A stretch of DNA of 64,000 bases from Phycisphaerales bacterium (GTDB taxonomy: Bacteria; Planctomycetota; Phycisphaerae; Phycisphaerales; UBA1924). Under the pieces are notes generated by a model that saw only the letters and a program-made list of their open reading frames with translations, did no database searches and was not told the DNA's origin. Made by a program: the position numbers and the translations under genes. Location of the stretch: NCBI GenBank assembly GCA_022843545.1, contig JALHNL010000001.1, positions 1 through 64,000 of the forward strand, read 5' to 3'. Below, piece by piece: positions 1-64,000 of the stretch (positions within the stretch are counted from its first letter, which is position 1; each line of letters begins with the position of its first letter).

Positions 1-108
1 GGCCCCAAGTAACCCGGCGTCTCGCCTTCGCTTGCGCTCCGCGAGTGGTGGGGGGGAGTGGTTGTGCCCGATGCCCGGACGCGGGTTGCCGCGCGGCTAC
101 GCTGCGCC

Positions 109-348
109 ATGTCCAACGAGTTTTGCATCGCCCAGGCCCAGAGCAACCGCGTCACGTTCGTGAACCACCAGTGGATCGGCTCAAGCCCGATGGACCCCGC
201 CGATAGCGCCGCCTCGCTCGCGTCGTGCCCGTGGGTGTGGGACTGGCTGAACGCCATGGGCGCCGAGGGCTGGGACCTCGCCCATGTCGTTCCGACTTCG
301 ACCGAGCCCAACGTCGTCACGCTCTACCTGCGCCGCGCCCGCGACTGA
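109..348 (+). CDS. Small DUF4177-like protein (hypothetical)
   Basis: Encodes 79 residues starting MSNEFCIAQ. The C-terminal half (LNAMGAEGWDLAHVV followed by a strand ending LYLRR) resembles the small DUF4177-type fold, where a 'GWEL..V' motif precedes a final beta strand; this is a pattern match by eye, not a search. The ATG at 109 is preferred over an upstream GTG at 58. It begins where the planctomycete-like sequence begins and has a TACGCT hexamer (98-103) five bases upstream, as in other genes of this window that look leaderless. No function can be assigned. The next gene on the same strand starts 65 bases downstream. Confidence 0.6.
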   Translation: MSNEFCIAQAQSNRVTFVNHQWIGSSPMDPADSAASLASCPWVWDWLNAMGAEGWDLAHVVPTSTEPNVVTLYLRRARD

Positions 349-413
349 CCACGCCCCGCGGGCCGAATGGGTTATGTATAGCAGATCACCCCCGCCGCCT
401 CGGGCCACCCGCC

Positions 414-899
414 ATGCGCATCGCCGATGCCCACACCCCGCCGTTGCTCGACCTGGCCCGCTCGCTCTTCGCCGAGTACGCCCGGTCGATCGCCGACATC
501 GCCGCCTGCTCGCTCCAGCACCAGCAGTTCGACGCTGAACTCGCCGGGCTCCCCGGCAAGTACGCGCCGCCCGCCGGGTGCATGCTGCTGGCCTTCGACG
601 ACCGCGACCAGGCGGTGGGGTGCATCGCCCTCCGCCCCTTGCCCGACCTCGGCCCGGGCATCTGCGAGATGAAGCGGCTGTACGTCCGTCCCTCCACCCG
701 CGGCTCGGGCGTCGGCGAGGCCCTCTGCCGCGAGCTGCTCGCCCGCGCCGCCCGGGCGGGGTACGCCGTCATGAAGCTCGATACCGCCCCCCAGCTCGCC
801 GCCGCCACCCGGCTCTACCGCCGCCTGGGCTTCACTGACTGCCAGCCCTACAACGACGACCCGGACCCGCACACCATCTGGATGGAGCGGAGTCTGTGA
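414..899 (+). CDS. GNAT family N-acetyltransferase
   Basis: A 161-residue protein with the GNAT fold. It has a central strand with MKRLYVRPSTRGSGVGEALC (motif A, the acetyl-CoA pyrophosphate loop R-x-x-G-x-G/S), then a helix and a TAPQLAAATRLYRRLGF stretch typical of motif B. The family transfers an acetyl group from acetyl-CoA to an amine; the substrate cannot be read from sequence. The ATG at 414 starts the conserved protein; an upstream in-frame start at 225 would overlap the preceding gene and add unrelated residues. A GTTATGTATAGC element lies 32 bases upstream (371-382) and could hold the promoter -10 box. Confidence 0.85.
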   Translation: MRIADAHTPPLLDLARSLFAEYARSIADIAACSLQHQQFDAELAGLPGKYAPPAGCMLLAFDDRDQAVGCIALRPLPDLGPGICEMKRLYVRPSTRGSGVGEALCRELLARAARAGYAVMKLDTAPQLAAATRLYRRLGFTDCQPYNDDPDPHTIWMERSL

Positions 900-1053
900 A
901 CGATCCCAGCGGGTGTCGGCGGGCTCGCGTCCTCCTTCTCAGCACTCAGCCGCACTGGCGAGAAGGCCTCGGAGGCCGCCCGGCGAGTGTGCCAAGGGTG
1001 TAGTTATACATAACGCCGATTATAGGACTTTCGATTTAGCGGGATTTCTGGGC

Positions 1054-1863
1054 TCATTTCGCCCGTACCGCCGCCGGCGCACCCGCCGTGATCCCGCCGT
1101 CGAGCACCAGTTCCGCCCCGGTCATGTACGTCGAGTCGTCGCTCGCCAGATACACCGCCAGCGCCGCGACTTCCTCCGCCGTGCCCATCCGTCCGACGGG
1201 GATCTCCGCCGCGTACTCCCGGATGTTGGCCTCGCGCTCCGGCCCAGTGCCCAGCATCGCGTCCCACATGGGCGTCAGGATCGCGCCGGGGTGCAGCGAG
1301 TTGCACCGGATGCCGTAGCCCCGCTCCGCGCAGTACAGCGCCACCGACTTGCTCAGGTTCCGGATGGCGGCCTTGCTGGAGGCGTACGCCGCCGCGCCGC
1401 TCACGCCCACCAGTCCCGACCGCGACGACAGGTTGATGATCGACCCGCCGCGCCCGGCGGGCGGCTTCATCGCCCGGATGGCGTGCTTGCAGCCCAGGAG
1501 CGTGCCGTCCAGGTTGGTGGCGTGGACGGCCCGCCAGGCGTCCAGCGAGACGTGCTCAGGGTCGTGCGGGCCCGTGGGCGGGTCAAAGCCGGTGATGCCC
1601 GCGTTGTTGACGAGCACATCCAGCCGCCCGAAGCGGGCCAGCGCGTCGCCGATCGCCGCCTGCCAGTGAGACTCCTCGCGGACGTCCAGCGGTTGCCAGA
1701 GCGCCGCCGAGCCCAGCGCATCCGCGAGAGCCCGGCCCGCGGCCTCGTCCACATCGGTCACCACGACCCTCGCGCCCTCGCGGGCGAAGGCCTCAGCGCA
1801 GGCCTTCCCGATACCGCGGGCGGAACCGGTGACCAGCGCGACCTTGTCGTGCAGGCGAGCCAT
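1054..1863 (-). CDS. SDR family NAD(P)-dependent oxidoreductase
   Basis: 269 residues, classical short-chain dehydrogenase length. The nucleotide-binding glycine motif TGSARGIG is near residue 13, an acidic VVVTDVD follows strand 2 (favours NAD over NADP), NNAG lies near residue 87, and the catalytic Ser-Tyr-Lys is in the SSRSGLVG...AAYASSKAA stretch. The C-terminal [12 protein letters not shown] is the usual SDR ending. The substrate is unknown; the closest remembered types are 3-hydroxyacyl/cyclic alcohol dehydrogenases. It converges on the GNAT gene. Its start has a TACCAT box (1872-1877) eight bases upstream and no Shine-Dalgarno. Confidence 0.9.
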
Positions 1864-1956
1864 GACGCCTAATGGTACTTCGCCACGGCGCCCGCGTCGG
1901 CCCGAGCTACCGACACGCGGGTCACTCGCGGCGCCAAGGGACCCCTACCGTGAAGC

Positions 1957-3801
1957 GTGCCCGCCGGCGACTTCCATGACGACAAACTCAAGGTGCTGCA
2001 GGCCACGCCCATCGAGCGCCTGATCGGCGAACACCTCACGCTCAAGCCCAAGGGGCGCGAACTGGTCGGGCTCTGCCCCTTCCACGACGACCAGAACCCG
2101 TCGATGTTCGTGGTGCCCGCCAAGCAGCTCTACAAGTGCTTCTCCTGCGGCGCGGGAGGCGACGCCATCACGTTCGTGATGGACTACCACCAGATGTCCT
2201 TCCGCGAGGCCCTCGCCTTCCTGGCCGAGCGCGCGGGGATCAAGCTCACCCCCTGGCGTGGGCGCGCCCAGGGCGAGCGCGAGGATCAGGCCCCCACCGT
2301 CTCTCGCGGCGAGATCATCGAGGCCAACCAGTTCGCCGCGGAGTACTTCAAGGCCATCCTGCGCCACCCCGAGCACGGCGCGGGCGCCCGCGAGGTCATC
2401 GCCCGCCGCGGGGTGAGCCCGGAGATGGTCGAGAAGTTCGCCCTCGGCGCCGCGGCCGACAAATGGGACGGGCTGGCCCTCACCGTCGCCTCCAAGCAGC
2501 GCGCGGTCGAGCCCTTCATCGCCGCCGGCCTCCTGAGGCGGCGCGAAAACGCCTCGGGGGTCTACGACGTCTTCCGCAACCGCCTGATGTTCCCGATCAC
2601 CGACCAGCTCGGGCGGGTGATCGCCTTCGGCGCGCGCCGCATCAACGACGCCGATGAGCCCAAGTACCTCAACTCTTCCGACTCACCCGCCTTCAGCAAG
2701 TCCGGAACCATCTACGCCCTGCCGCTGGCGGTGCCGGCGATCCGCGCGGCGGGCGCGGCGATCATCACCGAGGGGTACATGGACACGATTGCCTGCCACC
2801 AGGCGGGCATCACCAGCGCCGTCGCCACCCTCGGCACCGCCCTCACCCCTACCCACGCCAAGGTTCTCGCCAGGCTCGGCAAGACGCTCTACTTGCTCTT
2901 TGACGGCGACGAGGCCGGCCAGCGCGCCGCCGACCGGGCTGTGGAGGTGCTCTTCGCGTCCAACATGGACGTGAAGATCGCCACGCTCTCATCCCTTAAG
3001 GGTGTGCAGGCCAAAGACCCGGATGAACTGCTGAAGTTGCCCGACGGCCGGGCTCGGTTCGACGAGATGCTCAAGAGCGCGAAGGATGCGCTGCAGTACC
3101 GATTTGAACGATTCGCCACCACACTCAGGGGGTTGGGGGTGGCGGCCCGGGGCGCGTTGATCGACGCAGAGATGCGGCGGATCGCCGAACTGGGGCTGGC
3201 GAAAATGTCGCCTCCGCTACAGATCATGACCGCCCGGCACATCGCGTCCATCACCGGCGTGGACGTGGACGACATCCTCAAGCAGATCAAGCAGATCGAC
3301 CGAGGCCTGGGCCCAAGCAAGCCGAGTGCCACCGCGCTGCAAATCGCGGGCGCGGCGGTTGTGCGAGCCTCCACACCGGCGCAAAGAGTGCTCGCATACC
3401 TGCTGAATGATCCGTCGCTCGCGTCGGAGTTGAGCGTTGAGCAGCGCCGCGGCATGCTCTCGCCCGAAGCGATCGCGCACCCGCTGCTGGAAAAAGTGGC
3501 GATTCGACTGGACTCGATGCTGGATGCGGGCAACTCTATGTCTACGCAGTCGGTGATGGCCGCCCTGGATGATCCATCGCTTTCGTCAGCCGTCACCTCG
3601 CTTGTCGCCGAGATCACTCGAATGACCAGCAACGAACCCAGCCGACTGCGTCCCGCGTTCGCCGCCGAGGTCGGTCGTGCATGGCACGACGTGCTCATGG
3701 CGCGCGCGCAGGCGACGATGGATCGTGACGAGAAGTTCCGCCTGGTCCGCCGGGCGAAGGCCGCGCTGCTCGGCGGCAACCACGACGCGCCCAGTTCTTG
3801 A
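1957..3801 (+). CDS. dnaG: DNA primase
   Basis: 614 residues; makes RNA primers for DNA replication. The CHC2 zinc finger is at the N terminus (C40, H43, C61, C64 within LCPFHDDQNPS...YKCFSCG). The core has the Toprim signatures ITEGYMD and LLFDGDEAGQRAADRA. The C-terminal third (about 430-614) is divergent and should bind the replicative helicase. The start is GTG at 1957: no Shine-Dalgarno is visible, but TACCGT (1946-1951) sits five bases upstream, fitting a leaderless transcript. The gene directly precedes the sigma-70 gene, the old dnaG-rpoD arrangement of the macromolecular synthesis operon; rpsU is not present on its 5' side. Confidence 0.97.
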   Translation: MPAGDFHDDKLKVLQATPIERLIGEHLTLKPKGRELVGLCPFHDDQNPSMFVVPAKQLYKCFSCGAGGDAITFVMDYHQMSFREALAFLAERAGIKLTPWRGRAQGEREDQAPTVSRGEIIEANQFAAEYFKAILRHPEHGAGAREVIARRGVSPEMVEKFALGAAADKWDGLALTVASKQRAVEPFIAAGLLRRRENASGVYDVFRNRLMFPITDQLGRVIAFGARRINDADEPKYLNSSDSPAFSKSGTIYALPLAVPAIRAAGAAIITEGYMDTIACHQAGITSAVATLGTALTPTHAKVLARLGKTLYLLFDGDEAGQRAADRAVEVLFASNMDVKIATLSSLKGVQAKDPDELLKLPDGRARFDEMLKSAKDALQYRFERFATTLRGLGVAARGALIDAEMRRIAELGLAKMSPPLQIMTARHIASITGVDVDDILKQIKQIDRGLGPSKPSATALQIAGAAVVRASTPAQRVLAYLLNDPSLASELSVEQRRGMLSPEAIAHPLLEKVAIRLDSMLDAGNSMSTQSVMAALDDPSLSSAVTSLVAEITRMTSNEPSRLRPAFAAEVGRAWHDVLMARAQATMDRDEKFRLVRRAKAALLGGNHDAPSS

Positions 3802-3915
3802 GGCGCGGCGTCTACTCCGATTGGCCTTGACGGTCGGCTTCTACACCCGTGCATGCAGATTGTCCGCCCACGCTCTGGTTTGTTGCGACTTTCAGAGAAA
3901 CCCCAGGAGACCGGC

Positions 3916-5937
3916 GTGAACATCACTCTCCCCGACGCGGTACGGAAGCTGATCGAGGACGGCCGCGAGCGCGGCTGGCTGAGTTACGAAGAGATCAACA
4001 ACACGCTCCCCGATGAGATGGTCGACCCCGAGCGGCTGCACGAACTGGTCGTGCTCCTCGACCGCGTCGGCATCGAGTGTCTCGACGAGATGGAGTACCG
4101 CGCCAGGCTCTACCGCGACGGCAAGGCCCGTCAGGCCGCGGGTCCCAAGGTCATCGGCCCCAACGACCGCCCGGCCCGGGCCATGACCGTCGTCGGCGGC
4201 GAACGCTCCACCGGCGACGGCTGGACCTCGATGAACTGGAACATCCGCACCGCCACCGCCCCGGCCAAGCCCGCCGCGCCCAAGGCCGAGGACGACTTCA
4301 TCGATGACGACGACGACGAGGCCGACCTGGCTCGCGAACTGGCGATCCTGCAGAACGACCCGCAGGCCAAGCGCATCGATGACCCGGTGCGGATGTACCT
4401 CACGCAGATGGGCTCCATCCCCCTGCTCAACCGCAACGAGGAGATCCGCCTCGCCAAGAAGATCGAGACTACGCGGATGATCTTCCGCCGCCGCTGCCTC
4501 GAGAGCGACTTCATCCTCAACCACGCGGTCACGATCCTCAAGCAGGTGCACAGCGGCGAGCTGCCCTTCGACCGCACCATGCGGATCAGCACGCTCGAAG
4601 CCAACTCGCGCGACAAGATCTCCAAGCGCATCCCCTACAACCTCGAGACCATCCAGAAGCTGCTGGACCTCAACCGCGCCGACTGGGAAGCCCTGCGCCG
4701 CGCCAAGGAGGAAGGGATCGACGAGGCCGTCGCCGCGCTCAAGGAGCGCATGGCCACCCGCCGGCGCAAGATGGCCGTGCTCACTGAGGAACTCTGCCTC
4801 CGCACGGGGCGGATCATCCCGCTCATGCGCAAGCTGCGGGGCGTCTCCCGCAAGATGAACGAACTCGCCCGCGAACTGCGGCGCAACGCCCGCGCCAAGC
4901 GTCAGGGCGAGCCCGCCCGCCTCCACCCCGAAGACGCCGCCGCCATGCGCGAAGAGCTCAGCGGCCTGCGCGACATGGTCCTCGAGGACGTCTCGGAAGT
5001 CGCCGAACGCGTCAAGCGCATCGACACGGTCTTCTGGGAGTACGAGCAGTCCAAGCGCGACCTCTCCGGCGGCAACCTGCGCCTGGTCGTGTCCATCGCC
5101 AAGAAGTACCGCAATCGCGGCCTGTCGTTCCTCGACGTGATCCAGGAGGGCAACACCGGGCTCATGCGCGCGGTCGACAAATACGAGTACAAGCGTGGGT
5201 TCAAGTTCAGCACCTACGCCACCTGGTGGATCCGCCAGGCCATCACCCGCGCCGTGGCCGACCACGCCCGCACCATCCGCGTCCCGGTCCACATGATCGA
5301 GACCATGACCCGCCTGCGGAACATCCAGAAGGGCCTGTTCCAGGAGATCGGCCGCGAGCCCACCATGGACGAACTGGCCGAGAAGGCCGGCATGACCGTC
5401 GCCGAGGTCAAGCGCGTCATGAAGATCAGCCGCCAGCCCGCGAGCCTCGATCGCCCGGTCGGCGAAAACGACGACTCGTACTTCGGCGACTTCATCGAGG
5501 ACGCCCGCAGCGAGAGCCCCGTCCAGTCCGCCTCCTCCGACACGCTCAAGCAGCGCATCGAGCAGGTCCTCAAGAGCCTCACCTACCGCGAGCGCGAGAT
5601 CATCAAGCTCCGCTACGGCATCGGCGACGGTTACACCTACACGCTCGAAGAGGTCGGCCGCATCTTCAAGGTCACCCGCGAGCGCGTGCGCCAGGTGGAG
5701 GCCAAGGCGCTCAAGAAGCTCCAGCACCCCGTTCGTGCCAAGAAGCTCCAGGGCTTCCTGGAGCCCGCCCCGGGCGCCGAGCTCGAGCCCGCCATCCCGA
5801 GCCTCGACCAGTTCCCCACGCAGCAGCCGGCCATCGACCTGCTCTCCGGCGTGCCCGACACGATGGCGGATCTGGACGAGGGCCAGCCCGCCGACGCCAG
5901 CGACGCCATGCCGCCGGACGTGACCGACGAAGAGTGA
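3916..5937 (+). CDS. rpoD: RNA polymerase primary sigma factor (sigma-70)
   Basis: 673 residues. Region 1.1-like N terminus ([28 protein letters not shown]), region 1.2 ([23 protein letters not shown]), a long non-conserved region with an acidic [11 protein letters not shown] segment, then region 2 ([42 protein letters not shown] and [13 protein letters not shown]), region 3 and region 4.2 ([24 protein letters not shown]). I chose GTG 3916 because AGGAGA at 3905-3910 lies five bases upstream. An in-frame start at 3853 would place this Shine-Dalgarno inside the gene. It follows dnaG by 114 bases. The C terminus carries about 70 extra acidic residues beyond region 4. Confidence 0.96.
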
Positions 5938-5953
5938 GCCCGGCCCCGAAGCT

Positions 5954-6901
5954 CTAGATCAGCCGGCGCAGCGGCTCGCCCGCGCTGGGCTCGTTCATGC
6001 GCCGCGCCTTCTTGCCCAGCAGCTTCTCGATCGGGTCGTCTTCGGGCGGCGTGATGGTCCGCGCCGCGCTCTCGGGCGCCGCCGGCGGAGCCGACGGGAT
6101 GGGCGAGCCGATGGCCTGGTTGAGCGCGCCGACCGCGCGAACGCTCGGGCCCGACGGGCCGTTCTTGCGGACGCGCGACAGCTCCGCCTCGACCTTCTCG
6201 TCCAGGTCGGCGGCGGTCTCCACGATCACGCCCGCCTCCACGCCCGACCTGAACCAGATCCCCACCGCCGACGCCAGGCCGATGGCCAGCAGCGGGAGCA
6301 GGACGAACTGCGCCAGCAGCGCCGCCTCGCTCGCCCCGCCCGACTTCACCAGTTCGCTGGCCGCCGTGAGCGCGCTGTACGTGCTGAAGATGCCCGGCAG
6401 GATGTCCGACCCGAGAATCTGCCCAAGGGGCAGCGCGATGATCGCCAGAATCACCGCGGTTGACGCGGCGCGAACGGCCTTGTCCACCCCCGGCACCGCC
6501 GCCCCCGCCGCGACCAGCGCCCCCAGCCCGGTGATCCACGTGAGCACCAGCGCCGCCAGAACACCCGTGGACGTGACGAACGCGGCAACCCCGCGCAGCG
6601 TGCCGTCGACGGGTGTGGTGGCCTGGTCCGAGGCCTTGGCCACCGGCGCCGAAGCCAGAGCCCGCCCGGTCTCCGAAGCCGCCTGCTCAGCGGCCGGGCG
6701 CTCGCCCGTCTGCCCGCCGACCACCTTGAGCGACGTGGCCGGACGATCCGCCTCGGCCTTCACGAACCGAACGCCGGTGTAGTGAGCCGCCCCGAACACG
6801 CCCATCTGCGCCACGGCGCACAGCGCCACCACCAGCGCGCAGAATGACACCCAGGTGCGAAGGTGAACAAGGGCGGGCGAAACATGCGGACGCGCGTGCA
6901 T
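5954..6901 (-). CDS. Predicted four-helix membrane protein, function unknown
   Basis: 315 residues with hydrophobic segments at about 16-38, 102-136 (long, perhaps a hairpin), 145-164 and 196-217. These are followed by a soluble tail with a predicted helical ADLDEKVEAELSRV segment and a Pro/Ala-rich linker ending near a basic KKARRMN motif. I do not recognise a family. The ATG at 6901 has a good Shine-Dalgarno (GGAGGT, five bases upstream on the minus strand), so an in-frame start at 6946 is rejected. It converges on rpoD with 16 bases between the stop codons. Confidence 0.75.
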   Translation of the reverse strand: MHARPHVSPALVHLRTWVSFCALVVALCAVAQMGVFGAAHYTGVRFVKAEADRPATSLKVVGGQTGERPAAEQAASETGRALASAPVAKASDQATTPVDGTLRGVAAFVTSTGVLAALVLTWITGLGALVAAGAAVPGVDKAVRAASTAVILAIIALPLGQILGSDILPGIFSTYSALTAASELVKSGGASEAALLAQFVLLPLLAIGLASAVGIWFRSGVEAGVIVETAADLDEKVEAELSRVRKNGPSGPSVRAVGALNQAIGSPIPSAPPAAPESAARTITPPEDDPIEKLLGKKARRMNEPSAGEPLRRLI

Positions 6902-7147
6902 GAGGACCTCCCCGGTTGGTGCAACGGGTGCACCAACACGTAGCATCGGAAAGGCCGGGGCTTCCCGCCCGCCGCTGGGCCCGAGAACTCCCGGCCGTTC
7001 CGCCCTGGCGGGGTCACAGGACGCACAACTTGACGCGTTTGTGCCGAGATCGGCCTAGCGCCCGGGCCGTGCTCGCCCTCTCGGCAAACAGGCCTCAACC
7101 CGACATCCGCTTCCGGACGGCACCCGAACCGGCCTCTAGACTTCCGT

Positions 7148-8617
7148 GTGAGACCCCCCCAACCCCAGGCCCACCCCGTGGCTCCACTCCCCACTCACGA
7201 CCACCTCCCCGGGCTGGACTCCGGCCTGCTCGCGGCCGTGGCGGCGGGCCACGCGCGCCTCACCGGCGCTCAGGCGCTGGAGGTCTTCCACGGCCTGCCG
7301 CTCAGCGAACTGGGCCGCCTCGCCGACGCCCGCTGCCGCGTGATCCACGGCGACGCCCTGCGGACCTACGTCATCGACCGCAACATCAACTACACCAACG
7401 TCTGCAACGCCAAGTGCACCTTCTGCGCCTTCCGGCGCGACGGCGATGAACAGGACGCGTACACCCTCAGCCATGAGGCGATCCTGGACAAGATCGCCGA
7501 ACTCGTGGGCATCGGCGGAACGCAGATTCTCATGCAGGGCGGCATGAACCCTGCGCTGCCTCTGGACTGGTACACGCGCCTGCTCTCGAGCATCAAGAAC
7601 CGCTTCCCCGGCGTGCACATCCACGCCTTCAGCCCGCCCGAGTTCATCGAGTTCGTTCACTTCTTCAACCCGCCCGGCGCCACGCTCGAAGACAAGATCC
7701 GCTGGGTCATGGTCCGCCTGCGCGACGCGGGGCTCGACAGCGTCCCCGGCGGCGGCGGCGAGATCTTCGCCCCCGCGGTCCGCCGCAAGATTGGCCTGGG
7801 CAAGTGCGACGCCGAAGCCTGGCTCACCACCATGTACGTCGCTCACTCGCTGGGCATGTTCACCAGCGCGACCATGATGTTCGGGCACATCGAGGGCTAC
7901 GCGGACCGTGTCGACCACATGCTCCGCGTCCGGTCGTGGCAGGACAAAGCGCTCGAACTTAAGGGCCGCGCCGAGGGCCCCGCCGCCCACTACGTCTCGT
8001 TCATTTCCTGGCCCTTCCAGCGCGAGAACACCCCGCTTGGCCGCGTGCCCGACTGGGGCTCATCCCCCGGCGAGCTCGAGAGCCCCTTCCCCGGCGACGT
8101 CATCGCCGCGGGCGGCGACTTCCCCGCGGGCAAGCGCGCCGCGGACCTCTTTGACTACGACGCCATCGACCGCGCCAAGCACCCCACCGCCCACCTCTTC
8201 GGCAAGCGCGTGCGCATGAGCGGCTCAACCGACTACCTCCGCACGCAGGCCCTCTCCCGCTTGGTCCTCGACAACGTCTATTCCATCGGCGCATCGTGGG
8301 TCACCATGGGCCCGCACATCGGGCAGGTCGCCCTGGCCTACGGCGCCAACGACATGGGCAGCGTGATGATGGAGGAGAACGTCGTGTCCAGTGCGGGCAC
8401 CACCTACTGCCTCGACGAACCCGTGCTCTGCCGACTCATCCGCGGCGCGGGCTTCATCCCCGCCCAGCGCGACAACCGCTACGACCTCGTCACCGTCCAC
8501 TCCGGCGAAGACGCCCCCGACCTCCGCGTCACCGACTGGTCCAAGCACCGCGCCAAGGCCATGCACCAGCAGGCGCCCAAGGCGGCCAAGGTGAGCCTGA
8601 CCGTGGCCAAGGCCTAG
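7148..8617 (+). CDS. mqnC: Cyclic dehypoxanthine futalosine synthase (radical SAM)
   Basis: 489 residues. The radical-SAM cluster motif C86-x3-C90-x2-C93 lies in TNVCNAKCTFCAF. MqnC hallmarks follow: GGTQILMQGGMNP, IHAFSPPE, DSVPGGGGEIF and SATMMFGHIEG. The enzyme cyclises dehypoxanthine futalosine in the futalosine route to menaquinone. No other mqn gene is in the window. Relative to typical members (about 370 residues) it has an N-terminal extension and an insertion of about 90 residues between the FGHIEGYADRVDHM and TDYLRTQALSRL segments (ISWPFQRENTPLG...DYDAIDRAKHPTAHLFGK). The GTG at 7148 has TAGACT (7137-7142) five bases upstream; a GTG at 7178 is the alternative start. Confidence 0.93.
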   Translation: MRPPQPQAHPVAPLPTHDHLPGLDSGLLAAVAAGHARLTGAQALEVFHGLPLSELGRLADARCRVIHGDALRTYVIDRNINYTNVCNAKCTFCAFRRDGDEQDAYTLSHEAILDKIAELVGIGGTQILMQGGMNPALPLDWYTRLLSSIKNRFPGVHIHAFSPPEFIEFVHFFNPPGATLEDKIRWVMVRLRDAGLDSVPGGGGEIFAPAVRRKIGLGKCDAEAWLTTMYVAHSLGMFTSATMMFGHIEGYADRVDHMLRVRSWQDKALELKGRAEGPAAHYVSFISWPFQRENTPLGRVPDWGSSPGELESPFPGDVIAAGGDFPAGKRAADLFDYDAIDRAKHPTAHLFGKRVRMSGSTDYLRTQALSRLVLDNVYSIGASWVTMGPHIGQVALAYGANDMGSVMMEENVVSSAGTTYCLDEPVLCRLIRGAGFIPAQRDNRYDLVTVHSGEDAPDLRVTDWSKHRAKAMHQQAPKAAKVSLTVAKA

Positions 8618-8621
8618 ATCG

Positions 8622-8653
8622 ACCACGGCGGATCACGGCGGAGCACGGCAAAG
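8622..8653 (+). repeat. Left inverted repeat bounding GxxExxY remnant
   Basis: A 32-base stretch built from an ACCACGGCGGA / CACGGCGGAGCACGG phrase. It matches the reverse complement of 9084-9115 at 29 of 32 positions. It begins five bases after the mqnC stop codon. Together the two copies bracket the decayed GxxExxY gene. Similar 'CACGG' phrases beside GxxExxY genes are something I recall from other planctomycete genomes, but this was not checked. Confidence 0.85.
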
Positions 8654-8691
8654 ACCATGGGGTCTAAACCCGCGCCGGGACTCTGATTAAA

Positions 8692-9068
8692 TCAGAGCAC
8701 TCTTCGTACTATGCCATCGCCGAAGCGGGCAACGTTGAAATTGATGAGCAGGCCGACCCGCAAGCCCGCCAATCGCATGTACGTAATGAGCTGGGCTTCA
8801 TGCACGGGCAGAACAGCGTCCGCCGACTTCCACTCTACGAGAACAGCATCTTGCACGATGAGATCTGCTCTGAATCCTGCATCCAGCCTCAACCCGTCGT
8901 AAACGACCGGAATCGATCGCTACCTTTCAACCTTCAGGGCGGCCTTCCCGAGTTCGTGACACAGACAAAGTTCCTACGCCGATTCGAGCAGCCCGGTCCC
9001 AAGCCTCGATGCACCCTCCCGGCCGCATCGAGTATCACGCTGGTAATCTCGCCATGCAGCAGGCTCAT
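8692..9068 (-). pseudogene. GxxExxY-family protein, decayed (one frameshift, two stop codons)
   Basis: Reading the minus strand, the N terminus MSLLHGEITSVILDAAGRVHRGLGPG matches the start of GxxExxY proteins (PDDEXK-like superfamily). One base is then missing near 8987, after which the frame gives LLESA-stop(8974-8976)-ELCLCHELGKAALKVER-stop(8930-8932)-RSIPVVYDG. It continues intact as LRLDAGFRADLIVQDAVLVEWKSADAVLPVHEAQLITYMRLAGL...INFNVARFGDGI. The order and spacing match the whole family (about 125 residues), so this is a full-length gene killed by one frameshift and two nonsense changes. A CTCTGAT-TAA-ATCAGAG dyad (8681-8697) overlaps its stop. It is enclosed by the inverted repeats at 8622 and 9084. 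Confidence 0.88.
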
Positions 9069-9083
9069 CGCCCCCTCCGCATT

Positions 9084-9115
9084 CTTCTCCGTGCTCCGCC
9101 GTGTTCCGCCGTGGT
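9084..9115 (-). repeat. Right inverted repeat bounding GxxExxY remnant
   Basis: Reverse-complement partner of 8622-8653 (29 of 32 identical). It lies 16 bases upstream of the pseudogene start, between it and the convergent-side end of the aminopeptidase gene (stop at 9127). Confidence 0.85.
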
Positions 9116-9126
9116 AAACCAAGGCC

Positions 9127-10374
9127 TCAACCCCGCAGCGCCGACTCCACATCCTTCACGCTCTTGGGGATCATCGCCGACATCACCTCGCACCCGCCAC
9201 GCGTCACGAGCACGTCGTCTTCGATGCGCACGCCCATCTTCTTCTCCGCGATGTACAGCCCCGGCTCGATGGTCAGCACCATGCCCGGCGACAGCGGCGT
9301 GCTGGGGTTGGCGTCGTGCACCTGCAGGCCCAGGTGATGTCCGATCCCGTGGATGTAGTAATCCTGCACCCCGCGCTTGCTGAACACCGCGCGGGTGGCG
9401 TTGTTCACGTCGGTGATGGTCGCCCCCGGCTTCACCGCCTTGATGGACGCCAGTTGCGCCTGCAGCACCAGTTCGTACAGATCACGCTGCTCGCTCGTGA
9501 AGCGCCCGCCCACGGGATACGTCCGCGTGATGTCGGCGCAGTACCCGCCATACTTGGCCCCCGAGTCGATCACCAGGAGGTCCCCCGGCTCGGTGGGCTG
9601 GTCGTTGGCGCGGTAGTGCAGCACCGTGCCGCGCAGGCCCGAGCCCACGATCGAGTCGTACGCGGTTCCGCTCGCGCCAAGCGCCCGATACGTCTCTTCC
9701 AGCGCGGTCTGGATCGCCTTCTCCCCCATCGCCAGGCGGATGGCCCCCATCGCCGCCTTGTAGCCCCCCGCGGTGATGTCGATCGCCTTGCGGATCAGCG
9801 CCACCTCCGCCGGCGACTTCACCGCCCGCATCATCGGCAGCACGCTCGTCTTGTCCTCGATCCCCACGCCCACCATCCGCTCCGCCACCTTGCGGAACGT
9901 GCCCAGGTCGGCCGACAGCGGCGCGACGTAACTGCCGAACGGATGCAGGCAGGCCAGCCGCTTGCAGCGCCGCGCCGCGCCCGCCAGCAGCTCCGGCAGC
10001 GCGGTGGTGCGCATCACGTGCTCAAACCCGTACCGCTTCTTCAGGTCCGTGCTGATCGTGTCGCGATAGCCGTCCCAGCGCTCCAGTTCCGGGTTCAGCG
10101 GGCGCAGCAGCAGCACGATCCGCCGCTCCGCGTCCTCGTTCGACGCGTCAAAGAGCACCGCCGCCCCGGGCTCGTCGGTGATGCCCGTGAGATACACGAA
10201 CATCGGGTCCGGCTCGTAGTGGTGCCCGCCCGCGTCGCCCGAGAAGATCAGCCCCACCGCCCCGCCCAGTTCCTTCTGCACTCGCGCGCGCCGCTGCGCA
10301 AACTCCGAAAGCGGGATGCCGGCGGGCCCGGCGGAGGAGGCGACGGTCTTGGGCGAGCGGGTGTTTTTGAGCAT
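9127..10374 (-). CDS. pepP: Xaa-Pro aminopeptidase (aminopeptidase P family)
   Basis: 415 residues, M24B metallopeptidase that removes N-terminal residues preceding proline. The N-terminal AMP_N domain (about 20-150) contains IFSGDAGGHHYEPDPMFVYLTGITDEPGA. The catalytic pita-bread domain shows the dinuclear metal ligands: Asp in VIDSGAKYGG, Asp in CADITRTYPVGG, His in GIGHHLGLQVHD, Glu in TIEPGLYI and Glu in VRIEDDVLV. The ATG at 10374 has TACAGT (10380-10385) exactly five bases upstream and no Shine-Dalgarno. The gene lies 27 bases downstream of tilS on the same strand, so the two may share a transcript as well as having this internal promoter. Confidence 0.94.
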   Translation of the reverse strand: MLKNTRSPKTVASSAGPAGIPLSEFAQRRARVQKELGGAVGLIFSGDAGGHHYEPDPMFVYLTGITDEPGAAVLFDASNEDAERRIVLLLRPLNPELERWDGYRDTISTDLKKRYGFEHVMRTTALPELLAGAARRCKRLACLHPFGSYVAPLSADLGTFRKVAERMVGVGIEDKTSVLPMMRAVKSPAEVALIRKAIDITAGGYKAAMGAIRLAMGEKAIQTALEETYRALGASGTAYDSIVGSGLRGTVLHYRANDQPTEPGDLLVIDSGAKYGGYCADITRTYPVGGRFTSEQRDLYELVLQAQLASIKAVKPGATITDVNNATRAVFSKRGVQDYYIHGIGHHLGLQVHDANPSTPLSPGMVLTIEPGLYIAEKKMGVRIEDDVLVTRGGCEVMSAMIPKSVKDVESALRG

Positions 10375-10401
10375 GCCGCACTGTAGGGGCGAGCCCGCCC
10401 G

Positions 10402-11397
10402 TCACGACACGACCATCACGTCCCGCGCCGTCACACGAACCCGAAGCCCCCCCACCGCGAAGACCTTGGGGTCCGTCCCCCGGCTGCGGATCGCCCGGAT
10501 CAGCCCGTCGATCTGCCGGTGCTTCGCCCGGTCGCGCCGGGCCGCCAGCCGGCGGATGAACGCTCCGAGCACCGCCGGGTCCGCCTCCCGAAGCGTGCTC
10601 CGAAGCCATCGCCCCGCGTCGGGCTTCAACTGAGCTGCCAGCCGATCAAGCAGCCCCGCCACGCGATGCTGCACGACGGCCGCATCCGCGATGCGTTCCG
10701 CCACTCGCGGCGACAGCCGCAGGAGCCCGGGGAGCACACCGCTCCGCAGCGCGGCACGCGTCCGTGTGAGGTCCGCGTTCGTCGCGTCCTCCCGCCACGT
10801 CACCCCCGCCAATCGGCACCACCGCCGGGCGTCGTCGGGCGTCACACGCAGCATCGGGCGGATCAGCGTAACCCCCGGCGCCAGCGGGCGGGCCGCGGCC
10901 GCGCCCGCCAATCCGTGCGGCCCCGCGCCGCGCAGCAGGTGCATCAGCACCGACTCCACCTGATCATGAGCATGATGGGCCGTCGCGACATACGCCAGCC
11001 CCAGCCGCCGCGCCACGCGCGCCATCGCCGCATACCGCAGCCGGCGCGCCGTGCTCTCCGCGTTCCCCCCGGCCCGGCGCGGGCGCACACGCACCACCGT
11101 CACCGGCACGCCCAGCCGCTCGCAGAGCCCGACCACCGCGTCACGATCAGTCTTCACCTCCGCCGAGGGGCGAAGGTCGTGCATGACATGCACCGCATGG
11201 ACCGGGGCCTTGGAGGCCGCCAGCGCCAAGAGCAACCCCGTTGAATCCGCCCCGCCGCTCACGCCCACCAGCGTGGGCGCGCCCGGGCCCGCGCGGGCGT
11301 GGGAGTCCGGGGTGGTCAGCCTTCGCCACGCCGAGACCGCCGCACGGGCCGCGGGGTCGCGGCGCACAACCGACAGGCTCGGGGACGGCTTCGTCAT
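10402..11397 (-). CDS. tilS: tRNA(Ile)-lysidine synthase
   Basis: 331 residues. Has the PP-loop ATP-pyrophosphatase motif VGVSGGADSTGLLLAL, then HVMHDLRPSAEVKTDRD, RRLRYAAMARVARRLG and the family signature ATAHHAHDQVESVLMHLLRGAGPHGLAGA. The enzyme converts cytidine-34 of the CAU-anticodon isoleucine tRNA to lysidine. It is shorter than E. coli TilS (about 430), having the catalytic domain and one C-terminal helical region only. I chose the ATG at 11397 (MTKPSPSLSVV); the frame stays open to 11640 but that extension is antisense to the next gene. Its 5' end faces the small membrane protein gene with about 46 bases between starts. Confidence 0.92.
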   Translation of the reverse strand: MTKPSPSLSVVRRDPAARAAVSAWRRLTTPDSHARAGPGAPTLVGVSGGADSTGLLLALAASKAPVHAVHVMHDLRPSAEVKTDRDAVVGLCERLGVPVTVVRVRPRRAGGNAESTARRLRYAAMARVARRLGLAYVATAHHAHDQVESVLMHLLRGAGPHGLAGAAAARPLAPGVTLIRPMLRVTPDDARRWCRLAGVTWREDATNADLTRTRAALRSGVLPGLLRLSPRVAERIADAAVVQHRVAGLLDRLAAQLKPDAGRWLRSTLREADPAVLGAFIRRLAARRDRAKHRQIDGLIRAIRSRGTDPKVFAVGGLRVRVTARDVMVVS

Positions 11398-11443
11398 GCG
11401 CGCCACGCCCAACGCTAGCATGACGCCCGAAAGGACGCTGAAA

Positions 11444-11977
11444 ATGACCCTGGCGGCGATCACCATCCCGGAATGGCTCCCCTGGTTGCTCATGGGTGGC
11501 GGCGGCGTGGTGGTCGTGCTCGTCGTGGGTTGGATCGCACTCACCAAGCGCGGCGAAGGCCCCTCGCCCCATGAGCGGCTCGCCAAGGCCAAGCAGCGTG
11601 CGGCGGCCCCGCGCTCCTCGCCCGCCCCCAGTCCGATCACGCCGCCCCGTTCCGACGTCCACGCGAGTCAGGCCGAGCACCTCCGCGAACTGCGGGCCAT
11701 CGGCGAAGACCTCATCCGCGAGATCGACCAGCGTGCCGAGCGCCTCGAACGCCTGCTCGCCCAGGCCGACCGGCGCATCGCCGACCTCGAACGTGCCGGC
11801 TCGCGCGGCGATTCGGGCCCCGGTGCCGCCCCCTCCGCGGAGCCCATGCGCGAGTCGGACCCCTCCGCCGATCAGATCCTCGCGCTCTCGCGTCAGGGCC
11901 TCACGCCCGTGCAGATCGCCCAGCGCACCGGCCAGGGCGTCGGCGCGGTGCAACTGGTGCTGGCCCTGCGGAAGTAA
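11444..11977 (+). CDS. Single-pass membrane protein with coiled coil and C-terminal HTH-like (DUF6115-like) segment
   Basis: 177 residues. One transmembrane helix (about 10-33) is followed by a basic Ala/Pro-rich linker, a coiled coil (LRELRAIGEDLIREIDQRAERLERLLAQADRRIADLER) and a C-terminal motif ILALSRQGLTPVQIAQRTGQGVGAVQLVLAL. The last motif matches my memory of DUF6115, a helix-turn-helix-like tail of small membrane proteins in other bacteria. ATG 11444 has AAGGA eight bases upstream; an in-frame ATG at 11420 is possible. The SDR gene follows after only six bases, so they are probably co-transcribed. Role unknown. Confidence 0.75.
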   Translation: MTLAAITIPEWLPWLLMGGGGVVVVLVVGWIALTKRGEGPSPHERLAKAKQRAAAPRSSPAPSPITPPRSDVHASQAEHLRELRAIGEDLIREIDQRAERLERLLAQADRRIADLERAGSRGDSGPGAAPSAEPMRESDPSADQILALSRQGLTPVQIAQRTGQGVGAVQLVLALRK

Positions 11978-11983
11978 GTCCGG

Positions 11984-12901
11984 ATGCCCCTCTCGTCCTT
12001 CACCCCGCCGCGCCACGTGCTCATCACCGGGGCCTCCACCGGCATCGGCTTCGCTTGTGCGCTCGACCTGGCCGCCTGCGGCTTCAGCGTCCACGCCGGC
12101 GTGCGGCGCGACCGCGACGGCGCCAGACTGCTGGAGGCCGCCGCCGCCAAAGGCCTTGCCGATCGTGTCGCCTGGCTTCCGCTCGACGTCACCGATGAAG
12201 CCGCCGTGAACCGCGCGGCCGTTGCGGTCGGCGCGGCCTGCGCCGGTCGCCTGGCCGCGCTGGTGAACAACGCCGGCGTCGTGCTCGCCGCGCCGCTGGA
12301 GGCGATGGACATGGCCGACCTGCGGAGCCAGATGGAGGTGAACTTCATCGGCGCCGCGAGCGTCACACGGGCGTGCCTCCCGCTGCTTCGGGCCTTCGCC
12401 GCCGCTTCCCCCCGCCCCCACGCCGCCCGGGTCGTCATGATGAGTTCCATCGCGGGCAAGGCCTCCCTGCCCTTCGCCTGGCCCTACTCCGCCAGCAAGC
12501 ACGCGATGGAGGCCCTGGCCGACGGCTTGCGGGTCGAACTGGGCCCCCAGGGCATCGACACCGTCCTCGTCGAGCCCGGCGCGATCAAGACGCCCATCTG
12601 GGACAAGTCCGTCAGGGCCGGCGAGCAGCGGGTGGACACGTGGGCCCCGGGCCTCCAGCAGCTCTACGGCGCAAGGCTCCAGGCCTTCGCCGAACTCGCC
12701 AAGCGGGCGGGCGAGAGGGGCATCAGCGCTGAGCATGTGTGCCGCGCCGTGCGTCTGGCCCTGCTCAGCCGAACACCCCGCGTGCGCTACCTGGTGGGCA
12801 ACGACGCACGCTCGCGAATGTGGCTGGGCAGGCTCCTGCCCGCCCGCTGGATTGACTGGGCCCTCACGCGCGCCGTCAGGGGCCGGGGCCCGACCGCCTG
12901 A
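11984..12901 (+). CDS. SDR family oxidoreductase
   Basis: 305 residues. Glycine motif ITGASTGIG near residue 14, NNAG near residue 91, Ser in VVMMSSIAGKASLP and catalytic Tyr-Lys in WPYSASKHAMEALADGLRVEL. The VEPGAIKTPIW stretch and a C-terminal extension ending in a basic RLLPARWIDW helix resemble the retinol dehydrogenase / 17-beta-hydroxysteroid-like SDR group, whose members reduce lipophilic carbonyls. GVRRDRDG after strand 2 (basic residues) suggests NADPH. It lies six bases after the small membrane protein gene. The true substrate is unknown. Confidence 0.88.
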   Translation: MPLSSFTPPRHVLITGASTGIGFACALDLAACGFSVHAGVRRDRDGARLLEAAAAKGLADRVAWLPLDVTDEAAVNRAAVAVGAACAGRLAALVNNAGVVLAAPLEAMDMADLRSQMEVNFIGAASVTRACLPLLRAFAAASPRPHAARVVMMSSIAGKASLPFAWPYSASKHAMEALADGLRVELGPQGIDTVLVEPGAIKTPIWDKSVRAGEQRVDTWAPGLQQLYGARLQAFAELAKRAGERGISAEHVCRAVRLALLSRTPRVRYLVGNDARSRMWLGRLLPARWIDWALTRAVRGRGPTA

Positions 12902-12939
12902 TCCTGAGCCCGCCCACGCGGAGCGATACCGTTCCCCCT

Positions 12940-14250
12940 ATGGCCTCGATCCTCATCCGCAACGCCCGCGTCGTCTCCCCCGCGACGCCCGCTCCCACCT
13001 CCCCGGCTCTCCTCCGCGGCGAGGGCATGGACACCCTCACCGTCATCCCCCGCGCCGATGTGCTCGTGCAGGACGGCAAGATCGCTTCGGTCAAGGAACT
13101 CAAGCCGCTCAAGGGCGGCGCGCCCGCCCAGCTCGCGCGCCCCGCCCCCGCCCCGTCCGGCACCACAGTCATCGATGCCGAGGGCCGAGTGCTCATGCCC
13201 GGGTTTGTCGACGGCCACACCCACGCCTGCTGGATGGGCCCCGAAGTGCCCGGCCACCGTCCCAGCCTCGACGGGCGCATCGACGAGTGGGAAATGAAGC
13301 GCAAGGGCGTGCCCTATCTCAAGATTCTCGAAAAGGGCGGCGGCATCATGGCCAGCGTCCGCGCCGTCCGCGCCGCCACTCAGGAGCAACTGACCGAGCA
13401 GCTCGCCGCCCGCCTCAACCTCATGCTCAGCACCGGCACCACCACCGCCGAGGTCAAGAGCGGCTACGGGCTCAGCATGGAGGCGGAGATCAAGATGCTC
13501 CGCGCCATCCGCGCCGCCGCCCCCCACTTCCCCGGCACGATCCACCCCACCGCCCTGCTCGGCCACGCCATCGATCCCGATGTCCCCGGCTTCGTGGGCA
13601 TCACCGTCCGCCAGACCCTCCCGGCGGTCATGGGCGAGTTCCCGGGCATCACCGTCGACGCCTACTGCGAGAAAGGCGCCTGGGACGTGGAGCAGTGCGT
13701 CCTGCTCCTCAACCGCGCCCGCGAGATGGGCGGGCAGGTCCGCATCCACGCCGACCAGTTCAACGACCTGGGCATGATCCCCGCCGCCCTCAGGCTTGAC
13801 GCCCGCAGCGTCGACCACCTCGAAGCCACGGGCAAGGAGCACCTGCTCGCCCTGTCCCAGTCGCCCAAGACCGCCGGCGTCATGCTCCCCGCCTGCGGCT
13901 TCCACATGGACAACCGCTACGCCCGCGGCCGCCGGTTCATCATCGACGGCGGCGCCCTCTGCCTCGCCACCAACTACAACCCGGGCTCCGCCCCCTGCTC
14001 GTCCATGCCCATGATCATCGCCCTGGCGGTCCGCCACCTGGGGCTCTCCGTCGCCGAAGCGATCACTGCCACCACCGTCAACCCCGCCCGCCTGCTCGGG
14101 TTCACTGATCGCGGCGTGATCGCCCCCGGCCAGCGGGCCGACCTCCTGCTGCTCCGCCACACCGACGAGCGGGCCCTGGGCTTTGAGTTCGGCTCCAGCC
14201 CCGTGGACAAGGTGATCTGCGCCGGCACGCTGATCGACCCGCGCCGGTAA
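12940..14250 (+). CDS. hutI: Imidazolonepropionase
   Basis: 436 residues, amidohydrolase superfamily; hydrolyses 4-imidazolone-5-propanoate to N-formimino-glutamate in histidine breakdown. Motifs: metal-binding HTH in GFVDGHTHACWMG, substrate loop EVKSGYGL, IHPTALLGHA, metal His in RIHADQFND, SVDHLEATG, and the HutI-specific ATNYNPGSAPCSSMP. It is about 30 residues longer than usual because of an Ala/Pro-rich insertion near residues 15-70. No hutH, hutU or hutG lies nearby, so the pathway genes are dispersed. TACCGT (12927-12932) seven bases before the ATG suggests a leaderless transcript. Confidence 0.95.
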   Translation: MASILIRNARVVSPATPAPTSPALLRGEGMDTLTVIPRADVLVQDGKIASVKELKPLKGGAPAQLARPAPAPSGTTVIDAEGRVLMPGFVDGHTHACWMGPEVPGHRPSLDGRIDEWEMKRKGVPYLKILEKGGGIMASVRAVRAATQEQLTEQLAARLNLMLSTGTTTAEVKSGYGLSMEAEIKMLRAIRAAAPHFPGTIHPTALLGHAIDPDVPGFVGITVRQTLPAVMGEFPGITVDAYCEKGAWDVEQCVLLLNRAREMGGQVRIHADQFNDLGMIPAALRLDARSVDHLEATGKEHLLALSQSPKTAGVMLPACGFHMDNRYARGRRFIIDGGALCLATNYNPGSAPCSSMPMIIALAVRHLGLSVAEAITATTVNPARLLGFTDRGVIAPGQRADLLLLRHTDERALGFEFGSSPVDKVICAGTLIDPRR

Positions 14251-14330
14251 AGCTCGGGGCCGAAAACCGCCGATGCACACTGATCGCGCCCATGGACGGG
14301 CGCGCGACCCGCACCACGGATGGAGCCGGA

Positions 14331-14768
14331 ATGGGCAGCGTCGAAGGTCTCAAGCCGATTCGTCAGGCGGGCGTCCTGCCCCTGCGTCGCACGCCGGGGG
14401 GCTACGAAGTGCTGCTGATCACCAACCGATCCGGCAGGTGGATCGTCCCCAAGGGCATGATCGACGAGGGCCAGACCGCCCGTCAGGCCGCCGCCGTCGA
14501 AGCCCGCGAAGAGGCGGGCGTCCGCGGGCTCATCGGCCGGCGCCTGGGCCGCTACGACTACGTCAAGTCCGCCCGCCTCCACCGCGTCGAACTCTTCGCC
14601 ATGCTCGTGCGTCAGGAACTGCAGGAGTGGGATGAGCAGCACAAGCGCCGCCGGCGCTGGGTGACCTTGTCCGTCGCCGTTCAACTCGTCGCCCACCAGC
14701 GCGGCCTGGTCGAGGTGCTCTCGGGCGTCGAGCGCCGCGCCACGCGCGCCCGCACCAAGGCCGCTTGA
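14331..14768 (+). CDS. NUDIX hydrolase
   Basis: 145 residues. The Nudix box is complete: KGMIDEGQTARQAAAVEAREEAGV (G-x5-E-x7-R-E-x2-E-E-x-G). The beta-strand context RQAGVLPLRRTPGGYEVLLITNRSGRWIVPKG and the tail with KRRRRWVTLSVAVQLV are those of the diphosphoinositol-polyphosphate / Ap4A-type subgroup, which cleaves nucleoside diphosphates linked to another group. The substrate is not certain. The ATG at 14331 has GGAG seven bases upstream; an in-frame ATG at 14292 lacks one. ruvC follows after 17 bases. Confidence 0.9.
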   Translation: MGSVEGLKPIRQAGVLPLRRTPGGYEVLLITNRSGRWIVPKGMIDEGQTARQAAAVEAREEAGVRGLIGRRLGRYDYVKSARLHRVELFAMLVRQELQEWDEQHKRRRRWVTLSVAVQLVAHQRGLVEVLSGVERRATRARTKAA

Positions 14769-14785
14769 CCCGCTATCGTGTCCTT

Positions 14786-15310
14786 ATGCCCCGCGTGCTC
14801 GGCATCGATCCCGGTTCGCTGCTCACGGGCTTCGGCTGCGTCGAGTCCGCTGATCCCGCGGGCTTCCGCCCCAAACTCGTCGACGCCGGCGTCATCCGCC
14901 TCAAGCGCGAATGGCGCCTCCCCGACCGGCTCCTCCAACTCCACGAAGACCTCACCGGCATCATCCGCGACCTCAAGCCCGAGGTCATCGCGGTCGAGGC
15001 CCTTTTCACCCACTACCAGAAGCCCGCGCCGGTCATCGTCATGGGCCACGCCCGCGGAGTGATCCTCCTCGCCGCCAAACAGGCCGGCGCGCCCCTGGTT
15101 GAACTCCGCCCCGCCGCCGTCAAAAAGGCCACCACCGGCTTCGGCAACGCCAAGAAGGCCCAGATGCAGCAGGCCGTCGCGCTCGAGTTCGGCATCGCCC
15201 CCCCCAAGCCCGCCGACATCGCCGACGCCCTCGCCGTCGCCCTGTGCGCCCTGCGCCGCGGCTCGGTCCTCGAGGCCACCGCCGGTCTCGCCGGCCGCGG
15301 TCAATCCTGA
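14786..15310 (+). CDS. ruvC: Holliday junction resolvase RuvC
   Basis: 174 residues, standard RuvC length. RNase H-like fold with the first catalytic Asp in VLGIDPGSLLTGFG, catalytic Glu in IAVEALFTHYQKP, the GHARGVILLAA helix, the KKATTGFGNAKKAQMQ DNA-contact segment, and the final Asp in PADIADALAVALCAL. It cuts Holliday junctions in recombination together with RuvAB; ruvA and ruvB are not in the window. ATG 14786 is preceded by TATCGT (14774-14779) six bases upstream. Its last ten bases overlap the 3' end of the convergent STAS gene. Confidence 0.95.
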   Translation: MPRVLGIDPGSLLTGFGCVESADPAGFRPKLVDAGVIRLKREWRLPDRLLQLHEDLTGIIRDLKPEVIAVEALFTHYQKPAPVIVMGHARGVILLAAKQAGAPLVELRPAAVKKATTGFGNAKKAQMQQAVALEFGIAPPKPADIADALAVALCALRRGSVLEATAGLAGRGQS

Positions 15311-15642
15311 AGCTGCAGCGAGGCCAGCGCCGTCATCGTGTCGGGCGCAAAGCGGAACACCCGGTCCAGCCCCGTCAGCAGCATCACCGACCACACGTTG
15401 TCGTTGAGCGCGCACAGCACCAGCGACCGCGACTGGTCCGTCAGCCGCTTCCGCAGCCTCAGCAATTGCGCCAGGTGCGACGAACTCACGTACGACACGC
15501 CGCCGAAATTCAGCACCGCGTGCCGCGGCGACTTGCCCGCCGCCGGCGCGGTCGCCGCGAACAGGTTTGCGATCTCCTCGGAGAGCTGCGGCTCGTCCGA
15601 GAGGTCCGAAAGCACGATCTGGTCTGACCAATCTTGCGGCAT
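15301..15642 (-). CDS. STAS-domain protein (anti-sigma factor antagonist-like)
   Basis: 113 residues. A STAS-like core: HAVLNFGGVSYVSSSHLAQLLRLRKRLTDQSRSLVLCALNDNVWSVMLLTGLDRVFRFAPD. The Ser cluster in VSSSHL occupies the phosphorylatable position of SpoIIAA/RsbV-type proteins (usually D-S-S/T-G), although the usual Asp is replaced by Val, so phospho-switching is uncertain. No partner kinase or phosphatase is adjacent. The ATG at 15642 begins the conserved region; the frame is open upstream to 15741 through a repeat-containing intergenic segment and I reject that extension. It overlaps ruvC tail to tail by ten bases. Confidence 0.78.
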   Translation of the reverse strand: MPQDWSDQIVLSDLSDEPQLSEEIANLFAATAPAAGKSPRHAVLNFGGVSYVSSSHLAQLLRLRKRLTDQSRSLVLCALNDNVWSVMLLTGLDRVFRFAPDTMTALASLQLQD

Positions 15643-15708
15643 GCGGAACCCAGCATAGCCGAGCTCGTCCCCACCCGGTGGCCGACGCAAATCGCCCCCA
15701 TTCCCTAA

Positions 15709-15741
15709 GCACTGGTGGCACAGGCGTCCCTGCCTGTGCAT
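15709..15741. repeat. Dispersed hairpin repeat (GGTGGCNCAGGCGTCCC family)
   Basis: Contains GCACAGGC (15718-15725), a six-base loop GTCCCT and GCCTGTGC (15732-15739), a perfect eight-base-pair hairpin. The flanking phrase GGTGGCACAGGCGTCCC is nearly repeated on the minus strand at 54975-55000 (GGTGGCCCAGGCGTCCC). It lies in the spacer upstream of the STAS gene. Confidence 0.7.
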
Positions 15742-15801
15742 CTTCGGACCGCACTACGCCCCGCTTTCGGTGTAGACCCCAATCCCGGCCAGCCCCAGCC
15801 C

Positions 15802-16392
15802 TCACCCCACCGTCTTGCTCATGATCAAGCTGATGTAGTTCGTGTACGGCCACTTCCACGTCCCGACGATCCGGTAGCCGCGCCGCTTGTAGAAGTCCCG
15901 CAACTGATCATCCGGCTCGGCCATCGACAGGCCCAGTTCCTGGTTGCCGGCTTCCGCCGCCCGCGACTCCACCTTGGCCAGCAGCATCTGCCCGATCCCG
16001 CGCCCCTGCATCTCCGGGTCCACGGCGAGTTGCGAAAAACTCGCCACGCCCGGGCGCATGAACCAAGGCGGGCCTTCGTCGGGTTCGTTCTCGTTCAGGA
16101 TGATCACGCCGATCGGACGCCCGGGGTCTTCCTCGCCGAACGCGAGATAGCACTCGCCGCTGGCGCAGCGCCGGCGGGTCACGTCATCGTCCTGCCTGGC
16201 GGCGAGCGGGCGAAGGCCCAGGCTCACCTGCCTGGCGTACGCCCGGTGCAAGAGCGCGGTGATCAGCGGGATGGGGTCGGCCTCGGTCAGCCGGCGGACG
16301 ACCACCGGCGGGCGCGTGGGCACCGACCCGTTCCCCGCGGGCGTGGCCGCCGGGGTGTTCGGGTGGGCGTCGGGCTGGCCACGCGGGGTCAT
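15802..16392 (-). CDS. GNAT family N-acetyltransferase
   Basis: 196 residues. After a Pro/Thr-rich N terminus, a GNAT domain with VASFSQLAVDPEMQGRGIGQMLLAKVESRAAEAG (acetyl-CoA loop Q-x-x-G-x-G) and a motif B region MAEPDDQLRDFYKRRGYRIVGTWKWPYTNY. Substrate unknown. The ATG at 16392 lies only 24 bases from the divergent thioesterase start. A minus-strand TAGAGT box (16401-16406) eight bases upstream is the likely promoter. The frame is open far upstream, antisense to the thioesterase gene, and that extension is rejected. Confidence 0.87.
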   Translation of the reverse strand: MTPRGQPDAHPNTPAATPAGNGSVPTRPPVVVRRLTEADPIPLITALLHRAYARQVSLGLRPLAARQDDDVTRRRCASGECYLAFGEEDPGRPIGVIILNENEPDEGPPWFMRPGVASFSQLAVDPEMQGRGIGQMLLAKVESRAAEAGNQELGLSMAEPDDQLRDFYKRRGYRIVGTWKWPYTNYISLIMSKTVG

Positions 16393-16400
16393 GGGTAAAG

Positions 16401-16410
16401 ACTCTAGACT
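16401..16410. promoter_or_regulatory. Back-to-back overlapping -10 boxes of a divergent pair
   Basis: The ten bases ACTCTAGACT hold TAGACT for the plus-strand thioesterase gene (16405-16410, six bases before its ATG) and TAGAGT for the minus-strand GNAT gene (16406-16401, eight bases before its ATG). They share the central TA, and only 24 bases separate the two start codons. Neither gene has a Shine-Dalgarno. The call rests on similarity to the TAnnnT boxes seen before other genes here. Confidence 0.5.
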
Positions 16411-16416
16411 CACGCG

Positions 16417-16899
16417 ATGAAGCCCGGAGTCCAGCGCATCGAGCCGCCCGCCCCCACTTCGCCCGTGCCTACGTCGGGCACGCTGCGCCTGCGCCCGCGC
16501 TACAGCGAGTGCGACCCGATGGGCGTCGTGCACCACGCGGCGTATGTCCCCTGGCTCGAACTGGGCCGCACCGAACTGCTCCGCGCCGCCGGCGTCACCT
16601 ACGCCCAGCTCGAAGCCGCGGGTGTGTTCCTGGTGATCATCGGGCTGGAAGTGAAGTACCGCCGCCCCGCCCGGTATGACGAGGAACTCGAAGTCCGCAC
16701 CACCGTGACCCGGGCCACCCGAGTCAAGATCGAGCACGCCTACGAGATCGTCCGCGTCGCGGACGGTGAGGTGCTGGTGACGGCGAACACGACGCTGGCC
16801 TGCGTGGATGGCGAGGGCCGCGTGCGGGTGCTGCCGGAGTGGCTGGTGGCTCCTCAGCACCCGCCCCATCACACCGACCGTCGCGATACCGTGTCCTGA
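16417..16899 (+). CDS. Acyl-CoA thioesterase (YbgC / 4-hydroxybenzoyl-CoA thioesterase type)
   Basis: 160 residues, hot-dog fold. The signature RPRYSECDPMGVVHHAAYVPWLELGRTELLR corresponds to the YbgC/4HBT motif (D-x-x-G-V-V-x-H-x-x-Y) with the catalytic Asp in CDPMG. It continues with FLVIIGLEVKYRRPARYDEELEVRTTVTR and strands to VTANTTLACVDGEGR. Such enzymes hydrolyse acyl-CoA thioesters, often beside envelope genes, but no tol-pal cluster is present here. The first 23 residues are Pro-rich and not conserved. ATG 16417 has TAGACT six bases upstream and no Shine-Dalgarno. Confidence 0.88.
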   Translation: MKPGVQRIEPPAPTSPVPTSGTLRLRPRYSECDPMGVVHHAAYVPWLELGRTELLRAAGVTYAQLEAAGVFLVIIGLEVKYRRPARYDEELEVRTTVTRATRVKIEHAYEIVRVADGEVLVTANTTLACVDGEGRVRVLPEWLVAPQHPPHHTDRRDTVS

Positions 16900-16914
16900 A
16901 CAGGAGTGCGAGTC

Positions 16915-17337
16915 ATGGAACTGAATGTCCTCGGTGTTCATCGGGTGGACGTCTCCGCCAAAGAGATCAAGTTTGCCATCGAGACCGGGCTGACCGGCAA
17001 GCACCTCAAGGATCACTTGGCCGGGCTGCGCCTTATCGAGGTGCTGTGCACCGCGCCCCCCAAGCGGTTTGACGCCGGATTGCTCGGGCAGTACGCCAAG
17101 TCGAAGCCCGACGGGCGCAGCCAGATCGCGTACGACGAGCGCTTCCTGACCGCCGACGCGGCCCGGGAGATTCAGCCGGATGAGGCCGCCAAGGCGAGCG
17201 TGTTCCGCGTCGCGTTCTTTCTGCACTTCGTGAATTCCGGCAAGCCGCTGAAGTACGCTCGGGTCGAGGCGTCGCTCCCGCCGGTCACTCCCGCTCCGGC
17301 CCGGCTCAGGAAGCTGTGCAAGTACGCGTTTCCCTGA
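16915..17337 (+). CDS. Hypothetical protein (140 residues)
   Basis: A soluble protein beginning MELNVLGVHRVDVSAKEIKFAIETGL, with Lys/Asp-rich and Ala-rich helical stretches and a hydrophobic VFRVAFFLHF segment near residue 100. No family recognised. ATG 16915 is preceded by CAGGAG (16901-16906) with eight-base spacing, better than an in-frame GTG at 16906. It follows the thioesterase gene by 15 bases, so it is probably co-transcribed, and is separated from aconitase by 88 bases holding a likely regulatory dyad. Confidence 0.7.
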   Translation: MELNVLGVHRVDVSAKEIKFAIETGLTGKHLKDHLAGLRLIEVLCTAPPKRFDAGLLGQYAKSKPDGRSQIAYDERFLTADAAREIQPDEAAKASVFRVAFFLHFVNSGKPLKYARVEASLPPVTPAPARLRKLCKYAFP

Positions 17338-17374
17338 TTACTTCTGTCTATCGAAGTACTCACCGTCATTGATT

Positions 17375-17392
17375 CGACTGATCGTACAGTCG
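17375..17392. promoter_or_regulatory. Inverted repeat upstream of acnA
   Basis: CGACTG-ATCGTA-CAGTCG is a perfect six-base inverted repeat with six-base spacer, 34 bases before the acnA start. TACAGT (17385-17390) inside it may be a -10 box. It could be an operator, but no regulator is identified. Confidence 0.35.
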
Positions 17393-17425
17393 GGGTAGTG
17401 TTCATCACCCTCCAGGAGCACACCC

Positions 17426-20221
<2,796 letters not shown>

Positions 20222-20239
20222 TCGCAGTAGACTCCCGAA

Positions 20240-20680
20240 ATGAACGCCCCGCCCGTCGCCTTCCCCGGTGCCGTCAACCGGCTCGTCCCCTACGTCCACG
20301 TCGCCGACGTTGACGCCTCGCTCGAGTTCTACGCAAAGCTGGGCTTCGCCCAACGCCACGCCATGCGCGACGCCAACGGCGCGTTCTGGGCCATGGCCCA
20401 CAGCGGCGGGGCCGAGATCATGTTCGCCCGCGCCGACGGCCCCGTCGACGCCCACCAGCAGGCCGTGCTCTTCTACATGTACACCGATCGCCTGATCGAC
20501 CTGCGTGCCAAGCTGCTGCGCGACGGTCTGCACGACGGCGGGAACTTCACCGGGGCGCCCGGCCCCGCCGGCGGGCGGCGCGTGGTCTTCGCGATCCAGC
20601 ACCCAGGTCACATGCCCGCCGGCGAAATGCGCATCGCCGATCCCGACGGTTACGTCATCCTCGTCGGCCAGTTGTCCTAG
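20240..20680 (+). CDS. VOC (glyoxalase/bleomycin resistance) family protein
   Basis: 146 residues. A beta-alpha-beta-beta-beta module NRLVPYVHVADVDASLEFYAKLGFAQRH is followed by AMAHSGGAEIMFARADG and a second module ending RIADPDGYVILVGQL, typical of VOC proteins. A metal ligand set is only partly visible (His of VHV, final Asp/Glu region), so the reaction cannot be named. TAGACT (20228-20233) lies six bases before the ATG. It sits 18 bases after acnA and 24 bases before recQ. Confidence 0.85.
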   Translation: MNAPPVAFPGAVNRLVPYVHVADVDASLEFYAKLGFAQRHAMRDANGAFWAMAHSGGAEIMFARADGPVDAHQQAVLFYMYTDRLIDLRAKLLRDGLHDGGNFTGAPGPAGGRRVVFAIQHPGHMPAGEMRIADPDGYVILVGQLS

Positions 20681-20704
20681 CCCCGCCGCGCGATACCCTG
20701 CCCG

Positions 20705-22960
20705 GTGGACCCGCGCCTCATTGAACCACTCAAAAAGCACTGGGGATTTGACTCCCTCCGCCCCCTCCAGGGCGAGTCCATCGCCGCCACCCTCGCCGGG
20801 CGCGACTCCCTCACCGTCCTCCCCACCGGCGGCGGCAAGAGCCTCTGCTATCAGTTGCCCCCGCTCGTGCTCAAGCGCCCCACGCTCGTCATCTCCCCGC
20901 TCATCGCGCTCATGAACGACCAGGTGGCCTCGCTCCGCGTCGCCGGCATCCCCGCCGCCGCTGTTCACAGCCAGATGAGCCCCGAAGATCGCGCCCAGGC
21001 CCGCGAGCTCGCCGCCTCAGGGCGCCTCCGCGTCCTGCTCACCTCCCCCGAGCGATTGCTCTCCCCCGGCTTTCTCGACTTCGTCGCCCGCCTCCGCCCC
21101 GGCGCCATCGCCATCGACGAAGCCCACTGCATCAGCCACTGGGGCCACGACTTCCGCCCCGAGTACCGCCAACTCGCCACCCTCCGCACCCACCCCGCTC
21201 TCGCCGCCCTTGGCGCGCCGCTGGGCGCCTACACCGCCACCGCCACCCCACGCGTCCAGCAGGACATCGTCGACCAGCTCGGCCTCCGCGACCCCGCCGT
21301 CCTCGTCGGCCGCTTCGACCGCCCCAACCTCACCTACCGCATCCAGCCCCGCGGCATGGTCCTCAAGCAGGTCATGGCCGCCATCCAGCGCCACCGCCGC
21401 CCCGTCGCCCGCGGCGTGCACGCCACCATCATCTACTGCCTCACCCGCAAGGAAACCAGCGCGCTCGCCTCCGACCTGTGCGCCAAGGGCTTCTCCGCCG
21501 CCGCCTACCACGCCGGCATGAACGCCGACGAACGCCGCCGCGTCGCCGACGACTTCCGCCGCGAACGCCTCGACATCGTCGTCGCCACCGTCGCCTTCGG
21601 CATGGGTATCGACCGCCCCGACGTCCGCCTCATCCTCCACGCCGGCCTCCCTGAGAGCATCGAGAGTTACCAGCAGCAGACCGGCCGCGCCGGGCGCGAC
21701 GGCCTCCCCGCCGAGTGCCTCCTGCTCTACTCCTCCGCCGACGTTGCCCGCTGGACGCGCCTCATCAACTCGCCCCCCGCCGAGGGCGAGCCCGCGCCCC
21801 CCGAGGTCATCGAGAGCCGTATGCAGCACCTCGCCGAGGTGCGCTCGCTCGCCGGCGGCGCACGCTGCCGCCACCGCGCCCTCAGCGAGCATTTCGGCCA
21901 GGCCTACCAACCCGCCGACCCCGATCGCGGATGCGCCGGCTGCGACGTCTGCCTCCGCGAACTGGCCGAACTCCCCGAGTCGCAAACCGTCGCCCGCAAG
22001 GTCCTCTCCTGCGTCGCGCGCATCACCCAGCGCGGTCCCGCCATGGGCGCGGGCCACGTCGCCGACGTGCTCATGGGCCGCCGCATCGCCACCGTCACCC
22101 AGCGCGGGCACGACCAGCTCTCCACCTTCGGCCTCCTCCCCGAGTTCGAGCGCGAGCGCGTCATCGGCTTCATCGACCAGCTCGTCGACGAAGGCTGCCT
22201 TGTCCGCGCGCCCGGCCAGTACCCCACCATCACCCTCGGCCACGCCGCCGCTGACGTCCTCCGCGACGAGCGGGTCGTCCGCCTCGTCGAGGCCGTGCTC
22301 CCCGAAGACGAACGCATCACCGACCGGCGCGAAGGCCTCACCACCGCCGAGTCCGAGGTGTTCGAAGCCCTCCGCCTCTGGCGCCGCCAGACCGCCGAGA
22401 CCCGCGGCGTACCCCCTTTCGTCATCTTCGCCGACACCGTGCTCGAAGAACTCTCCCGCTGCCGCCCCGCCTCGCCCGAAACCCTCATCAACATCCGCGG
22501 CGTGGGCACCCGCAAGGCCGAGGCCTTCGGCGCCGGCGTGCTCGCCGTCATCGCCGAGGTCGCCGCCCGCCTCAGCCTTCCCCTCGACGCCGCCCCCGGC
22601 TCGCGCCCGCGAAGCCTCAAGCCCCCGCCCGCCGCCGGCCTCAGCAGCGGAGCCGAAGCCGCCGCCGAACACTTCCGCCGCGGCGCCCCCGTGCTGGATG
22701 TCGCCGAAGCCATGGGCCGCAAGCCCTCCACCGTCAGCGGCTACCTCACCGAGTGGATCCAGTCCGAGCGCCCCAAGTCCGTCGCCCCCTGGGTCCCGCC
22801 CGCCCTCTACGAGCGCATCGACGCCGCCGCCCGCGAACTGAAGACCGACCGGCTCGGGCCGATCAAGCAGCACCTGGAAGCGGACGGCTCGGGCGAGGTG
22901 CCCTTCGACCAGATCCGCATCGTCATGACGCACCGACGCGTCGCCACGCAACGCCCCTAA
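20705..22960 (+). CDS. recQ: ATP-dependent DNA helicase RecQ
   Basis: 751 residues. Superfamily 2 helicase: Walker A TGGGKS (41-46), DEAH (138-141) in AIDEAHCISHWGHDFRPEY, motif V-VI in VATVAFGMGIDRPDVR and YQQQTGRAGRDG. The RecQ zinc cluster follows (C-x16-24-C-x2-C-x2-C in CRHRALSEHFGQ...RGCAGCDVC), then the RQC winged helix and an HRDC domain (FVIFADTVLEELSRCRPAS...IRGVGTRKAEAFG). The last 130 residues add a helix-turn-helix segment (FRRGAPVLDVAEAMGRKPSTVSGYLTEWI), as in the RecQ subgroup with a C-terminal HTH. Start GTG 20705 has TACCCT (20694-20699) five bases upstream and no Shine-Dalgarno. Confidence 0.95.
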   Translation: MDPRLIEPLKKHWGFDSLRPLQGESIAATLAGRDSLTVLPTGGGKSLCYQLPPLVLKRPTLVISPLIALMNDQVASLRVAGIPAAAVHSQMSPEDRAQARELAASGRLRVLLTSPERLLSPGFLDFVARLRPGAIAIDEAHCISHWGHDFRPEYRQLATLRTHPALAALGAPLGAYTATATPRVQQDIVDQLGLRDPAVLVGRFDRPNLTYRIQPRGMVLKQVMAAIQRHRRPVARGVHATIIYCLTRKETSALASDLCAKGFSAAAYHAGMNADERRRVADDFRRERLDIVVATVAFGMGIDRPDVRLILHAGLPESIESYQQQTGRAGRDGLPAECLLLYSSADVARWTRLINSPPAEGEPAPPEVIESRMQHLAEVRSLAGGARCRHRALSEHFGQAYQPADPDRGCAGCDVCLRELAELPESQTVARKVLSCVARITQRGPAMGAGHVADVLMGRRIATVTQRGHDQLSTFGLLPEFERERVIGFIDQLVDEGCLVRAPGQYPTITLGHAAADVLRDERVVRLVEAVLPEDERITDRREGLTTAESEVFEALRLWRRQTAETRGVPPFVIFADTVLEELSRCRPASPETLINIRGVGTRKAEAFGAGVLAVIAEVAARLSLPLDAAPGSRPRSLKPPPAAGLSSGAEAAAEHFRRGAPVLDVAEAMGRKPSTVSGYLTEWIQSERPKSVAPWVPPALYERIDAAARELKTDRLGPIKQHLEADGSGEVPFDQIRIVMTHRRVATQRP

Positions 22961-22969
22961 TACTCCCCC

Positions 22970-23446
22970 ATGGACTTCGAACTCGTCAAGGTGCTCCTCC
23001 AGGCCCTCTCCTCCTTCGCCATCTTCGGCGGCCTCATCTACACCGCCGTGCAGTTCAAGAAAAACCGCGAGGCCCAGCACTTCGCCAACTTCGCCAAACT
23101 CGTCGAACTCCAGATGCACCTCCGCGAGATGCGCGTCACCGACCCCTCGCTCGCCGACGTCTACCGCCACGATGTCGAGGCCGCCGGCCCGCCCGAAGAA
23201 ATCCGCCGCTACTTCTTCAACCTCATGCAGGTCGCCGTCTTTGAGATCGTCTGGTACGGCCGCTCGCGCGGGCAGGTGCCGCAGGATTACTACCAGTCGT
23301 GGGAGCGCCGCATGCGCGAGATCGCCGCCGAGCCCTCCTTCCGCAAGATGATGACCTCCGCGAGCATGAAGATCATGCACGACGACTTCCAGCGCCTCAT
23401 GCTCGAAATGGTCAAGACCACCACCCCGCGCGGCCCCGCGGCCTGA
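22970..23446 (+). CDS. Membrane-anchored hypothetical protein
   Basis: 158 residues. One N-terminal transmembrane helix (about 8-28, LLQALSSFAIFGGLIYTAVQF) is followed by KKNREAQHFANFAKLVELQMHLREM and a helical soluble domain. The arrangement resembles small bacterial proteins with an N-terminal anchor and a signal-sensing or scaffold helix bundle, but I recognise no named family with certainty. It begins nine bases after recQ, so it is probably the last gene of the acnA-VOC-recQ run. Confidence 0.72.
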   Translation: MDFELVKVLLQALSSFAIFGGLIYTAVQFKKNREAQHFANFAKLVELQMHLREMRVTDPSLADVYRHDVEAAGPPEEIRRYFFNLMQVAVFEIVWYGRSRGQVPQDYYQSWERRMREIAAEPSFRKMMTSASMKIMHDDFQRLMLEMVKTTTPRGPAA

Positions 23447-23561
23447 TCCCCTCGCCCTCGCACCCGGACACATCCCACGCGCACGCCGTGCCGCGCCGCC
23501 ACAGATTCCGGGGAGTTTCCGCGCCGCGCTCACAATCGACACACTCAGCCCCCTAAGGCAC

Positions 23562-23590
23562 TTGCACGCGTCCGCGCGTTCCATTACAGT
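23562..23590 (+). promoter_or_regulatory. Candidate sigma-70 promoter of amtB
   Basis: TTGCAC (23562-23567), a 17-base spacer and TACAGT (23585-23590), 43 bases before the amtB ATG. The -10 matches TATAAT at four of six positions and the -35 matches TTGACA at three. No sigma-54 -24/-12 element was found in this spacer. Confidence 0.4.
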
Positions 23591-23633
23591 CCGCCCGCCC
23601 CGAGCCTGACCCGGGGCCTGGAGGGAGATCGAC

Positions 23634-24932
23634 ATGCTTGCTCTGTTCGCCGCCGAGCCCCCGAAGATCGACTCGGGCGGCACCGCCTGGATGCTCATGA
23701 GCTCCGCGCTCGTGCTCGTCATGGTCCCCGGCCTCGCCCTCTTCTACGCCGGCATGGTCAGACGCAAAAACGTCCTCACCACGATGATGCAGTCCTTCGT
23801 CGCCATGGCCGTCATCGGCGTGCAGTGGGTCACCGTCGGCTACATGCTCGCCTTCGGCCAGACCGCCGGGGGCATCGTGGGGTGGGAGCCGCGGCTGCTG
23901 GGTCTGTGGGGCGTGGACTGGCACGCGATGTACGGCGACAAAGGCATCCCCGAGCTCGCCTTCGTCATGTTCCAGGGCAAGTTCGCGATCATCACGCCCG
24001 CGCTCATCGCCGGCGCCGTCGCCGAGCGCATGAAGTTCTCCACCTACATCGTCTTCATTCTCGTCTGGACCACCTTCGTCTACTGCCCGCTGGCCCACTG
24101 GGTCTGGTCCCCCGATGGCTGGCTCTTCAAGATGGGCGTCCTCGACTTCGCGGGGGGCACCGTCGTCCACATCTCCGCCGGCTTCTCCGCCCTCGTCCTC
24201 GCCCTCATGATCGGCAAACGCCGCGACTACCTCCCCGGCCTCGCCACCGAGGGCTTCGTCATCCTCCCCCACAACCTCACCATGACCCTTCTGGGCGCGG
24301 GCCTCCTCTGGTTCGGCTGGTTCGGCTTCAACGCCGGCTCCGCCGTCGCCGTCGAGTTCCCCGTCTCCGGGTTCTCCGCCGCGCTGGCCTTCACCACTAC
24401 GCAAACCTGCGCCGCAGCCGCCGGCTTCACGTGGCTCATGATCGAGTGGGTCCACAACGGCAAACCCACCAGCCTGGGCCTCGCCTCGGGGATCGTCGCG
24501 GGTCTCGTCGCCGTCACGCCCGCCGCGGGCCACATCCAGCCCTGGTCCGCCGCCATCCTGGGCGTCTTGGCCTCCGTCGTCTGCTTCCTCGCCGTGCGCG
24601 CCAAGAACAGGTTCGGTTACGACGACACGCTCGACGCCTTCGGCGTCCACGGCATCGGCGGCCTCCTCGGCGCGCTCGCCACCGGCATCTTCTGCATCTA
24701 CAACATCGCCGGCGAAGCCAACCAGGGCCTCGTCTTCGGCCAGACCACGCAGATCGGCCTCCAGGCCCTCGGCGCCGCCACCGGCATCGGCATGGCGGTC
24801 TTCGGCACGCTGCTCATCGGCGGCCTCCTCAACGTCACCATGGGCCTGCGCTGCTCGCCCGAAGAGGAACGCGACGGGCAGGACCTCTCGGTGCACGGCG
24901 AGCGCGGGTATCACCAGGACATCGGGTCGTAG
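23634..24932 (+). CDS. amtB: Ammonium transporter (Amt family)
   Basis: 432 residues, about eleven transmembrane helices; conducts NH4+/NH3 across the inner membrane. The pore twin histidines are H179 (GGTVVHISAGFSALV) and H339 (DAFGVHGIGG), with D171 upstream (LDFAGG) as in E. coli AmtB. The N-terminal ALFYAGMVRRKNVL and the cytoplasmic tail RCSPEEERDGQDLSVHGERGYH are family hallmarks. ATG 23634 has GAGGGAG (23621-23627) upstream. Order is amtB then PII (93 bases apart), the reverse of E. coli. A short N-terminal stretch before the first helix could be a cleaved signal. Confidence 0.96.
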   Translation: MLALFAAEPPKIDSGGTAWMLMSSALVLVMVPGLALFYAGMVRRKNVLTTMMQSFVAMAVIGVQWVTVGYMLAFGQTAGGIVGWEPRLLGLWGVDWHAMYGDKGIPELAFVMFQGKFAIITPALIAGAVAERMKFSTYIVFILVWTTFVYCPLAHWVWSPDGWLFKMGVLDFAGGTVVHISAGFSALVLALMIGKRRDYLPGLATEGFVILPHNLTMTLLGAGLLWFGWFGFNAGSAVAVEFPVSGFSAALAFTTTQTCAAAAGFTWLMIEWVHNGKPTSLGLASGIVAGLVAVTPAAGHIQPWSAAILGVLASVVCFLAVRAKNRFGYDDTLDAFGVHGIGGLLGALATGIFCIYNIAGEANQGLVFGQTTQIGLQALGAATGIGMAVFGTLLIGGLLNVTMGLRCSPEEERDGQDLSVHGERGYHQDIGS

Positions 24933-25025
24933 CGGGCCGGGCCGGTGCGCCCATGACCGCGCCGCTCCACTCGCGGCCTTGCCCCGCTCTCTTTCGCCTC
25001 TTGCCCCGATCTGACAGGAACGACC

Positions 25026-25376
25026 ATGAAGCTCATCATCGCGATCATCAGGCCCGAGCGGCTCGAAGCGGTGCAGACCGAACTTCGCAAAGTGCTCGAC
25101 GAGAACGACAACTACCGCCTCACCGTCCAGGCCGTCGAGGGCCACGGCGCGCAGCAGGGCGAGGTGCAGTACTTCCGCGGCCAAGCCATCCGCCCTCGCC
25201 TGATCCCCAAACTCCAGATCACGCTGGGGCTCAACGACGACTACGTCACCCGCGCCGTCGACGCCATCTGCGCCGGCGCCCGCTCGGGCTCGGTGGGCGA
25301 CGGCAAGATCTTCGTCATGCCCCTCGAAGACTGCATCCGCATCCGGACGGGCGAGCGCGGGGGGAAGGCGATCTGA
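25026..25376 (+). CDS. glnK: P-II nitrogen regulatory protein
   Basis: 116 residues. PII fold with MKLIIAIIRPERLEAV, T-loop EGHGAQQGEVQYFRGQAIRPRL, LIPKLQITL and the B-loop/C-terminal GSVGDGKIFVMPLEDCIRIRTGERGGKAI. By linkage it should gate AmtB according to ATP/2-oxoglutarate. The T-loop residue equivalent to the uridylylated Tyr51 of E. coli GlnB is Ile55 here, and Tyr46 is Phe50, so control by uridylylation at that site is unlikely. It has four more residues before the T-loop (LDENDNYR). A Shine-Dalgarno AGGAA (25016-25020) precedes the ATG. Its stop codon is the first three bases of a dispersed repeat. Confidence 0.94.
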   Translation: MKLIIAIIRPERLEAVQTELRKVLDENDNYRLTVQAVEGHGAQQGEVQYFRGQAIRPRLIPKLQITLGLNDDYVTRAVDAICAGARSGSVGDGKIFVMPLEDCIRIRTGERGGKAI

Positions 25377-25402
25377 TCGAAGAAGGGACGGAGGGATGAA
25401 GG
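25374..25402 (+). repeat. Dispersed purine-rich repeat starting at the glnK stop codon
   Basis: TGATCGAAGAAGGGAC followed by RGAGGGAYGAAGG. The same sequence occurs on the minus strand at 30210-30182, with 27 of 29 bases identical, and there too its first three bases are the stop codon of the preceding gene (oppB). Confidence 0.8.
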
Positions 25403-25478
25403 CGGAGAGGGGGATGCTCCGCGGGCGGGGCGTTGACGGGACGCGAAGCGGGAGCGAGGGGGCTTCTCCTGGGTACCG

Positions 25479-25520
25479 CCCCCCCACCTCACCCCCACCC
25501 CCCACCCCCCACCCCCTCTC
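25479..25520. repeat. C-rich low-complexity tract
   Basis: Runs of five to seven C separated by single A or CT, similar in kind to the tract inside the glycosyltransferase gene (26774-26813). Slippage-prone; possibly able to form G-quadruplex on the other strand. Confidence 0.7.
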
Positions 25521-25575
25521 GGGGCTCCGGCACCGTCTGGCCCGGACGGACTGCGTACATCGCGTTCGATCGGGC

Positions 25576-25785
25576 GTGTCCAGGCGGCCCGGACGCGAGG
25601 AAAGACGCCCTTTCCCCGTGTCTCGGTCGCTGAGACACGAGGAAAAACTCCTTTTCCCCGCGATTCAGTCGCTGAGACACGAGGAAAAACTGTTTTGGCG
25701 CGTGTCTCAGCCGCTGAATCACGGCCTGAAGGAGTTTTTCCTCGTGATTCAGAGGCTGAATCACGGGCAAACGCGACGATTCCCC
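25576..25785. repeat. Array of five 42-bp units, each of two 21-bp dyads
   Basis: Units start at 25576, 25618, 25660, 25702 and 25744, an exact 42-base period. Each unit is a 21-base dyad followed by a 21-base partner. The first dyad is GTGTCTC-N7-GAGACAC in unit 2 and GTGATTCAG-N3-CTGAATCAC in unit 5. Units 3 and 4 are mosaics of the two arm types. The partner is GAGGAAAAACT-CCTTTTCCCC in unit 2 and its near reverse complement (GGAGTTTTTCCTC) in unit 4. The array lies between glnK and the 3' end of the glycosyltransferase gene. Confidence 0.85.
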
Positions 25786-25945
25786 GCCGGATCGCCGGAT
25801 AACCCGCCGCTTTCGCGCCGAACCTGCGCGAACGCGCCGGGCACCACGACACCACCGCGCGAAGGCCCGCGCCAACCATCGCGAACCCGGCCCGGGCCGA
25901 AGCGACCACGGGACCGGATAACCACCCGGCGGTCATCCGTGGTCG

Positions 25946-27097
25946 TCACTCCCGATACGCCCCCAGCACCTGCCTCACATACCCGCTCGCCAGCCGCTGC
26001 GTCTGCACGTACTGCCGGGCCGACGCCGCGAGCGTCGCCGCCTGCGCCGGGGTGTGGATCACGCCGGTCAGCGCGGCGCTCACGTCGGTGGCCGCGGGGC
26101 CGATCAGCCGCGCGGTCCGCCCATCCTGCAGGCACGACACCATCGGGTCCGGGCGCGCGATCACCGCCATGCCCGAGGCCATCGCGTCCAGCACGATCGT
26201 CCGCGCCGCGCCCGACGCGTCGGCGATCAGCAAAATGTCCGCCTGCACCACCAGTTCGCGCTGCCCTTCGATCGTCGGCAGCACCGTCAGCCGCCCCTCC
26301 AGCCCCAGCCGCTGGCACCACGCAAAGATCGGCATCGCGCTCGCCAGGTCGGCGCCCACGAACAGCATGAGTTCCGGCACGCTCGCCGCCGCCAGCGCCA
26401 GGCCCTCCAGCGCGGAGCGCACCGCCGCCGGATCATCGCGACCCGCCAGCATCACCACCGACGTGCTGTCGCGCGGCGCGCTCCAGTCGCGCGCGCGAGC
26501 CGGAACGTGCACGCCCCAGAACCCCGGCGCGGCCCTCACGCCCCGCGGCCACCGCCCCGCGCCGCGCTGCATCTCGCCCAGCAGCGGCTCATCCGCGCAC
26601 AGGCACCGCACCTCAAGACCCAGATTCGCCGCCGACGCCGCCGCCCGCGCCGCCTGCGGCCACACCCGCGTGGAGTCCACCTCGATCACCAACTTCGCCC
26701 CCACGCGCCGGGCCAGATCAGCCGCGAACGCCCACGACTCAGGACCAAAGGCGTGGACCACGTCCAGCACGCGCCCCCCCCCCCCCACCCCCACCCCCAC
26801 CCCCACCCCCCCCGCCACACCCACCGGCACGTCCTCGCTCGCCGCGGCGAGCCGAACGCGATCAAGCAGCGAACTCACCCGCAGCCCGCGCGTCAGCGGC
26901 AGCCCGCGCAGGGCGCAGGGCAACGGCGTGCTGTACACCCCGGGCAATTCCTCGCCGGCGGCGCGGACCTCGCCGGCTTCGCGCGGCAGGGCGTGGAACA
27001 GGCGGTACCCCTCGTCGGCCAGGCCCATTTCCAGCCGGTCCAGCAGCACCCGCTCGCGGGCCAGGAAGGCACGGTCTGGAAGCATGAGGGCACGCAC
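25946..27097 (-). CDS. Glycosyltransferase (GT-B, family 4-like)
   Basis: 383 residues. The C-terminal half has the GT-B donor-binding pattern VVMLAGRDDPAAVRSALEGL, RLTVLPTIEGQRELVVQADILLIAD and VLDAMASGMAVIARPDPMVSCLQDGRTARLI (E/D-x7-E-like region partly degenerate). The N-terminal half ends with VVHAFGPESWAFAADLARRVGAKLVIEVDS. It probably transfers a sugar in envelope polysaccharide or glycan synthesis; no neighbouring polysaccharide genes help. A Gly/Val-rich insertion near residue 95-108 is encoded by a long homopolymeric tract and may make the gene phase-variable. Start GTG 27097 has GGAG six bases upstream; ATG 27085 is the alternative. Confidence 0.78.
   Translation of the reverse strand: MRALMLPDRAFLARERVLLDRLEMGLADEGYRLFHALPREAGEVRAAGEELPGVYSTPLPCALRGLPLTRGLRVSSLLDRVRLAAASEDVPVGVAGGVGVGVGVGGGGRVLDVVHAFGPESWAFAADLARRVGAKLVIEVDSTRVWPQAARAAASAANLGLEVRCLCADEPLLGEMQRGAGRWPRGVRAAPGFWGVHVPARARDWSAPRDSTSVVMLAGRDDPAAVRSALEGLALAAASVPELMLFVGADLASAMPIFAWCQRLGLEGRLTVLPTIEGQRELVVQADILLIADASGAARTIVLDAMASGMAVIARPDPMVSCLQDGRTARLIGPAATDVSAALTGVIHTPAQAATLAASARQYVQTQRLASGYVRQVLGAYRE
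26774..26813 (-). repeat. Homopolymeric G tract inside glycosyltransferase gene
   Basis: On the coding (minus) strand an 8-G run, three 5-G runs separated by single T, a further 5-G run and a 13-G run (26774-26786). It encodes the Gly/Val-rich segment. Length change by one or two bases would shift the reading frame of the downstream catalytic domain. Confidence 0.85.
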
Positions 27098-27355
27098 GCA
27101 GGACTCCGAAGCTGGTCTAACCCGAAGAGGGCATTTTGGCGTGAATCACCGGTGGACAACGCCCGCTCGCCCCCGGATGCCGGCTAGCCGGTCAGGGGCA
27201 TGGCCGACCCGAACGATTGGCGCAAGGCCACACGGCGACATGACTTGCGCCTTGTCTATCGGCCCAAGGGGCTTCCCCGGAACACGCGATCTGGGGTCCG
27301 GGCCGGTCGGCGGCCGCCCCGGGTGGAAAAGACTGTGGACAAAGGCGGAAGCCTG

Positions 27356-28519
27356 TCAGGACGGCGTGACCGGCGGGCCGCCCTTGGTGGGGTCGTCGGC
27401 GATGCGGTAGTCCAGGTCCGGCGCTCGGCTTTCGTGCCCCTCGACGGCCTTGGTCCGCCACACGCCCACCCAGTGGTTCTTCTTGACCTCCTGGAGGTAG
27501 TAGTCGCCGGCCGGGCCGGCGTGGGGCGTGAGGTCGGCCGGGGGCTTGTGCCAGGGCCACCAGGGACGGACGCCCGCCTCCGCGCCGGGGAGTTTGCGGA
27601 ACTGGCTCTCGTCGTCGACGACTTCGCGGATGGTGACGAGGCGGTTGACCTTGGTGCGCGTCGCGGGGATGCTGCGGAGCAGGCCGCGGGTGTAGGGATG
27701 CATCGGATTGTCGAAGAGCTCGAAGACCGTGGCGTACTCGACGATGCGGCCGGCGTACATGACGGCGACGACGTCGGCGTTCTCGGCGACCACGCCCAGC
27801 GCGTGGGTGATGAGCATGATCGCCATCTGCCGCTCGGCCTGCAGCGAGCGGAGCAGTTCGAGGATCTGGGCCTGGATGGTGACGTCGAGCGCGGTGGTGG
27901 GCTCGTCGGCGAGGAGCAGTTTGGGCTGGCAGGCCAGGGCCATGGAGATCATGACGCGCTGGCGCATGCCGCCGGAGAACTGGTGCGGGTAGGCCTTGAG
28001 GCGCTGCTCGGGCTGGGGGATGCCCACTTCCTTCATGGCCTGGATGGCGATGGCCTGAGCCTCGGAGCGGCTGACTTTCTGGTGCAGGAGGATGGCTTCG
28101 AGAATCTGATCGCCGATGGTGTAGACGGGATTCAGGGAGCTCATGGGCTCCTGGAAGATCATGGCGATTTCGTTGCCGCGGACGCGGCGGATCTCGCGCT
28201 CGTTCATCGTGAGCAGGTCGCGCGGGCCGTCGTCGGTCTGGAAGGTGATCTTGCCGCGGTCAAAGCGGCCCGGCGGGCGCGGGACCAGGTGCAGCATGCT
28301 CATGGCGCTGACGGACTTGCCGCAGCCCGACTCGCCCACGACGGCGAGCGTCTGCCGCGGGTAGATGGCCATGCGGACGCCGTCAACGGCCTGGATGCGC
28401 GGCCCGCCGCGGTTGTCGAAGGACACGGCGAGGTCATCGACGCGGATGAGCGGCGAAGACTCGTCGAGGCGGCGGTGCGTCTTGCGGCTGACGGGTTGGG
28501 GGGGGGTGGAGGTGGTCAT
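27356..28519 (-). CDS. Oligopeptide-type ABC transporter ATP-binding protein
   Basis: 387 residues, OppD/DppD type. Walker [10 protein letters not shown]-loop [17 protein letters not shown], signature [11 protein letters not shown], Walker [15 protein letters not shown] and switch His in LITHALGVV. The C-terminal peptide-transporter extension ([18 protein letters not shown]) normally carries Cys residues of an Fe-S motif in OppD homologues; none is evident here. It is the last gene of the importer operon and no OppF-like second ATPase follows, so this subunit may form a homodimer or pair with one encoded elsewhere. Start ATG 28519; a TTG two codons upstream is less likely. Confidence 0.93.
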
Positions 28520-28537
28520 GATCAATCTGCCGATGGG

Positions 28538-30046
28538 CTACACCGCCGCCTTCTTGAGTTTGGGGTCGATGGCGTCGCGGAGGGCTTCGCCGAGGACGTT
28601 GTAAGACAGGACGGTGAGGAAGATGAACAGACCGGGGAAGACGGCGAGCCACCACTTGAAGACGCCGTCGGCGGAGACGGCCGACGAGAGGAGCTTGCCC
28701 CACGAGGCCTGGCCGGGCGGGCCCAGGCCGAGGTAGGAGAGGACGGCCTCGAAGGTGATGGCGGTGGCGACGGCGAAGGAGGTGTCGACCAGGACGGGGG
28801 CGACGCCGTTGGGGAGCATGTGCTTGAAGAGGATGGAGCGCAGCGGGACGCCCACGGCCTTGGCGGCCTGGACAAAGTCCTGGTTGCGGAGCTTGAGGAA
28901 CTCGGCGCGGGTGTAGCGGGCCATGCCGGTCCAGGTGAAGCAGCCGACGATGGCCATGATGAGGTAGACGCTTCGCCACTCGGGCGGGAGGATGCCGACG
29001 GTGACGATGAGAAGGAAGAGGACGGGCACCGCCATGAAGATTTCGACGATGCGGTAGAGGAAGAGGTCGATCCACCCGCCGAAGTAGCCCATGAGCGCGC
29101 CCATGGTGACGCCGATCATGAGGGCGATGCCGGTGCTGACGACGCCGATGGAGAGGGCGAGGCGTGCGGCGTGGAGCAACTGGGTGAGGACGTCGCCGCC
29201 GAAGGCGTCGGTGCCGAGGTGGAAGGTGCGGTGTTCGCCGGGGGTGCCGGGCTCGACTTCGCGGGCGCTGCCGAGCGAGGTGCCGGGTGGCTGGCGGTCC
29301 AGCGCGGTGAAGCGCTGGTCCGGGGAGAAGGGGATGACGGTGTAGGTGGCGGTGAGGGTGCCGGCCTGCTCGCGGGCGAGGTGGGTGAGTTTGGGCGGGG
29401 CCTGGCCCCAGGTGAGCGCGCTGCAGAGCGTGGCGGCGAGGCAGCCGGCGCCGACGATGGCGACCTTGCGTGGGCCGCGCGCTCCGAAGAGCGGCAGGAG
29501 CACGACGACGGCGCCCACGACGAGCGCGCACACACCGCAGATGAGCCAGGGTGCGGCGGCGCTGTCGCGGGCCCAGATGAAGAACGGGCCGGGTTCGCGC
29601 CCGCCCATCGCGGTCTGCACGACGGTGGGAACGAGCAGGCAGGCGATGCCGGGGACCAGCGCTCCGACGCACCACCAGAAGAACCGCATGCCTCGGCCCA
29701 GAAGACCCAGGATGAGGGCGGGAAGAGCGAAGAGGCCGAAGACCAGGAGCATCCAGTCGGCGGCGTTGAGGGACTGGAAGAGGGGGAAGGTGAGCGGGCC
29801 GGGCTGACCGTCAGCGCCGACCGCGCGGGAGAAGAGCGGGTTGCCATTCGCGACGACGGGCGCGAAGACGGCGAAGAAGGCCATGGTGCCGATCCACGCG
29901 AGGGCCAGCATGGGCATGCGGCGCTTGCGGACCTGAGACCAGGCGTCGGCCCAGAAGCCCTGACTGGGCGCGTGCCCGATGCCCTGCATCAGTTGCACGC
30001 CGGTGACGGCGGCGGGTTGGGACGGGTTGGAGGTGGATGGGGGCAT
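28538..30046 (-). CDS. Oligopeptide-type ABC transporter permease (OppC-like, enlarged)
   Basis: 502 residues against about 300 for typical OppC. The C-terminal 220 residues are the BPD_transp_1 permease with the EAA loop AAKAVGVPLRSILFKHMLPNG and HLGTDAFGGDVLTQLLHAARLALSIGV, the usual OppC entry. Between the first helix (about 45-66) and this domain lie about 200 extra residues with four additional hydrophobic segments (for example DWMLLVFGLFALPALILGLLG and ICGVCALVVGAVVVLLPLFG). It sits between oppB and the ATPase gene, 18 bases from the latter. Confidence 0.9.
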   Translation of the reverse strand: MPPSTSNPSQPAAVTGVQLMQGIGHAPSQGFWADAWSQVRKRRMPMLALAWIGTMAFFAVFAPVVANGNPLFSRAVGADGQPGPLTFPLFQSLNAADWMLLVFGLFALPALILGLLGRGMRFFWWCVGALVPGIACLLVPTVVQTAMGGREPGPFFIWARDSAAAPWLICGVCALVVGAVVVLLPLFGARGPRKVAIVGAGCLAATLCSALTWGQAPPKLTHLAREQAGTLTATYTVIPFSPDQRFTALDRQPPGTSLGSAREVEPGTPGEHRTFHLGTDAFGGDVLTQLLHAARLALSIGVVSTGIALMIGVTMGALMGYFGGWIDLFLYRIVEIFMAVPVLFLLIVTVGILPPEWRSVYLIMAIVGCFTWTGMARYTRAEFLKLRNQDFVQAAKAVGVPLRSILFKHMLPNGVAPVLVDTSFAVATAITFEAVLSYLGLGPPGQASWGKLLSSAVSADGVFKWWLAVFPGLFIFLTVLSYNVLGEALRDAIDPKLKKAAV

Positions 30047-30051
30047 GTTTT

Positions 30052-30088
30052 AAACGGGGCAAACGGGGCAAACACGGCCAACGCGGCA
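30052..30088. repeat. Short tandem repeat AAACGGGGC
   Basis: Degenerate tandem copies of a 9-10 base unit AAACGGGGC / AAACACGGCC / AACGCGGC directly upstream of the oppC start codon, in the 161-base oppB-oppC spacer. Confidence 0.7.
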
Positions 30089-30128
30089 AAGAAGAGGGAG
30101 ATGCTCCAGAGGGGTGTGGTTGTTTGCG

Positions 30129-30210
30129 GCGTGTCTTGGTGTCTTGAGGTTTTGGTCTGTCTGTCTCTTTGTCCCTCGATCCCTTCGTCCCTCTGTCCCT
30201 TCTTCGATCA
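30129..30210 (-). repeat. Composite dispersed repeat between oppB and oppC
   Basis: On the minus strand it begins at the oppB stop codon with TGATCGAAGAAGGGAC, continues with GAGGGACGAAGGGATCGAGGGAC phrases, and ends with a CAAGACACCAAGACAC phrase. The first 29 bases match 25374-25402 at 27 positions. With the AAACGGGGC units it fills most of the spacer. Confidence 0.75.
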
Positions 30211-31770
30211 GTCGTACGTGACGCGGGGGTCGGCCAGGGCGTAGAGGATGTCGGCGAGGAGCAGGGCCATGAGGTTGACCATCGCGATGATGACGGTGTT
30301 GGCGAGGATCATCTCGGCGTCGCGGTTGGCGATGGCGTCGAGGAGGGCCATGCCCATGCCGGGGATGGAGAAGATGCGCTCGACGACGATGGAGCCGGCG
30401 AGCATGGCGGGGAAGACCGTGACGAAGATGGTGATGAGGGGCAGGAGGCTGTTGCGGAAGACGTGGCGGAGGATCACGTCCATGGGGGCGACGCCCTTGG
30501 CCTTGGCGGTGCGGACGTAGTCCATCGAGAAGTTCTCGAGCATCGCGGCGCGGGTCTGCTTGCTGAGGATGGCGAAGCCGCCGTAGACCAGGCAGGCGAG
30601 GGGCAGGCACATGTGCCAGATGCGGTCGAGGAGCCAGCCGCGTTCCCACTCGCCGTTTTCGAGGACGCGCGGGAGGTAGGCCATCTGCTCTGAGGCGACG
30701 CTGGAGAGCCCGGCGACGGGGAAGGCGTTGAGGTATTCCTTGCTGGCGAGGAAGCCGATCATGAGGACGCCGGCGAGGAGGACGGGGAAGGAGAAGAGGG
30801 CGATGTAGACGGTGCCCAGGCCGACATCGAAGACGGAGCCGCGGCGGACGGCGGCGAGCATGCCGCTGGGGATGGCGATGAGGTAGATGATGGGGATGGC
30901 CACGATGTTGAGGGACATCGTGGTGAGCAGGGCGGGCCACATGATCTCGGCGACGGGGCGCGACTTGCTGAAGGCGGTGCCCAGATCGGGCGCGGCGATG
31001 GAGACGAGGCCCGAGAGACCGAAGCCCGCTTCGTCGAAGGGGCGGGCGTTGAACATCGCGTCGAGCTGGGCGTGCTTGCTGACGGCCTCGGCGTGCTTGG
31101 CCGTGGCGGCTTTGCCGAGTTCCTGGACGCGCTGGTAGGAGGCGAGGCCTTCTTGCCTCGGGGCGGCGGCGATGGCGCGGAGATTGGGCTTGATGCGGAG
31201 TTCGTCGACCCCGCCGGGGATCTTGGCCTCGCGGGCGTAGGCGATGAGGGCGCTTTCGAGGGTGGCGCCGGCGACAAGGGAGTCGTAGCGGGCCTCAAAG
31301 TACGCGCGCTCGCGGACGCGGAACTCCTTGGCGAGGTCGTCCTGCGATGCGCCCGCGGGGGGCTGATAGGGCCCGACGGGCTCGACGGTTTGTGTGCTCG
31401 GGAACCACTCGGCGAGCGGTATCTCAGCGGGCTTCTTGGGGGGGCTGATGAGCTCGAACCGCTGGGGCTGGTTCTCGTTCTGGCGGGGCGCGGGGAGCCA
31501 CTGGTCGCGCCGACCGAACTTGAGCGGGCTGATGCGGCCGAGCCAGCGGAGGTACTGGACGACGACGGGGTCGTTGAGCCCGTAGCGGTCTTCGAGGTAG
31601 GCCTGCTGGACGGCGACCTGGCTGGCGGCCTGCCGGTCGCCGCCGGCCTGGGCCTGGATGGCCGCGCCGATGCCGCCGGGGGCGAAGGCGAGGAGGCAGA
31701 AAACGAGGAAGGTGATCCCGATGAGGGTGGGCACCATCAGCACGAGCCGGCGGATGATGTAGTTGAGCAT
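30208..31770 (-). CDS. Oligopeptide-type ABC transporter permease (OppB-like, with large periplasmic insertion)
   Basis: 520 residues against about 310 for typical OppB. N-terminal MLNYIIRRLVLMVPTLIGITFLVFCLLAFAPG is the standard OppB start; the C-terminal permease domain has FPVLLAGVLMIGFLAS, the EAA loop RTAKAKGVAPMDVILRHVFRNSLLP and the ending LADILYALADPRV. About 240 residues are inserted between helix 1 and helix 2 (about 36-275). They are rich in charged and Ala residues with predicted helices (DDLAKEFRVRERAYFEARYDSL) and lack hydrophobic segments, so they should be periplasmic and may contact the anchored binding protein. It lies 45 bases after the binding-protein gene. Confidence 0.91.
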   Translation of the reverse strand: MLNYIIRRLVLMVPTLIGITFLVFCLLAFAPGGIGAAIQAQAGGDRQAASQVAVQQAYLEDRYGLNDPVVVQYLRWLGRISPLKFGRRDQWLPAPRQNENQPQRFELISPPKKPAEIPLAEWFPSTQTVEPVGPYQPPAGASQDDLAKEFRVRERAYFEARYDSLVAGATLESALIAYAREAKIPGGVDELRIKPNLRAIAAAPRQEGLASYQRVQELGKAATAKHAEAVSKHAQLDAMFNARPFDEAGFGLSGLVSIAAPDLGTAFSKSRPVAEIMWPALLTTMSLNIVAIPIIYLIAIPSGMLAAVRRGSVFDVGLGTVYIALFSFPVLLAGVLMIGFLASKEYLNAFPVAGLSSVASEQMAYLPRVLENGEWERGWLLDRIWHMCLPLACLVYGGFAILSKQTRAAMLENFSMDYVRTAKAKGVAPMDVILRHVFRNSLLPLITIFVTVFPAMLAGSIVVERIFSIPGMGMALLDAIANRDAEMILANTVIIAMVNLMALLLADILYALADPRVTYD

Positions 31771-31815
31771 GGTCGGCCCCGTGGGGAGATGGGCGGTCGG
31801 GACGAGGCGCGACGA

Positions 31816-33795
31816 TCAGTTGCCGGAGACGGGGAGTAGGGCGGGCCCGCCGCGGAAGAACTCCTGCGGCTCCATGCCCTTGGGGTACATGTTGACGTTG
31901 CCGATCTCGCCGTTGACGAAGCGGAGGAATGGGGCGACGCGGACCCAGGTGTAGGGCTGGTCCTCGTCCATGATGCGGCTGAACTGCTTCCAGAGCTGAG
32001 CGCGCTTCTCGACGTCGAGCTCGAGGCGGAGGGCGTCGATGGCCTTGTCCATCTCGGGGTTGCTGTACTGGGCGAAGTTGTCGCCCTGGTCCTTGATGGA
32101 GTCGGAGTGGAAGATCTGCTTGGGGTCGCTTTCGGGGGCGTTGGCGCCCCAGCCCATGGTGAGGACGTCAAAGTCGCGCTGCTTGCGCATGGGGTCGCCG
32201 ACGGACCAGTCCATGCCGCGGAGGTTGACCTTGATGCCGACCTGCTCGTAGGTGTCCTTGACGAAGAGGGCGATGCGCTCGGCGATCTCGCCGCCGGTGA
32301 AGTAGGTGAACTCGAAGGTGAAGGGCTTGCCTTCCTTGTCTTCGAGGGTGCCGTTGCCGTCGCGGTCTTCGTAGCCGGCTTCCTTGAGGAGGGCGAGGCC
32401 GGCCTTGACGTCATAGGGCGGGGGCCTGAGGGCTTCGTCGTAACCGACGGAGCCGGGGTTGATGAAGCCGTTGGGGACCTCGCCGATGCCCTTCCAGATG
32501 TCGCGGATCATCTTCTCGCGGTTGAGCATGAGGGTCATGGCGCGGCGGACGCGCTTGTCGGCGAAGGGGGTGAGTTTGCCGTTGCGCTCGCCGCAGTTCC
32601 AGATGAGGGCGGAGCGGCCGGACTTCATGTTGAGCCAGTTGAGGGTGTGATTGTCGCGCTTGAAGGCGGGGTCCTGGCTGAGGGTGACGAACTGGGGGGA
32701 GCTGGGGGTGGTCATGTCGCCCTCGCGGTTGCGGAAGGCGACGAGGCGCGGGGTTTCGTCGTTGATGGTGAGGAAGCGGAGTTCGCGGAGGGCGGGCTTG
32801 GGTCCCCAGTACTGCTCGTTGCGCTCGAGGACGAGGGGCTTGTCGGGGGTCCAGGAGATGTCGCGCATCTTGAAGGGGCCCGAGCCCATGAGCAGGCCGG
32901 GCATGGAGTTGATCTGGGCGGGCGTGTACTGGCTGTAGAAGTGTTTGGGCAGGGGCCAGAGGGTGAGGGCGGAGTCCAGGTTGCTGAACAGGGCCTGCTT
33001 GAAGGTGACTTCAACCACGTCAGGGGCGACGGCGATAACCTGGTCGATCTGATCCGACAGGGTTGACCGGACCCGCTGCGCCTCGATCTGCGGGTTCATG
33101 ATGAAGTCGTGGAAGGTGTAGCGGAAATCCTCGGCGGTGATGGCGGTGCCGTCGCTGTGGCGGACGCCTGCGCGGAGTTTGAAGCGGACCCAGAGGCCCT
33201 TGGGGTCCTGCTGCCAGGCGTCGGAGAGCTGGCCGACCAGACGGAGGGTCTTGGGGTCGTAGACGCCGGGGGACTCCATAACCATGTCGACCGCGCGGCG
33301 GCCGTAGACGTCGGTCTGGATGTAGGGGGTGACCTTGGCTGGGCGGGCGTCGAAGATCTCGGTGAAGGAGCCGCCTTCCTGGAAGCCCTTGAGCCCACGC
33401 GGGTCGGTGGTCATGGTGTAGGCGGGCTGCCACTGGACGGGAACGCCGGGGCGGGCCCAGGACTCATCGCGATCGGAACGGACGGGGGGCGGGGCGGGCT
33501 TGTCGCCACTAGCGACGGCGGCGCCGGAGCCGGGGGCGACCTTGACGCCGGAGGCTTCGATCTGGGCGAGCTTGGCCTTGACGTCGGCGAGTTCGCGGAG
33601 GACGGGGGCGAGGTCGGCGGGGATGGCGTCGCGGACGCCGGCGACCTGGCGCTCGATGGTGCCCACCTTGTCCTGCACGCTCTTGACCTGACCCCAGAGG
33701 CGGTCGGACTGAGACATGCTGAGCAGGACCATGACGCCCACGATGAGCACGAGCGTCATGAGGATGAAGTCTTTGAGACCGAAGCGGTTGTCCAT
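31816..33795 (-). CDS. Membrane-anchored oligopeptide-binding protein (SBP family 5)
   Basis: 659 residues. Instead of a cleavable lipoprotein signal it has an uncleaved-looking transmembrane helix (about 9-28, FILMTLVLIVGVMVLLSM). A coiled coil (about 33-80) and a Pro/Ala linker follow, then a periplasmic SBP_bac_5 domain from about residue 150: LVGQLSDAWQQDPKGLWVRFKLRAGVRHSDGTAITAEDFRYTF and KRVRRAMTLMLNREKMIRDIWKGIGEV. No Cys lipobox is present. It is the first importer gene, followed by oppB, oppC and the ATPase. The substrate is probably peptides or another small solute. Confidence 0.9.
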   Translation of the reverse strand: MDNRFGLKDFILMTLVLIVGVMVLLSMSQSDRLWGQVKSVQDKVGTIERQVAGVRDAIPADLAPVLRELADVKAKLAQIEASGVKVAPGSGAAVASGDKPAPPPVRSDRDESWARPGVPVQWQPAYTMTTDPRGLKGFQEGGSFTEIFDARPAKVTPYIQTDVYGRRAVDMVMESPGVYDPKTLRLVGQLSDAWQQDPKGLWVRFKLRAGVRHSDGTAITAEDFRYTFHDFIMNPQIEAQRVRSTLSDQIDQVIAVAPDVVEVTFKQALFSNLDSALTLWPLPKHFYSQYTPAQINSMPGLLMGSGPFKMRDISWTPDKPLVLERNEQYWGPKPALRELRFLTINDETPRLVAFRNREGDMTTPSSPQFVTLSQDPAFKRDNHTLNWLNMKSGRSALIWNCGERNGKLTPFADKRVRRAMTLMLNREKMIRDIWKGIGEVPNGFINPGSVGYDEALRPPPYDVKAGLALLKEAGYEDRDGNGTLEDKEGKPFTFEFTYFTGGEIAERIALFVKDTYEQVGIKVNLRGMDWSVGDPMRKQRDFDVLTMGWGANAPESDPKQIFHSDSIKDQGDNFAQYSNPEMDKAIDALRLELDVEKRAQLWKQFSRIMDEDQPYTWVRVAPFLRFVNGEIGNVNMYPKGMEPQEFFRGGPALLPVSGN

Positions 33796-33897
33796 GATCG
33801 TCTCGCTTCAAGGCGCTGACAAAGGGCGAAGCCGCGGGGCGAATGCTCGCGGGCGGGTGAGGTCGGGGAAGAGTACGCGGGGGCGGCGGGGCGGGCG

Positions 33898-35505
33898 TTA
33901 CTCGAAGCGCTCACCGCTGAAGCGGATGTTGAAGTTGTAGAGCTCGGCGATGTCCTTGGCGCTCTTGCGCTCGAGGCGGTCGAGGCGCTTGACGAGGGCC
34001 TCGGGGTCGGCGACGCCCAGGGAGCCCAGGAGCATGAACTTGTGGTTCAGGAGCTTCTTGAGGTTGGCGGCGGTGTTGCGTGCATGGCCGGTGGGGAACA
34101 TGATGAGGCCGCTGTCGTGGGCCTGGCCCACGTCGTCGGTGATGACGACGCTGGTGGGGATGCCCTCGGGGTAGCGGGTGTCGTACTCGGTGCCGCCGTG
34201 CTGGAACTGGATCTTCTGCATCAGCGCGCGGGTGACGGGGTGGTGGATGGCCTTCTGGTCGTAGTCGTAAGGCCCGAGCATGAGTTCGGCCCAGTCGGAC
34301 GTCTTGCGCTCCAGGGCCTTGCGGAGCAGGGTGGAGATGATGTAGGCCATGGAGTGGTCGGCGGACTGGCGGGTGCGCGGGTCCTTCTTGGCGGGGTCGC
34401 CGATGATGGAGTAGGCGGGTTCGTAGGCGACGATCTTGATGCCCTTGATGCGGCCGCCCTTGGGGTCGCTGAGGAGGCCGGGGTTGTGGGCGAGCAGGTC
34501 GAGGGTGGCCTGGATGGCGCCGGCGGACTGGTGCTCGTAGAGGCCGAGTTTGAAGTGCATGCCCATGACGGCGAAGTCGTCGCCGCTGCGGGAGAGGACG
34601 AGATTGAAGGGGCTGTGGCCCTTGGTGTCGGGCTTCTGGAAGAGGCAGAAGACGGCCTCGGGGTTGCGGAGGATGTCCTTGGGCCCGATGAAGCCTGACA
34701 TGGCGCGGGTCATGCAGAGGATGGCGGCCTCGGTGCTGATGGCGGCGGAGGCGCCCTTGCTATCAGAGAGCTGCTTGCCGTGGCGGATGGCGCGGAAGGG
34801 GACGTGGTGGGCGACGACCATGCCGATGGCGTGCTCGATCTGCTCGGGGGTGGCGCCGAGCATGGCGCCGTAGGTGGCGGCGGAGCCGATCGCGCCGTGC
34901 AGCACGTGGTCGATCTTGTACGTCTTGAGGCTGAAGACCTCGGCGAGGCGGCCGCGGATTTCGTCGAGGAGGATCATGCCGCGCATGGCGTATTCGCCGT
35001 CCTGCCCGGCGAGCTGGGCGGCGGCGATGGCGACGGGGTAGAAGTCGTTGTGCCCGAACTCACCGGCGATGTGGCCGTGGGCGGGGTTGTAGCCGAAGTT
35101 GGTGCCGTTGGAGTCCCACTCGCGGACGGCGGCGCTGTTGGCGACGATGGCCTTCTCGGGCATGACGTCGGCGTCGGAGCCGAAGACGGGGACGCCCCCG
35201 CGGACGGCCTTGAAGGGGAGGCCCAAGGAGCCGATGCCGACGTTGCGGGCGGTCTTGTAGCGGAGGGCTTCCTGGCGGAGGATGGTGGGCGCGTTGGTGC
35301 CCAGGGCCAGGGCGGAGACGCCGCAGATGACCGAGTCGATGTGGAAGAGGTTGGTGCGTTCGACGACGGAGGCGTCGGGCTCGCCGCGGCCGCCGGTGGC
35401 GCCGGGCTTGCCGTGCATGAAGTTGACGGCGAACTCGGCGATGCCGCGGGATTGGTTGGAGTCAGAACCCAGGAGGGTGTGGGTACGCGGGTCGATCGGT
35501 TGCAT
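33898..35505 (-). CDS. MmgE/PrpD family protein (2-methylcitrate dehydratase-like)
   Basis: 535 residues, matching the MmgE/PrpD fold: HIDSVICGVSALALGTNAP, FGSDADVMPEKAIVANSAAVREWDSNGT, GEFGHNDFYPVAIAAAQLAG and KGASAAISTEAAILCMTRAMSGFIGP. The family includes 2-methylcitrate dehydratase, cis-aconitate decarboxylase and iminodisuccinate-type enzymes, so the substrate is open; no prpB or prpC is adjacent. It precedes the importer operon by 102 bases on the same strand. ATG 35505 has TATGCT (35513-35518) seven bases upstream, supporting this start over ATG 35517. Confidence 0.87.
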   Translation of the reverse strand: MQPIDPRTHTLLGSDSNQSRGIAEFAVNFMHGKPGATGGRGEPDASVVERTNLFHIDSVICGVSALALGTNAPTILRQEALRYKTARNVGIGSLGLPFKAVRGGVPVFGSDADVMPEKAIVANSAAVREWDSNGTNFGYNPAHGHIAGEFGHNDFYPVAIAAAQLAGQDGEYAMRGMILLDEIRGRLAEVFSLKTYKIDHVLHGAIGSAATYGAMLGATPEQIEHAIGMVVAHHVPFRAIRHGKQLSDSKGASAAISTEAAILCMTRAMSGFIGPKDILRNPEAVFCLFQKPDTKGHSPFNLVLSRSGDDFAVMGMHFKLGLYEHQSAGAIQATLDLLAHNPGLLSDPKGGRIKGIKIVAYEPAYSIIGDPAKKDPRTRQSADHSMAYIISTLLRKALERKTSDWAELMLGPYDYDQKAIHHPVTRALMQKIQFQHGGTEYDTRYPEGIPTSVVITDDVGQAHDSGLIMFPTGHARNTAANLKKLLNHKFMLLGSLGVADPEALVKRLDRLERKSAKDIAELYNFNIRFSGERFE

Positions 35506-35565
35506 AGAGCCAAGCATACCAAGCGGGCGGGGGCGGGATGGTGTTTGGGGTGAGAAGAGAAGAGC

Positions 35566-35580
35566 CGGCACGGAGTGCCG
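35566..35580. repeat. Short hairpin repeat (CGGCAC-GGA-GTGCCG)
   Basis: A six-base-pair hairpin within the phrase GGCACGGAGTGCCGACCTACC, between the divergent PrpD-like and amidotransferase genes. This phrase type recurs in planctomycete intergenic DNA as I recall it, but only one copy is in this window. Confidence 0.5.
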
Positions 35581-35612
35581 ACCTACCCCGGGCGCGATAT
35601 CCTCGACGCACT

Positions 35613-36359
35613 ATGCCGATCATCGTTCTGCAGCACTCCCCCACCGACACCCTCGGCCGCCTTGGCCCGATCCTTCGCGACCTGGGATTCAAGCTGGAGA
35701 TCCGCCGGCTGGACCTGTGGGCTGCCGCCGGGGGCAAGGGGCCGGGGGGCGTTCCGCCGGACTTTGACGACGTGGACGGGGTGATCTCTTTGGGCGGGCC
35801 GGCGAACGTGGGCGATGCGGTGGCGTGGATGCAGCCGGAACTGGACTACCTGCGCGAGGCGCATCGGCGTCAGCTGGCGGTGGTGGGCATCTGCCTGGGT
35901 CACCAGATGGTCGCGGCGGCGCTGGGGGGCGAGGTGGGCCCGGCGACGAAGCCGGAGGTGGGGTTCGGGCGTGTGTCGACCGGGGTGCCGGGGCAGACGG
36001 ACACGATCCTGTCGGGGATCGCGTGGGCGACGTGGCAGTTCCAGGTTCACGCGCAGGAAGTGAAGAAGGCTCCGCCTGATGCGACGGTGCTGCAGAGTTC
36101 GGCGGACTGCAAGGTGCAGTGCTTCCGGGCTGGGCTGCGGACGTACGGGTTCCAGTATCACTTTGAGTGCACGAAGGCGGACATCGAGGAGTTTGCGCGG
36201 GACGCCTTCACGCAGAAGTTGATGCAGCAGAACGGGCTGACGGCGGGGGAACTGCGGGCGCAGACGGACTCGTTCTTTGACGACTACGAGCGGCTGGGCA
36301 CCCGGCTGTGCGAGAACCTGGGGACGTATTTGTGGCCGATCCTGGCGAAGTTGAAGTGA
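35613..36359 (+). CDS. Class I glutamine amidotransferase domain protein
   Basis: 248 residues. The nucleophile C94 lies in VVGICLGHQMVAAALGG and the His/Glu pair H183 and E185 in YGFQYHFECT, so the triad is complete. DGVISLGGPANVGDAVAWMQPELDYLREA forms the oxyanion strand region. Stand-alone proteins of this sort resemble GMP synthase-like amidotransferases (YfeJ/GuaA-domain) and gamma-glutamyl hydrolases of small glutamyl compounds; no synthetase partner is adjacent. ATG 35613 starts the conserved protein. A TATCCT box (35598-35603) lies nine bases upstream. Confidence 0.9.
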   Translation: MPIIVLQHSPTDTLGRLGPILRDLGFKLEIRRLDLWAAAGGKGPGGVPPDFDDVDGVISLGGPANVGDAVAWMQPELDYLREAHRRQLAVVGICLGHQMVAAALGGEVGPATKPEVGFGRVSTGVPGQTDTILSGIAWATWQFQVHAQEVKKAPPDATVLQSSADCKVQCFRAGLRTYGFQYHFECTKADIEEFARDAFTQKLMQQNGLTAGELRAQTDSFFDDYERLGTRLCENLGTYLWPILAKLK

Positions 36360-36427
36360 GTGCAGAGGGGGCGGGGAAGAGGGCATCGGGCAGTAGGCAC
36401 GGGGGGCGTGTTTTGAGGGGGTGAGGG

Positions 36428-37357
36428 GTGGTGTTTGGGCTGGCTGCGCCGCGTGACTTTGTGCTGAAGCGGGACGTGTGCTCGTACGGCTACTTCCTGC
36501 TGGCGCCGAATCGCTGGCTGCCGCGGGAGGGGGCGCTGGAGCGTGTCTTCTCGGCGAGCGGGCGCGTGGTGACGGCGCGGGTGACGCAGGCGCGGCGCGG
36601 GGGCGAACTGAAGGTGGCGCTGAGCCGGAGCGTGTCCAAGAGCGAACGCGAGCGGATCGGCGCGGGGCTGTCGCGGATGCTGCGGCTGGATGAGGATGCG
36701 GCGCACGTGCGGGCGTTTCACACGCTGGACCCGCGGTGGAAGGCGTCGGGGCGCGCGCGGCTGTTTCGCTCGCCGACGTTTTTCGAGGATGTGATCAAGA
36801 CGGTCACCAGTTGCAACGTGACGTGGCCCAGCACGATCCAGATGAACCGGCGGCTGTGCGAGGTGGTGGGCGGGGGCGCGTTCCCTTCGGCTGATCAACT
36901 GGCGCGGACGCGCGTGCAGACGCTGCGGGCGCGGTGCCGGGTGGGGTATCGCGACGCGCGGATCGTGGAGCTCTCGCGGATGGTGGCGAGGGGCGAGGTG
37001 GACCCGGGGTGGTTTGAGGACCCAGGGCGCAGCGATGAGGAGGTCCGCGCCGCGCTGATGGAGTTGCCGGGGATCGGGCCTTACGCGGCGAACAACATTC
37101 TGCAACTGCTGGGGCGGTATGCGCACATTCCGCTGGACACCGAGAGCGTGCGGCACGGGCGGGCGGTGCTGGGGCTGACGGGTTCGGCGGCGTCGGTGAT
37201 GAAGAAGGTGCGGGCGCACTTTGCGCCGTTTGGATCGCAGATGTTCCGCTCGTACTGGTTCGAGATGTGGGCCCACTACGAGAAGAAGGCGGGCCCCTCG
37301 TGGACATGGGAGACGGAGCGGACGGCGAAGACGTTTACGGCGAGCGGGATGAAGTGA
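36428..37357 (+). CDS. HhH-GPD DNA glycosylase (OGG/AlkA-like)
   Basis: 309 residues. The helix-hairpin-helix and catalytic Asp lie in LMELPGIGPYAANNILQLLGRYAHIPLDTESVRHG (L-P-G-I-G-x-x-x-A then the Asp about 18 residues later). The N-terminal 110 residues form the beta-rich domain seen in OGG1/AlkA (DFVLKRDVCSYGYFLLAPNRW). FFEDVIKTVTSCNVTWPSTIQMNRRLCEVVG is the entry of the helical domain. It should excise oxidised or alkylated bases. No Lys typical of OGG1 bifunctional enzymes is seen in the HhH, so it is probably monofunctional, though this is uncertain. Start GTG 36428. Confidence 0.85.
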   Translation: MVFGLAAPRDFVLKRDVCSYGYFLLAPNRWLPREGALERVFSASGRVVTARVTQARRGGELKVALSRSVSKSERERIGAGLSRMLRLDEDAAHVRAFHTLDPRWKASGRARLFRSPTFFEDVIKTVTSCNVTWPSTIQMNRRLCEVVGGGAFPSADQLARTRVQTLRARCRVGYRDARIVELSRMVARGEVDPGWFEDPGRSDEEVRAALMELPGIGPYAANNILQLLGRYAHIPLDTESVRHGRAVLGLTGSAASVMKKVRAHFAPFGSQMFRSYWFEMWAHYEKKAGPSWTWETERTAKTFTASGMK

Positions 37358-37499
37358 GGGGGGCTTGGCCCGCGGGGTGCCGGCGCGATTGGCGGCTCGG
37401 TGCGGTGCTGCGCGCTCTGCGGTCTGGACCGGTACTATCCGCCCGTGCATCACGGCCGGCGCCGCCGTTCTGGAGGCTATGGCCATCAAGGAGTGACTC

Positions 37500-40400
37500 G
37501 TGCTCGACCCGCAGCTTCCGGTGTGTTCTGGCGCCGCTTCCCGCGTGCCTTCGTCCCCTGTCGCCCGCAAGACAACCCGAATGCCCGCGCGGGCGTCGGT
37601 GATGGCGCTGCTGGCGGCGGCGGGTGGCCTGGTGGGCTTTGGCGGGGCGGCATGGGCGCAGGTTCAGCCCGCGGCGGGCATGATGCGGTGGCCGGCGATC
37701 AGCCAGGACAGCATCGCGTTCTCGTACGCCAATGACCTGTGGATCGTGCCGCGCGAGGGCGGGCTGGCCAAGCCTGTGGCGGGCCCGCCCGGTCAGGAGT
37801 CGTTCCCGCGGTTCAGCCCTGACGGCAAGACGCTGGCGTTTGTGGGCAACTACGAGGGCAACCGCGATCTGTACACGATTCCGATCACCGGGGGCGTGCC
37901 GGCGCGCGTGACGCACCACCCCGCGAGCGAGACGCTGGCGGGCTGGACGCCTGACGGGCGGCTGGTGTATCTGGCGAGCGGGATGAGCCCGATGCCTCGG
38001 CAGCCGCAGATGTTCACCGTGTCGGCCTCGGGGGGCATGCCGGAGCAGGTGCCGGTGCCTTACGCGGGCTTCGGGTCGATCAGCCCGGACGGGACGTGGC
38101 TGGCGTATACGACGCACTCGACGGACAACCGCACGTGGAAGCGCTACCGCGGCGGCATGGCCACCGACGTGTGGCTGTTCAACCTGAAGGACAAGACCTC
38201 GCGGCGGGCGACCGACTGGGAAGGGACCGACACGATCCCGATGTGGGTGCCGGGGAGCGATGGCTCGACGGTGTACTACCTCTCGGATCGCGGGCCCGAG
38301 CACCGGCTGAACATCTGGGCGTACAGCGTGGCGAACGGGCAGAGCACGCAGGTGACGACGTTCAAGGACAACGATGTGCGCTGGCCGTCGATGGGCCCGG
38401 GAGACCGGGGGCAGGGGGAGATCATCTTCCAACTGGGCGCGGAGATGCGCGTGCTGGACCTGGGCACGAAGCAGGACCGCGTGGTGAAGGTCACGATCCC
38501 CGGGGATCGCCCGGAGATCAAGCCTCGGGCGGTGAGGCCGGCGGAGAACCTGGGGCGGGCGTCGCTCTCGCCCTCGGGCAAGCGGCTGGTGGTGGCTGGG
38601 CGGGGTGACCTGTACAGCGTGCCGGCGAAGGAGGGCGTGACGCGGGCGCTGACGCACAGCGACGGGTTCAACGAGATGATGCCGTCGTGGAGCCCGGACG
38701 GGAAGTGGATCGCGTATCTGTCGGACGAGAGCGGGGAGTATGAACTGTGGGTCCGCGCGGCGGACACGCGGCCCCCCGAGCCGGAAGCGAAGAAGGACGA
38801 GAAGGCGGACGACAAGAAGGATGAGGCGGCGGCCAAGGACAAGCCCGCCACCCCCACCCCCCCCACCACCACCGCCCCCCGCAAGCTCACCACGCTGGGC
38901 CCGGGCTACCGCTTCAACCCGGCGTGGACGCCCGACTCCAAGAAGATCGCGATGACCGACCAGAACGGGCGGATCTTCGTGACCGACGTGGAGAGCGGCG
39001 CGACCAAGGAGATCGACAAGGACCCGGGGATGGGGGCGCAGACGGTCTCGTTCACGCCCGACTCGCGCTGGATGGCCTACACCAAGACCGACCGCTCCAA
39101 CCGGCAGACCGCGATCTGGATCGCGGACCTGAAGGACGGGGGCGAGCCGCGGCGCGTGACCGACCCGATGTTCAGTTCGGGGACGCCGGCCTTTGACCGC
39201 AAGGGCGACTTCCTGTTCTTCTCCTCCAACCGCTCGGTGACGGCGCCGACGTACAGCGATTTGGACACGACCTTCGCGTACAACAACACGGACACCATCC
39301 ACATGGTGCCGCTGCGGGCGGATGTGAAGAACCCGTGGCTGCCCAAGAGCGACGAGGAGATCGAGAAGAAGGACGCCAAGAAGGGCGAGGACAAGAAGAA
39401 GGACGACGCCAAGCCCGACTCCAAGGAGGGCGAGCAGGGCGCGGGCGAGAAGAAGCCCGACGCCAAAGCCGCCGCCGAAGATCCGGTGAGCGGGACGTGG
39501 TCGGCCACGGCCAAGGGCGTGCCTGCCGCCCCCGACGGGATCCCCTTCACGCTCACGATCAAGCGCGCGGGCGGCAATGCGGTGGAGGGCACGCTGAGCA
39601 GCGCGATGGGCGGGGGCTCGTTCAAGGGCACGTTTGAGGCGGGCTCGGGCGAGATCCGGTTCGACATCACGCTCGGGGGGCAGACCGGCACGCTCATCGG
39701 GACGGTGAAGGACGGCAAGATGACCGGCACGTGGTCGGCGGGTCAGGCGTCGGGCTCGTGGTCGGCCGAGCGCACGGGCACCGGCTCGGGCGGTGAGGAC
39801 GGCGCGAGCGGCGACAAGAAGGACGAGGCCAAGAAGGACAAGGACGAGGTCAAGCCGGTCAAGATCGACTTCGACGACTTTGAGCGGCGGGCGATGATGC
39901 TGCCGATCACGCCGGGGTCGTTCTCGCGGCTGGAGGTGGCGGACGGGGAGAAGCTGATCTTCCGGCGCAACGGTGCGCGGGGCGGCGAGCCGGCGTCCGG
40001 CATCAAGGTGTACGGCTACATGGCCGACGAGAAGAAGGAAGAACTGGTCACGGCGTCGGGCGACTTTGAGGTCTCGCGCGACGGCAAGAAGCTGCTGGTG
40101 CGTTCGGGGCCGAGTCTGTCGATCGTGGACGCCTCGGCGGGGGGCAAGTCGCAGTCGGTGTCCTTGTCGGACATGCGGGCGACGATCGACCCGCGTGCGG
40201 AGTGGGGTCAGATCTTCTCCGACGCGTGGCGGCTTACGCGCGACTACTTCTACGAGAACACGCTGCACGGCGTGGACTGGCCCAAGATCGGCGAACACTA
40301 CCGCGCCATGCTGCCCGACGCGGCCAGCCGCGAAGATGTGAACTGGATCATCTCCGAGATGATCTCGGAACTGAACATCGGGCATGCGTACCTGGGCAGC

Positions 40401-41435
40401 CCGGGCGACGTGGAGGACGGGGTGGCGCCGGTGGGCGTGGGCCTGCTGGGGGCCGACTTCGAACTCGCGAAGACCGACGCGGGCGCGGCGTACCGCATCG
40501 TGCGCGTGTATGACGGCGCGGTGTGGGACTCCGACGCGCGCGGGCCGCTGGCGCAGCCGGGGGTGAACGTGAAGGCCGGCGAGTACGTGCTGGCGGTGAA
40601 CGGCGTGCCCATCGACACGACGCGCGACATCTGGTACTCGTTTATCGGGACGGCCGACCGCGTGACGTCGATCACCGTGAGCGCAAGCCCGGTGATGGAC
40701 GGGACGGCGCGGGAGATCGTGATCAAGCCGCTGGCGTCGGACACGAGCATCCGCTATCGCGCGTGGATCGAGCGCAACCGGCAGTATGTGTTTGAGAAGT
40801 CCGGCGGGAAGATCGGCTACATCTACGTTCCCAACACGGGCGTGGACGGGCAGAACGACCTGTTCCGGCAGTTCTACGGGCAGCGAGGGATGGACGCGCT
40901 GATCATCGACGAGCGCTGGAACGGCGGCGGGCAGATCCCCACTCGCTTCATCGAACTGCTCAACCGTCCGCGGACCAACTACTGGGCGCGGCGCGACGGC
41001 GTGGACTGGGGCTGGCCGCCCGACTCGCACCAGGGGCCCAAGGCCATGCTCGTCAACGGGCTGGCGGGCTCGGGCGGCGACATGTTCCCGTGGCTCTTCC
41101 GCTTCAACAAGCTCGGCCCCATCATCGGCACGCGCACCTGGGGCGGGCTGGTGGGCATCTCGGGCAACCCGGCCTTCGTTGACGGCGGGAACATCACCGT
41201 CCCCACCTTCGGCTTCTATAAGAAGGACGGCAACTGGGGCGTCGAGGGCCACGGCGTGGACCCGGACATCGAAGTCCTGGACGACCCGGCCAAGATGCAG
41301 AACGGCGCCGACCCGCAGATCGACAAGGCGATCGAGGTGTTGCTGGCCGATCTGGCGAAGAACCCGTACACGCCGCCGCAGCGCCCGGCCGGGCCTGACC
41401 GGAAGGGCATGGGCATCCCGCCCGAGCAGCGGTAG
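37500..41435 (+). CDS. Tricorn protease homologue, exported, with an inserted beta-rich domain
   Basis: 1311 residues. An export signal with a long n-region (hydrophobic MALLAAAGGLVGFGGAAWAQ ending about residue 54) is followed by a WD40-like/TolB-type propeller (repeats such as FPRFSPDGKTLAFVGNYEG). The tricorn C-half follows: core domain, PDZ (VNVKAGEYVLAVNGVPIDTTRD) and S41 peptidase with nucleophile S1191 in NGLAGSGGDMFPW and GTRTWGGLVGI. An unusual segment of about 100 residues (662-760) containing GTWSATAKG, GTLSSAMGGGSFKGTFE and GTWSAGQASGSWSAE repeats is spliced in between two Lys/Asp-rich linkers. GTG 37500 has AAGGAG six bases upstream; ATG 37581 is the alternative start. Probably a periplasmic peptidase degrading peptides. 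Confidence 0.93.
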   Translation: MLDPQLPVCSGAASRVPSSPVARKTTRMPARASVMALLAAAGGLVGFGGAAWAQVQPAAGMMRWPAISQDSIAFSYANDLWIVPREGGLAKPVAGPPGQESFPRFSPDGKTLAFVGNYEGNRDLYTIPITGGVPARVTHHPASETLAGWTPDGRLVYLASGMSPMPRQPQMFTVSASGGMPEQVPVPYAGFGSISPDGTWLAYTTHSTDNRTWKRYRGGMATDVWLFNLKDKTSRRATDWEGTDTIPMWVPGSDGSTVYYLSDRGPEHRLNIWAYSVANGQSTQVTTFKDNDVRWPSMGPGDRGQGEIIFQLGAEMRVLDLGTKQDRVVKVTIPGDRPEIKPRAVRPAENLGRASLSPSGKRLVVAGRGDLYSVPAKEGVTRALTHSDGFNEMMPSWSPDGKWIAYLSDESGEYELWVRAADTRPPEPEAKKDEKADDKKDEAAAKDKPATPTPPTTTAPRKLTTLGPGYRFNPAWTPDSKKIAMTDQNGRIFVTDVESGATKEIDKDPGMGAQTVSFTPDSRWMAYTKTDRSNRQTAIWIADLKDGGEPRRVTDPMFSSGTPAFDRKGDFLFFSSNRSVTAPTYSDLDTTFAYNNTDTIHMVPLRADVKNPWLPKSDEEIEKKDAKKGEDKKKDDAKPDSKEGEQGAGEKKPDAKAAAEDPVSGTWSATAKGVPAAPDGIPFTLTIKRAGGNAVEGTLSSAMGGGSFKGTFEAGSGEIRFDITLGGQTGTLIGTVKDGKMTGTWSAGQASGSWSAERTGTGSGGEDGASGDKKDEAKKDKDEVKPVKIDFDDFERRAMMLPITPGSFSRLEVADGEKLIFRRNGARGGEPASGIKVYGYMADEKKEELVTASGDFEVSRDGKKLLVRSGPSLSIVDASAGGKSQSVSLSDMRATIDPRAEWGQIFSDAWRLTRDYFYENTLHGVDWPKIGEHYRAMLPDAASREDVNWIISEMISELNIGHAYLGSPGDVEDGVAPVGVGLLGADFELAKTDAGAAYRIVRVYDGAVWDSDARGPLAQPGVNVKAGEYVLAVNGVPIDTTRDIWYSFIGTADRVTSITVSASPVMDGTAREIVIKPLASDTSIRYRAWIERNRQYVFEKSGGKIGYIYVPNTGVDGQNDLFRQFYGQRGMDALIIDERWNGGGQIPTRFIELLNRPRTNYWARRDGVDWGWPPDSHQGPKAMLVNGLAGSGGDMFPWLFRFNKLGPIIGTRTWGGLVGISGNPAFVDGGNITVPTFGFYKKDGNWGVEGHGVDPDIEVLDDPAKMQNGADPQIDKAIEVLLADLAKNPYTPPQRPAGPDRKGMGIPPEQR

Positions 41436-41513
41436 GCGGCGGCGGACATCCCCGCGTCCACCGATCCGGAGCGCGAGCCCCGGGGCGGTGTGCTGCACCG
41501 TGCAGGACCTCAT

Positions 41514-41519
41514 TACAAT
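41514..41519 (+). promoter_or_regulatory. -10 box of the DUF4132 cassette
   Basis: TACAAT matches the TATAAT consensus at five of six positions and lies six bases before the ATG at 41526, so the first transcribed base would be at or next to the start codon. No convincing -35 is seen. Confidence 0.45.
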
Positions 41520-41525
41520 GCCGCG

Positions 41526-41957
41526 ATGCACTTCACCGTCGGTGGAAAGGCGCTAGGCTCGAGGCGTCCGCTCTTTGCGGACTGGTCGGTGCCGCTGCCC
41601 CCTGACGACTTCGGCGGCGGGGTCGGGATCACGCTGCGCGACCTCATCGGGATCATCGTCACGTGCGAGGTCGAGGCCTACAGCCAGCGGCGAGAGGCGC
41701 GCCGGCTTGACCGAGTGCTCTCGCGCGATGCGATCCAGCGGGGTGAGCAGGCGGGCAAGGTCTCACCCGAGGCTCGCCCGGTCCCACCCGCGCCGCCGGT
41801 GGAGCGAGCGATCGCCGACGCCATCCAGGCCTTTGAGGACGGGCTGTTCCTGGTGCTCATCGACGAACGCGAGCACCGCCGGCTGGACGACCTGATCCGG
41901 CTTTCGCCAAACAGCCGCGTGGTGTTTCTGAGACTCACCTTTCTTGCCGGAGGCTGA
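41526..41957 (+). CDS. Conserved small partner of DUF4132 protein (hypothetical)
   Basis: 143 residues. N-terminal part MHFTVGGKALGSRRPLFADWSVPLP, a helical charged middle, and a C-terminal module AFEDGLFLVLIDEREHRRLDDLIRLSPNSRVVFLRLTFLAGG. No transmembrane segment. I recall short proteins of this type upstream of DUF4132/YehI-like genes in other bacteria, without a known role. Its TGA (41955-41957) is immediately followed by the ATG of the 1695-residue protein, implying translational coupling and probably a complex of the two products. Confidence 0.75.
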   Translation: MHFTVGGKALGSRRPLFADWSVPLPPDDFGGGVGITLRDLIGIIVTCEVEAYSQRREARRLDRVLSRDAIQRGEQAGKVSPEARPVPPAPPVERAIADAIQAFEDGLFLVLIDEREHRRLDDLIRLSPNSRVVFLRLTFLAGG

Positions 41958-44900
41958 ATGCTCACCCCAGACCAGGCCGCAGAGCGGCTCGCCCAGTTCA
42001 CGGTGTCCCAGTGGGTAGCTCGCAGCGCCAGCGCGATAAGGGGGCTGCCCCAGCGCGTAGCCGAAGCGGCGCGGCCGATTCTTGTTCCGGAGAGGACCGA
42101 GGATTGGTCGTACGAACGGCAGCAGGCTCAGGATACGGAGTTTGTCCGCCGATTCGAAGCGCTTTCGGCGCAACAGCGATTGGACTTTTTCACGGGACTG
42201 TTCCCGCGCCTGGCGGCGGAGTTGGAGAGGGCCTGGACCGACCTGGGCAAGGGCACATTCTCATCGGGCGTAACGAGCGTGCCGTTCCGCGCCCCGAATC
42301 GCCCCGATCTGATCAGTGACAAGAGGGGATTCTGGCTGGTGCAGACGCTCAGCACGCTGAGCGAGTTTGACCCGGACGCGGAGTGGCTCGCGACCTGGGC
42401 CCCTCACATCTCTCACGGCGGCGCCTCCGTGGTCATCGGGCCCATATTGGCGGCCGCCATCGACCTGGGCGGCCCGCGTGCGGAAAGAGTGCTGGACGTG
42501 CTCCGCCAGTCCGCCTCGGGCACGCACGAGATCGGCGCCATGGGGCGACACGTGACCCTCGCCCTTCTGGGCTGCTCTCGCCCTGACGCGTGGGAGTTCA
42601 TGGAACGCGTGCTGCTCTCGGCACAGCGCGAGGAAGGCCTCCGCCAGTCCATCCTCGAGGCGGTGGACGAGGCTCATCCCCTGGCCTTTCGGCGGTTCCT
42701 TCGGCTGATCCTCGATCACAACCTCATCCGCTTCTCGTCAACGGTGCGGGCGGTCGACGTGTGGTTCCGCTTCCTGTTTGACGCGCTCTCCGCCAAGCAG
42801 GCGGGCGCGGCGATCCGACGGACGCTCGAGTTTCTCGAGGATCGCCGGGCGCGTCTGGCGGCGATGGTTGATGGCGAGGGTGAGGGCGCGTATCTGGCGC
42901 TGTGGGCCGAAGCGTTCGAGGACGCCGACTCGGCCCTCAGGCTCGCGGAGGAGGTGTCAAAGGGGCCGTCCGAGGAGCGCCGCTTCGCCGCGGCCACGCT
43001 GCTGGGGCACCTAGAGATGTTCGACGCGGTCGCCCCGCTCACGACGCTGCTCGACGACCCGGACATCCGGGTCGCGGCGCGAGCCATGGACAGCCTCTGG
43101 AAGCTCACCGACCTCAGCGCCACCGCGACCCAGGGTTCCCGGTCACCCCGGACCTTCGACGGTTTGCTGCGCCTTCTGCATCGCGTCCAGGGCAAGGGCG
43201 TCATGATGAAGCCCTTGGTCTTCCCGTGGGAGCGGACGCTGCTGAGGGCTTCAGACATCGGAGCGCTTTTGGTGAGGTGGGTGCCCGACGGGCAGGCCCC
43301 CCGCCTGCTCCCGGTGCTTGACCGCTTCAGCGCGGACAGCCGGGCGGACCTGGCCTGCCTCCTCGCGGGCGAGGTTCGGGTGTATCACAACGTGAGCCGC
43401 GGCGCCACGCCCAAGGATGTGGAGGGCGGCGTGCGTGCGGCGCTGATCCAACTCCTTGGAGACCCGTCCTCGACAGTGAGGACGGTCGTCGGCGAGATTC
43501 TGGGTCGCTTCCCGCTGCGCGCCGACGAGGCCGTCAAGCACGAGCAATTGCTCGAGCGCAGCGCCAGCGACATCCGCTCACGAGCGCTCGAGCGTCTGGC
43601 GTCGCTCGGGGACGCCCCACTTCTCGCCGCTTCGGAGAGGCTGCTTTCGGGCGGCGAGCCCGCCCGCAGCGCCGCCCTGGAACTGCTCATCGCGATGACG
43701 AAGGCCGAGCGATCTCTGCCCGGGGTCCGCCTGGTGGCCGAGACATTCAGAAAGGCCGACAAGAAGCTCACGCTCTCGGAGAAGCGCCAACTCGGGCTCA
43801 TCCTGGATTCAGAGGCCGATTCACCCCAGCGCGGGTGGACCCTCGCGAATGGGCTGGGCTTGCTGGACGAATCGAAGCGCGGGAGGCTGACACCCCCGAG
43901 GTCTCTCCCCGGATTCGAGTTTGATTCCACCGCGGCCAAGGTGCTGCTGGACCTGGACGCCATCGTGAAGGCCAACGCCACTCGCGAGCTTGGGGCCAGA
44001 TTCGACACAGAGTCGGACCCGGCCCTGCTGGGAGGCAACAGATTCTGGGGCGTGCGGACGCCCTCACCGAGCGATTCGCTTGCGGATCGCGTCGCCAACT
44101 GCCCGGTCCGCGATCTGCTGGACGCCTGGCTTCTCGCCCAACCCGGTCCGCGGGAGCTGACGCAGCAGACCATCCTGCGCGCCTATGTCGCATGGAATGT
44201 TCCGGGCACGCTGTACAAGACCGTTGAGTCCAAGCAGGTCAAGCTCGCGCACGGTCTGGGCACCATCCGCTTTCAGTACGGCACGGACTACCTGCTGGAG
44301 TGGCTGATGTCGCTTCACGGGCCCGCGGACGCCGCCAACACCACGCTGAACTGGACAGAATCCGTTGTCGCCAGAGAATGCCCCGAGTCGACGGCCGCGT
44401 CGAAGTCGCGGTGGGCGGCATCCGGGGTCATGTCTTCTGTCAAGAACGCCTTGAAGGGTGTAATGGGTTCGCTCAAGTCAGCGCCGGACGATGATGAAGA
44501 CCTACTCAAGTGCCCGTCGACAGGATGGTTGGCGGTTGCCTCACGCGTTCTGCATGTGTCGGGTGACCGCTCCGGCGGTCCGGATCGCGGCCGAATGTGG
44601 AACCTCGAGCGCTGGGTAGAGTCGCACTCAGAGATTGTCCGAGCCGCCACAGCTCGGTACGCCGAGCTGCAATCGGAAGGAGCCGCGAGTTGGGAACTGC
44701 AGCAACGACTCCGGGAAGTGAGGAGCCTGCGCCCCAATCTCGCAAGCACTCTCGCCGCCTGGGCTGCCGGGGTCGCAACCGAACACGATTTTTATGCTGT
44801 GGCTCTTCACTGCGATGACCCCGGCGCGTGGGACTCGTTCCATGAGTTCAAGCGGCTCTGCCGCCCGAGTACTCGCAAGGACTTTCGGTGGCCTGACGGC

Positions 44901-47045
44901 GCCGACGCGGCCTTCGACGCGATCAGGAAGCGAGTTCTGGAGATCGAGTTCGCTCGCGGCGATGCGCCGACGCCGGCCAGCCGGGTCGCCTTGGCGCTGG
45001 CGCCCTCCGGAGGGATGGACGTGGTCATCCGGGTGCTGGCGCGGATCGGTCGTGATCGTCTGCTCCGCGGCTACATGGGCGGTCAGACAAGCCGGTCCGC
45101 GGTGTATAGCTCGCTGCTCAGAAGCGCTGTACCAGGGCCCGGGGACACTCCCGAGCGATTTGCCGCGTCGGCCAAGGCGGAGAGTCTGCTGGAGGAGCGA
45201 CTGATCGACCTGGCGGTGTACGCCCCGCAATGGGCCGACCACGTGGAGCAGGCGCTGGGCTGGCCGGGCCTGGCCGAGGGAGTGTGGTGGATTCACGCGC
45301 ACACCAAGGACCACCGCTGGAGCATCGACCACGAGATCCTCGCGGGCTGGGACGCGCGCATCGCGGAGCGCACGGCTGTGCCGAAGGAAGATCTGGCCGA
45401 CGGGGCTGTGGACCCGGAGTGGTTCGCCCGCGTATTTCAGACTCTGGGTCAGCAGCGCTGGGAAGTGCTGTACGACGCGGCCAAGTACGCCTCCGGGGCG
45501 GGCGGGCACAAGCGCGCTCAGCTCTACGCCGACGCCATGCTCTCGAAGACTTCCGAGCAGGAACTGCGGGACCGCATCGACGCCAAGCGCCATCAGGACG
45601 CCATCCGCGCTCTAGGGCTGTGCCCGGTGGCCTCGGGCAAGGCGGGCACAGATCAGGTGCTGGTTCGCTACAAGGTGATGCAGGAGTATCGCCGCTCCAG
45701 TTCCAGACACGGCGGATCGATGCTGCAGGCCAGCGAGAAGCGCGCCGTCGAGATTGGCATGGAGAACCTGGCGCGAACCGCCGGCTACGCCGATCCGGTC
45801 CGGCTGCAATGGGCGATGGAGACCGAGGCGATCGCCGATCTCGCGAAGGGGCCGGTGACGGTCACCGTGGGCGAGACCGCGGTCTCTCTGGCGATCGAGC
45901 CGGACGGCACACCGTCCCTTTCGGCCGTGAAGAACGGCAAGCTCCTCAAGGCCGTGCCCGCGAGCGCGAAGTCGAAGGCGGAGGTGAAGTCGCTGGCCAC
46001 ACGCCTGACCGACCTTCGTCGCCAAGTGTCGCGCATGCGGTTGTCGCTCGAGCAGGCCATGTGCCGCGGCGACGAGTTCTCGGGTGAGGAGATGGCCTCG
46101 CTCTGGAGGCACCCGGTTCTCCGTCCCATGCTGTCGGCGCTCGTGGTGACGTCGTCGAGCGGACTGGGATACCTGAGCGACGAGGCCCGAGCTCTTCGCG
46201 ATGAGAGCGGCCGGGTGTTCGGAATCGCCCGGGATGCGCGCCTGCGCATCGCGCACCCCCACGATCTGCTGGTCTCCGGGCGCTGGCACGACTGGCAGAG
46301 CGAGTGCATGACGGCCCGGCGCGTGCAGCCCTTCAAGCAGGTGTTCCGCGAGCTCTATGTCCCGACTCCGGTCGAGAAGCGCGGTGCGCTCCAGACGACA
46401 CGCTACGCCGGGCATCAGGTCCAGCCGCGAAAGGCCATGGCGCTGTTCGGCTCACGCGGGTGGGTGGCCCGTCCGGAAGAGGGGGTCCACCGAACGTTTC
46501 ACCACGAGCGCATCACGGCCTTCGTCAGCTTTCAGGAAGCCTTCTTCACGCCCGCCGAAGTCGAGTGCCTCACGCTCAGCGGTCTAGCGTTCCTCCCGGT
46601 CGGCAAGCACACACCGATCGCGCTCGAGCAGCTTCCCCCAAGGCTGTTCAGCGAGGTGCTCCGCGACATGGACCTCGTGGTCAGCGTGGCGCACGCCGGC
46701 GGGGTGGACCCCGAGGCGAGTCAGAGCAGCATCCAGATGCGGGCCGACCTGCTGCGAGAGACGGCCCGGGTATTGGCTTTGGACAACGTGACGGTCGAGG
46801 CCACCCGCGCGATGATCAAGGGCCGCCTCGCGCACTATGCCCTGCACCTGGGCAGCGGAAGCGTCCAGATGCTCCCGGGCGGCTCGGTCTTCATCGTCGC
46901 GGTGCAGTCGCAGCATCGCGGGCGGGTGTTCCTTCCCTTCGCCGACGACGACCCCAGAACCGCCGAAGTGCTCGCCAAAGCGATCCTTCTCGCCCGCGAT
47001 CACGAGATCCGCGATCCGGTGATTCTTGAGCAGATTCGCCGGTAG
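41958..47045 (+). CDS. Giant HEAT-repeat DUF4132 protein (YehI-like)
   Basis: 1695 residues, no signal or membrane segment. Residues 1-1000 are helical HEAT-like repeats (for example RRFAAATLLGHLEMFDAVAPLTTLLDDPDIRVAARAMDSLWKL). About 1225-1410 matches DUF4132 in layout: EKRAVEIGMENLARTAGYADPVRLQWAMETEA, then AKSKAEVKSLATRLTDLRRQVSRMRLSLEQAMCRGDEFS and PVLRPMLSALVV. The C-terminal 215 residues (HQVQPRKAMALFGSRGWVARPEEGVHR ... ALHLGSGSVQMLPGG ... FLPFADDDPRTAEVLAKAILLARD) resemble the conserved tail of E. coli YehI-type proteins. The biochemical role is unknown. Length exceeds YehI (about 1210). It abuts the small gene with zero spacing and converges on the phosphoesterase operon. Confidence 0.88.
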   Translation: MLTPDQAAERLAQFTVSQWVARSASAIRGLPQRVAEAARPILVPERTEDWSYERQQAQDTEFVRRFEALSAQQRLDFFTGLFPRLAAELERAWTDLGKGTFSSGVTSVPFRAPNRPDLISDKRGFWLVQTLSTLSEFDPDAEWLATWAPHISHGGASVVIGPILAAAIDLGGPRAERVLDVLRQSASGTHEIGAMGRHVTLALLGCSRPDAWEFMERVLLSAQREEGLRQSILEAVDEAHPLAFRRFLRLILDHNLIRFSSTVRAVDVWFRFLFDALSAKQAGAAIRRTLEFLEDRRARLAAMVDGEGEGAYLALWAEAFEDADSALRLAEEVSKGPSEERRFAAATLLGHLEMFDAVAPLTTLLDDPDIRVAARAMDSLWKLTDLSATATQGSRSPRTFDGLLRLLHRVQGKGVMMKPLVFPWERTLLRASDIGALLVRWVPDGQAPRLLPVLDRFSADSRADLACLLAGEVRVYHNVSRGATPKDVEGGVRAALIQLLGDPSSTVRTVVGEILGRFPLRADEAVKHEQLLERSASDIRSRALERLASLGDAPLLAASERLLSGGEPARSAALELLIAMTKAERSLPGVRLVAETFRKADKKLTLSEKRQLGLILDSEADSPQRGWTLANGLGLLDESKRGRLTPPRSLPGFEFDSTAAKVLLDLDAIVKANATRELGARFDTESDPALLGGNRFWGVRTPSPSDSLADRVANCPVRDLLDAWLLAQPGPRELTQQTILRAYVAWNVPGTLYKTVESKQVKLAHGLGTIRFQYGTDYLLEWLMSLHGPADAANTTLNWTESVVARECPESTAASKSRWAASGVMSSVKNALKGVMGSLKSAPDDDEDLLKCPSTGWLAVASRVLHVSGDRSGGPDRGRMWNLERWVESHSEIVRAATARYAELQSEGAASWELQQRLREVRSLRPNLASTLAAWAAGVATEHDFYAVALHCDDPGAWDSFHEFKRLCRPSTRKDFRWPDGADAAFDAIRKRVLEIEFARGDAPTPASRVALALAPSGGMDVVIRVLARIGRDRLLRGYMGGQTSRSAVYSSLLRSAVPGPGDTPERFAASAKAESLLEERLIDLAVYAPQWADHVEQALGWPGLAEGVWWIHAHTKDHRWSIDHEILAGWDARIAERTAVPKEDLADGAVDPEWFARVFQTLGQQRWEVLYDAAKYASGAGGHKRAQLYADAMLSKTSEQELRDRIDAKRHQDAIRALGLCPVASGKAGTDQVLVRYKVMQEYRRSSSRHGGSMLQASEKRAVEIGMENLARTAGYADPVRLQWAMETEAIADLAKGPVTVTVGETAVSLAIEPDGTPSLSAVKNGKLLKAVPASAKSKAEVKSLATRLTDLRRQVSRMRLSLEQAMCRGDEFSGEEMASLWRHPVLRPMLSALVVTSSSGLGYLSDEARALRDESGRVFGIARDARLRIAHPHDLLVSGRWHDWQSECMTARRVQPFKQVFRELYVPTPVEKRGALQTTRYAGHQVQPRKAMALFGSRGWVARPEEGVHRTFHHERITAFVSFQEAFFTPAEVECLTLSGLAFLPVGKHTPIALEQLPPRLFSEVLRDMDLVVSVAHAGGVDPEASQSSIQMRADLLRETARVLALDNVTVEATRAMIKGRLAHYALHLGSGSVQMLPGGSVFIVAVQSQHRGRVFLPFADDDPRTAEVLAKAILLARDHEIRDPVILEQIRR

Positions 47046-47067
47046 GCCGGACCGGGTCCGCGGCCTA
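47043..47067. terminator. Dyad joining two convergent stop codons (possible bidirectional terminator)
   Basis: TAGGCCGGACC-G-GGTCCGCGGCCTA: the TAG of the DUF4132 gene and the TAG of the opposing phosphoesterase gene form the two ends of one hairpin (TAGGCC/GGCCTA outer, GGACC/GGTCC inner, two unpaired bases). No U-run follows on either strand, so efficient intrinsic termination is uncertain. Confidence 0.4.
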
Positions 47068-48732
47068 CTTCGCGCCAGCGGGCGGGAGGTCGTACGCGTG
47101 CACCACCGCGCCGCCAGAGCCCCGGTTGCCCGCGTCTTGGGCGCGGGGATCTTCAGCGCCGGGGGCCGCGGTGCGCACGAACTCCACGGTGGTCTTGTCG
47201 GCCGAAACGCTCACCCGCAGGTGGCCCGGGCTGCCCATGATGGTGCCCGATGCGTACCCGTACTGGGCGGCCGTACGGGTGTTGCCCCGCGGGTTGCCGG
47301 GTTGCGGGACGCACTGGTAGGTGAGCCCGCCGCGCTGGCTGTGCACGAACAGATGGTCGTGGCCGTAGAACACCGCCGACACGTGGTGCTTCACCAGAAG
47401 ATCGTGGATGGGCATGGGCCAGCCGGGGCGGCGCTGGGCGAAGCCCGGTGATCCGTCCGCGTTGTTGCCGCCCCACTCGAAGAACTCCGACGATTCCACG
47501 CCGCCGCGTGATTCGGCGCCGCCGCGGCCGCCCACCAGGTGATGGATGAAGACGAAGCGGTGACGGGCCGTGGTGTTCTGGAGCGTGCGGGCGAGCCAGT
47601 CGTATTGCTCCCGCCCGAGTGTGCTCGACCAGCTCGACTCGATCGGCTGCAGCGGCGCATCGGCGGGTCGCTCGGCGCCTCCGCCCGCGCGTCGCCCTCC
47701 CCCGCCGCCCCTGATGCGCTCGGTTGTGCTCCAGAAGGGGTCCAACACGATGAACACCGCGTCTCCCCATTCAAAGGCGTAGTAGTTGGACCCCACGCCG
47801 TCCTTCATCGCGGTAGACCCGGTGTACATCTCACCGTCGATGATCGGCTCGGGGAAGCGGCTGGTGCGCTGGGTGTACGACCAAGGGCCGATATCGCCCG
47901 GTGCCTTGCCCGACGTCCCCTTCTCGCCATCGTGATTCCCCAGCACCATGAACAGCGGCACCGAATGAGCCACGCGGCTGAAGTAGTACCGCTGCGTGTC
48001 ATACTGCGGCAGCGCGGACCTGAAGTCCTTCCCCCGCTTGTCGGTCATGAACGTATCGCCCAGATCGATCATGAAGTCGGGTTTGGCCGCGAGCATGTTC
48101 GCCAGCGTCTGCTCGTACACCTTTGGCTCGACGCCCTGGTCGAGGTGCGAGTCGGCCTGGATCGTGAATGTGAACGCCTGTCCAGTCGCCCGTGGCGTGT
48201 GGAACGAGAAGTACGCCGTCGAGGCAAACTCACCCGCATCGCTTCCCCCACCCCCTCCAGCCGCGCGGCGGTAACGCACGCGGTAGACATACGCCGTGTC
48301 CGGGCTCAGCCCGTCGAGCGTGAAGAGTACCGGCTTACCACTCGGCAATTGCTGGACGGGTGTCTTCGAGATGGACGCGGCGTCGTCGCGGCGAAACTCG
48401 ACGTACCCCTCTTGCAACTGCTCTCCGTAGCACGCAACACTGACGGAGATGGACGTGTGCGTGGGACGCGAGAGCACAACATCGATGGTCCGCGACGGCA
48501 CTTCCGTCTTGAAGGCGGTCATCTCGGCCAGAAGCCCGCGCTGCCCGTCACCCCGACCCCTTCCTCCCGGGCGGACCGGCTCCTCCCGGGTTGGCGTCTT
48601 CGAGCTGTCGAGCTGCTGCGCTCCGGCGGGCTGGCCGTAGCAAAGCAAGACGCACACAGGAAGGGCCATCAACGTCGCGCCGAGCAACGCACGGGCACGC
48701 ACGCCAAACGCTGAGCGAGTCTGGAATCTCAT
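47065..48732 (-). CDS. Exported metallophosphoesterase (purple acid phosphatase-like)
   Basis: 555 residues. Signal peptide at the N terminus (LLGATLMALPVCVLLCYGQPAGAQ). A fibronectin-III-like domain (PTHTSISVSVACYGEQLQEGYVEFRRD ... DTAYVYRVRYR) precedes a calcineurin-type domain with FTIQADSHLD, DLGDTFMTD, LGNHDGE, FIHHLVGG and FYGHDHLFV, i.e. the full set of dimetal ligands. Gly/Arg-rich insertions (GGGGGRRAGGG) interrupt it. A Shine-Dalgarno (AAGGAAG) precedes ATG 48732. It is third in the minus-strand operon, 18 bases after the YHYH gene, and is a paralogue of the first operon gene. Confidence 0.9.
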   Translation of the reverse strand: MRFQTRSAFGVRARALLGATLMALPVCVLLCYGQPAGAQQLDSSKTPTREEPVRPGGRGRGDGQRGLLAEMTAFKTEVPSRTIDVVLSRPTHTSISVSVACYGEQLQEGYVEFRRDDAASISKTPVQQLPSGKPVLFTLDGLSPDTAYVYRVRYRRAAGGGGGSDAGEFASTAYFSFHTPRATGQAFTFTIQADSHLDQGVEPKVYEQTLANMLAAKPDFMIDLGDTFMTDKRGKDFRSALPQYDTQRYYFSRVAHSVPLFMVLGNHDGEKGTSGKAPGDIGPWSYTQRTSRFPEPIIDGEMYTGSTAMKDGVGSNYYAFEWGDAVFIVLDPFWSTTERIRGGGGGRRAGGGAERPADAPLQPIESSWSSTLGREQYDWLARTLQNTTARHRFVFIHHLVGGRGGAESRGGVESSEFFEWGGNNADGSPGFAQRRPGWPMPIHDLLVKHHVSAVFYGHDHLFVHSQRGGLTYQCVPQPGNPRGNTRTAAQYGYASGTIMGSPGHLRVSVSADKTTVEFVRTAAPGAEDPRAQDAGNRGSGGAVVHAYDLPPAGAK

Positions 48733-48750
48733 TGCTTCCTTGCCTCCAGG

Positions 48751-50718
48751 TTACTTCGTAGCCCGCGCGTACTTCACGTCGACGCTCACGGTGGCGAGTG
48801 TGGTGTCCTTGATGGCCGCCAGCAGCGCGTCGCGGGTCAGCGGCGTCGATGCTGCGGGCAGTGTTGCGTCTGCTGAGAGGGCATAGAGCGTGATCGTGTA
48901 CGTCTTGTCGCCCGGGCCCTGCGAGCACGGCGGCGCGTACACGCTCTTGCGATTCACCGTGTTCTGGCCCCACACTCCCACACTGGCGTCGCCACTCTTG
49001 AGTTCGCGCGCAGCCGCAGGAATGCTCGCCACCACCATGTAGACATGCGTCGCGCCATCGCGGGCCACCGTGTGCATGACGACCGCGAACGCCTTGGTGC
49101 CCTCGGGCGGCGTGCCCCACGCCAGCGCTGGGGCACGCGGAGCCGACTTGCTGTCGCAGGTGCACTCGATCGACAGACGCCCGTCGACCACGTCGGCGCT
49201 CGACAGGGTGAAGCCCGTCGATGCGGCCTTCGGAGCGGCCGAGGGGACCGGCTGCGCGGGCAGGTTGTCAGGGTGAGGAGGTTGATCTCGGCGTGGACGA
49301 TCGCCGTCGTTGCGAGGCCGGCGTCCGCCACCCCCTTCGCCGCGTCCGCCGCCGCTCCCCGGCCGGCGCTCCGGCCTTGTCGCGTCATACGTGTCGGTCT
49401 TGGTTGCGCCGGCGGCATCGACAAAGTCGAAGATCCACTTGCCGTTCTCCAGCCTGTAGTTGACGAAGCTCTTCTTCCCGCCCAGCGTGTACTCAAGCGA
49501 CCACGCGGGCTGGTTCTCAGCGCCTGTGGCCTTGAACCCCGTGATCTTCGCCCCGCGCAGCGGCGGCAGCGCGGCCCGCGGCGAACTCGCCCGCGGCTGC
49601 GGGTCGATCTGATCGTCCTTCACCGTCACCACGCCGCGCATGCCGCCGTTGAGGTACGGGTACTTCACGCTGGCGTGGTAGTGATAGAGGCCCTTGTCCG
49701 CCGCTGCGCGCGGCGGCGCCTCATTCGACGCCAGGCCGTAGTGCCCGTTCAACTCGTCGAGCTTCTCCGTGCCGCCGAGTGGACAGCACTTGTCTTCGTT
49801 GGGCCCGCCCTTCTTCGCGGCGGGATCGAACAGCCCGTAAATCGGAAAGCCGTCGAGCGCGTAGGCGACCGGCGCGGTCTTGCCGACGTACTGCTGCAAG
49901 TGCGTGGGCGCGATGTGGTAGTGATAGTCATCGGCCCTGCCGCAGTGCCCGCCGAACTCGTCGAGCTCGCCCGCGAGAAACGTGTCGGTGCGGCCGTCGT
50001 TCTTGATGGGGTTGAAAATCGGCACGCCGTTGGCGGCCAGCGCGATCGCGCCGCGAAACAGTTGCTCCTTCGCCGACACCGGCATGTCGGCCAGTTCCGG
50101 CTTGAGCGGGATCTGCCAGGCATTGGTGCCGCGATAGCTCTGCGGCAGCGGCACCTGCTGCTGCCACGCCGTGATCCCGACCATCATCGGGTGCGAGAAG
50201 ACATAGGTGCCGGGCTTCCCGCCGGGCACATGCGGCAGCCCGTCGCTCTCGACATACAGCCACCGATCATCCCACCGCGTGCTCACGAACGGCGCGAAAG
50301 CGTCGAACGGCGCGGCCTGCGCAGGCGTGCCGGGCTTCGCCGGCGCGGGCTTGGCCAGCTCAGGTTGACTGAGCGCTTGCGAGACCAGCCGCTCGTTCAT
50401 CGCCTTGACCTCGTCGATCCGCCGCTGCGCCTCAAGCCGATCAGCCTCAGCGAGATCCTCCATCGGGAAGACGGCCACCCCCCTTCCATCGCCGCTCTCT
50501 CGCTCGATGCTGATGCGGACAACGCCATCGACCGTTCGCGCCGCGAGGAACGCCCCGCGCACCACCTCGCCCGACTTCGCGTTGGTCCACGTGCGACTCT
50601 TGGTCGGGTCTACGTGGTGATGATCATCGTGATGCCCGTCGGAACCGAGCGGATGGGCCATAGCAACCCCACACGCAATCAGCACGCCAGCCAGTCCAAC
50701 CCACATCGAACGGATCAT
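48751..50718 (-). CDS. Exported SHD1-YHYH-PEBP fusion protein
   Basis: 655 residues with an N-terminal signal peptide ending near MAH and a His-rich patch HHDDHHH. Domain order: SHD1 (about 41-94, SRTWTNAKSGEVVRGAFLAAR ... FPMEDLAEAD); the YHYH domain with GHCGRADDYHYHIAP, VAYALDGFPIYGLFD and KGLYHYHASVKYPYLNGGMRG; an Arg/Gly/Pro-rich linker (RRPGSGGGRGEGGGGRRPRND); and a C-terminal PEBP/YbhB-like domain (RLSIECTCDSKSAPRAPALAWGTPPEGTKAFAVVMHT ... YAPPCSQGPGDKTYTITLYALS). The conserved YHYH histidines probably bind metal; no enzyme activity is established for the family that I know of. Its ATGA start overlaps the stop of the preceding phosphoesterase gene by four bases. Confidence 0.88.
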   Translation of the reverse strand: MIRSMWVGLAGVLIACGVAMAHPLGSDGHHDDHHHVDPTKSRTWTNAKSGEVVRGAFLAARTVDGVVRISIERESGDGRGVAVFPMEDLAEADRLEAQRRIDEVKAMNERLVSQALSQPELAKPAPAKPGTPAQAAPFDAFAPFVSTRWDDRWLYVESDGLPHVPGGKPGTYVFSHPMMVGITAWQQQVPLPQSYRGTNAWQIPLKPELADMPVSAKEQLFRGAIALAANGVPIFNPIKNDGRTDTFLAGELDEFGGHCGRADDYHYHIAPTHLQQYVGKTAPVAYALDGFPIYGLFDPAAKKGGPNEDKCCPLGGTEKLDELNGHYGLASNEAPPRAAADKGLYHYHASVKYPYLNGGMRGVVTVKDDQIDPQPRASSPRAALPPLRGAKITGFKATGAENQPAWSLEYTLGGKKSFVNYRLENGKWIFDFVDAAGATKTDTYDATRPERRPGSGGGRGEGGGGRRPRNDGDRPRRDQPPHPDNLPAQPVPSAAPKAASTGFTLSSADVVDGRLSIECTCDSKSAPRAPALAWGTPPEGTKAFAVVMHTVARDGATHVYMVVASIPAAARELKSGDASVGVWGQNTVNRKSVYAPPCSQGPGDKTYTITLYALSADATLPAASTPLTRDALLAAIKDTTLATVSVDVKYARATK

Positions 50719-52328
50719 CGTGCGGGCTCCTTCTCGGCAGGCAGTGCTTTCCGCACCTGCGGCTTGACGGTGTATGTGTGCACAATCGACGCGTTCTTCC
50801 CGTGCTCGGCTTCATCGCCGGGGCGGGCGGCTCGGACGTACTCGACCTTGCACGTCGCGTCCGCGCCGCCGCTGACGGTGACGCGCAGGTGGCCGGAGTT
50901 GGGGAAGATGTCGCCGCTCTTGTACGCCTCGCGGTTGAAGGCGGTGAACGTCGGGTCGGCGGGGTTGGGGCACGACTGGTAGATGACGCCGTCGAGTTCC
51001 TGGCGGGCGTACAGGTGGTCATGGCCCTGGAAGAAGATCGTGACTCCGGTGTCGCGCATCAGGTCGTGGATCGGTTTCTCCCAAGTCGGGCGGGCTTGAA
51101 AGAAGCGATCAAGACCGCGAGGCGCGGCTCGCTCATTGGGGGCATCGGCCCCCGCGCCCTCGCGATTGCGTCCGCCACCACGGCGATCCTGGCCGCCCCA
51201 TTCGTAGTACGGCGCGACCTCGACACCGCCGCGTCCCGTGCCCGAGACGTGGTGGCTGAAGACGAACTTGAACTTCGCCTTGCTCTGCGTGAGCGTGGCC
51301 TGGAGCCACGTGTACTGCTCGTCCCCCAGTGTGATCTGCCACAGGTCTCTCTGGCCCCGACCGCCGCCGCGGCGCTCATCGCGTGCGGGCGCTCCACCAT
51401 TGTCGCGCTCCGGGCCCTTCGCACCAGCCTCATTGTCCACCGCGACCGGCGAGTGCCAGTACGGATCAATCACCACGAACAGCGCATCACCCCACTCCCA
51501 CGCGTAGTAGTCGCGCAGCAGCCCGACATGCTCCACGGGCGTGCTGTTGCCGGTGTAGATGCCGCCCGGCGCGGGGAGCGGGTAGTAGGTTGTCCGCGCC
51601 TTGCCCGCGAGCACGGCGAAGTTGTTCGCCGTGCCGTCGAGCAAGTACTTCGCGGCCTGCTCGTGGTTGCCGTTGACCAGCATCAGCGGCGTGCTTTTGC
51701 CAACGATGGCGAGGAACGAGCGCTGGCTCGCGTAGATCGCGTTCACCGCGCTCTGGCTCTTGTTGCCCTGCTCGATCAGCCGCTCGATGCTGAAGTCGTC
51801 GCCCATCATGAAGTGGAAGTCAGGCTTGTCAGCAGCAACGTTTGTCAGCGCACGAACGTACAACTCGGGGTCGTACATCCTGCCGATCCGCTCGGGGTGT
51901 GAATCCCCTTGCACCGTGAAGGTGAAGGTCTGACCCGTCGGGCGCGCGGTGCGGAAGCTGCCCGATGCTTGCGGCCGCCAATCAGCGTCCCCCGCGCCGC
52001 GAACCACCACGCGATACACGTACGGCGTGTTCGGGCTCAGTCCCGCTATGTCGACGTGCAGCGGCACGCCTCCAACGAGCGAGAACGGTTCAGTCTTCTG
52101 ATTCAGGGCAGTGACCGACGTCCCGTACTCAATCCGGCCCTGTGCGGCCTTGGCGCTCAGCACGCTGATGACCTCCGCGCGGTCCGTCGGCGATCCGACG
52201 AGCGTGGAGAACTCCGACTGGGGCCCAACCGGTGATGTTCTCGCTCTCCCCTGAGCCAAAACAACGGTCGGCATCGCCGAAACCACGAACAGAGCCACAG
52301 CGGTCGCGAGCCAGAAGCGCTTTCGCAT
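50715..52328 (-). CDS. Exported metallophosphoesterase (purple acid phosphatase-like), first gene of operon
   Basis: 537 residues. Signal peptide MRKRFWLATAVALFVVSAMPTVVLAQG. A fibronectin-III-like region (VISVLSAKAAQGRIEYGTS ... NTPYVYRVVVRG) is followed by a calcineurin-type domain: FTVQGDSHPE, FMMGDDFSIE, LVNGNHEQ, FSHHVSGTG and FFQGHDHLYARQ. The second block is GDD rather than the usual GD, otherwise all ligand blocks are present. It is paralogous to the third operon gene. ATG 52328 is preferred; the frame is open to 52382 without a ribosome site. It overlaps the YHYH gene by four bases. Confidence 0.9.
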   Translation of the reverse strand: MRKRFWLATAVALFVVSAMPTVVLAQGRARTSPVGPQSEFSTLVGSPTDRAEVISVLSAKAAQGRIEYGTSVTALNQKTEPFSLVGGVPLHVDIAGLSPNTPYVYRVVVRGAGDADWRPQASGSFRTARPTGQTFTFTVQGDSHPERIGRMYDPELYVRALTNVAADKPDFHFMMGDDFSIERLIEQGNKSQSAVNAIYASQRSFLAIVGKSTPLMLVNGNHEQAAKYLLDGTANNFAVLAGKARTTYYPLPAPGGIYTGNSTPVEHVGLLRDYYAWEWGDALFVVIDPYWHSPVAVDNEAGAKGPERDNGGAPARDERRGGGRGQRDLWQITLGDEQYTWLQATLTQSKAKFKFVFSHHVSGTGRGGVEVAPYYEWGGQDRRGGGRNREGAGADAPNERAAPRGLDRFFQARPTWEKPIHDLMRDTGVTIFFQGHDHLYARQELDGVIYQSCPNPADPTFTAFNREAYKSGDIFPNSGHLRVTVSGGADATCKVEYVRAARPGDEAEHGKNASIVHTYTVKPQVRKALPAEKEPAR

Positions 52329-52499
52329 GTCTGGACAAACGACCGACAGAAATGGGTATTGCCGATCCCTAGGGGCCGCCAAAACCGCTGGGGAGTTCAG
52401 ATCCCGTCAACAGTCGGCCAAATTCGGGCCATGTTGTGCCAGAAGACGTTCATCGATTGAACCAGCTTCAAGGCGCGTATTCCCCGGTGCAGAAACGAA

Positions 52500-52528
52500 A
52501 AAGCCCTTCGATCTACTCGAAGGGCTTT
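52500..52528 (-). terminator. Intrinsic terminator of tRNA-Pro
   Basis: A perfect 12-base-pair stem AAAGCCCTTCGA / TCGAAGGGCTTT with a five-base loop. On the minus strand it is followed by further T residues (TTTTTCG) and lies 13 bases after the tRNA 3' end. Confidence 0.85.
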
Positions 52529-52541
52529 ACTCTGAAGTCAA

Positions 52542-52615
52542 TCGGGGCGAGAGGATTTGAACCTCCGACCTTTTGGTCCCGAACCAAACGCGCTACCAAG
52601 CTGCGCTACGCCCCG
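52542..52615 (-). tRNA. tRNA-Pro (anticodon CGG)
   Basis: Cloverleaf read on the minus strand: acceptor CGGGGCG/CGCCCCG with discriminator A, D-arm GCGC..GCGC, anticodon stem TTTGG/CCAAA with loop TTCGGGA giving CGG, T-arm GGAGG-TTCAAAT-CCTCT. The 3' CCA is not encoded. Confidence 0.96.
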
Positions 52616-52626
52616 GAAGTGACCGG

Positions 52627-52632
52627 ATGGTA
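52627..52632 (-). promoter_or_regulatory. -10 box of tRNA-Pro
   Basis: TACCAT on the minus strand, 11 bases before the tRNA 5' end, the same distance as TATCAT before tRNA-Gly. No strong -35 is seen. Confidence 0.4.
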
Positions 52633-52729
52633 CGCCGGTCGCGCTCCAGAAGCGAATCGGGCGTGGGAAGGGCGGCCGGCTTGGGCAAGCGGGACCTTCG
52701 CCTGGCCCCGGTTGCCCGTCGCCCTGGGT

Positions 52730-54841
52730 CTACCGCCCCATCGCCTGGATGAGGAACGCGAAGTCCTCGGCGCGCTCGCGGATGGCCTTGTAGCGGTCGC
52801 TGAACCCGCCGTGGCCGGCGTCCATGTTGGTGAGGAGGAGGATGGGCTCGCCGCTGGTGGAGCTTTCGCGGAGCTTGGCGGCCCACTTGGCGCCCTCCCA
52901 GTAGGGGACGTTGCTGTCGTGGAAGCCGGTGCGGACGAGGACGCGCGGGTAGGCTTGGGGCTTGACGTTGTCGTAGGGGGAGTAGGAGAGCATGTAGTCG
53001 AAGGCGGGCTTCTCGGCGGGGTTCCCCCACTGCTCGTACTCGATGACCGTGAGGGGCAGGTCGGGGTCGAGCATGGTGTTCATCATGTCGACGAAAGGGA
53101 CCTGGGCGATGATGGCGCGGAAGAGGTCGGGGCGCATGTTGGCGACGGCGCCCACGAGCAGCCCGCCGGCGGAGCCGCCCTCGATGGCGAGTTTGCCCGG
53201 GGTGGTCCATGAGGTCTTGACGAGGTGCTCGGCGCAGTCGATGAAGTCGTGGAAGGTGTTCTTCTTGTTCATCAGCCGCCCGTCTTCGTACCAGCCGCGG
53301 CCCTTGTCGGCGCCGCCGCGGATCTGGGCGGTGGCGAGGACCCACCCGCGGTCGAGCAGCGAGATGGAGCCCGCGCGGAAGCTGGGGTCTTCGGTGGCGC
53401 CGTAAGAGCCGTAGCCATAAAGGAGCGTGGGGTTTGAGCTGTCGGGCTTGAGGCCCTTGCGGTAGACGATGGTGAGGGGGATGGTCTGGCCGTCGCGGGC
53501 GGGGGCCATGAGGCGCTCGACGGCGTACTGGGTGCGGTCGTAGCCGCCCAGCACGGGCTGCTCCTTGAGCAGTTTGCGCTCGCCGGTCTTGAGGTTCTCG
53601 TCGAAGACCGAGGGCGGGGTGACGGGGGAGGTGTAGGTGAAGCGGACGGTGTCGGTGTCGTACTCGGCGTTGCTGCCCAGGCCCAGGTCATAGCTGGGCT
53701 CGGGCATGGTGATGACGCGGCCGGCGTCGCTCTGGGCGTAACCGCGAACGCGGAGCACGGGCAGGCCGTTCTCGCGTGCGGCGATCACCAGGTGGTCCTT
53801 GAGCGTGAGCAGACCCTGGATGTAGACGTCGGGGTTGTGCGCGATGAAGGGCGTCCAGTTCTCGCGCCCGGGGGACTCGACGGGCGCGGTGTCTACGCGG
53901 AAGTTCAGCGCGTTCTCGTTGTGGGTGATGAAGAAGCGGCCGGCGTGGTAGTCGACGCTGTACTGCACGCCCTGCTTGCGGGGCGCGACCACGCGGAACT
54001 GGCCGGCCGGCTCGTTTGCGGGCAGGAACCACGCCTCGGTGGTCTTCATGCTGTAGAGGGTGAGGAAGATGATCGAGTCGTCCTGCGACTGACCGAGCCC
54101 GACGAAGTACTTTTCGTCTTCCTCATGGCGGATGAGCTGGGGCTTCTGGCCCTGGTCGGGCGAGCCCAGCACGTAGCGCCAGGCCTTGTCGCTGCGGATG
54201 GCCGGGTCGAGGGTGCTGAAGAAGACGGTCTGGCTGTCGCCCCCGAAGACCACGTCGCCCGCGGCGTTTTCGAGCTGGTCGGGCAGGTCCTGGCCCGTGC
54301 TCAGGTCGCGGAACTTGATGGTGTTCACGCGGCCGCCGGTGGGGTCGACGGCGTAGGCCATGATCCGATTGTCGGGGCTGATGGCGGCGGGCGCGGCGTT
54401 GATGTTGGGGAAGTCCTTGGCGAGGGCGTTGACGTCGAGGAGGACTTCCTCGGGCGCGTCGAGCGTGCCCTTCTTGCGGCAGCAGATCGGGTGGGGCTGG
54501 CCTTCGACCGTGCGCGTGTAGTACCAGTACCCGCGGTCGCGGTAGGGCACGCTGAGGTCGGACTGCTGGATGCGGCCGAGGATTTCGTTGTACAGCGTTT
54601 CCTGAAGGGCCTTGGTCGGGGCCAGGAACGCTTCGGCGTAGGCGTTCTCGGCTTCCAGGTGCTTGACCACCTCGGGGTTCTCGCGCTCACGCATCCAGAA
54701 GAACGGGTCCACCAGCCGGTGCCCGTGCATCTCGACCACGTGCTCGCGCTTAGTCGGCGGAGGAGGCGGGCTCGGGTTGGCGGAGGTGACCGAAGGGTTG
54801 ATCATGGAGAGGGCGAGGACGGCCGAGAAGAGAAGACGCAT
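52730..54841 (-). CDS. Prolyl oligopeptidase family serine peptidase (oligopeptidase B-like)
   Basis: 703 residues. N-terminal signal-like segment (MRLLFSAVLALSMINPSVTSA), a seven-bladed propeller (about 70-420), then the alpha/beta-hydrolase domain. The triad is S557 (EGGSAGGLLVG), D642 (TGFHDSNVPYWE) and H677 (MDAGHGGFS). GADKGRGWYEDGRLMNKKNTFHDFIDCAEHLV is typical of oligopeptidase B / protease II. Predicted to cleave short peptides, with export suggested by the N terminus. TACCAT (54847-54852) lies five bases before the ATG with no Shine-Dalgarno. Confidence 0.94.
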   Translation of the reverse strand: MRLLFSAVLALSMINPSVTSANPSPPPPPTKREHVVEMHGHRLVDPFFWMRERENPEVVKHLEAENAYAEAFLAPTKALQETLYNEILGRIQQSDLSVPYRDRGYWYYTRTVEGQPHPICCRKKGTLDAPEEVLLDVNALAKDFPNINAAPAAISPDNRIMAYAVDPTGGRVNTIKFRDLSTGQDLPDQLENAAGDVVFGGDSQTVFFSTLDPAIRSDKAWRYVLGSPDQGQKPQLIRHEEDEKYFVGLGQSQDDSIIFLTLYSMKTTEAWFLPANEPAGQFRVVAPRKQGVQYSVDYHAGRFFITHNENALNFRVDTAPVESPGRENWTPFIAHNPDVYIQGLLTLKDHLVIAARENGLPVLRVRGYAQSDAGRVITMPEPSYDLGLGSNAEYDTDTVRFTYTSPVTPPSVFDENLKTGERKLLKEQPVLGGYDRTQYAVERLMAPARDGQTIPLTIVYRKGLKPDSSNPTLLYGYGSYGATEDPSFRAGSISLLDRGWVLATAQIRGGADKGRGWYEDGRLMNKKNTFHDFIDCAEHLVKTSWTTPGKLAIEGGSAGGLLVGAVANMRPDLFRAIIAQVPFVDMMNTMLDPDLPLTVIEYEQWGNPAEKPAFDYMLSYSPYDNVKPQAYPRVLVRTGFHDSNVPYWEGAKWAAKLRESSTSGEPILLLTNMDAGHGGFSDRYKAIRERAEDFAFLIQAMGR

Positions 54842-54974
54842 GGCCGATGGTACACCGTCGCGAGCGCGGGCTTGGTGCGAATCGCGTGCGCGCCGGTGAG
54901 AGAGGAGTCAGCGGGCGTGGTGCGCGATCAGATCAGGTTTGGGGAGGCGGCCCAGGGCGGGCGGCGCACCCGGA

Positions 54975-55000
54975 GCGCACCAGGCGGGACGCCTGGGCCA
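54975..55000 (-). repeat. Dispersed hairpin repeat (GGTGGCNCAGGCGTCCC family)
   Basis: Contains CCAGGCG-GGA-CGCCTGG (54980-54996), a seven-base-pair hairpin. On the minus strand the phrase GGTGGCCCAGGCGTCCC closely matches the plus-strand repeat at 15714-15730. It lies in the spacer between the POP-family gene and the exported repeat-tail gene. Confidence 0.65.
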
Positions 55001-55027
55001 CCGCAGAACCTGTTCTGAAGCCGTCTC

Positions 55028-56200
55028 TCAGCACCCATCGCCGTAGGCGTTGACGAACGCGATGATGTCGTCGACGGTGAGGATCCCGTCAGGCCCGGCT
55101 CCGGTGTTGCCGATGTCGGTGACGTCGGCGAGATTGCAGGCCGCGCCGGGCGCTCCCGGACAGCCGGTGGAGTCGCCGTAGGTGTTGACGAAGGCGATGA
55201 TGTCGTCGACGGTGAGGATGCCGTCGGGCCCGGCGCCGGTGTTGCCGATATCGGTGACGTCGGCGAGGCTGCAGGCGGACCCGATGACGACGGTGATCGA
55301 GAGCGAGGCCCCGCGTCCGAGCGGGTTCTCCTGGCTGAAGAAGATCGGATACGTGACCGGGCCGCCGCCGAAGGCCACCGAGGGGGCCAGCGAGCTGAGC
55401 ATGAGGTTCAGTCGGCCGCCGCTGAGGGCCTCGCGGAGGTACTGCTGCACGGCCGGGTCGCTGACGTTGAGGGTGAACTCGAATCGCGTGCGGTTGGGCA
55501 CGCGCGCGCCCACCGCGGGGGGCGGGGCGAAGTTGGTGAAGGTGAAGTCGGCCACGCCCGTCGCCTGCCCGATGGCCATGGGGGTCACCTCGAAGGGCGC
55601 GGGGGTGAGGTCGGGGAGGGTGATGTTGTTGGAGACGTCGCGCGGTGCGCCGCCGGAGCCGCCGAAGTCGACGGGGTAGACGTTGCGGTTGCCGCGCGCG
55701 GGGGAGGGATTCGGCGGCAGCGTGGCGAAGGGCGAGTTCTCGAGGAAGGTCGCGGTGGTCCAGCCGGCGCGGTAGCCCACACCGAAGAGCTCGACGGGGC
55801 GACCGGCGTCCGGGTCGGGCGTGCTGCCGCCGGGCACGTACGACGCGGCGGGGTCGTAGGTGGGGTCGTAGGCGAAGCTGGGCGCGGTGTCGGACATGCT
55901 GATGTAAGCGATCACCACCGCGGACTGGATCTGGTACTGGGCCGCCGGGCCGGTGGGGATGACCGGGGCGGTGGCGAAGGAGAAGAGGACTTCGGCGTCG
56001 CGGTCGTCAAAGCCGACGGCGCCCGAGCCGAGCGTGGTGTAGGTGGGCAGCGTGCTGCGAAGCCCGTCGGCGTCGCCGAACGGATAGTTCCAGCGGTCAA
56101 AGTCCACGGGCAGGACGGAGGTGATGGTCTGCCCGAGCGCAGGAACGCCGGACATCGAAGCCACACTCAAGGCCAGCCACGGAGCGCAAAGACGACGCAT
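55028..56200 (-). CDS. Exported protein with tandem dockerin-like C-terminal repeats
   Basis: 390 residues. Signal peptide ending at ALGQ (about residue 24). A beta-rich region of unknown family (about 25-300: AEVLFSFATAPVIP..., RFEFTLNVSDPAVQQYLREALSGGRLNLMLSS) resembles extracellular 'DNRLRE'/choice-of-anchor-type domains. Two copies of C-x-LADVTDIGNTGAGPDGI-LTVDDIIAFVN-x-YGD follow at the C terminus, 45 residues apart. The Asp spacing (D-x-T-D-x-G-N and D-G-x-x-x-x-D-D) is like a calcium-binding dockerin/EF-hand. Such tails are common on secreted proteins of Phycisphaerae as I recall, perhaps for surface anchoring. Confidence 0.82.
   Translation of the reverse strand: MRRLCAPWLALSVASMSGVPALGQTITSVLPVDFDRWNYPFGDADGLRSTLPTYTTLGSGAVGFDDRDAEVLFSFATAPVIPTGPAAQYQIQSAVVIAYISMSDTAPSFAYDPTYDPAASYVPGGSTPDPDAGRPVELFGVGYRAGWTTATFLENSPFATLPPNPSPARGNRNVYPVDFGGSGGAPRDVSNNITLPDLTPAPFEVTPMAIGQATGVADFTFTNFAPPPAVGARVPNRTRFEFTLNVSDPAVQQYLREALSGGRLNLMLSSLAPSVAFGGGPVTYPIFFSQENPLGRGASLSITVVIGSACSLADVTDIGNTGAGPDGILTVDDIIAFVNTYGDSTGCPGAPGAACNLADVTDIGNTGAGPDGILTVDDIIAFVNAYGDGC
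55040..55275 (-). repeat. 135-bp tandem duplication encoding the C-terminal repeats
   Basis: Two near-identical copies (about 55040-55140 and 55175-55275) with a 135-base period. The encoded 33-residue cores differ at only a couple of positions while synonymous sites have diverged. Confidence 0.8.
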
Positions 56201-56483
56201 GGGGTCCCTTTCTCGCCGATAAGGTCGAGTTGGTTCGTGCCCGACGCTGAATCAGACGCCAAGATCCAGCCGATTCACTCGGACGGGAACCCGGCGGGTA
56301 GTTACTGTGCAACTATAACCATTGCTCTTCCGAAAGAACGGGTGTGAAAGCGTGGCTACTCTCAGCCGTGGCAAGATGGGCAAGGCCGAGTCGCTTTGCC
56401 CCCGACAGGGCCTTAGCCAAGGATGGCGGGTGCGGGAGTGGGCTCGTGGGCGGGTCGAGCGCACAGGAGATGCCTTGAGACGG

Positions 56484-57347
56484 ATGACTCTCGAATCGCG
56501 ACCGACGAGCGGCGGCTTCACACTCATCGAACTGCTTGTGGTCGTGGCCATCATCACCCTGCTTGTGGGGATTCTGGTTCCCGCGCTCTCTCAGGCCCGG
56601 ATGCTCTCCAAGCAGACCCGCGAACTGAAGACCAGCGGCCAGCTCATGACCGCGTACTACCTGTACGCCCAGGACCACCGCGGCAACCTGCTCCCCGGCT
56701 TCGCGTCCTCGTCGATGACCCTGCCCCCTGGGACCATCCCCGGGCAGCCGGTGCTGGACGTTCGCGATGATCAGGGCACGCCCATCACCGGGCAGGTGGC
56801 CCGGCGGTATCCGTGGCGGATCGCGCCGTACCTCAATTACAACTTCGCGGGTCTGTACGACGACCTGAACCTGCTGGAGCGTTACCAGGCGCGGACGGAC
56901 TATCAGTACGTCGTCTCACTCTCGCCCTCGCTGGGCATCAACGCCGACTTCGTGGGCGGCAAGGGCGACCCCGGGCTGGGCTTCAACCCCGACGCCCAGC
57001 GGCTCTTCGGCTCGTTTTACGTCACCACGCTCGATCAGGCCCAGCGGCCCAAGGACCTGATCGTCTTCGCCAGCGCGCGCGGCGTCGACCCCGACGGCGG
57101 CCGGCCCGTCCCGGGCTTCCACGTGGTGGACTCGCCAGCGCTGACCTTCCAGCGGTGGAGCACTTCCTCCTTTGACTCGCAGCAGCCCCCCGAGCGGTGG
57201 GGCAACCTCGACCCGCGCTTCGGCAAGAAGATCGTGGTCGGGCACTTTGACGGGCACGGTGAGACGTTCTCCATCGACGAACTTCGCGACATGCGCAGGT
57301 GGGCCGACAAGGCCACCGCGCCCAACTGGGTCCTGACGCCGCGCTAA
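56484..57347 (+). CDS. Type II secretion-type pseudopilin / prepilin-like protein
   Basis: 287 residues. Prepilin signature [31 protein letters not shown]: cleavage after Gly, then N-methylated Phe and conserved Glu at +5. The C-terminal domain carries HFDGHGETFS, the H-x9-DG-like ending typical of the very numerous pseudopilin-like proteins of planctomycetes, and lacks the DUF1559 core. ATG 56484 is used; TTG 56475, with AGGAGA four bases upstream, is a plausible alternative and would add three residues. It is 47 bases from the next pseudopilin gene. Confidence 0.88.
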   Translation: MTLESRPTSGGFTLIELLVVVAIITLLVGILVPALSQARMLSKQTRELKTSGQLMTAYYLYAQDHRGNLLPGFASSSMTLPPGTIPGQPVLDVRDDQGTPITGQVARRYPWRIAPYLNYNFAGLYDDLNLLERYQARTDYQYVVSLSPSLGINADFVGGKGDPGLGFNPDAQRLFGSFYVTTLDQAQRPKDLIVFASARGVDPDGGRPVPGFHVVDSPALTFQRWSTSSFDSQQPPERWGNLDPRFGKKIVVGHFDGHGETFSIDELRDMRRWADKATAPNWVLTPR

Positions 57348-57394
57348 AACCAGGAAGGCTGGCGGAAGGGCTCGCCGCGCGGTAGGCTGAAGCC

Positions 57395-58243
57395 ATGACC
57401 GCGTGCCGGCCCACCCCGCCCGCGCCCCACGACAGCGTGCTCCCGCGCGGCGGATTCACCCTCATCGAGCTGCTGGTGGTGATCGCGATCATCGCGACGC
57501 TGGTGGCGATCCTGTTGCCCGCGCTCAGGGGCGGGCGCGAGTCGGCCCGGCTGGTGAGTTGCCTGAGCCGGCAGAAGCAGATTGGCGCGGCGCTGGTGAT
57601 GTACGACACCGACTTCAAGACCGCGCCGCGCGAGTCGGGGACGAGCGAGATCAGCCTGTCGCGGGCGCAGGTGCCGGCGATCGCCTACGCCCCCACCGTC
57701 TCGCCCAAGTTCAACATCGCATGGCCCTTCTCGCTGCGGGTGTACGTGGACGCGCGGGCCAACCCGTCGCGGGCGGACCTGGGCCTGGCGGACCGGTACG
57801 AGCAGGCGGAGGTGTATCAGGACCCCGCCCGCCCGCCGGACCCGCACACCATCCACTTCGTCGCCAACGGGCTGTTCTTCCGCGCGCCGGGCGTGACCAA
57901 CCCCAAGGGCAAGGCGCCCACGCCGCTGTACAAGGTCCGGCGGCCGGCGGGCGTGGTGTACCTGACCTGCTTCATTGACGACCCACGCGGCACTCGATTC
58001 GGCAACTGGTACGCCGCGGGCAACACCGAGCTGGACATCGCGATCTTCTACGACCTGTGGCGGCCCTCGACCGTGAACGGCCCGGCCACCATGACCGACC
58101 CGCTGTATATGCCCCGCGTGGCCCCGCGCCGCCACGGGCAGACGAGCAACGCGATCTTCTTCGACGGGCACGCGGCTTCGGTGCGACCGGAAGTGATCAC
58201 CGACCTGGCCGCGTGGAATGACGAGGACTACGGGCGGCCGTGA
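57395..58243 (+). CDS. Type II secretion-type pseudopilin / prepilin-like protein
   Basis: 282 residues. N terminus [53 protein letters not shown] contains the prepilin peptidase site (G-F), the Glu at +5 and the amphipathic helix. The C terminus has [11 protein letters not shown], the D-G-H motif of planctomycete pseudopilins. Likely processed by a PilD-type peptidase and placed in the inner membrane or a secretion pseudopilus. TAGGCT (57383-57388) lies six bases before the ATG, so it may have its own leaderless promoter within the two-gene unit. Confidence 0.9.
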
Positions 58244-58291
58244 GCGAGGCCGGGACGACACCGAGTGCTCACGCGCCCGGCGAGCCACGCG

Positions 58292-58297
58292 TATCAT
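58292..58297 (+). promoter_or_regulatory. -10 box of tRNA-Gly
   Basis: TATCAT, matching TATAAT at five of six positions, 11 bases before the tRNA 5' end. No clear -35. Confidence 0.45.
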
Positions 58298-58308
58298 GAG
58301 CGGTTACC

Positions 58309-58380
58309 GCGGGCGTAACTCAGTGGTAGAGTGACAGCCTTCCAAGCTGTACGTCGGGGGTTCGAATCCCCTCGCCCGCT
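58309..58380 (+). tRNA. tRNA-Gly (anticodon TCC)
   Basis: Cloverleaf: acceptor GCGGGCG/CGCCCGC with discriminator T, D-stem ACTC/GAGT, anticodon stem ACAGC/GCTGT with loop CTTCCAA (anticodon TCC), T-arm GGGGG-TTCGAAT-CCCCT. CCA not encoded. Its 3' part is the likely attachment site of the element to the right. Confidence 0.97.
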
Positions 58381-59759
58381 TTCGAAGAATCATGCGGAGA
58401 ATGTTGAGAAAACCCCGGCGATTGCTGGGGTTTTTCGTTCCTGCCCCGATCGCCGCCGCGCGCCGATTCGCCGCGCGATGCCGCGCGATTTCGCCCCGTT
58501 CCGCGCCCGAATAGCTGGCAGAATAGCTGGGGGTCAGTCGGGGCCGTGTCCGTGGTCCCCGTGGCCGCGTCGGCTTGCCGCTCGGGCGCGATGCCCGGTA
58601 GGCGATCAATCGCCGCAGCCGTGTCGGTCAGCCCCAGCACCGTGTAGTGCTTGAGCGTGGTTCGGTAGTCCCCGTGCCGCATGATCCGTTGGGCGACTTG
58701 GGGCGTCACGCCGGCGCGGGCCAGTTGCGTCCCCAGCGTGGTCCGCAGGGCGTGCAGGTCGATCACCCGCCCTTCGTCATCCTCCACCACGATCCGCGTC
58801 TTGACCCGTTCACGCTTGCCCGCGCCGATCTTCACCGGCTTCCCTTCGGCGTCCAGCACGTCCACCCGCCGGGCGATGCCAGCCCGCAGGAAGTCTTTCA
58901 GCCGCGTGAGGTCGGTCACCGTGTCGGGCCACACCCGCGCCGTCGGAAGGGCGGGGAACGCCGCTAGCCGCCCTTGCAGGGCTTCCGCCAGTTGCGGGTG
59001 CATCGGGATCACGTCCACCCGCTTCGCCTTGCCGTGGCGAATCGTCACCGTGGAGTCGGCGAAGTTCACGTCGCCCCAGGTCAGCCGTTGCATATCGCCC
59101 TTGCGCAGCCCCGCCAGCGCCGCCGCCAGATACCAAGCCTCGCGCCCACGCTCGCGGGCCACCGCCAGCAGCCGGGAAAGTTCGTCGTCGGTCAGCGGGC
59201 GACGCACGCGCCGCCGGTCGCGGGCTTCGTCTTGCTTGGGGACCACCCGCAGGGGATTCGATTCGGCCCGGCCCGTCTTGACGCACCAGCCGTAGAAGGC
59301 GACCGCGATTTGCCGGGCGAAGTTCACCGACCGCGCCGCTAACTTGCGATCCTTCAGCGCCGACAGGTGGAGTTCCAGGGCGTCGGCGGTCAGGTCGGCC
59401 AGCCGCGTTGCCTTGCTCCCGGCGATCATCGCCTTCAGTTGCGTTTCCTTCTGGTGTACGTGGTACTCATCCTGCCCCGCGTGGCGACAGTGCGCGATGT
59501 ACGCCGCGACGTGTTCGGTCAGGGGCCGCCGCCCTTCCGTGGCGTAGCGATCGTCGCGGGGGTCGATCACGCCGTCGCGCCGAAGGGCGTCATCGGCCAC
59601 CAGCTTCGACAGGATGCGTTCGGCGGTTTGGCGGTCGGTCGTCCGGGTGGAGTGTTCCCGGCGCTTGCCGCGATGATCCCAGAATGACGCGATCCACGGA
59701 CCCTTCGGGGTCTTGCGGAACAGAGAACCCGTGCCCTTGCTGCGTTGATTCCGTGCCAT
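58320..59759 (-). CDS. Tyrosine-type site-specific integrase
   Basis: 479 residues. N-terminal AP2-like/arm-binding region (KGTGSLFRKTPKGPWIASFWDHRGKRREHST), SAM-like core-binding domain (about 80-175), and catalytic domain with Arg in ALAGLRKGDMQRLTW, H-x-x-R in DLHALRTTLGTQLA, His in RIMRHGDYR and nucleophile Tyr in TTLKHYTVLG. Domain sequence ends near residue 385; the remaining 95 residues are low-complexity. The last 20 or so (AGEGIRTPDVQLGR...) are encoded by the antisense strand of the tRNA-Gly gene, with a terminator hairpin just before them. The functional C terminus may therefore be shorter than the open frame. It lies three bases after the XRE gene. Confidence 0.92.
   Translation of the reverse strand: MARNQRSKGTGSLFRKTPKGPWIASFWDHRGKRREHSTRTTDRQTAERILSKLVADDALRRDGVIDPRDDRYATEGRRPLTEHVAAYIAHCRHAGQDEYHVHQKETQLKAMIAGSKATRLADLTADALELHLSALKDRKLAARSVNFARQIAVAFYGWCVKTGRAESNPLRVVPKQDEARDRRRVRRPLTDDELSRLLAVARERGREAWYLAAALAGLRKGDMQRLTWGDVNFADSTVTIRHGKAKRVDVIPMHPQLAEALQGRLAAFPALPTARVWPDTVTDLTRLKDFLRAGIARRVDVLDAEGKPVKIGAGKRERVKTRIVVEDDEGRVIDLHALRTTLGTQLARAGVTPQVAQRIMRHGDYRTTLKHYTVLGLTDTAAAIDRLPGIAPERQADAATGTTDTAPTDPQLFCQLFGRGTGRNRAASRGESARGGDRGRNEKPQQSPGFSQHSPHDSSKAGEGIRTPDVQLGRLSLYH
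58409..58435 (+). terminator. Intrinsic terminator after tRNA-Gly
   Basis: AAAACCCCGGC-GATT-GCTGGGGTTTT followed by another T: an 11-base-pair stem (one G-T) starting 28 bases after the tRNA. It lies inside the antisense integrase open frame, and being nearly symmetric with A/T flanks could also act on integrase transcripts. Confidence 0.75.
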
Positions 59760-59762
59760 TGG

Positions 59763-59978
59763 TCACCGTCCCTTCGTCGTCTTGCCCTTGGGTTCGATGG
59801 TGATTCGATAGCCCAGGTAGTCCGCCAGCCGTTCGATCGTGTCCGTGTTCAACCCGCGTTCACCGCTCATCAGCCGCGACAGTTGACTACGGGCCACGCC
59901 CGCGCCCTTGGCGATCGAGTAGGGCGTTTGATCGCTCGCCTTCACCGCCGCCGCTATGGCCTTCGTCAGTTGACCCAT
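59763..59978 (-). CDS. XRE-family helix-turn-helix regulator
   Basis: 71 residues, essentially one HTH domain: AIAAAVKASDQTPYSIAKGAGVARSQLSRLMSGERGLNTDTIERLADYLGYRITIEPK. The pattern S-x-x-x-I-A-K-x-x-G-V-x-x-x-x-L-S-R is the Cro/C1-type recognition helix. It probably controls the adjacent integrase or element genes. ATG 59978 is chosen because it starts the domain; ATG 59996 is possible. Its 5' end overlaps the 3' end of the upstream gene by about 92 bases in another frame, which is unusual. Confidence 0.85.
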   Translation of the reverse strand: MGQLTKAIAAAVKASDQTPYSIAKGAGVARSQLSRLMSGERGLNTDTIERLADYLGYRITIEPKGKTTKGR

Positions 59979-60327
59979 ACCCAGAGTGTACCCCATGCGT
60001 TGCCGCGTGGCAACCATCTCCAATCGACTCCCCAACCGCCACCAGCCACGCCGCCGATCCGGGGTGCGTGGGCATCCCCAACCCTTCGGCCATGCCCAGC
60101 CGTTCGCCCAAGACGTACCCCGCGTCATCGTCAGCGGGGGCGTACCCGTTCACCAGCAGCCCCACCACCGTCGCGCGGTGTATCCGCAGCCGCGCCGACA
60201 GGTCGGGGGAAAGGTCCGCCGGGCGATGCCGCAGCCGGCCCGCGTCGGTCGGGTGCGGGGCCAGTTCGATCCCTGCCCGCCCCAGGGCGCGCAGGATCGG
60301 GGCGAGTTCGTGGGGGTTCGGGTTCAC
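59887..60327 (-). CDS. Small protein with TubC_N-like N terminus (mobile-element type)
   Basis: 146 residues. Residues 1-55 (ELAPILRALGRAGIELAPHPTDAGRLRHRPADLSPDLSARLRIHRATVVGLL) resemble the TubC N-terminal docking domain pattern: helix, G-x-L-R-x-R-P beta hairpin, then helix-L-R-x-H-R-A-x-V-x-x-L-L. I recall such domains on short proteins next to element primases, with unknown role. The C-terminal half is Gly-rich and unlikely to fold. GTG 60327 overlaps the primase stop (GTGA, four bases), implying coupled translation. Stop placement inside the XRE gene means the tail could be non-functional. Confidence 0.65.
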   Translation of the reverse strand: MNPNPHELAPILRALGRAGIELAPHPTDAGRLRHRPADLSPDLSARLRIHRATVVGLLVNGYAPADDDAGYVLGERLGMAEGLGMPTHPGSAAWLVAVGESIGDGCHAATHGVHSGYGSTDEGHSGGGEGERSNALLDRQGRGRGP

Positions 60328-62822
60328 AGTTCCCCCCAGCCGTCACCGGCGTTCGTGGGCTTGGCGACCGTGGCGACGGTGACAGATATACCGCGATCCT
60401 CGGCGTTTCCGCTATTTACGTCGCCGTCGCCAGTGTCACCACGCCGCGACAGCAGCCGGAACTGATCCGCCGGACGCCCACGCCCGCCGGCGTGGTCATC
60501 GACTTCCCACCGCCCGACACCCGCCGCCACCAGTTCGCCCAGCGCCTTCGCCGCCCGCTCGGGATCGCCCCGATACTCGCGTGGGCCGCGTGTCAGGTCG
60601 CGCACTGTCACCGTGCCGCCCTTGCGTTCGATCCACTCCCGCAACCGGCGCAACTCCCGCCCTTCGTCCGACTCGCCCAGGATTGCATAGACCCGCCGGG
60701 CTTCGTCACCGAACCACCGGGCCAACACCACGCCCGCCGCGATGCTCGCCTCATCGACCCGCGCCGGATCGCGTAACGTGGCGTCACCAGCCGCCCAGCG
60801 GGTCAGGTGAACCACCAGCGCCAGCCGGGCCGCGTATCCCTCCAACTTCGACCACGCCGCCGCTTCGTCGCCCGACAGGTTCACTTGCTCGCCGGCGTGT
60901 TCGTTGTAGAACGTCACCCACGCCCGCTTCCCGTCGTCGGCCAGCGTCACCAGCCGGGGCCGTTCGTCGCCGTCGTCGTCGGTTTCCGGCGTCAGCCCGA
61001 ACAGCCGATCGAACACCAGCGCCACCGCCGCTTCCGTGGTCGCGTTCACGTCCGCTTCGGTCCACCGCTTCGGCTTGCGCGGGGGACAGGTCAGCAGCAG
61101 CCGCGCCGCCAGCCCGTTGTCCCGGTGTTCCTGCCCCAGCGCCCGCCGCAGGGTTTCCGGTTGGATGCCGCCGGCGATCGACACCGCCGCGCGGGGGACG
61201 TACAACGTGCCGCCCGTCTTGCGATCCACCACCATCGGGCGACCGCCGAACATTTCCAGCCACTTCGCCGCGTCCCCACCGCCCTTGCCGCCGGCGTAGC
61301 GGTCGAAGTTGAACCACCCGGCGAGTTCATCCCGCACCATCAGCAGCCCGCGCGGGTTTTGTTGCAGCAGCACCGCCAGGGCTTCGGTCGTCGCGTCGTC
61401 GGTCCAACACCGATCCGCGATCGGCGCTTCGGGCTTGGCCGGCGGGGGCGTGTCCGACTTCGACCGCTTCCAGTGTGCCGCGTCGCGTTCGTGCATCGCC
61501 AGCGCGTCGGCGTGTTGCTTCATCGCTTCCGCGTGTTCCTTCATCGCGTCGTGTTGCCGCTTGCGGATCGGGCGTAGGCCCAACTCCAGCGCGGGCGACT
61601 TCGCCGTACCGCTATCGCCCACGATCGCCGTCCACACAATCGCCGGCTCGGTCCACCCACGCTTCAGCGCGATCAGGTGGGTGTTGCCGATCGCCGACGC
61701 CAGCCCCGACAGCAGGGGCAGAGCGATGTAAGACGCATCGCACCCGATCGCCTTCGCCGCTTCGGTGACGAATCCCCGAATCGGCTCGGGCAGTACGTCA
61801 GCGGGGAAGGGCGTGAACGCGGGGACCGCCGGCGCGTCGGGCGTCACCGCCTCCGGCTCGGTCTTGTCCGCCAGGGCTTCGACTTCCGCGCGGATCGGGT
61901 CCACGTCCCCGCCGCGATGCTCTACTAGGTCCGCCATATCGCCCCCTTCGGGCATCCCTGCCCACAGTTCAACCAATCGCACCACCCGCACCGACTTCGC
62001 GCCCGCAGCCGTCGCCAACCGCGCCACGTCGTCGGCGTACCGCTCTCCCGCTTCGTCGTGGTCGGGGAGGATCACCACGTCACGCCCCGCCACCGGGGAC
62101 CAATCCGCCTTGCCCGCCGACTTCGACCCGTGCGGGCTTGTCGTCGCCACCAGCCCGACCGCTCGGGCCGCGTCCGCCGCTTTCTCGCCTTCGACGATGA
62201 ACACCCGCGACCCCGCCGGCGTCGCCAGCAGGTCGGGCAGGGCGTATAGCGGGCGGGGCGTGGGCATCCCGCCGATGCACCAGCCCGATCCGTCCGCCTT
62301 CCGCGATACCGGGCGCACGTCTTTCCCCGTGGGCGTGGTCCACCGGATCACCAGCCCCACCGGATCGCCGCCGGCGTCGTGGTAGGTCCAGGTCGTCGAT
62401 CGCGGGCCGTGCCGCCGCTCCAACTCGGCCACCGCATCGCGGGCCGTGAGGAACGTGCGCCCGCCCGTGGCGTCACTGGCGACGGTGACAGAATCCCCGC
62501 CGCGTGCGGGCTTCCGTGTAGTTTCGTCGCCGTCGCCACGTCGCCGCGTCTTGGGCGCGTGTCCGTTCCGCCCCCCCAACCGACTCGGGTCAGGGATGAA
62601 CAGGTCAGCGGGCCGCAGCCCGATCGCACCGCACACCGCATCGACGGTACAACCGGCGTGGCAGTTCACCAGCGCCCGCCCGTCGTCGCCGGCGTGGATC
62701 GACAGCGAAGGGTTCCGATCATCGTGGGCCGGACACTTACAGCACCAACCCGCGCCCGCCTTGCGGGGTTCGTGTCCGTGTTCGCGTAGGGCCGCCAGGA
62801 TTCGTTGTACGGGGTCGCTCAT
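60324..62822 (-). CDS. CHC2/Toprim primase with DUF3987 helicase-like domain
   Basis: 832 residues. N-terminal zinc finger (CCKCPAHDDRNPSLSI ... VNCHAGC), a linker, a Toprim domain (RVFIVEGEKAADAARAVG and VVILPDHDEAGERYADDVARL) and a C-terminal DUF3987 domain (about 350-760) with Walker A-like VGDSGTAKSP and LLMVRDELAGWFNFDRYAGGKGGGD. This domain set is typical of replication proteins of plasmids and phage satellites and suggests element-borne replication initiation. Two 62-bp related segments (60371-60432 and 62477-62538) encode matching GDGDx...SVTVA linkers at residues about 94-115 and near the C terminus. Its ATG overlaps the preceding stop (ATGA). Confidence 0.9.
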   Translation of the reverse strand: MSDPVQRILAALREHGHEPRKAGAGWCCKCPAHDDRNPSLSIHAGDDGRALVNCHAGCTVDAVCGAIGLRPADLFIPDPSRLGGRNGHAPKTRRRGDGDETTRKPARGGDSVTVASDATGGRTFLTARDAVAELERRHGPRSTTWTYHDAGGDPVGLVIRWTTPTGKDVRPVSRKADGSGWCIGGMPTPRPLYALPDLLATPAGSRVFIVEGEKAADAARAVGLVATTSPHGSKSAGKADWSPVAGRDVVILPDHDEAGERYADDVARLATAAGAKSVRVVRLVELWAGMPEGGDMADLVEHRGGDVDPIRAEVEALADKTEPEAVTPDAPAVPAFTPFPADVLPEPIRGFVTEAAKAIGCDASYIALPLLSGLASAIGNTHLIALKRGWTEPAIVWTAIVGDSGTAKSPALELGLRPIRKRQHDAMKEHAEAMKQHADALAMHERDAAHWKRSKSDTPPPAKPEAPIADRCWTDDATTEALAVLLQQNPRGLLMVRDELAGWFNFDRYAGGKGGGDAAKWLEMFGGRPMVVDRKTGGTLYVPRAAVSIAGGIQPETLRRALGQEHRDNGLAARLLLTCPPRKPKRWTEADVNATTEAAVALVFDRLFGLTPETDDDGDERPRLVTLADDGKRAWVTFYNEHAGEQVNLSGDEAAAWSKLEGYAARLALVVHLTRWAAGDATLRDPARVDEASIAAGVVLARWFGDEARRVYAILGESDEGRELRRLREWIERKGGTVTVRDLTRGPREYRGDPERAAKALGELVAAGVGRWEVDDHAGGRGRPADQFRLLSRRGDTGDGDVNSGNAEDRGISVTVATVAKPTNAGDGWGEL
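60371..60432 (-). repeat. 62-bp imperfect palindromic module, copy 1 (in primase gene)
   Basis: Left end TGGCGACGGTGACAGA and right end CGTCGCCGTCGCCA are identical to copy 2 at 62477-62538, with a 32-base central part of equal length but diverged sequence. The ends are inverted repeats of each other (TGGCGACGG / CCGTCGCCA). It encodes part of the C-terminal tail. Confidence 0.85.
62477..62538 (-). repeat. 62-bp imperfect palindromic module, copy 2 (in primase gene)
   Basis: Same ends, same total length and same reading frame as copy 1; it encodes the linker between the zinc finger and the Toprim domain. Confidence 0.85.
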
Positions 62823-63283
62823 GGCTTCACCCCTTCCGGTCCGCCCGCGTCAGCCGATGCCCCAGGGCCAGCCGTGGCGGACGTGGCCGCGACCCACACC
62901 GCCGCCGGGCGACCGCTCCCCGTCTTGCGCCGGCGTCCCGAATCGACCACCGCGCCCAACTTCACCAGCTCGCCGCGCCGGGGCGTGTACGTCTGGGGCT
63001 TGATCCCCAAGACCGCTTCGCCTTCGTCGTCGGTCGCGCCGTGCGGGCCTTGGCCGACGATGAACGCCAGCACACGGGCTCGCAGGTCTTTCGCGTACCC
63101 CACGATCCGATCCGCCGCGACGCCGGAAGTGCCCGCCGGCGCGTTGTGGTGCGCGGGTGGGGTCAGGGGCAGCCGCGTAACATCGGGTGAAGTGTTCGGA
63201 CCGTTGACGCCAGCCCCGCCCGCCAGCGGGGCCGCGTCGTTTTTGGGGTCCGGCGGGTCGGGATCAAACAGCGTGGCGATCAT
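62819..63283 (-). CDS. Winged-helix DNA-binding protein of mobile element
   Basis: 154 residues. A disordered N terminus (Pro/Ala/Gly-rich, about 1-55) is followed by a winged-helix-like module: YAKDLRARVLAFIVGQGPHGATDDEGEAVLGIKPQTYTPRRGELVKLGAVVDSGRRRKTGSGRPAAVWV. The T-x-x-P-R-R-x-E-L-x-x-x-G-x-x-x-D-S-G pattern recurs in phage and element proteins as I recall. It may guide the primase to the element origin. Both ends overlap neighbours by ATGA (63280-63283 and 62819-62822), so it is translated as part of a tight operon. Confidence 0.78.
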   Translation of the reverse strand: MIATLFDPDPPDPKNDAAPLAGGAGVNGPNTSPDVTRLPLTPPAHHNAPAGTSGVAADRIVGYAKDLRARVLAFIVGQGPHGATDDEGEAVLGIKPQTYTPRRGELVKLGAVVDSGRRRKTGSGRPAAVWVAATSATAGPGASADAGGPEGVKP

Positions 63284-63522
63284 GGGCGCACCGCCTTCCG
63301 CACGCGATCACCCGCGCCGCCTTCGGTGGGGCATCCCGCACGAATCCACGCCCGCAGCTCATCGGGGCAGTACCGGCGAGACTTGCCGATCTTGAAAGAC
63401 GGGATCGCGCGACAGTTCGACAACACCCATAGCCGCCGCTCACCCATGCACAGCAGGGAGCACGCCGCCTTGGCGTCGATCAGCAGCGGGGCCGGCGTCG
63501 GCGGGGCTTCGGTGTTACTCAC
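63280..63522 (-). CDS. AlpA/excisionase-like helix-turn-helix protein
   Basis: 80 residues. LLIDAKAACSLLCMGERRLWVLSNCRAIPSFKIGKSRRYCPDELRAWIRAG follows the excisionase/AlpA (MerR-like) fold: helix-turn-helix, then a wing with basic K-S-R-R-Y and a terminal W-I helix. Such proteins direct excision or regulate the integrase of the element. GTG 63522 overlaps the stop of the upstream gene by eight bases and avoids an open extension to 63594. Its stop overlaps the next start by four bases. Confidence 0.82.
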   Translation of the reverse strand: MSNTEAPPTPAPLLIDAKAACSLLCMGERRLWVLSNCRAIPSFKIGKSRRYCPDELRAWIRAGCPTEGGAGDRVRKAVRP

Positions 63523-63724
63523 GGTCCACCCCGCTTTCCCCCTTCGCGCGTTCGGCGAGTAGGGCCGCGACCGTTGGAACGTGAACCAGCACACTCCGTC
63601 CCGCGATCAACGCGGGGATACGTCCGGCTTCGATTTCATCCCGCAGCCACCGCGCCGGAACGCGAAGGCATCGGGCCGCCAAGTTCAGCGGTAACGGGTC
63701 CGATGGAAGTTGCTTCGTAACCAT
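63515..63724 (-). CDS. Small helix-turn-helix protein (excisionase-like)
   Basis: 69 residues: LPLNLAARCLRVPARWLRDEIEAGRIPALIAGRSVLVHVPTVAALLAERA. The pattern of an HTH (AARCLRVPARWLRDEIEAG) followed by RIPALIAGRSVLV and a final helix is the same MerR/excisionase-type fold as its downstream neighbour. ATG 63724 starts the domain; the frame is open to 63751. Two such proteins in a row suggest one for excision and one for regulation, which is inference. Confidence 0.75.
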   Translation of the reverse strand: MVTKQLPSDPLPLNLAARCLRVPARWLRDEIEAGRIPALIAGRSVLVHVPTVAALLAERAKGESGVDRE

Positions 63725-63774
63725 GCGAGAATGATCGCGCACGGTTCCCAAAACTATCCCAACCTAAGACCCAA

Positions 63775-64000
63775 TCAATCCGCGATCTTCCCCGCGAGTT
63801 TTCGCCCCGCCGTGGTCAGCCGTGCGCCGCTCCGTTCCCCTTCGGGTCGCTCGGCCAAGTGTAAAGCGATCAACTTGCCGACGCATTGCCGCACGGTTTC
63901 TTCCGCCAGCCGTACCGTGCCGTCCATTTCTTCCGCGATCATCTTCGACGACAGCAGGCGCGACGCATCGAACCGCGCCATAGTTTGCAGCACCCGCGAT
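63775..64000 (-). CDS. Winged-helix-like protein, probably cut by window edge
   Basis: At least 72 residues: MARFDASRLLSSKMIAEEMDGTVRLAEETVRQCVGKLIALHLAERPEGERSGARLTTAGRKLAGKIAD. The helix pattern and the GARLTTAGRKLA ending are those of a winged-helix DNA-binding module where T-x-x-G-x-x-L closes the domain. The frame remains open to the last base, so the true start may lie outside; internal starts at 63993 (GTG) and 63981 (ATG) exist. It is 50 bases upstream of the next gene on the same strand. Confidence 0.6.
   Translation of the reverse strand, partial: SRVLQTMARFDASRLLSSKMIAEEMDGTVRLAEETVRQCVGKLIALHLAERPEGERSGARLTTAGRKLAGKIAD

Follow-up and report, generated by a model that had tools for sequence, protein, structure and literature searches.

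GxxExxY genes with a predicted nuclease fold lie between inverted triplet repeats that are dispersed through bacterial and archaeal genomes

The mqnC-pepP spacer in the 64-kb stretch of DNA analysed here (the window) is occupied by a GxxExxY (PF13366) pseudogene on the minus strand, which is flanked by an inverted triple repeat, ACCACGGCGGATCACGGCGGAGCACGG, with 0 copies expected by chance in 64 kb (Table 1). The inverted arms (8610-8654 and 9083-9127) are 84% complementary over 45 nt, a length inflated by an AGGCCT palindrome beyond the true arm, and the conserved arm is approximately 33 nt long. The core, ACCACGGCGGANCACGGCGGANCACGG, is found at 8622-8648 (+) and 9089-9115 (-), with no third site in the window and none in 100 shuffles, and the window triplet reads ACCACGGCGG AT CACGGCGG AG CACGG. 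Because mqnC has its stop at 8617 and pepP, on the minus strand, has its stop at 9127, the element fills the spacer. The pseudogene matches PF13366 (E 1e-17, from one open piece) and TIGR04256 (E 8e-19) and no other family, and a whole-genome search recovers it at 8710-9009 with an E value of 5e-30 and 2 TAG codons inside. One TAG (8974-8976) stands in place of the Y of GxxExxY and the other lies at 8920-8922; the frameshift is immediately ahead of the first stop, beside the LGPG motif, and the downstream D, ExK, and HEAQ residues are still legible. The arms and both profile matches confirm the preliminary description of this DNA, which had reported a pseudogene with one frameshift and two stops between inverted repeats in the mqnC-pepP gap. 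A stop is also present inside 4 of the 80 GxxExxY genes of a GTDB-wide set, so a decayed copy such as the window gene is nothing exceptional. A search of 30 genomes gave an mqnC match in 28 others, and in none of these was pepP found within 1.5 kb of mqnC. The window MqnC (7148-8617) scores 395 against the TIGR03699 equivalog cut-off of 428, and its match to this model is in two pieces with residues ~300-358 between them.

Table 1. Features of the element in the mqnC-pepP spacer of the window
Feature	Position	Strand	Remark
Left arm, triad of three CACGGCGG-type units with a 10-nt period (3,3 spacing)	8622..8654	+	Exact triad; 14 copies in genome; reversed-pattern control 0
Right arm, inverted triad with the same unit spacing as the left arm	9083..9115	-	Arm-arm spacing identity is usual (68/71 loci)
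GxxExxY pseudogene (PF13366 / TIGR04256, PD-(D/E)XK nuclease-like)	8692..9068	-	Frameshift and 2 TAG
CCAAGGCCT, left copy of the 9-nt direct repeat outside the arms	8607..8615	.	Without general counterpart at other loci
CCAAGGCCT, right copy of the 9-nt direct repeat	9119..9127	.	

When up to 3 mismatches are allowed, 12 of the 14 triad copies in the window's genome (3.42 Mb in 149 contigs, 92.6% complete) lie away from the window gene, single or paired, and the other 2 are the window arms. The CACGGCGG repeats of this genome look like relics of the activity of the now dead nuclease gene. One gene-less region (G000 C7:42364-42590, L011) holds nested inverted triad pairs, with CACGGCGG in the outer and CACGGAG in the inner pair. 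Three further GxxExxY genes are present in the genome: the gene on contig C55 has a repeat remnant on one side only, the gene on C105, between dnaJ and groEL, has degenerate arms, and the gene on C14 has no arms and a 3-mismatch triad ~400 nt downstream. The Y1 transposase family PF01797 gave no match in this genome, which nonetheless carries the repeats.

We examined the 30 best GxxExxY loci from 150 genomes of the window's family and, in a search across all prokaryote species genomes, the best 80 of 586 (the GTDB-wide set), which come from planctomycetes, proteobacteria, Bacteroidota, Chloroflexota, Acidobacteria, cyanobacteria, Omnitrophota, two archaea, and others. A triad lies within 300 nt upstream (left) of the gene at 83 of 113 loci, downstream (right) at 82 of 113, and on both sides at 71 of 113. 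Control regions 1 kb further out contain a triad at 3/85 (left) and 1/85 (right) loci, and mqnC loci, used as a negative control, at 1/29 (left) and 0/29 (right). Both arms are present at 50 of 74 GTDB-wide loci, and the arrangement that the preliminary description had recognised at one site, a GxxExxY gene in a small unit bounded by terminal inverted repeats, therefore holds across phyla. Intact armed genes include those of a Rhodocyclaceae genome (L083) and of Stieleria tagensis (L085). When each upstream flank is compared directly with the reverse complement of its own downstream flank, a score of at least 40 is reached at 34 of 74 usable loci, compared with 3.9% of mismatched pairs, and an inverted flank-to-flank match is found at 21 of the 30 family loci. 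An arm is ~30-50 nt long and consists of three direct units 8-10 nt apart, with CACAGAG, CACGGAG, CGCAGAG, CGCGGAG, CACGAAG, and CACAAAG as unit variants and CACGGCGG in the window; most elements are 420-620 nt long, with the GxxExxY gene as sole content.

The two arms of an element resemble each other. The unit spacing is equal in the left and right arms at 68 of 71 loci (mean 19.3 and maximum 33 in 20,000 shuffles). Arms of one element have an identity of 0.89, compared with 0.77 for arms of different elements in the same spacing class. No target-site duplication is evident at the 71 loci, where shared flank strings have a mean of 4.65 versus 4.45 in shuffled pairs and no offset is prominent; the window element, with its CCAAGGCCT direct repeat, departs from this pattern (0.1 expected in 71 loci).

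In an alignment of 76 sequences, E22 (of GxxExxY), D62, and Q86 are invariant, and ExK is conserved in at least 90%. The AlphaFold2 model (pLDDT 95) shows a restriction-endonuclease fold, and the closest solved structure is SSO0001 (4ic1; Z 9.4, 3.2 Å rmsd, 95 residues), followed at Z ~6-8 by other restriction-endonuclease-like proteins and Hjc (1gef; Z 6.8, 3.1 Å rmsd, 83 residues). Foldseek alone returned nothing below E 0.001, a search of the PDB by sequence returned no GxxExxY match, and Cas4 models show weak sequence similarity (E 0.003 or worse). The fold is thus like that of Cas4-like and archaeal Holliday-junction resolvase nucleases, whereas the GxxExxY protein is much smaller and its sequence similarity to them is weak. 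From the modelled fold and the catalytic residues, armed GxxExxY is a small predicted PD-(D/E)XK nuclease, and the assignment of these proteins to a nuclease-like superfamily in the preliminary description is borne out by the model. TnsA of Tn7-like elements, which have a TnsB-type transposase partner and defined ends, is also a PD-(D/E)XK protein. The window gene and all armed genes are members of the GxxExxY / PDDEXK_3 family (TIGR04256, PF13366), and flanking repeats are not mentioned in the retrieved TIGR04256 and PF13366 entries.

A search with the arm-less C14 protein gave matches in 45 of 46 genomes, a count that includes weaker matches to the other type, and yielded 30 C14-type loci, 29 of them usable. 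Arms are found at 0 of these 29 loci; the ExK lysine (K74) is lost in 29/29, E22 in 20/29, and D62 in 7/29. Among the 76 aligned intact genes, the lysine is kept in 75 and E22 and D62 are kept in all 76; E22 formed part of the search pattern for the GTDB-wide set, and K74 and D62 did not. By these residue comparisons, the GxxExxY family has at least two types, one armed and predicted to be catalytically intact, and one arm-less with the predicted catalytic lysine lost. The arm-less paralog (G000 C14:7497-7841, L003; L306-L334) is widely conserved and looks domesticated. The earlier suggestion that repeats flank GxxExxY genes elsewhere thus stands for the catalytically intact type and fails for the arm-less paralog.

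Triads are also dispersed without the gene. They are present in 42 of 43 GxxExxY genomes outside the family (chosen from the 80 loci), with up to 286 copies and 0-4 in controls. In eight genomes, the dispersed triads resemble the arms of the GxxExxY gene of their own genome (permutation p 0.0003), and the test fails in G078 (0/18) and G050 (4/39) when these are taken singly. G078 contains ~20 near-identical copies of one ~40-nt unit, mostly single, at unrelated sites. In four genomes listed in full, neighbouring triads within 600 nt are convergent in 24 cases, divergent in 1, and tandem in 14, and 3 of the 24 convergent pairs are GxxExxY genes. Most gene-less pairs converge, the distance between arm starts being 37-226 nt, and the only gene-sized convergent pairs in these four genomes (three, 407-467 nt from start to start) are all GxxExxY genes; in an archaeal genome, 12 of 13 convergent neighbour pairs are gene-less and the 13th is a GxxExxY gene. 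The interiors of 12 gene-less pairs gave no blastn match to one another or to six GxxExxY bodies of four genomes, so the gene-less pairs are not deleted elements. An origin as MITEs, whose interior derives from a parent by deletion, is ruled out by these unrelated interiors. Folded singly with RNA parameters, the arms of L083 and L109 give 0 kcal/mol, a single G078 unit -0.3, and the window arms about -6; the long stem comes from the inverted pair, and single arms have no hairpin of the REP type. The idea in the preliminary description that GxxExxY is the cargo of a simple mobile unit is upheld as far as the bracketed unit is concerned, while the dispersed gene-less repeats fit a REP-like partner enzyme better: GxxExxY looks like the partner enzyme of the repeat, not its cargo.

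The number of triads varies with the presence of the gene. In the 150 family genomes, the best PF13366 match is bimodal, and we took matches with E below 1e-30 as strong and the triad count minus the reversed-pattern control as the excess. The median excess is 28 in genomes with a strong GxxExxY (n=79) and 2 in those without (n=71), and the difference has this direction in 16 of the 17 genera that include genomes of both groups (p 0.0003); the exceptions are an excess of at least 10 in 10 of the 71 genomes without a strong GxxExxY and below 5 in 6 of the 79 with one. The triad number is thus tied to intact GxxExxY, although, with regard to the earlier question of repeats without the gene, gene-less copies outnumber the arms, as in the window's genome. 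When the genomes are also split by a strong Y1 gene, the medians are 53 with GxxExxY and Y1 (n=48), 15 with GxxExxY alone (n=31), 3 with Y1 alone (n=19), and 2 with neither (n=52), so GxxExxY is the main correlate of triad number and Y1 adds to it. The higher count with both genes could possibly reflect a helper function or a general tolerance of repeats. The Y1/RAYT genes of seven of the same genomes have their own, different inverted repeats in 20/20 cases (of the GCCCC...ACGGGTGGAGCG type and others), and triads are found at their ends in 0/20, with a single triad 315 nt off one gene. The known REP-RAYT arrangement thus emerges with this method, and the triads are not RAYT repeats; these different repeats and the Y1-alone median rule out RAYT REPs as the origin of the triads. 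RAYT (Y1) loci are abundant in the window's planctomycete family (L275-L294, in G066, G091, G050, G146, G137, G142, and G099).

These counts bear on the idea that GxxExxY is a passenger, with some transposase encoded elsewhere in the genome recognising the triads and moving both bare repeats and triad-flanked genes. Most triads are gene-less and their number rises with strong Y1 (53 versus 15), as this would predict, and at L151:640-1236 (G066) two convergent triads at a distance of 730 nt enclose an ORF of 198 residues that has no Pfam match, possibly a second passenger or partner. We nevertheless regard a passenger role as unlikely: the Y1 genes tested carry repeats of their own and no triads in their flanks, Y1 without GxxExxY goes with very few triads, and each gene-sized convergent pair in the four genomes is a GxxExxY gene.

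Gene and arms are gained or lost together at orthologous sites. In the groEL-dnaJ spacer of genus g23, the element is present in G108 and G082, the spacer is short in G022, G136, and G141, where ~44-77 nt separate the matched flanks, and in G145 (L222) and G126 (L224) it is taken up by other sequence that contains open frames; no triads were found in this spacer in G022, G136, G141, G145, or G126. The spacer is a hot spot, the small open frames in L222 and L224 being unrelated and one of them macrodomain-like by eye. In genus g51, six genomes (G050, G146, G114, G148, G142, and G137) have an element in the spacer adjoining an aldehyde dehydrogenase gene; in G091 the spacer contains a GxxExxY gene that belongs to another clade and is inverted, and in G128 it is empty, at 19 nt. 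At a second site, 1 kb from the first, G050 and G114 again have an element and G128 is again empty. Empty sites of the kind that the preliminary description had proposed to look for are thus found for other GxxExxY copies. The flanks of the empty spacers are ~82-93% identical, too diverged to define the target.

The possibility that GxxExxY is a selfish homing nuclease that enters pre-existing inverted triad pairs, the triads being an older host repeat such as terminator-like hairpins, would be served by the compact gene-less convergent pairs, which are common and could be empty targets. It is distinctly improbable in our view, because the orthologous empty sites have neither triads nor gene, triads are few or missing in genomes that lack a strong GxxExxY, and arms match better within one element than across elements.

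Six congeneric genomes compared at the aldehyde dehydrogenase site show changes on both arms at 11 of 34 arm positions (20 cells versus 7.3 shuffled, 0/500). In the gene tree of this site, only G050, G148, and G146 form a supported clade (97/96), and the unplaced G114, G137, and G142 may be separate insertions at the same site; because only three of the six genes form such a clade, the proof of concerted evolution from these arms is weakened. Co-change of this kind is also what a pairing constraint would give if the triads were host hairpins (terminators or nucleoid sites) bound by a repressor-like GxxExxY without any mobility, and Rfam, which gave no match at six loci, neither supports nor excludes a described RNA role. 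We consider such a regulatory or structural role highly improbable, given the recent burst of near-identical single arms at unrelated G078 sites, the presence/absence between congeners, and the catalytic residues that are kept with the arms and lost in the arm-less paralog.

We consider it probable that intact GxxExxY and the triads form one selfish or mobile system, like REP/RAYT in its arrangement and with an unrelated enzyme. Movement is deduced from presence/absence and copy number. Counting against a mobile partnership, no transposition event was seen, and the loci compared include no pair of near-identical junctions. GxxExxY matches number only 8 in 72,556 plasmid records and 0 in 50,697 phages, with none in PHROGs; these hits are too few to follow variation within a species, and the near absence is odd for a freely mobile element. 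The groEL-dnaJ and aldehyde dehydrogenase addresses recur in other genera and account for 13 of the 30 family loci; this recurrence could be repeated insertion or old vertical inheritance, and the latter would count against mobility. In the proposed partnership, the GxxExxY protein would bind the three units of an arm and cut DNA at or near the arms, and repair of the break, for example by fold-back or template switching, would produce an inverted copy of the arm and maintain the likeness of the two. Such repair would spread or homogenise the arms without target duplication, and inverted fold-back copying would account for the convergent pairs, their unrelated interiors, the matched arms, and the absent target duplication.

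According to PMC3733652, REP/RAYT (REPtrons, REPINs) and TIR/TIRYT systems likewise consist of a short gene between inverted short repeats, and their repeat is likewise dispersed without the gene, singly and as close inverted pairs. GxxExxY shares with REP/RAYT the placement of the gene between inverted, genome-dispersed repeats. However, the REP/RAYT enzyme is an HUH/Y1 (IS200/IS605-type) transposase, whereas GxxExxY has a PD-(D/E)XK nuclease fold, and a single REP is a palindromic hairpin, whereas a single triad is a triplet of direct units. Because both enzyme class and single-repeat structure depart from the definition, we do not file the triad system under REP/RAYT. Some TIRs reported in PMC3733652 share the motif GGGGWSAS, which is unlike the CACRGAG triads. 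MITEs and IS elements likewise have terminal inverted repeats around a small unit, and gene-less inverted pairs, but the GxxExxY elements have neither target duplication nor transposase. No description of the GxxExxY-triad association was found in the open-access literature (PMC), and the portions of PMC8934634 and PMC12085832 that name GxxExxY contain unrelated annotations only. The departures from the REP/RAYT definition and these searches, which covered open-access text only, point to a kind of mobile DNA that is so far undescribed.

We lean slightly towards the broader proposal that these elements constitute a cross-domain class of minimal mobile DNA, undescribed so far, in which a nuclease of ~120 residues without a transposase would, by break repair, spread its own triplet ends and keep them evolving in concert. 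In the chromosomes of bacteria and archaea the nuclease would leave behind orphan arms, dozens to hundreds of them, and a domesticated, catalytically dead paralog would have arisen from it. GxxExxY proteins appear in the annotation of many phyla with no assigned function, and the triads, a common type of intergenic repeat, are likewise unexplained; linking the two makes both testable together, with one protein, one DNA motif, and one catalytic mutant. If the proposal is true, GxxExxY would be a second enzyme class, besides the RAYT transposases, with a dispersed-repeat partnership and possibly with DNA movement free of a transposase. It would also account for the repeat-encoded N-terminal tail that is common in GxxExxY proteins: in the eight cases read, the left arm can code for the tail of the protein, which is NHRDTETQR-like.

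Follow-up and report, generated by a model that had tools for sequence, protein, structure and literature searches.

Why should a gap between two bacterial genes hold a row of palindromes at an exact spacing? This question is raised by a locus in the window, a stretch of 64,000 nucleotides from a Phycisphaerales bacterium. An earlier description made from the letters alone (the original prediction) had proposed five 42-bp units in phase with the DNA helix, whose palindrome arms change in pairs. Here, we re-examined this array together with its copies in the same genome (G000) and arrays in related genomes.

Anatomy of the array and its copies

The five units start at 25576, 25618, 25660, 25702 and 25744, as had been predicted: self-identity of the array is 0.68 at a lag of 42, far above the 0.27-0.28 at lags 41 and 43, and no copy of either unit, at three mismatches, is expected in shuffled sequence. 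A feature that the original prediction had missed is the CG dinucleotide found each 21 bp from 25575 to 25785 (11/11), which also recurs in the second 42-bp array of the genome (8/8). Because CG recurs every 21 bp, the underlying step of the lattice is 21 bp, and the 42-bp period is twice this step. The components of the locus are listed in Table 1.

Table 1. Components of the array and neighbouring genes in the window
Feature	Positions	Strand	Evidence or remark
Whole satellite array, 11 lattice steps each starting CG, higher-order period 42	25575..25806		Lag-42 identity; CG 11/11
A dyad, unit 1, degenerate end unit	25576..25596		GTGTCCAGGCGGCCCGGACGC
B module, unit 1	25597..25617		GAGGAAAGACGCCCTTTCCCC
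A dyad, unit 2, TCTC/GAGA arms	25618..25638		GTGTCTCGGTCGCTGAGACAC
B module, unit 2	25639..25659		GAGGAAAAACTCCTTTTCCCC
A dyad, unit 3, asymmetric	25660..25680		GCGATTCAGTCGCTGAGACAC; reverse complement of unit 4, ~2 differences
B module, unit 3; contains array inversion centre 25691	25681..25701		Inverted-repeat arms 78% complementary
A dyad, unit 4, asymmetric, inverse of unit 3	25702..25722		GTGTCTCAGCCGCTGAATCAC
B module, unit 4, inverse of unit-2 B module	25723..25743		GGCCTGAAGGAGTTTTTCCTC
A dyad, unit 5, ATTC/GAAT arms	25744..25764		GTGATTCAGAGGCTGAATCAC; opposite-strand identical copy at G000:C98:7545-7565
B module, unit 5, poor dyad	25765..25785		GGGCAAACGCGACGATTCCCC
Right flank, candidate end block	25777..25832		TTCCCCGCC-N10-ATAACCCGCC ... 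CCTGCGCGAA; aligns with second array G000:C98 (L014)
PII nitrogen-regulator gene (glnB/glnK type)	25026..25376	+	ORF and recognisable sequence; downstream of amtB (23634-24932)
Glycosyltransferase-like gene	25946..27097	-	PF13692, E 1.8e-4, below Pfam cut-off

Each unit had been described as a 21-bp dyad (A) with an A/T-rich 21-bp partner dyad (B). In the nine units of both 42-bp arrays, 70 of the 81 cells (86%) of the A dyad are Watson-Crick pairs, in the forms GTGATTCAG-NNN-CTGAATCAC or GTGTCTC...GAGACAC, which bears out the first part of this description. The B dyad is present but weak (47/81 cells paired) and offers no independent evidence, because a periodic sequence with one dyad automatically has a second one halfway.

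The proposal that arms change in pairs was not supported. When pairing within a unit's own arms was compared with pairing to other arms by permutation over both arrays, p was 0.058 for A and 0.80 for B; matched arms did not outnumber mixed ones either, with two units of the window matched and two mixed. In about 40 related arrays, arm covariation was +0.02 or -0.02, with a sign that followed the choice of phase (own versus neighbour pairs), and 42 arrays showed no effect. The palindrome is a property of each array's consensus, without unit-by-unit repair. Units 3 and 4, previously considered to be mosaics of two arm types, are instead one unit in two orientations, being mutual reverse complements. 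The array flips at 25691, the centre of an inverted repeat with two 80-bp arms (25611-25690 and 25692-25771, 78% complementary), and this flip accounts both for the apparent mosaics and for the inversion of the unit-4 partner relative to unit 2, which had been correctly recognized.

The array starts 200 bp after the end of the PII-type gene. As the glycosyltransferase-like gene is convergent to the PII gene, the array occupies a tail-to-tail gap according to gene calls that were GC3-based and made in this analysis. C-rich simple repeats were also observed just ahead of the array (25492-25516) and within the glycosyltransferase-like gene (26774-26825) (CCCCCAC x3.6; CCCCCA x8).

A search for further copies revealed one more array of the window sequence (G000:C98:7545-7715, four units, 42-bp spacing), giving a total of two genome-wide, and alignment showed that the right flank is common to both. 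Two more non-coding arrays, with a period of 63 (3 x 21), were detected in the 462 kb of this genome that was scanned (C1:119358-119573 and C3:1505-1730); these are inverted copies of one family whose units are 80% identical. The genome contains one 42-bp family and one 63-bp family with two arrays each, so that several arrays of unrelated sequence are present.

Intergenic palindromes of mixed or alternating orientation are also typical of REP, BIME and REPIN elements, and one could suppose that the units are mobile palindromes of this type moved by a RAYT transposase. However, the window sequence is present in two copies in the genome and not in hundreds, its spacing is fixed on a 21-bp lattice (21n), and the array-bearing genomes tested (G000, G022, G250 and G114) lack RAYT, with no match to Y1_Tnp (PF01797) in these or in G082 and G148. 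Such an origin is extremely unlikely.

The period rule in related genomes

Pattern and BLAST searches identified many arrays in a genus of the same family (g23), which differ in sequence and have a common 21-bp phase, typically GA-N4-CG-N4-TC plus 7 bp. The generic GA-N4-CG-N4-TC pattern was set aside as evidence beyond the family, since its matches in the class were mostly heptamer microsatellites and the reversed control was not clean. Long heptamer microsatellites, (GANNNTC)n, were observed in G586, G594, G337, G581, G474 and G107, which belong to the same class.

In G022, 800 kb were scanned by autocorrelation in an unbiased manner. Period 21 was represented by 30 arrays and periods compatible with codons (18, 24, 27 and 30, among others) by 4-9, and none was found at 19, 20, 22, 23, 25 or 26. 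When periods of 15-139 were considered over 1.96 Mb of seven genomes, which had been selected because they yielded hits, the period was 21, 42 or 63, all multiples of 21, in 34 of the 36 non-coding arrays, and 135 and 43 in the other two. All three non-coding arrays in the sampled part of G000 were of this type (42, 63, 63), a TRF check alone gave 24/30 in G022, and the same period rule was found in G127, one genome from another family of the order. The score threshold was 40, and the best score in first-order Markov random sequence with the same dinucleotide make-up was 18.5. No qualifying 21n array was present in G067 and G270 (same family, 100 kb each) or in the G148 sample, which implies that array density varies widely, although these samples are small. 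Thus, the helical phasing suggested by the original prediction is strongly supported by other arrays, whose non-coding periods are nearly all 21, 42 or 63. It is very likely that the window array belongs to the non-coding bacterial satellites that have a fixed repeat length and a free sequence.

The sequences themselves are mostly array-specific: G022 has about 20 arrays in 800 kb, few of which are related in sequence. Dyad symmetry in intergenic G022 arrays exceeded a null in which the 21 columns were permuted, with a mean z of 2.3 and p<0.01 in 9/21; the excess is clear in only about half of the arrays. A neutral minisatellite generated by replication slippage would be consistent with array sequences that differ, are lineage-specific, and come and go. 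However, slippage could not select 21, 42 and 63 among all lengths (34/36) and leaves the dyad excess unexplained, so that we consider it very unlikely. A coding repeat (21 bp being 7 codons) was also rejected, as a codon-phase signal was found in none of the 21 intergenic G022 arrays. A 10.5-bp phasing of A/T was searched for in related arrays and none was found; because of this absence, there is no sign of intrinsic bending.

Of the G022 arrays, 7 were located in divergent, 3 in convergent and 11 in co-oriented gaps; the corresponding numbers among all gaps of at least 250 bp are 57, 28 and 114. No preference for gene orientation is seen here, which implies that the class as a whole has no special link with either promoters or terminators. 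This distribution bears on a possible RNA role, in which the transcribed array would fold into strings of hairpins and act as a bidirectional terminator, an RNA buffer or a small RNA. The window array has convergent genes on its two sides and folds strongly on both strands (z of -9.8 and -8.7), although high folding z is expected of any palindromic repeat. Additionally, one G022 array stands where G109 has a near-perfect hairpin with ~28-bp arms (AACGAGCCCCTCGCGCGAGCGAGGGGAA, G109:C1:369166-369257) between the same convergent genes, and the 52-nt satellites of Bacillus are transcribed (PMC8625621). On the other hand, arrays have no preference for gene ends (7/21 are in divergent gaps), G-T mismatches did not exceed A-C mismatches when arrays were oriented by the end block described below (94 vs 104), no Rfam family was matched, and an RNA role does not explain why the period should be 21, 42 or 63. 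We consider it unlikely.

End block, gain and loss of arrays

In six species of genus g23, arrays of unrelated repeats at scattered loci are closed by a conserved block, GGAACTCTTCTcGGGGGCGCCAGGGCGGTTTCTCTATCGGAC, whose last letters are AGGGCGGTTTCTCTATCGGAC. All 12 instances examined were located beside a 21-bp array in fixed phase (11 clear and one weak), and no conservation was seen beyond the block in these instances. Named records include the planctomycete MAGs Phycisphaeraceae bacterium TGS_PLA1 and Phycisphaerae bacterium 3_bin.40. Identity between neighbouring units is highest at the end block and falls from 0.76 to 0.39 away from it, a decay that is partly due to unequal array lengths. 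In the G022 sample, the block accompanies only about one array in four. A common ATAACCC/GGGTTAT flank across genera was rejected, as G022 flanks gave only three matches (0.3 expected) and the orientation differs. A phage origin was rejected, given the absence of both the end block and the arm pattern in IMG/VR.

Some arrays are adjoined by copies of a gene for a 231-aa protein (MRLPYSKVAKLEYLERRVDGW..., MRLPYSK-type; L076:3145-3840). This family has about 20-60 paralogs in most g23 genomes, with 42 in G022 and 59 in G250. It had no Pfam match, and no sign was found that the protein acts on arrays.

Comparison of species revealed gain and loss of arrays at defined sites. The gap between an aminotransferase gene and rpsD contains an array in G022 and G250 and none in G082 and G114; in G109, the array upstream of rpsD is unrelated in sequence. 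For two G022 arrays, the orthologous gaps in G109 are empty, one of them being the gap with the hairpin mentioned above. Because arrays have been lost between sister species, their role should be dispensable at any given site. Within the last 130 bp before rpsD, all seven g23 genomes also have a leader, GCGTGGGCCGGATCAGTGCAC..GGCCCGCAGTCGCGGTCGCCGGCCTGATCGCCGGG (L109-L115), which is perhaps an S4 autoregulatory RNA.

The end block raises the possibility that the array is a self-propagating satellite, to which a putative enzyme with a two-turn ruler would add or copy 21-bp units beside the block, and which may do nothing for the cell. Several observations are consistent with this idea, including the phase-locked position of the g23 block at the ends of very different repeats in six species, the peak of unit likeness at the block end, the gain and loss of arrays, and the common right flank of both 42-bp arrays of G000. 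However, the block accompanies a minority of the G022-sample arrays, the decay in identity stems partly from array length, neither a conserved other end nor a target duplication was seen, and no enzyme was found, Y1/RAYT transposase being absent in G000, G022, G250 and G114. On balance, this alternative appears somewhat unlikely. A more specific version, a Phycisphaerales system in which the ~40-bp end block directs the putative two-turn-ruler enzyme to build dyad 21-bp arrays, with geometry specified and sequence not, is unlikely.

A possible role and comparison with known systems

The likeliest role of the array, though a tentative one suggested by the sequences, would be to offer a putative dimeric DNA-binding protein of weak sequence specificity a lattice along one face of the DNA. 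For the whole explanation, i.e., a satellite of the 21n class plus a putative protein lattice on one face, we estimate a probability of about 0.45. Successive units would have to face the same side of B-DNA, as this is the only simple reason for non-coding periods of 21, 42 and 63. One protein dimer may bind each 21-bp dyad in a cooperative manner, and the short nucleoprotein filament formed in the gene gap might fasten the nucleoid or insulate neighbouring genes. Likeness among units could be kept by copying within the array, and selection would act on spacing and symmetry and not on sequence. Considering that the arrays of one genome have no common recognition sequence, the binder should either tolerate different sequences or be array-specific. 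The data point to a requirement of DNA geometry, and hence to a nucleoprotein lattice or a repeat-building enzyme, new in either case.

To our knowledge, bacterial satellites in which length is fixed and sequence is free have been on record since 2020, and no function or mechanism has been assigned to them. Cooperative operator and centromere arrays, such as ArgR box pairs and sopC of plasmid F, offer a parallel for the proposed lattice, in that dyads in helical phase place dimers on one face. Each of them has one recognition sequence and a known protein, whereas most arrays described here have their own sequence. The window array is flanked by the PII-type and glycosyltransferase-like genes, compared with the parA/parB-type neighbours of a plasmid-type centromere. 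CRISPR loci are likewise tandem arrays that have a conserved block on one side; however, the arrays have no unique spacers, and it is the repeat, not the spacer, that varies between arrays. The CRISPR reading was rejected because both modules repeat and the pattern of identical repeats with unique spacers is missing. REP/RAYT, CRISPR, coding and plain slippage explanations are disfavoured or excluded.

The closest known system is the class reported by Subirana and Messeguer, whose repeats keep a constant size (20-21 or 52 nt) while their sequence varies; these repeats are species-specific and only partly conserved between strains (PMC8161180, PMC8625621). The authors of this class pointed to two helix turns and proposed either a small RNA or proteins whose polymerisation on the DNA depends on a constant repeat size (PMC8161180). 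The window array resembles this class in its size (20-21 nt or a multiple), its non-coding nature and the presence of several unrelated families per genome, and the Phycisphaerales arrays are likewise partly conserved between relatives (at rpsD and two other loci here). The view that no named element is similar has to be modified to this extent. It stands for the palindromes, the end block and the 42/63 harmonics in Planctomycetes, as neither palindromes nor planctomycete repeats appear in PMC8161180.

Features that distinguish the Phycisphaerales arrays from the constant-size class are dyad units, periods of 42 and 63, orientation flips, an end block found across species and empty orthologous sites. 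The dyad property may be general, since 10 of 27 published consensus repeats of the Bacillus 52-nt satellites, some of whose families are related, also have a dyad excess at p<0.05 (5/27 at p<0.01). With respect to the open-licence literature, the dyads, the quantisation at 21, 42 and 63, the end block and the empty sites are new. The class now has testable claims, namely whole-turn periods (21, 42 and 63, with the 52 of Bacillus near five turns), dyads and flips, and gain and loss at defined sites together with the end block of one genus provide handles on it.
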